A stretch of DNA of 39,586 bases from Asaia bogorensis. Its GTDB lineage: Bacteria; Pseudomonadota; Alphaproteobacteria; Acetobacterales; Acetobacteraceae. Of this stretch, positions 1 to 39,586 are shown piece by piece. The stretch lies in NCBI GenBank assembly GCA_945869965.1, contig CAMBRC010000037.1, positions 1 to 39,586 on the forward strand, read 5' to 3'. The notes beneath the pieces were generated by a model, which saw only the letters and a list, made by a program, of their open reading frames with translations, did not search any database and was not told the DNA's origin. The position numbers were made by a program, and so were the translations under genes. Position 1 is the first letter of the stretch, and each line of letters opens with the position of its first letter.

Positions 1-145
1 CATCGAAGGCTGGTACAATCCAGTGCGGCTCCATTCGGCGCTGGGATATCGTTCGCCAATGGCCTACGAAGCAGACATGCAATCCACCGTGACCGACGCC
101 TAGCCCGCAAGCCGACAAACCGTCTACCGAAACGGGGCAACCCCA
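1..145 (+). mobile_element. Right end of an IS3-family insertion sequence
   Basis: The window opens inside an insertion sequence. It holds the end of a transposase gene (stop at 101-103) and then about 40 bases of non-coding end sequence. IS3-family elements end in CA, and a CA at 144-145 lies exactly where the interrupted sensor reading frame resumes, so I place the element boundary there. The short GAC/GACA that follows (146-149) could be one copy of the target duplication, but the other end is outside the window. The family call rests on the transposase tail; the boundary is inferred. Confidence 0.7.
2..103 (+). CDS. IS3-family transposase OrfB, C-terminal fragment
   Basis: The last 33 codons of an integrase-type (DDE, rve domain) transposase. 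The residues NPVRLHSALGYRSP followed by AYE are the hallmark C-terminal motif of IS3-family OrfB proteins, just after the catalytic glutamate region. The rest of the gene is to the left of the window. It presumably catalyses excision and insertion of the element that disrupts the adjacent sensor gene. Partial because of the window edge, not visibly broken. Confidence 0.85.
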   Translation: MEGWYNPVRLHSALGYRSPMAYEADMQSTVTDA

Positions 146-829
146 GACATCGGCGTCATCGATCTTGTCCACGCTGTTGAGCGCAAAGTCGTAGCGGTCG
201 GCGCCGGTCTTGAACTGGCCGACGGCCGAGGTGTCGCGGGTGGCCAGGAAGCGCCAGTTCGAGACCTGGGCCTGGAGCAGCGAGACCTCAAAGTTGGCCG
301 CGATACCCTCGCCGTCCGGCGTGCCGCGCACGGCCTTGGCCAGGCGTTCGGTGGTGCGCACCATGCGCTGGCCGCCTTGATAGAGGCGGGCGCGCGCCGC
401 CTCGGCCTGGGTCCCGAGTTCAAGCAGGCGGGCGGTTGTCCGCTCGAGCGCCGGGATGCCGCGCGCGATCTCGCCGATGGCCGCGGCGGTCTCGCTGCCG
501 GCGGCGGCACTGGCCGCGGTCGCCAGCGCCTGATGCAAGCGTGGCGGCTGGGTCGCGAGGTCACCGGGATTGTTGTCGAGCATGAAGCGCGGCTGGGCGG
601 CGGCGAATTCGCCCATGATGTCGCGCACGACGGCAAGTTGGCGCAGAGCGTCGCTGCTGTGCTTGAGGTTGTAAAGCTGGGCGCCGATGGCCGCCAGGCC
701 CCAGATGCCGGTGCCGGCGAGGCCGAGGCTGAACAGGATCAGCACGGCATAGCCGCCGAAGAGCCGGACGCGCAACGGCAGGCCAGCGCGGGGGGCGGCG
801 GCGCGTGCGATACTTTTCGAATTCGACAT
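146..829 (-). pseudogene. Membrane sensor (MCP-like) N-terminal part, cut off by the IS3 insertion
   Basis: Reading from ATG at 829 gives about 227 codons: a basic N-terminus, one transmembrane helix (about residues 22-46, GGYAVLILFSLGLAGTGIWG) and a long Ala/Gln/Arg-rich helical region typical of a four-helix-bundle periplasmic sensor. It ends in KIDDADV, directly followed by insertion-sequence DNA; the frame then runs on through the element without a stop to the window edge. The second transmembrane helix and the signalling domain are missing here. A methyl-accepting chemotaxis protein is the likeliest parent, but a histidine kinase or GGDEF protein with the same sensor is possible. The distal half may lie beyond the element, outside the window. 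Confidence 0.6.
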
Positions 830-991
830 GGATCAGGGCTCCCGCACGCAGCCCCTGCGTGGGCGGGGCGAATGGACGCAGGGTAGGTTTGAATGGTTAA
901 GGAAAAATTCGGTGCGCGGCATTGGTTTTGCCGGATTCAGCCCATATTATTATGATTTCGTAACAATAACGACGTAAATCGGCGCGTTGCT

Positions 992-1630
992 TCAAATCGG
1001 TCGAAAACGACGGGCCCGGGCGGGCGGCGGGCGGAACGGCAGTCCGAGAACGCGCAGGCGCAGGTGATCGGGCGGCGGGGTGAGCCAGCCGGTGCCGGCG
1101 GGGGCCGGGGTGTGGCTCGAAAGCGGCGGCAAAGGCGTGGCACGGGGCTTCGGCGGGCGCGGTTTCCGCGGCTTGCGGGCGCGGGGCGGCAGGCGGAGGT
1201 GTTCGGGGATCGGCACCAACAGGAGGCGGCAGAGCGGGCGCAGCAGGCGGCCGGCCTGGGGGGCGGCGGCGGCGAGGGCGATGATCTCAGGGTGGTTGAC
1301 GTAAATCTCGACATTGGGCGCCCATTGCGCCACGCGCTGGGCGATGTGGAACAGCCAGCCCCGGCCAGACGGGAGGCGGAGGGCGGGGAGGCGCTCGGAG
1401 TTCGGCGCGGTCGGGGATTTGGGCGCGCGATGGCGCGGCTTGGGGAGGGTGCCGTCGCGGAATTTGGTCGCGAGGCGGTCGATGCGGCCGACCAGGGCAA
1501 AGAGGCGGAGATAGAGCAGGCGCAGAATCGGAGCTAGGGCGGGACGCTGTACAGCAACGTTGCCGAAGGCTTGGATGAGCCCCTTGATGGTCGGGGCCAA
1601 CCGGCCTGCGAGGGCGGTTCTTGGTTCCAT
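992..1630 (-). CDS. Small Pro/Arg-rich protein with AAPQAGR-LRPLC motif (paralogue of 33656-34222)
   Basis: A 212-aa protein of unknown function. It has an amphipathic N-terminal half, a motif PSGRGWL at about 87-93, a conserved core AAPQAGRLLRPLCRLL at 122-137, then a Pro/Arg/Lys-rich tail of low complexity. The same order of motifs occurs in the protein encoded at 33656-34222, so the two are paralogues in one window. No membrane segment or catalytic motif is evident. The start ATG is only 7 bases from a perfect TATAAT box (1638-1643 on this strand), so the mRNA is probably leaderless. The low-complexity tail may be partly disordered. Confidence that it is a real gene comes mainly from the paralogue. 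Confidence 0.6.
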   Translation of the reverse strand: MEPRTALAGRLAPTIKGLIQAFGNVAVQRPALAPILRLLYLRLFALVGRIDRLATKFRDGTLPKPRHRAPKSPTAPNSERLPALRLPSGRGWLFHIAQRVAQWAPNVEIYVNHPEIIALAAAAPQAGRLLRPLCRLLLVPIPEHLRLPPRARKPRKPRPPKPRATPLPPLSSHTPAPAGTGWLTPPPDHLRLRVLGLPFRPPPARARRFRPI

Positions 1631-1637
1631 GTTTGGG

Positions 1638-1661
1638 ATTATACATAACCGACGAATCGGC
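1638..1661 (-). promoter_or_regulatory. Promoter with -10 box 7 nt before the start codon
   Basis: On the minus strand TATAAT occupies 1643-1638 and the ATG is at 1630, leaving 7 bases. A weak -35 (TTGCGC) lies 16 bases upstream. A start site 6-8 bases after the -10 would fall on the start codon, so the transcript of the 992-1630 gene would lack a ribosome binding site. The -10 is a perfect match; the -35 is poor. Confidence 0.5.
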
Positions 1662-1720
1662 GCAAGGAAATCTTTCGGCGCGGTGGAGGGTGGAATGCCG
1701 GCGGCATCCCACCCGGCCGG

Positions 1721-2059
1721 TCAGCCGACGGCGAGCAATTCGACGTCGAAGACCAGCGTGGCGTTGGGCGGGATCACGCCGCCGGCGCCGCGCGCGCCGT
1801 AGCCCATCTCCGGGGGAATGATCAGGGTCCGGTTGCCGCCGATCTTCATGCCGGCAACGCCCTGGTCCCAGCCCTGGATGACACGGCCGGCGCCAAGGGG
1901 GAAAGCGAAGGGGTCGCCGCGGTCGCGCGAGCTGTCGAATTTCTGGCCTTTGTTGTCCGGGGCGGATTCGTCGAAGAGCCAGCCAGTGTAGTGGACGGTG
2001 ACGTGCTGGCCGGCGGTGGCCTCGGTGCCGGTGCCGGTGGTGTGGTCGATCATTTGCAT
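1721..2059 (-). CDS. FKBP-type peptidyl-prolyl cis-trans isomerase
   Basis: A 112-aa single-domain FKBP that isomerises Xaa-Pro bonds. Diagnostic residues are VHYTGWLFD (about 21-29), [34 protein letters not shown], and the C-terminal [11 protein letters not shown] and [14 protein letters not shown]. All strands and the aromatic binding pocket are present. No signal peptide, so probably cytoplasmic. I chose ATG at 2059 because AAGGA sits 8-10 bases upstream; a longer frame to 2116 exists but runs through a palindromic repeat and lacks homology. The length is usual for minimal bacterial FKBPs. It is transcribed alone, with the palindromic repeat pair upstream. Confidence 0.9.
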
Positions 2060-2090
2060 GGTGGTTTCCTTAGGAGGGAGACAAGGGGAA

Positions 2091-2268
2091 GGAAGGATTC
2101 TTCTTTTTGTGAACAAAAAGAAGCAAAAAAACTTTATTCGTTTGAATTATACCGCAGGAGTCGCGCAGGCGAAAGCGTGGATCCTTCACTTAGTTCAGGA
2201 TGACGGAGGAAAGATCGGTGAATGAAGTTTTTTTGCTTCTTTTTGTTCACAAAAAGAAGATTCTTCCT
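2091..2268. repeat. Inverted pair of AT-rich hairpin arms (FKBP/kdsA)
   Basis: The left arm has an 11-bp stem CTTCTTTTTGT (2100-2110) / ACAAAAAGAAG (2113-2123), followed by CAAAAAAACTTTATTC. The right arm is the mirror image: GAATGAAGTTTTTTTG then stem 2236-2246 / 2249-2259. A spacer of about 80 bases lies between. The right arm abuts the kdsA stop codon (2267-2269). This is the best preserved pair of the family. The stems are AT-only apart from GAAG/CTTC and GT/AC, which is striking in this GC-rich DNA. Confidence 0.85.
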
Positions 2269-3100
2269 ACGCCTTGGCCAGGGCGTCGAAGGCCATAAGG
2301 CGGGCGATCAACGCGGGCATTTCGCGCAGCGGGATCATGTTAGGGCCATCCGAGGGAGCGGCGTCGGGGTCCGGGTGGGCTTCGATGAAGACGGCGGCGA
2401 CGCCGACGGCGACGGCGGCGCGGGCGAGGATGGGGGCGAATTCGCGTTGGCCGCCGGAGGAGGTGCCCTGGCCGCCTGGCTGCTGGACGGAGTGGGTGGC
2501 GTCGAAGACGACGGGGTAGCCGGTGCGGGCCATGATGGGCAGGCCGCGGAGGTCGGAGACCAGGGTGTTGTAGCCGAAGCTGGTGCCGCGGTCGCAGAGC
2601 AGGATGCGGGTGTTGCCGGTGCTGGCGATCTTGGCGGCGACGTGTTCCATGTCCCAGGGGGCGAGGAACTGGCCTTTCTTGACGTTGATGGCCGCACCGG
2701 TTTCGCCGGCGGCCAGGAGCAGGTCGGTCTGGCGGCAGAGGAAGGCGGGGATTTGCAGGACGTCGACGGCCTGGGCGGCGGGGGCGCATTGCTCGGCGGC
2801 GTGGACGTCGGTGAGGACCGGACAGCCGATGGTCTGGCGGATTTCGGCGAGGATTTCGAGGCCTTGGGCCATGCCGATGCCGCGTTGGGCGGTGGCGGAG
2901 GTTCGGTTGGCTTTGTCATAGCTGGATTTGAAGATCAGGCCGATATTGGCGGCGCGGCAGATTTCGGCGAGGGCGGTGGCGACTTCGAGGGCGTGGGTGC
3001 GGCTTTCGATCTGGCAGGGGCCGGAGATCAGGACCAGGGGGCGGGTGTTGGCTATCTCGACGCCAGCGACGGTGACGGTGACGGTGGTGGCAGGGCTCAT
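2267..3100 (-). CDS. kdsA: 3-deoxy-8-phosphooctulonate (KDO-8-P) synthase
   Basis: Condenses phosphoenolpyruvate with arabinose 5-phosphate to KDO-8-phosphate, the committed step to the KDO of lipopolysaccharide inner core; cytoplasmic TIM barrel. The 277 residues cover the whole family. Recognisable blocks: [12 protein letters not shown] (22-33), [12 protein letters not shown] (57-68), TDVH (97-100), [25 protein letters not shown] (200-210) and [17 protein letters not shown]. Cys29, His203, Glu240 and Asp251 match the four ligands of the metal-dependent class of KdsA; the metal-free class has Asn in place of the Cys. The gene lies downstream of pyrG in the same direction, but is separated from it by a DUF1330-like gene and a decayed copy of its own 5' end. 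Confidence 0.96.
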
Positions 3101-3269
3101 GGGTGGGTGATGGCGCGGGGCGGAGCGAAAATCAAGGGCGTGTCAATCAAGCCCAGGCGACAGATGCTTTCACCCGGCATTGCCGAATGGCCCCAGCTCG
3201 ACCGCTCAGGACGAGCCAGGGCAAGCGACAATGGAGTTCCGGGCTAGGCGATCGCAAGCCGTCCGGTTG

Positions 3270-3620
3270 TCATTGGGGGGCGTTGCCGGCTCCCACGAAG
3301 TAGGTGCGCCGACCCTTGGACGATTGATCCCGCAAGGGCCCGAGTGCTGCATTCTCGGGCGATTGAACATATGCCTGCCCCTTTGCGAGGGATTCAAACC
3401 TGATGATGGTCACGCCTTTCGGCACCTCACCAAGCCCCGCCGTGATCTGCCCTCTACTAGAAACAAATTTACCACCGTGAGATGCAATTATCGGTCCGAC
3501 TGCTGCGCCAAATTTCTGGTATCCAACTGGGTCCGTTACTTCGAACTCTGCGACCAAATAGACCGCCGTCGAATTACTTTGTGCAACCGCGTAGCTTGCT
3601 GCCACCGCGAGGATGCCCAC
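3270..3620 (-). CDS. DUF1330-like secreted small protein
   Basis: A ferredoxin-like alpha/beta barrel protein of the DUF1330 type: AVYLVAEFEVTDPVGYQKFG at 19-38, then GGKFVSSRGQ, TIIRFESLAKGQAYVQSPE. The function of the family is unknown. A signal peptide precedes the domain (ILAVAASYAVAQS). The given start is GTG at 3620. However, the open frame continues upstream as QQKIRKIAVIGVG, which would supply the usual basic n-region and hydrophobic core, but no ATG, GTG or TTG lies there before the TGA; an ATA codon about 30 bases upstream follows a GAGGGGGAG sequence. The start may therefore be mutated or non-canonical. The GC content is clearly lower than that of its neighbours, suggesting recent acquisition. 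Confidence 0.6.
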   Translation of the reverse strand: MGILAVAASYAVAQSNSTAVYLVAEFEVTDPVGYQKFGAAVGPIIASHGGKFVSSRGQITAGLGEVPKGVTIIRFESLAKGQAYVQSPENAALGPLRDQSSKGRRTYFVGAGNAPQ

Positions 3621-3797
3621 TCCAATAACGGCTATTTTTCTTATTTTTTGCTGTACTCCCCCTCACCCGTCCGTGGCGACAACACCTCGATCCGAGTGCA
3701 GAATACACTGTAACAACGACCTTGCCGGAGCGGCAAGCACCAATCCCAAGTGGCTCTACGGGGCAAGGCTCTGAGGGTATTGCTCGGAGGGCATTCC

Positions 3798-3887
3798 GCG
3801 GCTTTCGATCTGGCGGAGGCCGGAGATCAGGACGAGGGGGAGGGTGTTGGCGAGGGTTAGGTTGGCGATTTGGACGGTGGTTTGCAT
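3798..3887 (-). pseudogene. Remnant of a second kdsA 5' end
   Basis: Read on the minus strand from ATG 3887 this gives MQTTVQIANLTLANTLPLVL, then ISGLRQIESRG, which matches the start of KdsA ([21 protein letters not shown]). At DNA level 3798-3849 differs from 2999-3050 by only a handful of bases; homology stops abruptly at 3798. The metal-ligand Cys is changed to Arg. It sits just downstream of pyrG, where an intact kdsA would be expected. It is either the fossil of the original copy or a partial duplication flanking the low-GC DUF1330 segment. Confidence 0.8.
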
Positions 3888-3915
3888 GGGGGGCTCGGGC
3901 TTGGGTTGGGGGGGC

Positions 3916-4020
3916 TTACCCCTCACCCCGACCCTCTCCCCCAAGGGGAGAGGGGGAAGCAAGGCAAGGAAGCAAGAGCCCCCCTCCGGCTCCCCCCGCC
4001 CAAGAGCGGGAGGAGAAAAG
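3916..4020. repeat. GC-rich hairpin repeats (CCCTCTCCCC family)
   Basis: A 10-bp perfect stem CCCTCTCCCC (3932-3941) / GGGGAGAGGG (3945-3954) with a 3-base loop, in the phrase CCCTCACCCC-GACCCTCTCCCC. This resembles a palindrome widely scattered in proteobacterial intergenic DNA. A second GC hairpin follows at about 3998-4013 (CCCGC/GCGGG). No coding sense. They may act as mRNA 3'-end structures for pyrG. Confidence 0.6.
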
Positions 4021-4028
4021 AGTCTTCT

Positions 4029-4074
4029 GGATGAAGTTTTTTTGCTTCTTTTTGTTCACAAAAAGAAGAGTCTT

Positions 4075-4076
<2 letters not shown>
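4029..4076. repeat. Single AT-rich hairpin arm at the pyrG 3' end
   Basis: GGATGAAGTTTTTTTG then stem CTTCTTTTTGT (4045-4055) / ACAAAAAGAAG (4058-4068), running into the pyrG stop codon at 4075-4077. It is almost identical to the right arm at 2220-2268. The partner arm is missing, possibly lost in the rearrangement that left the kdsA remnant. Confidence 0.8.
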
Positions 4077-5733
<1,657 letters not shown>

Positions 5734-5837
5734 TCATAGATGCACGCCCGAGTCGGGCTAAGCCCAAGGGGGGAAACCCGGTGGGCGTGGACAATCCCCG
5801 CATGCAGCCCTGCGGATGGCGCAGGGTGGAAAGGCGT

Positions 5838-6161
5838 CTAGTTGGTCGGAACCCTGGATGTGGGCGGGGCGGGTATTGCGGGCAGGGTCGAATCGGTGGC
5901 GGCGGGGGCATCGAGCACCGAGCGGCGGACGGTGGTGCCCTTGCTGAGCAGGGCGAGGGAGAGCGAGAGGATGAAGAAGACGGTGGCCAGGATGGCGGTG
6001 GTGCGGGTCAGCAGGTTGGCGGTGCCGCGGCCGGACATGAAGCTGCCCATGCCCTGGGAGGAGCCGATGCCGAGGCCGCCGCCCTCGCTGCGCTGGATCA
6101 GCACAACGCCGATCAGCGCCAGGGTGACGAACAGGTGAAGGATCAGCAGGACGGTGGTCAT
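5838..6161 (-). CDS. secG: Preprotein translocase subunit SecG
   Basis: Small inner-membrane subunit of the SecYEG channel. The 107 residues show two hydrophobic helices (about 3-23 and 55-76) around the conserved cytoplasmic loop VLIQRSEGGGLG-GSSQGMGSFMSGRG, which is the family signature, followed by a Pro/Ala-rich tail. It lies about 80 bases downstream of tpiA and upstream of pyrG in the same direction, an order frequent in alphaproteobacteria. Confidence 0.95.
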   Translation of the reverse strand: MTTVLLILHLFVTLALIGVVLIQRSEGGGLGIGSSQGMGSFMSGRGTANLLTRTTAILATVFFILSLSLALLSKGTTVRRSVLDAPAATDSTLPAIPAPPTSRVPTN

Positions 6162-6243
6162 CGGTTCCCCAAGGCAACGGGTCGGGTGGAGGTCGCAAGC
6201 GGGGGCTTCTACAGGGTGGGGGGGCGGTTGGGAAGCCGGGGGG

Positions 6244-6993
<750 letters not shown>

Positions 6994-7069
6994 GGTGGTG
7001 CCTCCGTTGGTGGGAGCGGTATCGAACCTTCCGGGCCGCGGTTCAAGTGCCTGGCCATGGCAGGGGGGC

Positions 7070-10066
7070 TCAGGCTGGGATGTGCCAGCGGCGCAGGGCG
7101 TCGAGGCCGGCGAGGACGAGGGGTTCGAGGGCATCGACCTTCGGGCGAACGCCGTCATAGGCGCTGGCGGCAACGTCGTCCTGGATGGCGGTGGCGGCCA
7201 GCGCCAGTTGCGCCAGGCCGACGGTGCGCGCGGCGCGGGCGACGAGGCGGGCCTGGTGGCCGAGCAGGTCCATCCGGCCGGCGGCGGCGAGGTCGCGCAT
7301 GTCCTCGACCTGGCGCAGGGCGTCGGCCTGGAACTGGCGGATCACTTCGGCGGCCGGTGCGGCGCCGATATCGGCGACCAGCGCCTCCAGCCGCAACGGG
7401 TCGAAGCCGGCGGCGGTGCGCGGGGGCTCGCGGCGCGGTTGCGCCGGGGGGGGAAGCGGGGACGGCAGAGCCGCCCCTTCCGCCGCCTTCGCCGCGTTGG
7501 CCAGGACCTCGGCGATGGCGGCGCCGAGGCGGGCAGCGCTGATCGGCTTGGTTTCGAAGTGGGTCATGCCGGCGGCCAGGCAGCGCTCCTGGTCGGCGGC
7601 CATCGCGTTGGCGGTGAGGCCGATGATCGGGATGGTGCAGGCGGCACCCGAGAGGCGGCGGATCGCCTCGGTGGCGGCGATGCCGTCCATCTCCGGCATC
7701 ATGACGTCCATCAGGACGAGGTCGAAGCCGCCGCGCTGGACCGCCTCGACCGCCTCGCGGCCGTTTTCCACCGCCTCGACCCGGTGGCCCATGCGTTCGA
7801 GCATGCGGGTGGCGACCAGGCGGTTGGTCGGGTTGTCCTCGGCGATCAGGACGCGGTGCGAGGCGATGGCGGTTGCCTCGGCGGCCGCGTTGGCAAGCGG
7901 GGCGTGGCGGATCGCGTCGCCGCGCGGCAGGGTCAGCAGGACGTCAAAATGGAACGTGCTGCCGGCGCCCGGCGTGCTCTCGACGCTGATGGTGCCGCCC
8001 ATGCGCTCGACCAGGCGACGGCAGATCGCCAGGCCGAGGCCGCTGCCGCCGAAGCGGCGGGAGATCGAGCTGTCGACTTGGGTGAACTCGGTGAACAGCT
8101 TGCCCAAGGCTTCCGGCGCGATGCCGATGCCGGTGTCGGCGATCGCGAAGCCGAGGCGCACCGCCGAGCCTTCGGCGCGGACCAGCCGCACCGACAGGCG
8201 CACCGAGCCGGCGGCGGTGAACTTGATGCCGTTGCCGAGCAGGTTGAGCAGCACCTGGCGCAGGCGATGAGCGTCGCCGACGGCGCGGATGGGGACGTCG
8301 TCGGCGACGTCGACGGCCATTGCCAGGCCCTTGGCGGTGGCTTCGGCGGACATCAGCTCGACCGAATCGCGCACCACCTCGCGCATGTCGAAGGCGGTTT
8401 CCTCAAGGTCGAGGCGGCCGGCGTCCAGGCGGGAGAAATCGAGGATGTCGTTGATAAGCTGGAGCAAGTGTTGGCCGGAATCGAGGATGATGCGGACATA
8501 GTGCCGCTCGGTCTCGGCCAACGGCATGTCCTGCAGCAGGCCGGCGACGCCGATGATGCCGTTCATCGGGGTGCGGATCTCGTGGCTCATCACCGCCAGG
8601 AATTCGCTGCGGGCGCGCCCGGCGGCTTCGGCGGCGTCGCGCGCGGCGGCCAGGGCGCGCTCGTTGCGGCGGCGCTCGGTGATGTCGGTGAAGGTGCGCA
8701 CGGCGCCGCCATCCGGCAGGTGCTCGGTGCGCACTTCTAGCACCACGCCGCTCGGCCGTGTGCGCTCGAAACTGGCGTTCTGGCTGGCGAAATCGCCGGT
8801 CTCCAGGAAGCGCAGCACGCCGGGGTCAATGCGGCCGGGGGCGCCGAATTCGCCATTGTCGACCTGCCACTGGACGATGTCGCGGAAGGACGGATTCATC
8901 TGCACCAGGTCGGGCGGCAGGTCGAGCAGGCTGACGGCGCGCTGGTTCATCACCGGCACCTCGCCTTCGGCATCGACCATCATGATGCCCTGGCTGATGT
9001 TCTGCAGGGTGGCGGTCAGCGCCTGTTGGCTGCCCAGCAGGCGCTGGTGCTGGCGCTGCACCAGGCCGCCGACGGCGATCACCATGAGCGTCATCAGCAT
9101 GCCAGCGCCGACGAATTGCAGCCGGTGGCGGCGGAAGCTGGCGAAGACGTCGGTGGATTCGATGCCGATGATCACGGCCAGCGGATAGCCGCGCAGCCGG
9201 CGCCAACTGCCGATGCGGTCGGTGTCGTCGATGCCGCCGACGCCGCGGAAGGCGCCCTGGGTCTCCGCCCCCCCGGTGATCGGCACGGACTCGCTGCCGC
9301 CATAGGCCTGGCCGATGGCGCCCGGCAGTGCGGGCATGCGCGCGCGAACCACGCCGTCGGCGCCGACCACGAGCATCACCGCCTCGCCGATGTCCAGCGC
9401 CTCGGCGAAGCGCACCAGTTCCTCGGCGGCGATGGTGGCGACGATCGCCCCCTGGCTGGCGGCGTTGGGGCGGGCGGCGTCGGAGCCGGCGATCCGGCGC
9501 ATGACGTTGACGGTCCAGCGTCCGGTGGCGCGGCTGCGCACCGGCTGACCGAGCAGGAGGCGGTCCTCCCCGGCGGCACGCAGCCAGGCCAGTTCGCTGT
9601 CGGCCAGTTCCACCCGCCCGGCCGCGCCGACGCTGCTGGCGCGCACCATGCCGTCGCGGTCGAGCAGGGCGAGCTGGACCTGGCGCCGGCCCAGCACCGG
9701 GCCGCGGCTGAGGGCGACGAGATCGAAGGCGGCGGGATCGCGCAGGTAGCTTTCGCGCAGGAACAGCAGGCTCTGGTCGATCGCCTCGAAGCTGCGCTCG
9801 AGGTTCTCGGCGAAGCCATAGGCGGTGTTGCGCGCCTTCTGGATGGCGTCGAAACTGGTCTGCCGGTACTCGCGCAACAGGTGGATGTAGACGCTGCCCC
9901 AGGTCAGGCAGATCGCCACGCCGACCAGGATGGCGAACGCGTACGAGGCCCGCCACGCACCACGCCGGCGCGGCGGGGGCGCAGCGTTCGGCGGCGCGGC
10001 GGCTTCCTGGCCCGCGCCCTGTCCGGCAGGTATGGCTCCGGCAGGTATGGCTCCGGCGTCAGACAC
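7070..10066 (-). CDS. Hybrid sensor histidine kinase with receiver and degenerate Hpt domain
   Basis: A 998-aa inner-membrane kinase. In order: TM1 (about 42-61), a periplasmic Cache-like sensor (about 65-310), TM2 (about 318-337), a PAS domain (about 345-462), HisKA with phospho-acceptor His495 in SHEIRTP, HATPase with the N box [16 protein letters not shown] and GGSGLGLAI, a receiver domain with Asp787 (LMDVMMP) and Lys840, a Pro-rich linker, and a C-terminal helical domain that aligns to Hpt. In that last domain the expected His falls on Arg940 ([13 protein letters not shown]), so it probably cannot be phosphorylated. The start is GTG, followed by a duplicated AGAIP repeat. It sits alone between trpE and tpiA. 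Its signal and cognate regulator are unknown; a stand-alone Hpt is encoded at 16422-16757. Confidence 0.93.
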
Positions 10067-10209
10067 CAGCGTTGCCCCGAAAAACCGTCATGCGTTACGC
10101 AACCTTACCCTTCGCATATCGTGCCGGGGCAACGGAACCCCCAACACGGCGGCTGCCAGGGCAAATGACCGCGAGCAGGCTAGTCCTGGATTGCCCACAA
10201 CCCTCTTAC

Positions 10210-10295
10210 GGATAAAAGTTTTTGCTTCTTTTTTCAAAAAGAAGTGCTTTCTAAGCGTTCTTTTTTGAAAAAAAGAACCAAAAAACTTTTATCCG
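10210..10295. repeat. Outward-facing pair of AT-rich hairpin arms (trpE / hybrid kinase)
   Basis: GGATAAAAGTTTTTG plus a CTTC/GAAG hairpin (10210-10253) is followed immediately by a GTTC/GAAC hairpin plus CCAAAAAACTTTTATCC (10254-10295). Together they form an 86-base near-palindrome. Here the hairpins are in the centre, the reverse of the arrangement at 2091-2268, and the two arms carry different stem flavours. Confidence 0.85.
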
Positions 10296-10325
10296 TTTGG
10301 GCTCGGCTTCAAATTGGGCCCAGCT

Positions 10326-11855
10326 TCAAATTGGACCGGCGTTGGGGCCTTTGCCGGCGGCGAAGCGGACCGCCTCCTCGGCTGCGCGGAACAGGGCGCG
10401 GGCCTTTTGCTGGGTTTCCTCGAATTCCGCCACGGGTTCGGAATCCGCCACCACGCCGGCGCCGGCCTGGACATACATCGTGCCGTCCTTGACGATGGCG
10501 GTGCGCAGGCCGATGCAGGTGTCCATTGAGCCGTCCGGGGCGAAATAGCCGATGCAGCCGGCGTAGATGCCGCGGCGCACCGGTTCCAGCTCCTCGATGA
10601 TCTCCATTGCGCGGACCTTCGGCGCGCCGGACAGGGTGCCGGCGGGGAAGCCGCCGATCAGCGCGTCCAGCGCCTCCAGCCCCGGGGCAAGTTTGCCCTG
10701 GACCTCGGAGGAGATGTGCATGACGTGGCTGAAGCGCTCGATGGTGAAGCTCTCGGTGACCTTGACGCTGCCGATTTCCGACACCCGGCCGACATCGTTG
10801 CGGCCGAGGTCGAGCAACATCAGGTGCTCGGCCCGCTCCTTCGGATCGGCCAGCAGCTCTGCCTCCAGCTTCTGGTCCTCCTCGTTGGTGGCACCGCGGC
10901 GACGGGTGCCGGCGAGCGGGCGAATGGTCACCGCGCCGTCGCGCAGGCGGACCAGGATTTCCGGCGATGAGCCGACAATTGAGAACCCGCCGAAATCGAG
11001 GAAGAACAGGAACGGGGCGGGGTTGATGCGGCGCAAGGCCCGGTAGAGCGAGAACGGCGGCAGCGCGAACGGGGCGGAAAAGCGCTGGCTTGCGACGATC
11101 TGGAAGGCGTCGCCGGCGCGGATGTATTCCTTGCAGGTCTCGACCGCCGCCAGGAAATCCTCGCGGGTGAAGCTGGAATCCGGCTCGGCCATCGGCGGCA
11201 GCGCCACCGGCGGCGCGCCCTGCGGCAACGGCCGTTCCAGCGCCGCCTCGGCTTCGGCCAGCCGCGTCTGGGCTGCCTCCCAGGCCTGGACGGCGGTGAC
11301 ACGGGCGCGCGGATACACCGGGGCGGCCAGGGTCAGGGTGTCGTTCACATTGTCGAAGATGGCGAACAGCGAAGGCCGCGCCATCGTCGCCTCGGGAATG
11401 CCGAGATCGTCGCGGTTCTTGTCCGGCAGCGTCTCCATCAGCCGGACCATGTCGTAGCCCAAATAGCCGATCAGCCCGCCGCACATCGGCGGCAGACCAT
11501 CGGGCACCTCAAGCCGGCTTTCACCGATCAGCGCGCGCAGGCTGTCCAGCGGCGGGCGGGCATCGGGCACGAAGGCATAGGGCGCGGCGCGGGCGTCACG
11601 GTTCAGCTCGGCCTTCCCGTCACGGCAGCGCCAAACCAGGTCGGGGTCGAGCGCGATGATGGTGTAGCGCCCGCGCGAGGCGCCGCCCTCGACGGATTCG
11701 AGCAGGAAGGTGTTGGGCTTGCCATGCGCCAGCTTGAGGAAGGCCGCCACCGGGGTTTCCAGGTCCGCCACCCCGGTCGACCACAGCAGCCGGCCGCGAC
11801 CCTGCTCGTAGTCGGCGCGGAACTCGGCGAAGCCGGGCGGGGGGGAGGCGTTCAT
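10326..11855 (-). CDS. trpE: Anthranilate synthase component I
   Basis: Converts chorismate plus ammonia/glutamine to anthranilate, first step of tryptophan synthesis. The 509 residues carry the N-terminal domain with the LLES element of the tryptophan feedback site (FLLESVEGG) and GGLIGYLGYDMVRLME, and the chorismate-binding domain: IVGSSPEILVRL, IRPLAGTRRRG, DLGRNDVGRVS, HVMHISSEVQG, GGFPAGTLSGAPKVRAMEII and CIGYFAPDG. All motifs look intact. GGAGA lies before the ATG at 11855. It follows the PpiD-like gene in the same direction, as in many alphaproteobacteria, but trpG/trpD/trpC do not follow; a hairpin-arm pair and a hybrid kinase do. The amidotransferase subunit must be elsewhere. Confidence 0.96.
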   Translation of the reverse strand: MNASPPPGFAEFRADYEQGRGRLLWSTGVADLETPVAAFLKLAHGKPNTFLLESVEGGASRGRYTIIALDPDLVWRCRDGKAELNRDARAAPYAFVPDARPPLDSLRALIGESRLEVPDGLPPMCGGLIGYLGYDMVRLMETLPDKNRDDLGIPEATMARPSLFAIFDNVNDTLTLAAPVYPRARVTAVQAWEAAQTRLAEAEAALERPLPQGAPPVALPPMAEPDSSFTREDFLAAVETCKEYIRAGDAFQIVASQRFSAPFALPPFSLYRALRRINPAPFLFFLDFGGFSIVGSSPEILVRLRDGAVTIRPLAGTRRRGATNEEDQKLEAELLADPKERAEHLMLLDLGRNDVGRVSEIGSVKVTESFTIERFSHVMHISSEVQGKLAPGLEALDALIGGFPAGTLSGAPKVRAMEIIEELEPVRRGIYAGCIGYFAPDGSMDTCIGLRTAIVKDGTMYVQAGAGVVADSEPVAEFEETQQKARALFRAAEEAVRFAAGKGPNAGPI

Positions 11856-11880
11856 CTGGGGTCTCCGGGAAGCGGCAGGA

Positions 11881-12009
11881 AGGATGTTCTTTTTTGAAAA
11901 AAAGAACCAAAAAACTTCTTATCCATTGGGCCGGGTTCTGGCGACTGGCATCCGGGCCAATTCGTGAAAGTCTTTTTGCTTCTTTTTCTTCAGAAAAAGA
12001 AGGCCTTCC
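11881..12009. repeat. Inverted pair of AT-rich hairpin arms (ppiD-like / trpE)
   Basis: The left arm, 11881-11926, has the GTTCTTTTTT...GAAC stem followed by CCAAAAAACTT. The right arm, 11964-12009, has GAAAGTCTTTTTG and a CTTC/GAAG stem, ending at the stop codon of the foldase gene (12010-12012). The spacer is about 37 bases. The two arms of this one pair carry different stem flavours. Confidence 0.85.
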
Positions 12010-13923
12010 TTACTCGGGTTGCACGATCCGGTCGACCATCACCTTGTTCACCTGTGGCCGGGCGCGGGCCCGCAGCCCGGCGGTCAGCACTGCCTGGACA
12101 TCGTCGCCGATGGCGCCAGCCAGCGCCTCGCGGACCTGGCCGTAGCCGATCGGATCGGCCTCGGGATGGGCCGGCTGGATTTCCGCCAGCACGGCGACGA
12201 CGAAGCCGGCGGCGGTCTCGACCATGGTGGCCTCGCCGGCCTTGAGCTCGAAGAGCGGGGTCACCAGCTGGAACGGCACCTCGTCGGCCGGCCTTGCTCC
12301 GCGGCTGACTTCCGGCAGGCGGCGGACTGGCACGTCGGCGATCACCGCGGCATCGGCCAGGCTCTGCCCGCCCTGGATCGCCGCCAGCATCTTCGCCGCC
12401 GCTTCCTCCTGGGTGCGGCGGATTTCCGCGCGGGTCCAGTCCTCCAGCACGCGCTCGGCGACGTCCTCGAACGGGCGCGGGGCGGGCGGGGCGATGTCCT
12501 CGACCACGAAGGCGAAGAAGCCCGACAGCACGCCGGACTTGCGCGGCGTCTCGATCAGGCGGGCGGGCTCGCCGCTTCCGGCCTGGAAGGCGGCCTGGAT
12601 CAGGGCGGCGCGCAGGTCGTCGCTGCCGGGCAGCGGGGCGGCGGCGCCCTCGGTGGTCAGGCCGCGCGCGTCCAGCGTGCCCTGAACCGCAACGAGGCCG
12701 AGATCGCCCGGCAGTTCGTCCAGCGGCGCGCCGCTGGACAGCAGGTCGTCGACCTTGTTGGCGCGGTCGTAGAGCAGGTCGGCGGCCAGGTCGTTCTGCA
12801 CCTGGGTGACCAGCAGCGCGCGCACCGCTTCGAACGGGCGCACCAGGCCGGGCGTGATCTTGGTGACGCGCAGCACGTGCCAGCCGAGTTGGCTGCGCAC
12901 CGGGGCGGCCACCGTGTCTGCGGCAGTGGCGAAGATCGCCTGGGCCAGTTCCGGGGCCGGGATTTCGCTGCGGATGGCGTCGGTCAGCTCGACCGGGGCG
13001 GCGCCCTCGGCCTTCGCGGCCTCCTGGATGGCGGCCCATTCGGGGGCGGCCTGCCATTTTTCCGCCAGCGCCTTTGCCTTGGCCTCGTCCTGGCTCAGCA
13101 GGACCTGAACGCTGCGCTTTTCCGGCTGGTTGAACTCGGCGCCGCGCGCCTGGTAGGCCGTGCGCAGCGCTGCCTCTTCGGGCACGACCCCGGCGGCGAG
13201 CTGCTCCGGCGCCAGGATCACCGCCTTGATCCGGCGGTATTCCGGGGTTGAGAACGAGGCGAGGTTGTTGTTGTACCAGCGCTGTAACACTGCCGCGTCG
13301 GGCGGTTCCGGCTTGGTGATGGCGTCGAGCCGCAGCTCGACCATCTCCGCCACGCGCTTTTCCTGCTGGAAGGCATAGACCAGCCGGGTCATCGCCTCCG
13401 GGCTCACGGCACCGGCACGGGCGGCGGCCATCAATTGGCGCTGGCCGATCTCGATGCGCATCAGGTCGAGGAAGCGCGGTTCGTTGAGGCCGTTGTTGCG
13501 CAGCACTTCCTCGAACTGGCGGCGGTTGAACTTGCCGTCCGGGCCATTGAAGGCCGCGGTCTCCCACACCGCCTGGCGCAGGGCTTCGTCCGGCACGACC
13601 AGCCCCATGTCGGCGACGGCCGCGGCCAGCGCGACCTGGGTGATGAGCCGCTCCAGCGCCTGGGCCGCCACGCCGCGCTTCATCTCCATGGTCGGCTCGA
13701 CCTGCCCGCCGAGCATGCGCGTCACCTGCGAGAGCTGCCGGCGATAGGCGTCGTTGACCTCGTCCATCTCGATCCGCCGGCTGCCGACAGTGGCGACGGC
13801 CGTGTCGGTCGGGCGGTTGGTGAACACGTCGCCGACGCCCCACAGCACGAACACGCCGATCAGCAGCAGGAAGAAGACCTTCGCCGCCCAGGTGTTGAGG
13901 AAGGCGCGGAAGATGGAGATCAT
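12010..13923 (-). CDS. PpiD/SurA-like membrane-anchored peptidyl-prolyl isomerase
   Basis: A 637-aa periplasmic foldase. It has one N-terminal anchor helix (about 12-32, AAKVFFLLLIGVFVLWGVGDVF), a SurA-N/PpiD-type chaperone region (about 38-240), a parvulin-like domain (about 240-370, with VQVLLSQDEAKAKALAEKW and LGWHVLRVTKITPG), and a long C-terminal helical region with a second parvulin-like stretch. It probably helps newly secreted proteins fold at the Sec exit. I chose ATG 13923 (MISIFRAFLNTW) because it places the anchor at the N-terminus as in the family; the longer frame to 14067 adds unrelated sequence. It is the first gene of a ppiD-trpE row. Confidence 0.92.
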   Translation of the reverse strand: MISIFRAFLNTWAAKVFFLLLIGVFVLWGVGDVFTNRPTDTAVATVGSRRIEMDEVNDAYRRQLSQVTRMLGGQVEPTMEMKRGVAAQALERLITQVALAAAVADMGLVVPDEALRQAVWETAAFNGPDGKFNRRQFEEVLRNNGLNEPRFLDLMRIEIGQRQLMAAARAGAVSPEAMTRLVYAFQQEKRVAEMVELRLDAITKPEPPDAAVLQRWYNNNLASFSTPEYRRIKAVILAPEQLAAGVVPEEAALRTAYQARGAEFNQPEKRSVQVLLSQDEAKAKALAEKWQAAPEWAAIQEAAKAEGAAPVELTDAIRSEIPAPELAQAIFATAADTVAAPVRSQLGWHVLRVTKITPGLVRPFEAVRALLVTQVQNDLAADLLYDRANKVDDLLSSGAPLDELPGDLGLVAVQGTLDARGLTTEGAAAPLPGSDDLRAALIQAAFQAGSGEPARLIETPRKSGVLSGFFAFVVEDIAPPAPRPFEDVAERVLEDWTRAEIRRTQEEAAAKMLAAIQGGQSLADAAVIADVPVRRLPEVSRGARPADEVPFQLVTPLFELKAGEATMVETAAGFVVAVLAEIQPAHPEADPIGYGQVREALAGAIGDDVQAVLTAGLRARARPQVNKVMVDRIVQPE

Positions 13924-14005
13924 CGGTTCATCCCGGAATGGCGACACCCCCTGCCCGGCGCGCCGGATACAGGGTGCTGCGCGCCCTATGCCAGATTGCC
14001 CCGAT

Positions 14006-14053
14006 GTGAGCAAAACGGGGCCTGAGCAAAAGGGGACGTGAGCAAAAGGGGGC
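14006..14053. repeat. Three tandem 16-bp repeats upstream of the foldase gene
   Basis: Three adjacent copies: GTGAGCAAAACGGGGC (14006-14021), CTGAGCAAAAGGGGAC (14022-14037) and GTGAGCAAAAGGGGGC (14038-14053). They lie between the sugar transferase stop and the foldase start, about 80-130 bases before the latter's ATG. They could be a repeated protein-binding site or simple slippage. Confidence 0.75.
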
Positions 14054-14079
14054 GGCGGCAAAAACAACCGGGAGGGCTG

Positions 14080-14832
14080 TTACTGGCCGCGGCCGGAGAT
14101 CATGACGTTCAGCGTGCGAACCATGATGGTCATGTCGGACAACAGCCAGCCGCCGAAGGTGGACAGCCGCATGGCATAGGCCGCGTCAAAGCCGACCTTG
14201 CGGCGGACATCCTCGACGCTGTTGTCGTAGCCCTGCACCACCTGGGTGAGGCCGGTGACGCCTGGGCGCAGGCCGGCTGTGCGGTCGGCGAAGAACGGCA
14301 CTGCCTGGTCCAGGCGGCGATACATCGCCGGGCGCTCCGGCCGTGGGCCGACCACCGACATGTCGCCCCACAGCACGTTGAGCAACTGCGGCAGCTCGTC
14401 CAGCCGGGTCTTGCGGATGAACGCGCCGACGCGGGTGATGCGAGGGTCGTCCTTGCTGGCCCAGACCGCGCCGGTGGCCTTCTCGGCATCGGTGCCCATC
14501 GAGCGGAACTTCAGGATCATGAAGAGTTCGGTGCGGTCGGTCAGCATCCGCCCCACCCGCATCTGGCGGTAGATCACCGGGCCTGGCGTGTCGAGCCGGA
14601 TTGCCAGCGCCACCAGTGGCCAGAGCGGCGCAGTCAGGATGATGCCGATCAGGGCGACGACCAGATCCATCACCCGCTTGCCCAGCTTCACGCTGGCCGG
14701 GATGTAATCCACCGCCACGAACTCCTCGGTGGTCAGCGCCTTGGTGATGCGGGTGCGGTCGGAGATCATCGGGTCCTGTGGGTTAGCCAGTGGGGTATTC
14801 GCGGGCGGGGTGTTCATCGGAGGGGCGGTCAT
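14080..14832 (-). CDS. Initiating bacterial sugar transferase (WcaJ/PssY type)
   Basis: A phosphoglycosyl transferase that would load a sugar-1-phosphate onto undecaprenyl phosphate to start an exopolysaccharide or O-antigen repeat unit. The 250 residues have a Pro-rich cytosolic start, one re-entrant hydrophobic segment (KLGKRVMDLVVALIGIIL, then TAPLWPLVALAIRL, about 49-80), the catalytic region DTPGPVIYRQMRVGR, FMILKFRSM, the signature RKTRLDELPQLLNVLWGDMS, VGPRPERP and LRPGVTGLTQV. It lacks the long N-terminal multi-membrane domain of full-length WcaJ, like the single-domain PssY/PglC group. No other polysaccharide genes adjoin it. A perfect sigma-54 promoter lies 27 bases upstream, and the next gene upstream encodes a sigma-54 activator. 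Confidence 0.93.
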   Translation of the reverse strand: MTAPPMNTPPANTPLANPQDPMISDRTRITKALTTEEFVAVDYIPASVKLGKRVMDLVVALIGIILTAPLWPLVALAIRLDTPGPVIYRQMRVGRMLTDRTELFMILKFRSMGTDAEKATGAVWASKDDPRITRVGAFIRKTRLDELPQLLNVLWGDMSVVGPRPERPAMYRRLDQAVPFFADRTAGLRPGVTGLTQVVQGYDNSVEDVRRKVGFDAAYAMRLSTFGGWLLSDMTIMVRTLNVMISGRGQ

Positions 14833-14858
14833 TCGCGGCCTTGTGCCAACAGTGACAC

Positions 14859-14874
14859 TGCAATCGCCGTGCCA
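14859..14874 (-). promoter_or_regulatory. Sigma-54 promoter of the sugar transferase gene
   Basis: On the minus strand TGGCACGGCGATTGCA: a full match to the -24/-12 consensus TGGCACG-N4-TTGCW. The -12 C is at 14860, so the expected start is near 14848, 16 bases before the ATG at 14832. A short dyad ACAC-gcg-GTGT at 14905-14915 lies upstream and could be part of an activator site, though it is close to the promoter. Confidence 0.8.
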
Positions 14875-14946
14875 TTGTCTAGAAATGTTACGCCGGGTGA
14901 TGGGACACGCGGTGTATGGGTCAGGAGCGGCACAATCGGTGGCATC

Positions 14947-16425
14947 TCAGTCGACCGGCAGGAGGCCGTCGGCCCGCCAGTTCTGCAACTTGCGGTAGAC
15001 GGTTGAGGGATTGATCTCCAGCAGCGCGGCGGCGCGCGGAACGTCCTGTCCGGTCTGGCGCAAGGCCGCCAGGATCAGCCGGCGCTCCATCACCGCCAGC
15101 GGTACGATCGGATCGTCGGGCGTCGCCTCGGCCGGCTCGACCGCTGGGCGGACAATGCGCGCGGCTGCGACCGGTGCGTCCGTCGCGCCGGCCGGCGGCG
15201 GCTCGGCCAGCGGCATTTTGTCGTCGACGCCAGGGGCGCGGCGGACGGCGCGCGGGATCATGTCCAGCTCCACCCGGTCGCCATCGTGCAGCACCACGAT
15301 GTTGCGCACCACGTTTTGCAGTTGGCGCACATTGCCCGGCCAACCATAGGTGGCCAGGGCGTGCTCGGCCGCGGCGCTGAAGCCCTGAAAGCCCCGCCCC
15401 CCCTCGCGCGCGAACTGGGTCAGGAAGTGGCGCGCGATCATCAGCACATCCTCGCCGCGCGCCCGCAGCGGCGGCAATTCGACCGGCACGACGTAAAGAC
15501 GATAATAGAGGTCCTCGCGGAACCGCCCGGCCTGGACCTCCAGCATCGGGTCGCGGTTGGTGGCGCAGACGAAGCGCACATCGACCCGTTCCAGCCGCGA
15601 CGAACCGACCGGCGAGAAGGTGCCTGTCTGCACGAAGCGCAGCAGTTTTACCTGCATTTCCAACGGCATCTCGCCGATTTCGTCGAGGAAGAGCGTGCCG
15701 CCATCCGCGAGTTTGGCCGCCCCCTCGCGGTCGGCGCTGGCGCCGGTGAAGGCGCCGCGGATATGGCCGAAGACCTCGCTTTCCAGCAGGTCGCGCGGGA
15801 TGGCGCCGCAATTCAGCGCTACGAAATTGCGCCCGGCGCGCGGGCTGGCGCGGTGCACCGCCTCGGCCGCCAGCTCCTTGCCGGTGCCGCTCTCACCGGT
15901 GATGAAGACGCTGGCCTTGCTGGCCGAGACGCTCTCGATGGTGCGATAGGCCGACTGCATCGGGGTGGAGGCGCCGATGAAGCCGAAAAACTGGTCGCGG
16001 TCCAGCCGCGCCTTGACGGTGGCGAGTTGGGTGACCAGCGCCCGCTTTTCCAGCGCATTGGCCAGCGTCACCGACAGCCGCGCCTTGGCATAGGGCTTGA
16101 CGATGAAATCGACCGCGCCGGCGCGCATCGCCTCGACCGCAGTGTTGATCGAGGCATTGGCGGTCACCACGATCACCGAGGTCTCGATCCCCTCGGCGCG
16201 CAGCCGCTGCATCAGCTCGAAGCCGTTGTAATCCGGCAGCTCGATGTCCAGCAGGATCGCGTCCGGCCGCCAGGTCCGCGCCGCCACCAGCGCGGCGCCG
16301 GCCGATTCCACCAGTTCGACCTGATGGCCCAGTCCGGCCAGCAATGCGCGCGCCAGTTGCGCCTGGGTCGGTGTGTCCTCCACCACCAGGACGCGGGCGC
16401 CGGTCGAGCTCCCGGCGTCACTCAT
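14947..16425 (-). CDS. NtrC-family sigma-54 response regulator
   Basis: A 492-aa transcription activator. Receiver domain about 10-125 with phospho-acceptor Asp60 (ILLDIELPDYNG) and Lys110; AAA+ domain about 145-385 with Walker A GESGTGKE (177-184), the sigma-54 contact loop GAFTGA (224-229) and Walker B GGTLFLDEIGE; and a Fis-type helix-turn-helix at the C-terminus (RQTGQDVPRAAALLEINPST then VYRKLQNW). All parts for phosphorylation-controlled opening of sigma-54 promoters are present. The start at 16425 overlaps the stop of the Hpt gene by ATGA, so the two are translationally coupled. Sigma-54-type promoters occur in front of both flanking units. Confidence 0.95.
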   Translation of the reverse strand: MSDAGSSTGARVLVVEDTPTQAQLARALLAGLGHQVELVESAGAALVAARTWRPDAILLDIELPDYNGFELMQRLRAEGIETSVIVVTANASINTAVEAMRAGAVDFIVKPYAKARLSVTLANALEKRALVTQLATVKARLDRDQFFGFIGASTPMQSAYRTIESVSASKASVFITGESGTGKELAAEAVHRASPRAGRNFVALNCGAIPRDLLESEVFGHIRGAFTGASADREGAAKLADGGTLFLDEIGEMPLEMQVKLLRFVQTGTFSPVGSSRLERVDVRFVCATNRDPMLEVQAGRFREDLYYRLYVVPVELPPLRARGEDVLMIARHFLTQFAREGGRGFQGFSAAAEHALATYGWPGNVRQLQNVVRNIVVLHDGDRVELDMIPRAVRRAPGVDDKMPLAEPPPAGATDAPVAAARIVRPAVEPAEATPDDPIVPLAVMERRLILAALRQTGQDVPRAAALLEINPSTVYRKLQNWRADGLLPVD

Positions 16426-16757
16426 GGCGCAGAATCGAGTTTGGCGAGAAATACCGCGAGATCGTCCAGCGCGCCGACCGCCAGCGCGTCGATCTCGGAC
16501 GAGGCCTGGGCCATCGGGACCGCATCGGCCATTGCCTGCCGGCACGCCTCCTCCAGCCGCACCGCACCGACAGCGCCGGCCGCCCCCGCCAGGCCATGGG
16601 CCGCGCGGCGGAATGCGACGTTGTCCGCCGCGGTGATGGCCGTGGCCAATGCACCGGTCAGGCGCTGGACATCGGTGCGAAACACCCCGAGCACCAGGCG
16701 CAGATCGTCCGGCGTCAGGTCTTCGGCCAGTTGCGCGGCGAATCTCAGATCGCTCAT
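16422..16757 (-). CDS. Stand-alone Hpt phosphotransfer protein
   Basis: A 111-aa four-helix protein with a histidine phosphotransfer motif FRRAAHGLAGAAGAVGA (49-65); His54 is the phospho-acceptor. Between a hybrid kinase's receiver and a response regulator such a protein passes the phosphate on. It is encoded immediately before, and overlapping by four bases (ATGA) with, the NtrC-type regulator, its obvious partner. The start at 16757 is chosen over a longer frame to 16907 because the domain begins right after it. No histidine kinase is encoded next to it; the nearest is the hybrid kinase at 7070-10066, whose own Hpt domain appears dead. Confidence 0.88.
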   Translation of the reverse strand: MSDLRFAAQLAEDLTPDDLRLVLGVFRTDVQRLTGALATAITAADNVAFRRAAHGLAGAAGAVGAVRLEEACRQAMADAVPMAQASSEIDALAVGALDDLAVFLAKLDSAP

Positions 16758-16878
16758 GCTGCTCTTTCGCTCATCCAATGGTTGAGCCCGATGTGGAAAT
16801 CCACCCCGCTTCTCCCCCGGCGATCTAGAATCGCCCGGGATAGACTCGTCCAATACGGGTTGCCTGCGCAAGGGCGGC

Positions 16879-16914
16879 AGAAAAAGACCCGGATGGCCAT
16901 CGGCCACCCGGGTC
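16879..16914 (-). terminator. Intrinsic terminator after the STAS gene
   Basis: On the minus strand a strong stem GACCCGG...CCGGGTC (16914-16908 with 16892-16886), with a second inner stem TGGCC/GGCCA around an ATC-type loop, is followed directly by TTTTTC (16885-16880). This is a canonical GC stem plus U-tract. It lies about 70 bases past the STAS stop codon and separates it from the Hpt-regulator pair. Confidence 0.85.
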
Positions 16915-16984
16915 GCTGAAATGCAGTTCGGAGAAAAACGAGGTCATCCCACGGGACGAACCCCTTGAAATTTCGTAGAATACG

Positions 16985-17341
16985 CTACCGGGCCCAGGCG
17001 ATGCCGGGGATCGAAAAAAACGACCGCCGCGCCCCCTGCTCTTTCACGCCCAAGGTCTTGGCGAGGCCGAGATGACGCAACATGGCGAGCGGCTGGCCGG
17101 AAACCCCGGCCAAGGACAGCCGCCGACCGCGGGCGGTCAGGCGCTTGAAAAGGAACGACAGGGCGCCAACGCCGGAGCCGTCGATAAACGTCACGTGGGA
17201 AAGATCGATCACAACATCCCGTGCCTCGACGGCAGCCAGGGCAACCAGGCTGTCCCGCATGGTGCGGCTCGCCTCGCTGTCCAGGCCGCCCTTGAGGTGC
17301 AAACGCACCAGGCCGGGTTCACTTTGAATACGCTCGAACAT
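16985..17341 (-). CDS. STAS-domain protein (anti-anti-sigma type)
   Basis: A 118-aa single STAS domain: LVRLHLKGGLDSEASRTMRD, VVIDLSHVTFIDGSGVGAL and a C-terminal LAMLRHLGLAKTLGV. The Ser in DGSG is where anti-anti-sigma factors of the SpoIIAA type are phosphorylated, so it may be a partner-switch protein controlled by a serine kinase/phosphatase; MlaB-like lipid-transport STAS proteins are an alternative, but no Mla genes are nearby. The start ATG 17341 has TTGAGGA six bases upstream. A -24/-12 element lies 60 bases upstream (17402-17417) and a terminator follows, so it is a one-gene unit beside the sigma-54 regulator. Confidence 0.85.
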   Translation of the reverse strand: MFERIQSEPGLVRLHLKGGLDSEASRTMRDSLVALAAVEARDVVIDLSHVTFIDGSGVGALSFLFKRLTARGRRLSLAGVSGQPLAMLRHLGLAKTLGVKEQGARRSFFSIPGIAWAR

Positions 17342-17401
17342 TACAATCCTCAATTTCGGCGGCACCGGCGGTCAATGCTGTGCCGGGCCTGACGGATACA
17401 A

Positions 17402-17417
17402 TGCACGCCCCGTGCCA
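17402..17417 (-). promoter_or_regulatory. Sigma-54-like promoter of the STAS gene
   Basis: On the minus strand TGGCACGGGGCGTGCA: a perfect -24 half (TGGCACG) and a -12 half GTGCA, one base off TTGCA, with correct N4 spacing. The predicted start would be near 17391, about 50 bases before the ATG at 17341. With the perfect site at 14859-14874 this makes two sigma-54-type promoters flanking one NtrC-type regulator. Confidence 0.65.
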
Positions 17418-17493
17418 ACGGCCTGAGGCAGCGCGGGGCCTTCTGCGGCCGCTAACGTGACAGATATTACCGATTTCCTACCGGGATTCTCTC

Positions 17494-17552
17494 GCAAATT
17501 GCGGGGCAATTTAAGAAACCCGTCATCCGCGATGCAAATTGCGATTTCTTAA
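17494..17552. promoter_or_regulatory. Inverted and direct repeats between 17593 gene and STAS
   Basis: The 9-bp dyad GCAAATTGC occurs twice, 40 bases apart (17494-17502, 17534-17542). An inverted pair TTAAGAAA (17511-17518) / TTTCTTAA (17545-17552) overlaps them. The block lies about 80-135 bases upstream of the STAS sigma-54-like element, a distance typical of upstream activator sites. It could equally be the 3' end of the 17593-17865 transcript. Function inferred only. Confidence 0.4.
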
Positions 17553-17592
17553 GGATTTCGTCGCGGCAGCGATTAACGCTGCCGCCCGTCGC

Positions 17593-17865
17593 TCACGGCT
17601 TGACGCGCGGCGCCTGTTCCTCTGGTCCCGCCGGATAGATCGCGGTCTCAAGCTCCGCTACGCGGCGCGACCAGGCTTCGAGAACCTGTGCCAATGCCTC
17701 GAGATCCGTGCGTTGCAGGTCGTCAAGGTCGTCGTACTCGCCCTGGGCGATGCGAAACGCCAGCTCGGCGGCCGCGTCGCGCATCTGCAGGCTGGTGGGC
17801 GTCCCGGACAGGCTTTCGAGCACCGCGGCCGAAATTACCATGGGAGTGCCGCGCATGCATCGCAT
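17593..17865 (-). CDS. Small hypothetical protein
   Basis: 90 residues, unrecognised. An acidic, Leu/Glu-rich helical protein (LAFRIAQGEYDDLDDLQRTD then LEALAQVLEAWSRRVAELE) with a charged tail; probably a helical bundle or coiled coil, without membrane segments or Cys motifs. The ATG at 17865 is weakly supported; ATG 17841 (MVISAAVLES) is an alternative. It lies in the same direction as the STAS gene, about 250 bases upstream of it. Confidence 0.5.
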   Translation of the reverse strand: MRCMRGTPMVISAAVLESLSGTPTSLQMRDAAAELAFRIAQGEYDDLDDLQRTDLEALAQVLEAWSRRVAELETAIYPAGPEEQAPRVKP

Positions 17866-17939
17866 CGCCCGGCGTCGGACACTTGGTGCCTCACGTTCTC
17901 TGGTAACCTTTCGAAATCAGCCGCCATTGCAGTGATGTA

Positions 17940-18020
17940 TTAAATAATTAAAAAGACACCGATTGCAACCAGCCAGAACGCAAAAGTCACATCACATTTA
18001 CGTCGCTTCGGCGAACGCAC
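17940..18020 (-). CDS. Candidate 26-aa membrane microprotein
   Basis: From GTG at 18020 the frame reads as a basic head (RSPKRRKCDV) and one hydrophobic helix (TFAFWLVAIGVFLII), then TAA. A G-run just upstream could serve as a ribosome binding site. The shape, positive-inside head plus a single helix, is that of known small membrane proteins, and the DNA is AT-rich compared with its surroundings. The rest of the gap 17866-18120 shows nothing else. No homology can be judged by eye; low confidence. Confidence 0.3.
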   Translation of the reverse strand: MRSPKRRKCDVTFAFWLVAIGVFLII

Positions 18021-18120
18021 CCCCCCCGGCCGCGCTTCGGAACAAGCGGCCGGGATCAGAACATTGCAGTCCAGATCGGACCGCGCCCCCGCCGCAAACC
18101 AGCAGCGGACGCCTGATGGG

Positions 18121-18495
18121 TTAGCGCGTGTCGGTATGGAACGTCTTGGCCACAACCTTCCACGCCCCGCCGACCTTCGCCAGCGACAGGTAGTCCGTGA
18201 AATAGCGCGGCGGGATCTGGCAATGCACCTTGGCAAACGCCGTCCCAGGCCCCGACCGGTCAATCGTCACCACCCAATCCTTCCGCTCCAGCCCCTGCGA
18301 CTTGGCCGAGGCCCGGGTCTTCACCCCCTCCAGCCACTGCGCCCGCGGCAGCACCGCCAGCGACCCATCGGCCGCCACGCTGCGCAAATCCGCCGTCTCA
18401 TGGAACGCCGCCCCCAGCTTTGCGGCATCGCCTTCATACAGCCCATCGAAATAGGTCTGCAGCACTGCCTCGATCGCCTTGATATCGTCCGACAT
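18121..18495 (-). CDS. NTF2-like / putative lumazine-binding family protein
   Basis: A 124-aa alpha+beta cone-fold protein (SnoaL/NTF2-like; pattern of the putative lumazine-binding family): AIEAVLQTYFDGLYEGDAAK, LGAAFHETADLRSV, VTIDRSGPGTAFAKVHCQIP, and the C-terminal FTDYLSLAKVGGAWKVVAKTF. No catalytic residues can be assigned; such proteins are small-molecule binders or enzymes of varied function. Start at 18495 is preferred because GAGGGG lies 8 bases upstream; an ATG at 18510 overlaps the stop of the ACR3 gene by ATGA and is the alternative. Either way it is co-transcribed and probably coupled with the exporter. Confidence 0.75.
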   Translation of the reverse strand: MSDDIKAIEAVLQTYFDGLYEGDAAKLGAAFHETADLRSVAADGSLAVLPRAQWLEGVKTRASAKSQGLERKDWVVTIDRSGPGTAFAKVHCQIPPRYFTDYLSLAKVGGAWKVVAKTFHTDTR

Positions 18496-18506
18496 CGCTT
18501 GTCCCC

Positions 18507-19547
18507 TCATTCACCGGCGCGCCGTCGCACCGCCGCCCCGCTTTCATACCAGCCCCGGCTGCGCCCGACGAGATGCACCACGCTCAGCATCACCGGCACC
18601 TCGATCAACACGCCGACCACCGTCGCCAACGCCGCGCCGGATCCAAATCCAAACAAACTGATCGCCGCCGCCACCGCCAACTCAAAGAAATTGCTCGCCC
18701 CGATCAGCGCCGACGGGGCCGCCACGCAATGCGCCTCCCCGGCCACCCGGTTCAACCAATAGGCGAGCCCGGCGTTGAAATACACCTGAATCAGAATCGG
18801 CACCGCCAGCAACCCAATGACCAGGGGCTGCGCAATGATCGCCTCGCCCTGGAACCCGAACAGCAGCACCAGCGTCGCCAGCAGCGCCACCAGCGAAACC
18901 GGCCCCAACCGCGCCAGCGTGCCCTCCAACCCCCCACCCGCCAGCAACCGCGCGCGCCAGACCTGCGCGATGATCACCGGTACCACGATATACAACACCA
19001 CCGACAGCAACAGCGTGCCCCAGGGCACCGTGATCGCCGACAACCCCAGCAACAGCCCGACGATCGGCGCAAACGCGAACACCATGATCCCGTCGTTCAG
19101 CGCCACCTGGCTCAGGGTGAAATTCGGCTCGCCATCCGACAGGTTCGACCACACGAACACCATCGCGGTGCAGGGTGCGGCCGCCAGCAAAATCAACCCC
19201 GCGATATACGACGCAATCTGCGCCTCCGGCAGATACGGCCGAAACAGCCAGCCAACAAAAATCCACCCCAACAGCGCCATCGAGAACGGCTTCACCGCCC
19301 AGTTGATGAACAGCGTCACCCCGATCCCGCGCCAATACCGCCGCACCCCCGCCAGCGCCCCGAAATCGATCTTCATCAGCATGGGAATGACCATCAGCCA
19401 CACCAGCACCGCCACCGGCAGGTTGACCTGCGCCACCTCCAGCCGCCCCACCGCCTGGAACGCCCCGGGCATGACATGCCCCAGCCCAATCCCAACCACG
19501 ATGCACAGCGCCACCCACAGGGTAAGGTAACGTTCAAACAGGTTCAT
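18507..19547 (-). CDS. ACR3-family arsenite efflux transporter
   Basis: A 346-aa inner-membrane permease with about ten helices. It starts LFERYLTLWVALCIVVGIGL and carries the family's essential Cys in AAAPCTAMVFVWSNL (Cys126), NDGIMVFAFAPIVGLLLG and the conserved Glu in GASNFFELAVA. It exports As(III), and in some members Sb(III), using the membrane potential. No arsR, arsC or arsH accompanies it; only an NTF2-like gene follows. The length is usual for the family. The start at 19547 gives the expected cytoplasmic head; the longer frame runs antisense through the neighbouring RraA-like gene and is rejected. Confidence 0.9.
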   Translation of the reverse strand: MNLFERYLTLWVALCIVVGIGLGHVMPGAFQAVGRLEVAQVNLPVAVLVWLMVIPMLMKIDFGALAGVRRYWRGIGVTLFINWAVKPFSMALLGWIFVGWLFRPYLPEAQIASYIAGLILLAAAPCTAMVFVWSNLSDGEPNFTLSQVALNDGIMVFAFAPIVGLLLGLSAITVPWGTLLLSVVLYIVVPVIIAQVWRARLLAGGGLEGTLARLGPVSLVALLATLVLLFGFQGEAIIAQPLVIGLLAVPILIQVYFNAGLAYWLNRVAGEAHCVAAPSALIGASNFFELAVAAAISLFGFGSGAALATVVGVLIEVPVMLSVVHLVGRSRGWYESGAAVRRRAGE

Positions 19548-19616
19548 GGCGGCTCCGCGAGGCTGGGCAGAAACACCGCGCGGCGGCATGCTGGCGGCAA
19601 CAGGAGGAACGCTGCC

Positions 19617-20321
19617 ATGAATCCCGACACCCTTGCCACCCTGCGCCGAGTCAGCACCGCCACGCTGAGCACCCAGATGTTCAAGCGCGGCTTTCGAAAT
19701 GTCTTCATGCAGGGCGTCCGCGGCCTCGGCACCTACGAACACAACATGGTCGGCCCCGCCACCACCGTGCGCAACATCCCCTCGCGCGAAGACATCGACG
19801 TCATGGCCAGCCTCGGCAACCCCGAACACCCCCAGCGCAAGGCCGTCGAAACCTGCAAGCCCGGACACGTCCTGGTCATGGACTGCCGCGGCGACCCGCG
19901 CGCGGCCAGCGGCGGTGACATTCTGATGACCCGCCTGCTCCGCCGTGGTGCGGCCGGCGTGGTCACCGACGGCGGCATCCGCGACGCCGGCCCGATCGGC
20001 AAGATGCCCCTGCCCGTCTTCTGCGCCGGCCCCTCCGCCCCGCTCAACATCATCCTGCACCACGCCGTCGAGATCGACGCCCCGATCGCCTGCGGTGGCG
20101 TCGCCGTCTACCCCGGTGACATCATGGTCGGCGACAGCGATGGCGTAGTCGTCCTCCCCGCCAACATCGCCGACGAGGTCGCCAAGGACGCCGCCGCACA
20201 GGAGGCGCTGGAGGAGTTCCTACTCCAGAAGATCGACGCCGGCGCCTCCCTGCCGGGAACCTATCCACCGAATGCCGCGACGCTGGCGGAGTATGAGGAG
20301 TGGAAGAAGACAAGGAAGTAA
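19617..20321 (+). CDS. RraA-like protein (HMG/CHA aldolase family)
   Basis: A 234-aa member of the RraA fold. Blocks: TLSTQMFKRGFRNVFMQGVR, VMASLGNPEHPQRKAVE, GHVLVMDCRGDPRAASGGDI, RGAAGVVTDGGIRDAGPI (the Gly-Gly-Ile-Arg-Asp catalytic/metal-binding motif) and VYPGDIMVGDSDGVVVLPA. True RraA inhibits RNase E, but most proteins of this length with an intact GGIRD motif are divalent-metal aldolases of 4-hydroxy-4-methyl-2-oxoglutarate or oxaloacetate decarboxylases, and I favour an aldolase-type enzyme. CAGGAGGAA stands before the ATG. Divergent from the ACR3 gene (69 bases apart) and followed directly by a hairpin-arm pair. Confidence 0.85.
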   Translation: MNPDTLATLRRVSTATLSTQMFKRGFRNVFMQGVRGLGTYEHNMVGPATTVRNIPSREDIDVMASLGNPEHPQRKAVETCKPGHVLVMDCRGDPRAASGGDILMTRLLRRGAAGVVTDGGIRDAGPIGKMPLPVFCAGPSAPLNIILHHAVEIDAPIACGGVAVYPGDIMVGDSDGVVVLPANIADEVAKDAAAQEALEEFLLQKIDAGASLPGTYPPNAATLAEYEEWKKTRK

Positions 20322-20450
20322 GAATCTTCTTTTTCTGAAGAAAAAGAAGCAAAAAGACTTCATCCATTTGGACCGGCCCCTTGCAACTAGCACCCGGTCA
20401 AGCGGATGAAAGTTTTTTGGTTCTTTTTTTCAAAAAGGAACACGCTTCCT
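20322..20450. repeat. Inverted pair of AT-rich hairpin arms (rraA-like / GFA)
   Basis: The left arm starts at the RraA stop codon: CTTCTTTTTCT...AGAAAAAGAAG, then CAAAAAGACTTCATCC. The right arm, 20404-20450, is GGATGAAAGTTTTTTG with a GTTC...GGAAC stem. The spacer is about 37 bases. One arm has the CTTC/GAAG stem, the other GTTC/GAAC. Confidence 0.85.
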
Positions 20451-20457
20451 TTCGGCT

Positions 20458-20522
20458 CCCTCGACAACCCCTCCCCATCCGCCCAACAACCCGATCGAAT
20501 AAAACAGGGGAGAGTGGCGATG
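20458..20522 (+). repeat. Leader repeat, copy 1 (before the GFA gene)
   Basis: CCCTCGACAACCCCTCCCC then ATCCGCC...CAGGGGAG, ending at the GFA start codon. It is nearly the same as 20981-21045 in front of malate synthase G, with a few indels. The two copies are direct repeats bracketing the GFA coding region. Confidence 0.8.
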
Positions 20523-20942
20523 CGAACAGGACGATGTCTCTGCGGCGCGTGCAGCTATGAGATCGATGGCGATCCAATCGTCGTCGCAATCTGCCACTGC
20601 ACCGACTGTCAACGATCGAGTGGCGCCGGGCATTCGACCGGCGCGATGTATGCCGAGGCCGGTATTCGCCTCTCCGGCCAGCTTGCGTCCTATGAGCGGC
20701 AGAGCAACGCGGGGCATTGCGTCACGCGGTTGTTTTGCGCGACCTGCGGCAGCCCGCTATTCGGCAGGAACAGCGGCATGCTTGGCGTCATGACGGTGAC
20801 CATGGGCACGCTGGATGCATCGGAAGGCATGTTGCCCGATGTTGAGATTTTTACACGGTCGCGGCGGGATTGGGACCGCCCCAATTCCGCGCTGCAATCC
20901 TACGAGGCCCAACCGGACTGGAAGCCCGAGGACGGAATCTGA
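20520..20942 (+). CDS. GFA-family (CENP-V fold) zinc protein
   Basis: A 140-aa protein with the three-part cysteine pattern of the glutathione-dependent formaldehyde-activating (GFA) family: CLCGAC (6-11), CHCTDCQ (25-31) and [10 protein letters not shown] (72-81), ligands for two zinc ions. Family members add formaldehyde or other thiol-reactive molecules to glutathione, but many are uncharacterised, so the substrate is open. The start at 20520 ([11 protein letters not shown]) is preceded by AGGGGAGA; the upstream frame to 20406 runs through the palindromic repeat. Flanked by duplicated leader DNA, which suggests it was inserted upstream of glcB. Confidence 0.85.
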
Positions 20943-20980
20943 ACGGCAAGCAAGTTCCAACCGAGACGCTGTCACCCCGC

Positions 20981-21045
20981 CCCTCGACAACCCCTCCCCC
21001 ATCCGCCAAAACGCCCGCTCAAATACAAGGGGAGTAGGGCCGATG
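20981..21045 (+). repeat. Leader repeat, copy 2 (before glcB)
   Basis: The second copy of the repeat at 20458-20522, again ending in a GGGGAG ribosome binding site and an ATG (21043). Recombination between the copies would remove the GFA gene and leave glcB with an intact leader. Confidence 0.8.
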
Positions 21046-23208
21046 ACCCATGTTTCGGTCGGCGCGCTTAAGGCGGCGCCAATCCTGAAGAATTTCGTCG
21101 AGGCCGAGGCCCTCCCGGGCACCGGCATCGCGGCCGGCGCCTTCTGGAACGGCCTCGCCGCCATCGTCGCCCAATTCGCCCCACGCAACCGCATGCTGCT
21201 GGACGCCCGCGCGCGCCTCCAGGCCCAGATCGACGCCTGGCACCTCGGCCGCCGCGGCAAGCCGCACGACGCCGCCGAATACGAAGCCTTCCTGCGCGGC
21301 ATCGGCTACCTCCTGCCCCCGCCCGCCCCCTTCGCCGTCGCCACCGAAAACGTCGACCCCGAAATCGCCAGCATCGCCGGCCCGCAACTCGTCGTCCCCG
21401 TCTCCAACGCCCGCTACGCCTTGAACGCCGGCAACGCCCGCTGGGGCAGCCTGTATGATGCGCTCTACGGCACCGACGCCATCGACGACACGAACGGCGC
21501 CACCAAAGGCCCCGGCTACAACCCCATCCGCGGCGCCAAAGTCATCGCCAGCGCCAAACAATCCCTCGACGAAGCCGTCCCTCTAGCCGCCTACAGCCAC
21601 ACCGACGCCCACGGCTACACCATCTCCGGCGGCGCCCTGCGCATCGCGCTGCCCCCCGGCGGCGGCCAGGTCGGCCTCGCCAACCCGTCCCAATTCGTCG
21701 GCTATCGCGGCGACGCCGTCGCCCCCACCGCCATCCTGCTCAAGCACAACGGCCTGCACATCGAACTCGTCATCGACGCCAACCACCCGATCGGCCGCGA
21801 TGATCCCGCCCGCCTGGCTGACGTCGTCATAGAATCCGCAATCACCACCATCATGGATTGCGAAGACTCCGTCGCCGCCGTCGACGCCGACGACAAGGTC
21901 GAGGTCTACCGCAACTGGCTCGGCCTGATGAAAGCCGACCTCTCCGCCAGCCTTGAAAAGGATGGCCGCACCATCACCCGCCGCCTCAACCCGGACCGGC
22001 AATACAACGCCCCCAACGGCGCCATCATGACCGTCCCCGGCCGCTCCCTCATGCTCGTCCGCACCGTCGGCCACCACATGTTCACCGACGCCGTGCTGGA
22101 CGACACCGGCGCCGAAATCCCCGAAACCATCCTGGACGCCGCCATCACGGCGATGATCGCCATCCACGACCTAAAATCCCCCGGCCCGCTGAAGAACTCC
22201 CGCACCGGCTCAGTCTACATCGTCAAGCCCAAGATGCACGGCCCGGAAGAAGTCGCCTTCGCCTCGGACCTCTTCGCCGCCGTCGAGGACCTCCTGTCCC
22301 TGCCGCGCAACACCCTGAAGATGGGCATCATGGACGAGGAGCGCCGCACCACCATCAACCTCGCCGCCTGCATCCACGCCGCCCGCGATCGCGTCGCCTT
22401 CATCAACACCGGCTTCCTCGACCGCACCGGCGACGAGATGCACACCTCGATGCAGGCCGGCCCGATGATCCGCAAGAACGACATGCGCGCCAGCGCCTGG
22501 ATATCAGCCTACGAAAACAACAACGTCGACACCGGCCTGGCCAGCGGCCTGCGCGGAAAAGCCCAGATCGGCAAAGGCATGTGGGCCGCCCCCGACCGCA
22601 TGGCCGACATGCTCGCCCAAAAAATCGGCCACCCCAAGGCCGGCGCCAACACCGCCTGGGTCCCCTCCCCCACGGCCGCCACCCTGCACGCCCTGCACTA
22701 CCACCAGGTCGACGTCGCCGCCCGCCAGACCGAACTGGCCTCCCGCCCCCCCGCCCAACTCTCCGACATCCTCACCCTCCCCCTCGCCGACCGCCCCAAC
22801 TGGTCGCCCGACGAAGTCCAGCAAGAGCTGGACAACAACGTCCAAGGCATCCTCGGCTACGTCGTCCGCTGGATCGACCAGGGCGTCGGTTGCTCCAAGG
22901 TCCCGGACATCCACGACATCGGCCTGATGGAAGACCGCGCCACCCTGCGCATCTCCAGCCAGCACATCGCCAACTGGCTGCACCACGGCATCACCACCGA
23001 AGCGCAGGTGATGGAAACCATGAAACGCATGGCCCTGGTCGTCGATCGCCAAAACAAGGACGACGCCGCCTACACCCCGATGGCCCCGTCTTACGCCGGC
23101 CCCGCCTTCAAGGCCGCCTGCGACCTGGTGTTCCAGGGTCGGGCACAGGCCAACGGCTACACCGAGTTCGTGCTGCACGCCCGGCGCCGGGAAGCCAAGG
23201 CGAAGTAA
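21043..23208 (+). CDS. glcB: Malate synthase G
   Basis: Condenses glyoxylate with acetyl-CoA to malate in the glyoxylate/glycolate route; a cytoplasmic monomer. The 721 residues match the long G isoform. Seen: [20 protein letters not shown] near the start, [56 protein letters not shown] with the substrate-binding Arg, [35 protein letters not shown], the acetyl-CoA-site Cys in [12 protein letters not shown], and the catalytic Asp in [13 protein letters not shown]. Start ATG 21043 follows GGGGAG. No isocitrate lyase adjoins it, so it may serve glycolate use. A hairpin-arm pair follows the stop codon. Confidence 0.96.
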
Positions 23209-23350
23209 GATTCTTCTTTTTGTGAACAAAAAGAAGCAAAAAAACTTTATTCATAAGCCACCGGGCAAAACCTCCATCGCCTCGCCCGGCACAATCAGTA
23301 AAAGTCTTTTTGCTTCTTTTTCTAAAGAAAAAGCAGACTCTTCCTTCCTT
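23209..23350. repeat. Inverted pair of AT-rich hairpin arms (glcB / MaoC)
   Basis: The left arm, 23209-23253, is nearly identical to that at 2098-2139 and starts directly after the glcB stop. The right arm, 23297-23350, has AAAAGTCTTTTTG and stem CTTCTTTTTCT with AAAGAAAAAGCAG, slightly decayed. The spacer is about 43 bases. The tail CTTCCTTCC after the right arm also follows the arm at 28027-28075. Confidence 0.85.
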
Positions 23351-23364
23351 CGGGACCCCTCCTG

Positions 23365-23802
23365 ATGCGCCACCTCGACGACCTCGCGCTCGGCACCAGC
23401 TTCCCCTGCGGCAGCTTCACCCTGACTCGCGAAGCCATCATCGCCTTCGCCGCCCAGTTCGACCCGCAGCCCTTCCACCTCGACGACGAAGCCGCGGCTA
23501 AATCCTACTTCGGCCGCCTCTGCGCCTCCGGCCTGCATACCCAGGGCATGGCCATCGGCCTCATGGTCCGCGCCATTGCCGAAATCGCCGTCGTCGCCGG
23601 CTACGCCCTACATGAGGCCCGTTTCATGGAACCGGTCTGGCCCGATACCGACTACGATGTGAGCGCGTGCTGGACCGCCATCAGCCCATCGCCGCGCGAC
23701 CCCGCGCGCGGCCGCGCAATGCTGGCGATTGCGGTGACACGACAAGGCCAACCCGTGGCAAAACTCGGCGTGACCTACGTGGTTGCCCGCCGCGCCACCT
23801 GA
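23365..23802 (+). CDS. MaoC-like hydratase
   Basis: A 145-aa hot-dog fold protein of the R-specific enoyl-CoA hydratase (MaoC/PhaJ) type. The hydratase-2 motif is clear: FAAQFDPQPFHLDDEAAAKS then FGRLCASGLHT, with Asp and His as the catalytic pair. Such enzymes hydrate enoyl-CoA or related unsaturated acyl thioesters; substrate unknown. Its 3' end overlaps by 28 bases with the tail of the PEP-CTERM gene on the other strand. CCCCTCCTG precedes the ATG, a weak ribosome site. Confidence 0.87.
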   Translation: MRHLDDLALGTSFPCGSFTLTREAIIAFAAQFDPQPFHLDDEAAAKSYFGRLCASGLHTQGMAIGLMVRAIAEIAVVAGYALHEARFMEPVWPDTDYDVSACWTAISPSPRDPARGRAMLAIAVTRQGQPVAKLGVTYVVARRAT

Positions 23803-24602
23803 CGCCGCATCAGACCCAGCCCAAGCAGCCCGACAGTCAGCACCATCGCACTCATTGGCTCGGGCACTGAGGTCGAGTTACCACCGGTGCCGCAATAGGG
23901 ATACGGATTGCCATTGCTGCACGTCGGCGGCGGCGCATTCGGCACCAGATTCGGTTCGCTCAGCGCCGTGCCATACTGGAATGACAGATTGTTGATCCCC
24001 GCCAGCCCCGCCGCCCCGCCGGTATAATTGTCGAGAACGAACACCACCGAATTGCGGATGAACGCATTGCCATCCATCCCGCCATTGCCACCACCCGACT
24101 GCGAGCTTGCCGGGACGATGCCGTACTGCATCCCGTCGAGCGCCACCGGGTTCTGCAGATTCGGTCCGTTGAAATTGGCGCCGCCGAAAATCCCCAGCCC
24201 CGAACTCGATATCCCCGCACTGGCACCGTTCGGCAGCCCGCTCACCACATTGTACGCCCACTCGCCCCCAACATTGTCTCCGGGCGGCTGCTGGTTGGCA
24301 TAGATCCCGGTATTGTTGACCGTATTGATCACGGTGCTGCCCGCGGCCAACAGCGCGCTGGTCGGGGTCAAGCCGTTCAACCCGCTGAAGAACACCGCGG
24401 TAAGGACTCCCGTCGGCTCCGCGGCCTCGGTGAGCGAAGTATTGGTCAGAACCACCTGCAACTTGCTGCCCGGCAGCACATCGAACGACACCGATGCGGC
24501 AAGCGCACCGGCCTGCGCGGAAAAGGTCACGGCCGCCTGGGCGGTCACGGGCGCGATGGCGATCCCGGTGGCAAAGGCCAAGGCAATGCTGACTCGCATC
24601 AT
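23775..24602 (-). CDS. PEP-CTERM sorted secreted protein
   Basis: About 275 residues with an N-terminal signal peptide (MMRVSIALAFATGIAIAP then VTAQA), a Gly/Asn/Ser-rich beta-type body (GGNGGMDGNAFIRNSVVFVL, YNVVSGLPNGASAG, NNLSFQYGTALSEPNLVP), a small Cys pair (TCSNGNPYPYCG) and a C-terminal VPEP motif, hydrophobic helix (MVLTVGLLGLGL) and Arg-rich end (MRRQVARR). That is the PEP-CTERM sorting signal, processed by exosortase in organisms that make exopolysaccharide. The exosortase is not in the window. GAAGGA lies before ATG 24602; an upstream ATG at 24629 is possible. The function of the body is unknown. Confidence 0.85.
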   Translation of the reverse strand: MMRVSIALAFATGIAIAPVTAQAAVTFSAQAGALAASVSFDVLPGSKLQVVLTNTSLTEAAEPTGVLTAVFFSGLNGLTPTSALLAAGSTVINTVNNTGIYANQQPPGDNVGGEWAYNVVSGLPNGASAGISSSGLGIFGGANFNGPNLQNPVALDGMQYGIVPASSQSGGGNGGMDGNAFIRNSVVFVLDNYTGGAAGLAGINNLSFQYGTALSEPNLVPNAPPPTCSNGNPYPYCGTGGNSTSVPEPMSAMVLTVGLLGLGLMRRQVARRATT

Positions 24603-24916
24603 CTCATGGCATCCTTCAAAAAACGACATTAGGAAAAAAACGAGGCTTGATATCGGCTATTTAGAGCCACTCCACTTGCGAATCCATAACCGAGTTGTAG
24701 GAATTTAGTAACGAATGATTACAGCACGTATCAGACGTCGGGCGGACGCTTCCCAACGAAGCTATTTTTTGGAAAAAGAAACCAAAAAAACTTTAAAGCA
24801 TATAGGGATAGCGAAGCTTCCTAAGTGTCAGCCCGGAGCGTCTGATGATTGAGGCGCGGCAAGGGATTTCTGGTGCCGCGAAGGAGGAGACGCCAGCTCG
24901 CCTTGCATCGAACCCA
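24603..24916. other. Divergent intergenic region PEP-CTERM / TPR-glycosyltransferase
   Basis: About 310 bases between two divergent starts. The part 24630-24740 is AT-richer (for example GATATCGGCTATTTAGAG) and may hold the promoter of the PEP-CTERM gene. One degenerate hairpin arm lies at 24758-24800. From 24845 an open frame joins the TPR protein, whose start is uncertain. Nothing else was recognised. Confidence 0.5.
24758..24800. repeat. Single, degenerate AT-rich hairpin arm
   Basis: CTATTTTTTGGAAAAAGAAACC then AAAAAAACTTTAAAGC: left-arm orientation with mismatches in the outer stem. No partner arm nearby. It lies between two divergently transcribed genes, so it cannot be the terminator of either. 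Confidence 0.65.
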
Positions 24917-28080
<3,164 letters not shown>

Positions 28081-28097
28081 CCTAAGGACCCGCCCAA

Positions 28098-29516
28098 ATG
28101 CAGAACACCGACAAAGTCTGGACCCACGTCGACGCCAAGCGCCAGCAATTCCTAGACCTCGCCGACCGCATCTGGGAAAAACCCGAAATCGCCTACGACG
28201 AATACGAATCCACCGCCGAACACACCGCCATGCTCCAGGCCCAAGGCTTCCGCGTCACCGAAAACGTCGCCGGCATCCCCACCGCCGTCATGGGCGAAGC
28301 CGGCGAAGACGGCCCCATCATCGCCATCCTCGGCGAATACGACGCCCTCCCCGGCCTCTCCCAGGAAGCCGGCATCGCCGAAAAACGCCCCCTCCCCGGA
28401 AACGGCCTAGGCCACGGCTGCGGCCACAACCTCCTCGGCTCCGCCGCCCTCCTCGCCGCCACCGCGGTGAAAGACTGGCTCGCCGAAAACAACCTCAAGG
28501 GCCGCGTCCGCTACTACGGCTGCCCCGCCGAGGAAGGCGGTGCCGCCAAATCCTTCATGGTCCGCGAAGGCGCCTTCAAGGATGTCGACATCGCCATCTC
28601 CTGGCACCCCTCCGGCTTCTCCGGAGTCAATGACGCCAAGTCGCTGGCCAATATGCGCATCGATTTCGCCTTCGTCGGCCGCCCCAGCCACGCTGCCGCC
28701 TCACCCCATCTCGGCCGCTCCGCACTCGACGCCGTCGAACTGATGAACGTCGGCGTCAACTACATGCGCGAACACATGCCGTCCGACGCCCGCATCCACT
28801 ACGCCTACCTCGACACCGGCGGCATCGCCCCCAACGTCGTCCAAGGCACCGCCAAAATCCGCTACGCCATCCGCGCCCGCGAACTCCCCGAAATGTGGCC
28901 GCTGATCGAGCGCGTGAAAAAAATCGCCGAAGGCGCCGCCCTCATGACCGAAACCACCGTCACTCACCAGGTCGTATCCGCCGTCTCCAACCTCCTCGGC
29001 AACACCCCCCTCGAAAAAACCATGTTCGCCGCCTTCGAACGTCTCGGCCCCCCCCAGTTCGACGACGCCGACCGCGCCTACGCCAAACAGATCCAAGCCA
29101 CCCTCACCCCCGAAGACATCACCGCCGCATACCGCCGTGCCGGCCTGCCCATCGACCTCGCCAAACCCCTCTGCGACGAAATCGTGCCCTTGGACGCCCA
29201 AGGTGCGGCCATGATGGGCAGCACCGACGTCGGCGACGTCTCCTGGGTCGTCCCCACCGTCCAAGCCCGCGGCGCCACCTACGCCATCGGCACCCCCGGC
29301 CACTCCTGGCAACTCACCGCCCAAGGCAAATCCGGCATCGCCCACAAAGGCCTCATCCACGTCGCCAAAATCATGGCCAGCACCGCCGTCGACGCCCTCG
29401 CCAACCCCTCTATCATCGCCCAAGCCAAAGCCGACTACGCCACAAGAACCGCCACCAACCCCTACATCTGCCCGCTCCCCACCGACGTAAAACCCCCCAT
29501 CAAGAAACGCGCCTGA
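28098..29516 (+). CDS. AbgB-like M20 family amidohydrolase
   Basis: A 472-aa metallopeptidase-fold hydrolase resembling AbgB, the large subunit of p-aminobenzoyl-glutamate hydrolase. Zinc/manganese-site motifs: LGEYDALPG (78-86), GHGCGHNLLGSA (105-116; Cys108, His110), PAEEGGAAK (143-151), ISWHPSG (His170) and the C-terminal GTPGHSW. The dimerisation (lid) domain lies at about 185-300. AbgB normally works with an AbgA partner, which is not here, so the protein may hydrolyse another N-acyl amino acid or dipeptide. AAGGA is placed before the ATG. Divergent from dgdA: the pair could liberate and then degrade an unusual amino acid, an inference only. Confidence 0.88.
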   Translation: MQNTDKVWTHVDAKRQQFLDLADRIWEKPEIAYDEYESTAEHTAMLQAQGFRVTENVAGIPTAVMGEAGEDGPIIAILGEYDALPGLSQEAGIAEKRPLPGNGLGHGCGHNLLGSAALLAATAVKDWLAENNLKGRVRYYGCPAEEGGAAKSFMVREGAFKDVDIAISWHPSGFSGVNDAKSLANMRIDFAFVGRPSHAAASPHLGRSALDAVELMNVGVNYMREHMPSDARIHYAYLDTGGIAPNVVQGTAKIRYAIRARELPEMWPLIERVKKIAEGAALMTETTVTHQVVSAVSNLLGNTPLEKTMFAAFERLGPPQFDDADRAYAKQIQATLTPEDITAAYRRAGLPIDLAKPLCDEIVPLDAQGAAMMGSTDVGDVSWVVPTVQARGATYAIGTPGHSWQLTAQGKSGIAHKGLIHVAKIMASTAVDALANPSIIAQAKADYATRTATNPYICPLPTDVKPPIKKRA

Positions 29517-29828
29517 CCTTCCCTTCTAACTACCCTCCCCCTGCTTGCGGGGGGAGCCGGAGGGGGGGCGGCGCCGTCCAAAGCCAAAAAGACAAGCAAC
29601 AGCAAGCGCGTTCTTTCTTGAAAGAAAGAACCAAAGAACTTTCATCCATGGTACCGTGCATCGCACCCACGGCATTGCCCCACCCCGATGCCCCACGGCC
29701 GAGCGCAAGAAGAACGCCCATGCCGCAGCGCTACATCGCTCCCATGACCGCAACCGAAATCGCCGCGATACCCGCCCATGACTTTGACCCGACTGGCAGC
29801 CCCGAACTCGATGGAACGATATCGCAGG
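29517..29828. other. Intergenic region after the abgB-like gene, with a gene fragment
   Basis: About 310 bases. It holds a GC hairpin (CCCCC-TGCTTGC-GGGGG near 29535-29551), one hairpin arm (29603-29650), and a short open frame from ATG 29720 (MPQRYIAPMTATEIAAIPAH, then DFDPTGSPEL) that looks protein-like for about 35 codons and then loses sense as it enters the low-GC KAP island. It may be the 5' end of a gene truncated by that island. Not recognised. Confidence 0.35.
29603..29650. repeat. Single AT-rich hairpin arm with a second compensated stem change
   Basis: GCGCGTTCTTTCTTGAAAG then AAAGAACCAAAGAACTTTCATCC. Relative to the other GTTC/GAAC arms an inner T-A pair has become C-G on both sides of the stem (GTTCTTTC/GAAAGAAC), keeping the hairpin paired. 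The outer CTTTCATCC end is conserved. Confidence 0.8.
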
Positions 29829-31946
29829 CTAACCATCGATACTGCCCCTCCCTGCCACAATCGCTGTCAATCGCCTCAAGCACTCATCCACCCATTCATC
29901 TCCGGGGCGGGCATCGACCGATCCAGTGGTCTCTATCACGTCGCGCAGTGTCTCAAGTTCACTGATCACATTCAAAGTCTCAACACTTACTAAATAACCT
30001 GGCGGGACAAGCAGTCCAGCATAACTGCGAAGCGCTTCTAAGCTATTCAACTGAATCGTGAGAGAAGACCGGAGCTCGGTATCCCACGCCTCAGCGTCGA
30101 TCATTACAAAAATGATATCTGAATTTGCCAAGCGACGAAGAAGAACCCCGTCCAGAACCGCCTTGCGATACCACGGCAGTTCACGCGAAAGCAAATCGGC
30201 CGTCTCTTGCTTGGTCATAACCTCGCCACCTCTCGGGCCACTGGAACCCGAAGTCATACCGTGAGCATAAAGCTGGTCGCGAAGAAGCCTTGGCAGGATT
30301 AGGAGGTCATCGGCATCGACCAGAGCGCCGACCGCATTCTGCACTCGAGATCGCCGGCTCGGATCCCGTCGTGCCATCCGAGCCAACGTCCGCGCAGCAC
30401 TCAGCGCAAGTTGGCGTGCAACCTCATATCTGGTCAACCAATCGCTGTCCCGACGCAATGCTCGCGCCAGCGCAACCCAGAAAGTCAGATCGCCTGTGCC
30501 CGGCAAGGACGGCAGGAGGTCGTCCAATCGATCCAATACATCCTCTAGACTCCCTCGCTCCAAATGCTGTCGAAGCTTACTTTCTAACTCATCAACGCCG
30601 GATTCGTTCCATAGACGTTCCAAATCCCTGCGCCGTATCATACCGGGGGGATTGCCAAGATAGAGCAACCGAAGCAGGTTCCGCCTTTTAGAGACTCGGT
30701 CCCCGTCATAATCTTCACTATCTCCCGCAGCACCAGGGAACAATAACTTTAAAGTTTCCTCGTGAGGAATCGCCGCGTCGCCAAGAATTTTAATGAAGGA
30801 ACGCCGCTCAAACTTATTCATTTTCCGCGCGAAACGCGCGAGCATTGCCTTCTCTCCTGGGTCGTCGACCAATTCATCAATGTTGTCGGCGATACCTTCA
30901 CGCACCGTCGGTGACTTTGTCATGATCCAACAGTACCCGAGGACATCATATGGACACACCTCCCCACTGACCGCCCTCTCGACGACCGAAAATGCGCCGA
31001 CCAAACGTTTAATTTCCCGCGGCGTTTCTATCTCGCTGACAATATGGGAAAAAAGTGTGTCTTGATTATTATTTCTTGGTGATTCCAATTTTATCCCGTA
31101 GTCCGAAATAGACGAATTCAAAAACGCCTTCACCTCCTGCTGAAACAATGGGCGAAGAGGGATGGGGTGTTGAATAATTTTCTCAAGATAACGTTCTCCG
31201 GCCTCACGATTCTCCGGGCCGCTTCCTCGTCCAAGCGCCCGAACAACCCTCTCCGGATCATAAGCCACCAAGTACGACACACCCCTGACTTCTCCAATAG
31301 CCTTGATCAGTTGCGCGACAGCGCGGACTTCATCATCCTCCACACGATCCAACTCATCGATCAGGACAACGACGGCGCGCCCAGCCCGCGCAATCTTCTC
31401 TTCAAGTGCTTTCCGCTCCTCGTCGGGAGTGCGAGGAACTGCCTTATAAAATTTATCTGAAAGTAGTTTCGGTAGCTTTGTCCAGACTCCTGTGGCTGCG
31501 CCACCTGCAACAACGAGATCAGCAGCCAACGCCGCACTTTGAGCGCCGAACCGTACTGCCCCCCAATACCGATCCAAAGCCTCGACAAGCCCTCGTGCCG
31601 CCTCTCCTCGACTTTTTCCCATACTGCTGCGAAGGGCGTTAAAAAAGCCCGCTACAAGCTCATCGCGCCCCTTGAACAACCAGGGGTTGAAGAATGAAAC
31701 AACAACATTCTCCGTCTCCTCTAGCCTTTTGGCGACGAGATTCAGCACACTAGACTTCCCCAACCCCCACCGGCCCGTGAGACCCACGACATAGCCGGTT
31801 GCCCGTACTTGATGGTCTGTGCCGTCCTGGACCTTCACCACCAGAGCTCGGATCAGACTGTCGATAAATGGCCCACGATCAAGCTGGTCATGGTTCTCGG
31901 ACCAGATCGGGCGGTCCTGACGGGCGACATGAGGTTCTTGAGTCAT
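29829..31946 (-). CDS. KAP-family P-loop NTPase
   Basis: About 705 residues. Walker A lies in VVGLTGRWGLGKSSVLNLVA and is followed by FFNPWLFKGRDEL, a KAP hallmark. Between Walker A and Walker B is the family's insert with a weakly hydrophobic Ala-rich stretch (GAQSAALAADLVVAGGAATG), which may be a membrane-associating segment. Walker B is AVVVLIDELDRVEDDEV, then YLVAYDPERVV. The C-terminal 400 residues are helical and unassigned. Bacterial KAP NTPases are membrane-linked and often carried on mobile or defence-rich DNA; the role here is unknown. The GC content is far below that of the neighbours, in places under 45%, so it was probably acquired recently. AGGA lies upstream of ATG 31946; ATG 31976 is the alternative. 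It appears as a lone gene. Confidence 0.85.
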   Translation of the reverse strand: MTQEPHVARQDRPIWSENHDQLDRGPFIDSLIRALVVKVQDGTDHQVRATGYVVGLTGRWGLGKSSVLNLVAKRLEETENVVVSFFNPWLFKGRDELVAGFFNALRSSMGKSRGEAARGLVEALDRYWGAVRFGAQSAALAADLVVAGGAATGVWTKLPKLLSDKFYKAVPRTPDEERKALEEKIARAGRAVVVLIDELDRVEDDEVRAVAQLIKAIGEVRGVSYLVAYDPERVVRALGRGSGPENREAGERYLEKIIQHPIPLRPLFQQEVKAFLNSSISDYGIKLESPRNNNQDTLFSHIVSEIETPREIKRLVGAFSVVERAVSGEVCPYDVLGYCWIMTKSPTVREGIADNIDELVDDPGEKAMLARFARKMNKFERRSFIKILGDAAIPHEETLKLLFPGAAGDSEDYDGDRVSKRRNLLRLLYLGNPPGMIRRRDLERLWNESGVDELESKLRQHLERGSLEDVLDRLDDLLPSLPGTGDLTFWVALARALRRDSDWLTRYEVARQLALSAARTLARMARRDPSRRSRVQNAVGALVDADDLLILPRLLRDQLYAHGMTSGSSGPRGGEVMTKQETADLLSRELPWYRKAVLDGVLLRRLANSDIIFVMIDAEAWDTELRSSLTIQLNSLEALRSYAGLLVPPGYLVSVETLNVISELETLRDVIETTGSVDARPGDEWVDECLRRLTAIVAGRGSIDG

Positions 31947-32098
31947 TGACCAACCGCTTCCTATGGTGAGCGCCATTTAGGGCTTGGAAGCGAGCATCGC
32001 CTACGGGCATGCATCCAAGCTGGCCAATCGTAACGTTAAGAACAGCGATCAGCTACGTCCCATAGCAAACATGAACAAAAACGATCCAATATTAATAA

Positions 32099-33367
32099 CT
32101 AAACCACCGGCACCCCACCCCCAATCCACCGCCCCCTCTCCTCCAGCATCCCCCGCGCCGCCTCCCCCCGCCCCACCCGCATCAACCCACAAGCCACCGA
32201 ATATTCGAGCAAATCCCGCTGCGCCCGGCTCCCCCCAAACCGCTCATGCTCCCCCAACACAGCCCCCAACTCCCGAACCACCCCCTCCCAATCCCCCCGC
32301 GCAAACGCCGCAAACCCACCGGAAGCCGCCGCCACCAACCCCCCCGCCGGTCCGCGCACCCCCTCCACCAGCCGCGCCAACTTCTCCCCATCCCCCGCCA
32401 TCGCATGCGCCAACCCCGCATGAAGATCGATAAACGCCACCCCCGGCGCCGGAAACACCTCCGCCGTCACCGCCGAAACCTCCCCCCACAACTCCCCCTC
32501 CACCTTCGCCCCCGCCAACCCCGCCCGAAACAAGAACGAAGCCGCATCCGTCACCTGGTTGATCCCCGGCCCCCGGCAAACCCCCGGCCGCAACCAGGCG
32601 TCATAAATCTCCCAAGCCCCCCCCAAATCCCCCCGCTGCATCGCCCAAAGCGCCAGGTGCCAGCTCAAATGGCTGTGCAACGGCGCCTCCGCCGCATACC
32701 CCTCCATCCATTCGGTCAGGAACCGAACCCCATCCGCCCCATCCCCGCCCTCGTAATACCCATGCGACAGAACATGCGCCGCATTGGCATTGCGCGGATT
32801 GCCCCGCAGCGACGCCTCAACATGCCCCCGCCCCCGCGCCACCTCCCCCATCTCAATCTCCGCAAACGCCAGCGACGCCAGAAACCACCAATCCCCGCCA
32901 TAAACCCCCTCCAGCGGCGCCAGTAGCTCCAACTGCGCCCGCTCCCGCCCCGCCAACCCGGAAAACCCGATCAACCCAAACACCCCGCACGCCGGCGACA
33001 GCGCCAAGGCATCGCGCGGCCACTCCCCCACATGCGCCCGGATCGCCGCCAAAGCCCCCGCCCCATCCCCACCGAGCATAAGCTCGAAAATCCCCACCTG
33101 GCTGCGCTCCCGCGCCGAAACCCCGTCCAGCACCGCCCGCGCCGCCGCCAGACACCCCCGCGCCTCGGCCATCCGCCCCGCCATCTGCCGGCTGCGCGCC
33201 AGCGCCACATGCCCGGCCACAAACCCCTCATCCGCCGCAACCGCCGCCTTGAACGCCGTCGCCGCGCCCAAATTGGACGACAGCAACAAATCGCACCCCG
33301 TCACATACGCATCCCGCGCCGCCACCGACCCCGTCGACAACGCCTCGCCATACCGATCCCGCAACAT
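32099..33367 (-). CDS. TTC38-like tetratricopeptide protein
   Basis: A 422-aa helical-repeat protein of the tetratricopeptide-repeat 38 type. Helical pairs run through the whole length; the most telling part is AAHVLSHGYYEGGDGADGVR, then LTEWM and LHSHLSWHLALWAMQRGD, the conserved central block of TTC38-like proteins, with INQVTDAASFLFRAGLAG after it. Function in bacteria is unknown, presumably protein or ligand binding. No signal peptide. GGGGAG precedes the ATG. Its stop lies at the edge of the low-GC island carrying the KAP gene. The DNA is unusually C-rich on the plus strand but the frame is consistent. Confidence 0.8.
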   Translation of the reverse strand: MLRDRYGEALSTGSVAARDAYVTGCDLLLSSNLGAATAFKAAVAADEGFVAGHVALARSRQMAGRMAEARGCLAAARAVLDGVSARERSQVGIFELMLGGDGAGALAAIRAHVGEWPRDALALSPACGVFGLIGFSGLAGRERAQLELLAPLEGVYGGDWWFLASLAFAEIEMGEVARGRGHVEASLRGNPRNANAAHVLSHGYYEGGDGADGVRFLTEWMEGYAAEAPLHSHLSWHLALWAMQRGDLGGAWEIYDAWLRPGVCRGPGINQVTDAASFLFRAGLAGAKVEGELWGEVSAVTAEVFPAPGVAFIDLHAGLAHAMAGDGEKLARLVEGVRGPAGGLVAAASGGFAAFARGDWEGVVRELGAVLGEHERFGGSRAQRDLLEYSVACGLMRVGRGEAARGMLEERGRWIGGGVPVV

Positions 33368-33499
33368 CCCGCTCTCCCCGTCCTGCCACCAAATTGAGCC
33401 AAACCACGCCCAAGGCCTAGCCTGCCCGCCTCCGTCCTCCCGAACGAAAGCAAGGCTCCAAGCTATCCTTCGCTCCCGTGGCGCGAAAGGTTACCAGCA

Positions 33500-33545
33500 A
33501 GAAAGCGCTTCTTTTTGAAAAAAGAAGCAAAAACTTCCATAAATC
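33500..33545. repeat. Single AT-rich hairpin arm between divergent genes
   Basis: GCGCTTCTTTTTGAAAAAAGAAGC followed by AAAAACTTCCATAAATC: left-arm orientation, CTTC/GAAG flavour. It sits between the divergent TTC38-like and 33656 genes, about 75 bases before the -35 of the latter. Confidence 0.75.
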
Positions 33546-33618
33546 AGAGGGTTAACGCCGAGCCTCGAAAACGGCGGTACCGCTGCACCGCCGAAAAAGG
33601 AATCTTCAGAACCATCGC

Positions 33619-33655
33619 TTGACATCCGACGGTCAGTTATATAACATCACTAACT
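33619..33655 (+). promoter_or_regulatory. Strong sigma-70 promoter with operator-like dyads, leaderless
   Basis: TTGACA (33619-33624), 17 bases, TAACAT (33642-33647), then ATG at 33656, so the transcript probably begins at or next to the start codon. The perfect palindrome GTTATATAAC (33636-33645) overlaps the -10, and AGTTA...TAACT brackets 33635-33655; both suit a repressor operator. The DNA here is AT-rich against a GC-rich background. Confidence 0.6.
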
Positions 33656-34222
33656 ATGGAAACAATAGGAACCCTCCTCACCGCGATCCTGACCGGGATG
33701 CGCACCGCGCTCGCCCCGCACGTAGACCGTGATCCCGCCCGCACGCCCGTCCTCCTGCTCGCCTGGACCCGCATCGGCCGCGCCGCCGCCCGCCTCCAGT
33801 CCCTCTTCGCCCGCTGGAAAGCCAATACCCTGCCCGCCCCGCGCCCCAGCCGCGCCGGACAACCCCGCCAGCCCCGCCCCAAACCCTATTTCCCCGCCGG
33901 CCGCGCCTGGCTCGCCGGCCAGACAGACCACCACGTCCGCGGCCGCGCCAGCCAGCTCCAGCACCTCCTCGCCCACCCCGACATGCCGGCATTCCTCGCC
34001 GCCGCCCCCCAGGCCGGCCGCATCCTCCGCCCCCTCTGCCACATGCTCGGCATCACCATGCCCGCAATCCTCCACCTCCCCCCGGCACCCCCGAGCCCCA
34101 AACCCGCCAAACCCCCGCGCCCCAAACCCACCCCCCTCCCCCCTTTGCTCCCCCTCTCCCCCCAGCGCCGCCCCCGCCCGCTCCCCTTCATGAACTTCAG
34201 CAAAAAGCCGCCCCCCACCTGA
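33656..34222 (+). CDS. Small Pro-rich protein with AAPQAGR-LRPLC motif (paralogue of 992-1630)
   Basis: A 188-aa protein of unknown function. It has a helical N-terminus, PAGRAWL at 80-86, the core LAAAPQAGRILRPLCHMLG (114-132) and then a Pro/Lys/Arg-rich tail. The motif order and spacing match the protein encoded at 992-1630, and the N-terminal halves also align loosely (RLQSLFARWKANTLPAPRP against RIDRLATKFRDGTLPKPRH). Both genes have a -10 box within 10 bases of the ATG and hence probably leaderless mRNAs. No catalytic signature; the Cys in RPLC is invariant between the two. A family restricted to this bacterial group is likely. Confidence 0.65.
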   Translation: METIGTLLTAILTGMRTALAPHVDRDPARTPVLLLAWTRIGRAAARLQSLFARWKANTLPAPRPSRAGQPRQPRPKPYFPAGRAWLAGQTDHHVRGRASQLQHLLAHPDMPAFLAAAPQAGRILRPLCHMLGITMPAILHLPPAPPSPKPAKPPRPKPTPLPPLLPLSPQRRPRPLPFMNFSKKPPPT

Positions 34223-34333
34223 CCTCGCCAACTCGCGCCTAAATTGTTTCGTTATCAAAACATTATTCGCCTTGCCCAACCCCCCGCCTTCGCACTACCA
34301 ATCTCCCCAACCACCCAGCCACAGGAGGGCTGC

Positions 34334-34408
34334 ATGACCAGACACCGCCAGCCCCGCACCCGTGGCCCCTGCCAAGCCCCGTCGCCCATCGCGGCGGGGC
34401 GGGCCTAA
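34334..34408 (+). CDS. Candidate leader peptide upstream of the ABC-F gene
   Basis: A 24-codon frame with a strong ribosome site (CAGGAGGGC, 5-6 bases before ATG 34334). It encodes a basic, Arg/Pro-rich peptide (TRHRQPRTRGPCQAPSP then IAAGRA) and ends 81 bases before the ABC-F start. The last third overlaps a 9-bp GC hairpin. Arg/Pro-rich leader peptides before ABC-F genes are known elsewhere as drug-sensing attenuators; here the role is inferred from position, ribosome site and structure. Confidence 0.4.
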   Translation: MTRHRQPRTRGPCQAPSPIAAGRA

Positions 34409-34427
34409 CGCCGGACCTCGTCCCGCC
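34377..34427 (+). promoter_or_regulatory. Possible attenuator: two mutually exclusive hairpins
   Basis: Hairpin A: CCCCGTCGC (34377-34385) with GCGGCGGGG (34391-34399), 5-base loop. Hairpin B: GGCGGG (34393-34398) with CCCGCC (34422-34427). They share 34393-34398, so only one can form. Hairpin A lies within the end of the small leader frame, where a stalled ribosome would prevent it. There is no clear U-tract. In GC-rich DNA such alternatives can arise by chance. Confidence 0.3.
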
Positions 34428-34489
34428 AAACCCGCTTCGCGCCTTCAGCAGCAATCGCCTCGCCCTGCGAGCGAACGGGACACCAGACC

Positions 34490-35953
34490 ATGAGCCTCCT
34501 CAGCCTGCGCGCCCTGGCCATCGCCTCCCCGCGCCCCCTCTTCACCGGCCTCGACCTGACCATCCACCCCGACGACCGCATCGGCCTGATCGCCGCCAAC
34601 GGCGGCGGCAAATCCACCCTGCTGCGCTGCCTCGCCGGCCAATCCGAACCCACCAGCGGCGACATCACCCGCCGCCGCGGCCTGCGCCTGGCCTTCGTCG
34701 AACAGGACGTGCCCGCAAACCTCCTGGACCTCACCTTCAACGAAACCATCCGCCGCGCCCTCCCCCCCGCTGAGCGCGACGCCAACCAATGGCGCATCGA
34801 CCTCCTGCTCGAAACCTTCGGCGCCCCCGCCGAACTGCACGAACGTAAACTCGCCGCCCTCTCCGGCGGCTGGCAACGCATGGCGCTCATCGCCCGCGCC
34901 TGGATCACCGAACCCGACCTGCTCCTGCTGGACGAACCCTCCAACCACCTCGACCTCGACCGCCTCGCCGTCCTGGAAGACTGGCTCCGCTTCCAGACCC
35001 AGGGCACCGGCATGCTCATCGCCAGCCACGACCGCGCCTTCCTGGACAACACCACCACCCACACCCTCTTCCTCCGCCCCCAGGACTCCCGCCTCTACGC
35101 CCACCCCTACACCGCCGCCCGCGACCTCCTCGCCGCTGACGACGCCCGCCAGGAACTGGTCTTCACCCGCGAAATGAAAGAAGCCGACCGCCTCCGCCAG
35201 AACGCCGGCAAGCTGAAGAACATCGGCGTCAACAGCGGCAGCGACCTGTTGCTGAAGAAATCCAAACAGCTCACCGCCCGCGCCGAAGCCATCGTCCAAT
35301 CCGCCAAGCCCCTGGCCAAGCAACGCCAAGCCGATCTCCGCCTGGGCAACAGCGGCACCCATGCAAAAGTGCTCGTGACTCTCGACGATATCCAAATCAC
35401 CACGCCCACCGGCATCCCCCTGTTCCGCACCGGCAAACTGAAAATCTTCCAGGGCGACCGCATCGTCATCACCGGCGCCAACGGCGTCGGCAAATCCCAA
35501 CTCGTCCGCCTGCTGCGCGCGAACGTCACCCCGGGCCTGACCATCGCCCCCAGCGTCATCACCGGCTACGTCGACCAGCAAATGTCCCAGCTCCCGGCAA
35601 CGGACACCGCTATCGGCTTCATCGCCGGCACCTTCCGCCTCGGCGACCAGCGCAGCCTCAGCCTCCTCGCCGGCGCCGGCTTCGACGTCGAAACGCAAAA
35701 GCGCCCAATCGCGAAACTATCCCCCGGCCAGAAAGCCCGCCTCGGCCTGCTTGCCCTGCGCCTCGCCGAACCAAACTTCTACCTGCTCGACGAACCCACC
35801 AACCACATGGACATCCCCGGCCAAGAACGCCTCGAAGCCGAAATCCTCACCCATGGCGCAACCTGCGTCCTGGTTTCCCACGACCGCTACTTCGTCGCCG
35901 CCATCGCCACCCGTATCCTGCACATCGACCGAGGAAGACTGACCGAGGACTAG
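34490..35953 (+). CDS. ABC-F family ATPase
   Basis: A 487-aa cytoplasmic protein with two ABC domains and no membrane part. Domain 1: Walker A LIAANGGGKSTLLR (Lys41), signature LSGGWQRMA (124-132), Walker B LLLLDEPSNHLDLD. An inter-domain linker with a basic helical stretch (about 225-275, EMKEADRLRQNAGKLKN) is the tRNA-interacting region of ABC-F proteins. Domain 2: Walker A VITGANGVGKSQLVR (Lys335), signature LSPGQKARL, Walker B FYLLDEPTNHMDIPG. Both catalytic Glu are present. ABC-F proteins bind the ribosomal E site to rescue stalled or drug-blocked translation. It is at the short end of the family. Its stop codon shares CTAG with the stop of the convergent alpha-galactosidase gene. Confidence 0.9.
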   Translation: MSLLSLRALAIASPRPLFTGLDLTIHPDDRIGLIAANGGGKSTLLRCLAGQSEPTSGDITRRRGLRLAFVEQDVPANLLDLTFNETIRRALPPAERDANQWRIDLLLETFGAPAELHERKLAALSGGWQRMALIARAWITEPDLLLLDEPSNHLDLDRLAVLEDWLRFQTQGTGMLIASHDRAFLDNTTTHTLFLRPQDSRLYAHPYTAARDLLAADDARQELVFTREMKEADRLRQNAGKLKNIGVNSGSDLLLKKSKQLTARAEAIVQSAKPLAKQRQADLRLGNSGTHAKVLVTLDDIQITTPTGIPLFRTGKLKIFQGDRIVITGANGVGKSQLVRLLRANVTPGLTIAPSVITGYVDQQMSQLPATDTAIGFIAGTFRLGDQRSLSLLAGAGFDVETQKRPIAKLSPGQKARLGLLALRLAEPNFYLLDEPTNHMDIPGQERLEAEILTHGATCVLVSHDRYFVAAIATRILHIDRGRLTED

Positions 35954-38070
35954 ACCGATATTTCCACCAGCGCTGAACTGAACGTTTCCGCCAGCACCAC
36001 CCGAACCCCATCCCCGGTCAAGCTGGCACCCTCGCCCGCCAACCGGCGCTCCCCGGCCGTCAACCCTGGCAACGCGAAAATCCGCTCCGCTTCGCCCAGC
36101 AACCGAAAGGCAAACAGCACGCCGCTGCGCCCATCCTTGGCCACGAACCACATCGCCGCCCAGTCGCCCTCGCCGTCCAGCGGCGGTGGATCGGTCAGCT
36201 GGTACTGATCCCCCATATGCACCAGCGCCCGCACCCCCGCGCGGTACCGCGTCACATGGGCCCGCACCACCGCCTGCTGGTCCTCGCTCCACAGTCCCAG
36301 CGGCGCCGAAATGCCAAAACTGCCCAGCATCGCCACCCGCAACCGGAACAGCAGATCGCCGCGCAGATCGACCCCATCGACCCCGGAATAGGATCGCGCC
36401 GGCCAGTCGACCAGCCAGTCGTTGCACACGACGGCCGGATGCGCCCGCTGCATGCCGAAATGAATCGCCAGCTTGGCCACCGCCCGCGGCTGGTCGCTGA
36501 TCCAGTTGGTGTGGGCATGCGACAGGATCGCCCCGTCCATCCGCCCCCCGCCACTGGCACACATCTCCAGCACCAGATCGGGGAACACCTTCCGCACCGC
36601 ATCCTGCAACCGGTAGAGCCCCAACGTATGCGCCAGCAGCGGGTCCTGCCCGGTCAGCGCCACTGGCAAAGCGGGCGACCAGCCACCGGCGGCCAGGTCG
36701 GCGTTAAAATCCCACTTCAACCAGGCGGCCCCGGTCGTCCGCACGAGATCGACCAGCAGGTCGAACGCATGCAGCCACGCGTCCGGTACCCCTAGATGCA
36801 ATACGGCACGGCTATCGCTATCAGGGGCGTGGCCATCGATGTGATGCACCCACTCCGGATGTTCATGACGCAAACGAGAGCACGCACCAGCCGCCTCGGG
36901 CTCGCACCAGATGCCGAACCCCATGCCGGCCTGCCGCACGGCATCGGCGACAGGAGCCAGGCCGCGAGGAAAGCGCATCGGGTCAACCACCCAGTCGCCG
37001 GCACGTGAATGCCAGTTGCTCAGCGGCGACCAGGCATGGGTGGTGTACCAGCCGGCATCGAGCACGAAGACTTCGCAGCCCAGGGCCGCGGCTTGCGGCA
37101 CCAGGGCGAGTACCCGGGATTCCTCGACATCCTCGTCCAGCGCGTACCAGGTGTTGAACTGCACCGGCACCGCGCGGTCGGGGTCCGGCCGGCGGGCGCG
37201 GCGCCAGTCGTGCAGGCGCCGGGTGGCGGCATCGAGGGTGCCCGGGTTGTAGCCGAGCAACACCGCCGGCAGGTCGAGTGCGGCACCGGGCAGCAACGTG
37301 TGGGCGAACCCCCAATCGTTCAGCCCGCCCGACAGCGTGGTGGCAGCGGGACGCAGCCGCGCTTCCAGCGACCAGTTGCCGGACCACAGCACCTGGCACA
37401 GATACACGCCCCGCGTCGCTTCCAGTGCCAGCCAGGGTTGGAACTCGAAGCCGGTCTTGCCCGCCCGGCTGTCCAGCACCAGGGCAGCGTGGCCGCCTTG
37501 ATGCACCACCGATTGCGCCTCGGCCCCCCAGGCACCGGTCAGCGTATGCGCGGCGCGCAACTTCCCGCGCAGGGTCAGCCAGACGCTGAGTGCCCCGGTG
37601 ATCTCGATTGGCGCGGTACCGGCGCTGCCGTAATGTCGCAATGTCGTCGTGCGCAGCAGCATGCCGGTGGCGGCATCGACGGCGAAGTTCAGCGCGCATT
37701 CCAGCGTCGCCTCCTCCGCCACCAGGATGATCGCCAGCACCTGGGCGTCGTCCATGTGCCAGCGATGCAGCCGCCAGGCGACGCAGACCGGGCGCGGGCC
37801 GATCTCGACCAACGCCAGCAGGCGGGCGTTGAGCTGCATTTCATGCTCGCGCCAGTTGGCCCAGAGCGGCGGCGGCGGTGCTACGTCGTCCGGACCGAAT
37901 TCGTCGCACACCAGCGCGCCGGCCTGCATGCGGATGCCCAGGCGCTGGCCGTCCCAAGCCAACGTCCAGGACGGGACGGCCGGGTCGTGGCGCAGGATCG
38001 GTATGGCGATGGCGTCAGCGCTCCCTCGGACATGGCGCGCAAGCTTGGCGTTGCGGGAAGGCCAGGGCAA
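35950..38070 (-). CDS. GH36-type alpha-galactosidase
   Basis: A 706-aa glycoside hydrolase of clan GH-D. It has an N-terminal beta-sandwich (about 20-285), a TIM barrel starting PVQFNTWYALDEDVEESRVL with VFVLDAGWY, MGFGIWCEPEAAG, the nucleophile Asp454 in WLKWDFNADL, LEMCASGGGRMDGAIL and the acid/base Asp526 in NWISDQPRA, and a C-terminal beta domain. It would release alpha-galactose from raffinose-type sugars or galactosides. No signal peptide, so cytoplasmic; no sugar transporter is nearby. The start given is a TTG codon at 38070: no ATG or GTG exists upstream in frame before a stop, so either TTG is used or the N-terminus is slightly shortened. Confidence 0.88.
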   Translation of the reverse strand: MPWPSRNAKLARHVRGSADAIAIPILRHDPAVPSWTLAWDGQRLGIRMQAGALVCDEFGPDDVAPPPPLWANWREHEMQLNARLLALVEIGPRPVCVAWRLHRWHMDDAQVLAIILVAEEATLECALNFAVDAATGMLLRTTTLRHYGSAGTAPIEITGALSVWLTLRGKLRAAHTLTGAWGAEAQSVVHQGGHAALVLDSRAGKTGFEFQPWLALEATRGVYLCQVLWSGNWSLEARLRPAATTLSGGLNDWGFAHTLLPGAALDLPAVLLGYNPGTLDAATRRLHDWRRARRPDPDRAVPVQFNTWYALDEDVEESRVLALVPQAAALGCEVFVLDAGWYTTHAWSPLSNWHSRAGDWVVDPMRFPRGLAPVADAVRQAGMGFGIWCEPEAAGACSRLRHEHPEWVHHIDGHAPDSDSRAVLHLGVPDAWLHAFDLLVDLVRTTGAAWLKWDFNADLAAGGWSPALPVALTGQDPLLAHTLGLYRLQDAVRKVFPDLVLEMCASGGGRMDGAILSHAHTNWISDQPRAVAKLAIHFGMQRAHPAVVCNDWLVDWPARSYSGVDGVDLRGDLLFRLRVAMLGSFGISAPLGLWSEDQQAVVRAHVTRYRAGVRALVHMGDQYQLTDPPPLDGEGDWAAMWFVAKDGRSGVLFAFRLLGEAERIFALPGLTAGERRLAGEGASLTGDGVRVVLAETFSSALVEISV

Positions 38071-38129
38071 GGCGGTGGACGCGATTGCCTGGACGTGCGC
38101 GGCCGGGCGTGCAGGATAGGGGGCGATGG

Positions 38130-38216
38130 ATATTCACCTATCAATATCGTGAATATATCAATCTACTTGCGTATGTCGAAAATAAGGGGTTGAACGACCC
38201 CACCGAACCGAGGAGG
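38130..38216 (+). promoter_or_regulatory. Leader of the metY-type gene: AT-rich dyad plus hairpin at the ribosome site
   Basis: ATATTCAC (38130-38137) is inverted as GTGAATAT (38149-38156), with TATCAAT repeated at 38139-38145 and 38156-38162. Further on GGGGT (38186-38190) pairs with ACCCC (38197-38201), just before the GAGGAGG ribosome site (about 38210-38216). The first part looks like an operator or promoter region; the second could control translation. A SAM-sensing RNA is plausible for this gene class, but I cannot fit a known consensus. Confidence 0.45.
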
Positions 38217-38221
38217 CGTCC

Positions 38222-39511
38222 ATGTCCAACCATCCCGAAACGCAGGCCCTGCATGCCGGCTGGCGGCGCGACGAGGCCACCACGGCCGTTGCGGTGCCGA
38301 TCTATCAAACCACGTCCTATCAGTTCAACAGCACCGAACATGCGTCCAACCTGTTCGCGCTGAAGGAGCTGGGCAACATCTACACCCGGCTGATGAACCC
38401 GACGCAGGACGCGCTGGAAAAGCGCGTGGCGGCATTGGAGGGGGGCGTTGCGGCGCTGGCGGTGGCGTCCGGCCAGGCGGCGACGGCGATGGCGGTGCAG
38501 AACCTGGCCAAGATCGGCGACAATATCGTGGCGTCCACCGACCTGTACGGCGGCACCTGGAACCTGTTCGCCAACACGCTGAAGGACCAGGGCATCGAGG
38601 TGCGTTTCGTTGACCCCGAAGATCCCGAGGCGTTCGCGCGGGCGACCGATGACCGCACGCGCGCGTACTATGCCGAGACGCTGCCGAACCCGAAGCTGCG
38701 GGTGTTTCCGATCGCCGAGGTGGCCGCGATCGGCAAGCGTTTCGGCATCCCGTTGATAATGGACAACACCGCGGCGCCGTTGCTGGTGCGGCCGCTGGAG
38801 CATGGGGCGGCGATCGTGATGCATTCGCTGACCAAGTATCTCGGCGGGCACGGCACCTCGATCGGCGGCATCATCGTCGATGGCGGCACGTTCGACTGGG
38901 AGGCGCATCCCGCCCGCCAGCCGGCGCTGAACACGCCGGACCCGAGCTATCACGGCGCGGTCTGGACCCAGGCGGTGAAGGGTATCGGGCCGGTGGCCTA
39001 TATCATCAAGGCGCGCACCACGCTGTTGCGCGATCTCGGGGCGGCGATCTCGCCGTTCAATGCGTTCCTGATCCTGCAGGGGATCGAGACGGTGGCGCTG
39101 CGGATGCGGGCGCATTGCGAAAATTCGTTGGCGGTGGCGCGGTTCCTTCAGGGCCGGCCCGAGGTCACCAAGGTGATCCATCCCTCCACGCTGACCGGCA
39201 TCGGCGCCGAGCGGACGGCGAAATACCTCCCGCGCGGCATGGGCGGGCTGTGCGGCTTCGAGCTTGCCGGCGGGGTCGAGGCCGGCAAGAAGTTCATCGA
39301 CGCGCTCAAGATGTTCTACCACGTCGCCAATATCGGCGATGCGCGTTCGCTGGCGATCCATCCGGCCAGCACCACGCATTCGCAGCTCAACCAGGAAGAG
39401 CAGGCGGCCACCGGCATCTCGCCGAGCTATGTCCGGCTGTCGGTGGGGATCGAGCATATCGACGATATCCTGGCTGATCTGAGCCAGGCTTTGGACGCGG
39501 CCAAAGGCTGA
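38222..39511 (+). CDS. metY: O-acetylhomoserine sulfhydrylase / aminocarboxypropyltransferase
   Basis: A PLP enzyme that makes homocysteine from O-acetylhomoserine and sulfide (or methionine with methanethiol). The 429 residues are typical: HAGWRRDEATTAVAVPIYQT, YTRLMNPTQDALEKRVAALE, ASGQAATAMA, STDLYGGTWNLFANTLKDQG, MDNTAAPLLVRPLEHGA, PLP Lys205 in HSLTKYLGGHGTSIGGI, and the C-terminal SLAIHPASTTHSQLN and GISPSYVRLSVGIEHIDDIL. These fit the MetY group rather than the shorter cystathionine synthases. Start ATG 38222 follows GAGGAGGCGTCC. A structured AT-rich leader precedes it and a double hairpin follows the stop codon. Confidence 0.94.
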   Translation: MSNHPETQALHAGWRRDEATTAVAVPIYQTTSYQFNSTEHASNLFALKELGNIYTRLMNPTQDALEKRVAALEGGVAALAVASGQAATAMAVQNLAKIGDNIVASTDLYGGTWNLFANTLKDQGIEVRFVDPEDPEAFARATDDRTRAYYAETLPNPKLRVFPIAEVAAIGKRFGIPLIMDNTAAPLLVRPLEHGAAIVMHSLTKYLGGHGTSIGGIIVDGGTFDWEAHPARQPALNTPDPSYHGAVWTQAVKGIGPVAYIIKARTTLLRDLGAAISPFNAFLILQGIETVALRMRAHCENSLAVARFLQGRPEVTKVIHPSTLTGIGAERTAKYLPRGMGGLCGFELAGGVEAGKKFIDALKMFYHVANIGDARSLAIHPASTTHSQLNQEEQAATGISPSYVRLSVGIEHIDDILADLSQALDAAKG

Positions 39512-39514
39512 AGG

Positions 39515-39557
39515 CCAGGGCGTTGCCCTGGACCCACCAGGGGGCCGAGCCCCCTGG
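39515..39557. repeat. Double GC hairpin after metY
   Basis: Stem 1 CCAGGGC (39515-39521) / GCCCTGG (39525-39531); stem 2 CCAGGGGGC (39537-39545) / GCCCCCTGG (39549-39557), joined by ACCCA. This CCAGGG...CCCTGGACCC style of double hairpin is a common intergenic repeat in Acetobacteraceae-type genomes, probably marking mRNA 3' ends. No U-tract follows. Confidence 0.75.
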
Positions 39558-39586
39558 ACCCTCATGACTTAAGTGGTGGGGTCTGG

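What the first reader, a model, noticed from the sequence alone, without database searches (positions are those of the whole stretch)
14080..17417. Self-contained sigma-54 phosphorelay: Hpt + NtrC-type regulator flanked by two sigma-54 promoters
An Hpt gene overlaps an NtrC-family activator by ATGA. The downstream sugar transferase gene has a perfect -24/-12 element (TGGCACG-N4-TTGCA, 14874-14859) and the upstream STAS gene has one with a single mismatch (17417-17402). An intrinsic terminator (16879-16914) isolates STAS from the pair. So both neighbours of the activator carry the kind of promoter it would open. I know of no described Hpt-NtrC circuit controlling an initiating glycosyltransferase together with a STAS switch protein. 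The elements are seen directly; that this regulator drives these promoters is inference.
Basis: partly seen in the sequence, partly recalled or inferred. Interest (0 to 1): 0.75.

Follow-up and report, generated by a model that had tools for sequence, protein, structure and literature searches.

The report
LuxO/SypG-type relay for polysaccharide genes
A relative of the acetic acid bacteria carries a compact version of the biofilm control circuit known from Vibrio, in which a phosphate relay appears to switch on genes for making surface polysaccharide; the kind of circuit is known, but this branch, with an altered switch protein, seems undescribed.

Summary
The sequence features are real. The transferase -24/-12 site is one of 4 perfect matches in the 4.7-Mb genome (control 0). 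The STAS site alone is chance-grade (59 hits with up to one mismatch, control 40), but 16 of 17 STAS homologs examined have such a site. In the window genome only the STAS promoter has that dyad 29-121 bp above a complete -24/-12. The activator falls in a 51-row clade with Vibrio LuxO and SypG (100/100) and is paired with an Hpt, as LuxO is with LuxU. STAS and transferase match SypA and the transferase at the end of a Vibrio syp locus. So there is a precedent: syp. It is not self-contained; a nearby hybrid kinase with a His-less Hpt-like domain is the likely input (inferred). Twists: the SypA-like STAS proteins lack SypA's regulatory serine (13 of 13 aligned), and the transferase's only enhancer candidate lies within the activator's recognition-helix codons, possibly by coincidence. 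A new variant of a known kind; no experiment.

The parts
14080..14832 (-). Initiating sugar transferase, catalytic domain only (SypR-like)
   Evidence: PF02397 E 4e-56; best match in V. amylolyticus 54% over residues 46-250, a 228-aa PF02397 protein on the sypG contig
14859..14874 (-). Perfect -24/-12 (sigma-54) element of the transferase
   Evidence: 1 of 4 perfect sites in the genome, control 0; site with at most 2 mismatches in 8 of 11 loci
14947..16425 (-). LuxO/SypG-like sigma-54 activator (receiver, AAA+, Fis-type HTH)
   Evidence: LuxO model 577 bits, below its cut-off of 800; 51-row clade with LuxO and SypG 100/100
14980..14998 (-). Candidate intragenic enhancer CTACCGCAAGTTGCAGAAC, 119 bp above the transferase -24; codons YRKLQN of the activator's HTH
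   Evidence: Score 12.5; null 1.4% for 12 or more in 230 bp; may be a coding coincidence
16422..16757 (-). Stand-alone Hpt protein; overlaps the activator gene by ATGA
   Evidence: PF01627 E 1e-9; His54 invariant in 18 of 18 aligned
16879..16914 (-). Intrinsic terminator behind STAS
   Evidence: Fold z -4.4; related hairpins in the genus
16985..17341 (-). SypA-like STAS-domain-only protein with Gly at SypA's phosphoserine position
   Evidence: PF01740; best match in V. amylolyticus E 1.1e-14, 33%; alignment
17402..17417 (-). -24/-12 element of STAS, one mismatch
   Evidence: such a site in 16 of 17 loci
17489..17507 (-). Enhancer dyad copy 2, GCCCCGCAATTTGCGAGAG, 85 bp above the STAS -24
17529..17547 (-). 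Enhancer dyad copy 1, AAATCGCAATTTGCATCGC, 125 bp above the STAS -24
7070..10066 (-). Hybrid histidine kinase (PAS_7, HisKA, HATPase_c, receiver), candidate input kinase; start codon uncertain
   Evidence: homolog beside the transferase in L031 and convergent with hpt in L114
7073..7405 (-). Hpt-like C-terminal domain of that kinase, phospho-His position Arg
   Evidence: hhalign with the Hpt set, probability 66%, E 5.6e-5; model like HptB, TM 0.80, Foldseek E 0.027; no Pfam Hpt match up to E 0.1

Best explanation
This is an Acetobacteraceae branch of the LuxO/SypG family of phosphorelay circuits. Most likely a hybrid kinase, probably 7070-10066, whose own Hpt-like domain has no phosphorylatable histidine, passes phosphate from its receiver to the stand-alone Hpt, and this to the receiver of the activator. 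The phosphorylated activator binds GCA-WWW-TGC dyads and opens the sigma-54 promoter of the SypA-like STAS gene and, less surely, that of the SypR-like initiating sugar transferase, so that exopolysaccharide synthesis is switched on. The STAS protein lacks the serine by which SypA is switched off, so its control is probably transcriptional. Shown by sequence: gene identities, conserved promoters and dyads, family placement, residue losses. Inferred: the kinase, direction of phosphate flow, binding of this activator to these dyads, the polysaccharide output, the role of STAS.
For: Activator in a 51-row clade with LuxO and SypG, 100/100, apart from the genome's own NtrC and C200 activators; 462 and 452 bits to LuxO and SypG of V. 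amylolyticus, next 270. There luxU, an Hpt, directly follows luxO (both above their NCBIfam cut-offs). Hpt directly upstream of the activator in 31 of 80 named loci. STAS -24/-12 in 16 of 17 loci. Dyad GCA-N3-TGC above 14 of 14 STAS genes, expected 3.1, equal to the core of TTGCAWWWTGCAA (PMC10162802, passages). STAS promoter the only one in the genome with the dyad 29-121 bp above a complete -24/-12. Outside the loci used for the matrix the dyad also precedes -24/-12 sites in front of glmS in L051, L052, L117, L122 (18.6-22.4) and of the L031 transferase (21.0). STAS and transferase match SypA and the syp-end transferase. RpoN is encoded.
Against: No experiment. The activator misses the LuxO equivalog cut-off (577 of 800), and the branching order relative to LuxO and SypG is weakly supported (81/74, 88/89). 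The transferase promoter has no intergenic dyad in the window; its candidate lies in codons and matches in loci without a downstream promoter too. Three of 11 transferase loci lack the -24/-12. L054 lacks the STAS dyad and L115 has 3 promoter mismatches. The kinase assignment rests on neighbourhood. No close relative of the SypD-like gene of L052 in the genome (best E 3.7e-6, 34%), so a complete syp locus is not shown.
Confidence: 0.75

Rival explanations
1. The activator drives only the STAS promoter; the transferase promoter is opened by another sigma-54 activator of the genome, as the PEP-CTERM promoters presumably are.
For: The other perfect sites of this genome in front of genes (L126, L127) have no dyad (best scores 2.3 and 3.4). 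The transferase's only candidate (12.5) is in codons, and similar coding scores of 12 or more occur in loci without a downstream -24/-12, e.g. L032, L039, L040, L053. Other activators exist: NtrC, a FlbD-like and the C200 protein.
Against: The transferase directly follows the activator; in L031 the transferase, and in L051, L052, L117, L122 glmS in the same place, have dyad plus -24/-12. L108 and L110 have a further intergenic dyad of score 10.2.
Confidence: 0.3
2. The relay is fed by other kinases; the kinase at 7070-10066 is merely a neighbour.
For: In the genus ppiD, trpE and the transferase lie between; other hybrid kinases lie near STAS in L034-L036 and L054. Its homologs were looked for in fetched loci only, which favours neighbours.
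Against: Homologs matching sensor to C-terminus lie beside the transferase in L031 (51%) and convergent with hpt in L114 (51%), with other genes around, and in the 6 homologs that reach the position it is Arg (5) or Gly (1), so a separate Hpt would be needed.
Confidence: 0.5
3. The -24/-12 sites are chance matches and the genes are transcribed by other sigma factors.
For: The one-mismatch STAS site is at chance level in a single genome (59 against 40).
Against: Conservation in 16 of 17 STAS loci and dyads in the right place.
Confidence: 0.05

Closest known systems
Vibrio fischeri syp locus (RscS/SypF, SypG, SypA, SypE) and scv of V. parahaemolyticus (ScvE)
   Same: LuxO-like sigma-54 activator at the end of a phosphorelay; a STAS-only protein and a PF02397 transferase, with best matches to the syp versions; enhancer core GCA-N3-TGC. 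L042, L052 and L122 carry Wza-like export and P-loop genes next to hpt as well (L052 scored)
   Different: Stand-alone Hpt; four genes here, no complete locus shown; STAS without the SypE-phosphorylated serine; genus terminator between STAS and hpt. The scv survey names only Elstera and Terasakiella among Alphaproteobacteria (PMC8941931, passages)
LuxQ/LuxN-LuxU-LuxO quorum-sensing relay of Vibrio
   Same: Single-domain Hpt gene next to the activator gene; closest characterised activators are LuxO and SypG; same enhancer core
   Different: Gene order reversed (hpt first); the window Hpt is not matched by the LuxU model at E 0.001 and barely by LuxU's structure (E 0.87); targets are STAS and transferase, no Rfam match near
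PrsR/PEP-CTERM sigma-54 regulation
   Same: PEP-CTERM genes with perfect -24/-12 in the same genome
   Different: PrsR-type model TIGR02915 354 bits, cut-off 503; those promoters lack the dyad

Membership tests
LuxO/SypG superfamily of sigma-54 activators | Receiver, AAA+ with GAFTGA, Fis-type HTH, phylogenetic placement | tested here: met
   51-row clade 100/100 with LuxO and SypG
LuxO equivalog (NF041946) | Score above the curated cut-off of 800 | tested here: not met
   577 bits; the Vibrio LuxO scores 861, the Vibrio SypG 604
LuxU equivalog (NF041948) | Match to the LuxU model | tested here: not met
   Not among matches at E 0.001; generic Hpt domain met
LuxO/SypG-type enhancer and sigma-54 promoter | TTGCAWWWTGCAA-like site upstream of -24/-12 | tested here: met
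   STAS promoter: TCGCAATTTGCAT and CCGCAATTTGCGA (11 and 10 of 13 positions)
LuxO/SypG-type enhancer and sigma-54 promoter | The same at the transferase promoter | tested here: inconclusive
   Perfect -24/-12, dyad only within activator codons
syp locus | SypG, SypA and SypR homologs in one locus | tested here: met
syp locus | Complete polysaccharide gene set (export, glycosyltransferases) in the locus | tested here: not met
   Window neighbours are housekeeping genes; SypD-like query finds only a weak match on C93
SypA/SpoIIAA-type phospho-switch | Phosphorylatable Ser after Asp in D-S-S-G | tested here: not met
   Gly in 12 and Asn in 1 of 13 aligned rows; KR (V. fischeri K67/R68) kept in 11 of 13
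Functional relay | RpoN-dependent transcription and phosphotransfer | not testable with these tools
   Needs the bench

The most novel reading that the evidence does not exclude
Probability: 0.2. Interest if true: 0.7.

Novelty: new variant of a known kind. Interest (0 to 1): 0.45.

Why it matters
It places a LuxO/SypG-type control of polysaccharide genes in the Acetobacteraceae. In an open-licence paper library, searches combining LuxO, LuxU, SypG or syp with Acetobacteraceae, Alphaproteobacteria, Roseomonas or Rhodospirillales listed no description of it; one search showed 12 of 142 papers, so this is weak evidence of absence. The target of SypA in Vibrio is described as unknown (PMC8256260, passages); a SypA relative without the off-switch serine, probably controlled by transcription, could be a simpler place to find it. 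The conserved dyad plus -24/-12 with changing genes behind it (transferase or glmS) shows how such a circuit is rewired.

Tried and rejected
Rejected: the STAS -24/-12 as significant on single-genome statistics. Rejected: the perfect site in L125 as a promoter; by my simple gene caller it lies inside a coding gene near rpoN. Rejected: the PEP-CTERM promoters as targets of this activator; no exosortase PF09721 in the 97%-complete genome. Rejected: the two other -24-plus-dyad hits (C1, C70), which lack GC at -12. These scans used exact TGGCAYG and GCAWWWTGC, so degenerate sites, the transferase's among them, are missed. Withdrawn: my first tree (47 rows) made the Acetobacteraceae group sister to LuxO+SypG, but a motif filter had dropped the Rhodobacteraceae; with 87 rows the Rhodobacteraceae come nearer (88/89) and the order is unsure. 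One search left out L065, L171 and L129 (short matches). Inconclusive: codon evidence for the intragenic enhancer. The Leu codon of YRKLQ is TTG in 9 of 10 transferase-bearing rows and 2 of 17 other rows (L034, TTG, left out because its contig ends; L031 has no YRKLQ), but 7 of the 10 are one genus and coding dyads of 12 or more occur without a downstream promoter. Not pursued: the -24/-12-like site above the small gene 17593-17865 in congeners, absent in the window. The dyad matrix was trained on 14 loci that are among the 17 STAS loci, so the STAS scores there are circular; the glmS and transferase scores are not.
Full report
What is there. The genome has 4.735 Mb in 209 contigs, 97% complete; the nearest named records are Acetobacteraceae and unclassified Rhodospirillales. 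It encodes RpoN. A perfect TGGCACG-N4-TTGCW occurs 4 times, control 0: the transferase promoter, two promoters of PEP-CTERM proteins (L126, L127) and one site inside a coding gene. With up to one mismatch there are 59 hits, control 40, so the STAS site needs other support.

Conservation. Of 80 named loci found with the activator, 31 show an Hpt match directly upstream. A -24/-12 with at most two mismatches lies within 150 bp of the STAS start in 16 of 17 loci examined (perfect in L032, L034, L035, L036; L115 has 3 mismatches); random 150-bp stretches do so in 1.7%. For the transferase it is 8 of 11; L033, L035 and L036 lack it. In L051, L052, L117, L122 and L115 the gene after the activator is glmS: L052's protein is above the glmS cut-off and the others match it at 98, 51, 76 and 59% (L115 partial at a contig end). 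A -24/-12 with 1 mismatch (2 in L117) stands in front. The promoter stays while the gene behind it changes.

Enhancer. A search for palindromic dyads in 330 bp above 14 STAS genes gave GCA-N3-TGC in 14 of 14 (Markov expectation 3.1) and GCAA-N1-TTGC in 9 of 14 (0.47); GCA-N7-TGC, in 13 of 14, is the -24/-12 itself. GCA-N3-TGC is the centre of the LuxO enhancer TTGCAWWWTGCAA, and SypG's site overlaps it (PMC10162802, passages). The window has copies 125 and 85 bp above the STAS -24. In the window genome, TGGCAYG with GCAWWWTGC 29-121 bp above it occurs at the STAS promoter (both copies), at C1 and at C70; the reversed control gave 0, 0 and 1. Only the STAS promoter has GC at -12. Outside the 14 training loci, dyads score 18.6-22.4 above glmS in L051, L052, L117 and L122; the L031 transferase scores 21.0 (L031's STAS region was in training, its transferase region was not). 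Scores of 12 or more arise in 1.4% of random 230-bp stretches. Against: L115 has only 7.4 between activator and glmS, and L054 only 3.5 above STAS.

The transferase promoter. No dyad lies between activator and transferase in the window. 119 bp above the -24 lies CTACCGCAAGTTGCAGAAC (12.5), codons YRKLQN of the activator's recognition helix. It is kept in the seven same-genus rows, with the less used Leu codon TTG, but coding dyads of 12 or more also occur in loci without a downstream -24/-12. It may be an intragenic enhancer or a coincidence of coding; I leave it open.

The relay. The activator lies in a 51-row clade with Vibrio LuxO and SypG (100/100), apart from the genome's NtrC and C200 activators; within it a Rhodobacteraceae group is nearest, weakly (88/89), and long branches are present. 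It scores 462 and 452 bits to LuxO and SypG of V. amylolyticus, next 270. There luxU directly follows luxO. The window Hpt keeps His54 in 18 of 18 aligned, but is not matched by the LuxU model and hardly by LuxU's structure (E 0.87). The hybrid kinase at 7070-10066 ends in a domain that aligns with the Hpt set (hhalign probability 66%, E 5.6e-5) and whose single-sequence model (pLDDT 82) is most like HptB (7c1i, TM 0.80, probability 1.00, E 0.027; none at E 0.001 or below); Pfam does not see it. The phospho-His position is Arg in window, L109, L110, L112 (contig ends just after) and L114, Gly in L031: 6 of 6 that reach it. Such a kinase would need a partner Hpt. Homologs lie beside the transferase in L031 and convergent with hpt in L114. 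That it feeds this relay is inference.

The targets. The STAS protein's best match in V. amylolyticus (E 1.1e-14, 33%) lies at the head of its syp-like locus, where SypA belongs. Both share SGVGAL...KRL...GQPL, but DSSG is DGSG here; the residue after Asp is Gly in 12 and Asn in 1 of 13 aligned rows, and KR is kept in 11 of 13. SypE phosphorylates SypA at Ser56 and unphosphorylated SypA is active (PMC8256260, passages); K67 and R68 are needed (PMC4517449, passages). The spacing to KR makes the first Ser of DSSG the Ser56 equivalent; it is also the residue changed to Ala in one SpoIIAA chain (recalled as S58A). The second Ser remains in the window, but four of the 13 rows (L031, L041, L045, L054) have none there. 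So this looks like a SypA that cannot be switched off in the known way. The transferase's best match (54%) is a PF02397 protein about 12.5 kb downstream of sypG on the same contig, the place of sypR (name recalled). In L031, L045, L054 and L115 STAS and hpt overlap or are at most 59 bp apart without a terminator, so there the STAS promoter probably drives the regulator too.

Against known systems. V. fischeri syp is the direct precedent: SypF passes phosphate to SypG, which with sigma-54 activates four syp promoters, sypA among them (PMC10804989, passages). Syp-like scv loci were reported in 28 genera, of Alphaproteobacteria only Elstera and Terasakiella (PMC8941931, passages). A 2004 comparison of 138 organisms found LuxU by reciprocal best hits only in Vibrio (PMC524169, passages). 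My searches (listings only) showed nothing on Acetobacteraceae.

Noticed in passing
L126:9873-10655 and L127:9138-9824 (window genome C93, C99): Two PEP-CTERM proteins, one at the end of an exopolysaccharide cluster, stand behind perfect -24/-12 sites, yet no exosortase (PF09721) was found in the 97%-complete genome.
   Followed up: partly
window 23775-24629: Secreted protein with a PEP-CTERM-like tail, below the Pfam cut-off (E 0.068).
   Followed up: no
L030 7627-7690 (same in L112): A 23-bp unit holding CGGCACGCCGATTGC is repeated in tandem in front of the transferase, so the -24/-12-like site is multiplied.
   Followed up: no
window 17593-17865; L007, L008, L010, L011, L012: Small conserved gene of unknown family; five congener loci have a -24/-12-like site (0-1 mismatch) upstream, in a hairpin-like stretch in some, absent in the window.
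   Followed up: partly
L060, L061, L063, L064, L066-L070, L074, L078: Rhodobacteraceae carry activators nearest to the Acetobacteraceae group in the tree; no match to the window Hpt in these loci at E 1e-4.
   Followed up: no
L072, downstream of the activator: In a gammaproteobacterium with a related activator, a strong dyad (24.2) lies just downstream of the gene.
   Followed up: no
window 29829-31976: KAP-family NTPase gene with low third-position GC (0.55) against its surroundings, perhaps acquired.
   Followed up: no
L041: Record titled Solirubrobacterales, but it equals a contig of a same-family genome (L115) by length and matches and groups with Acetobacteraceae: probably mislabelled.
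   Followed up: no
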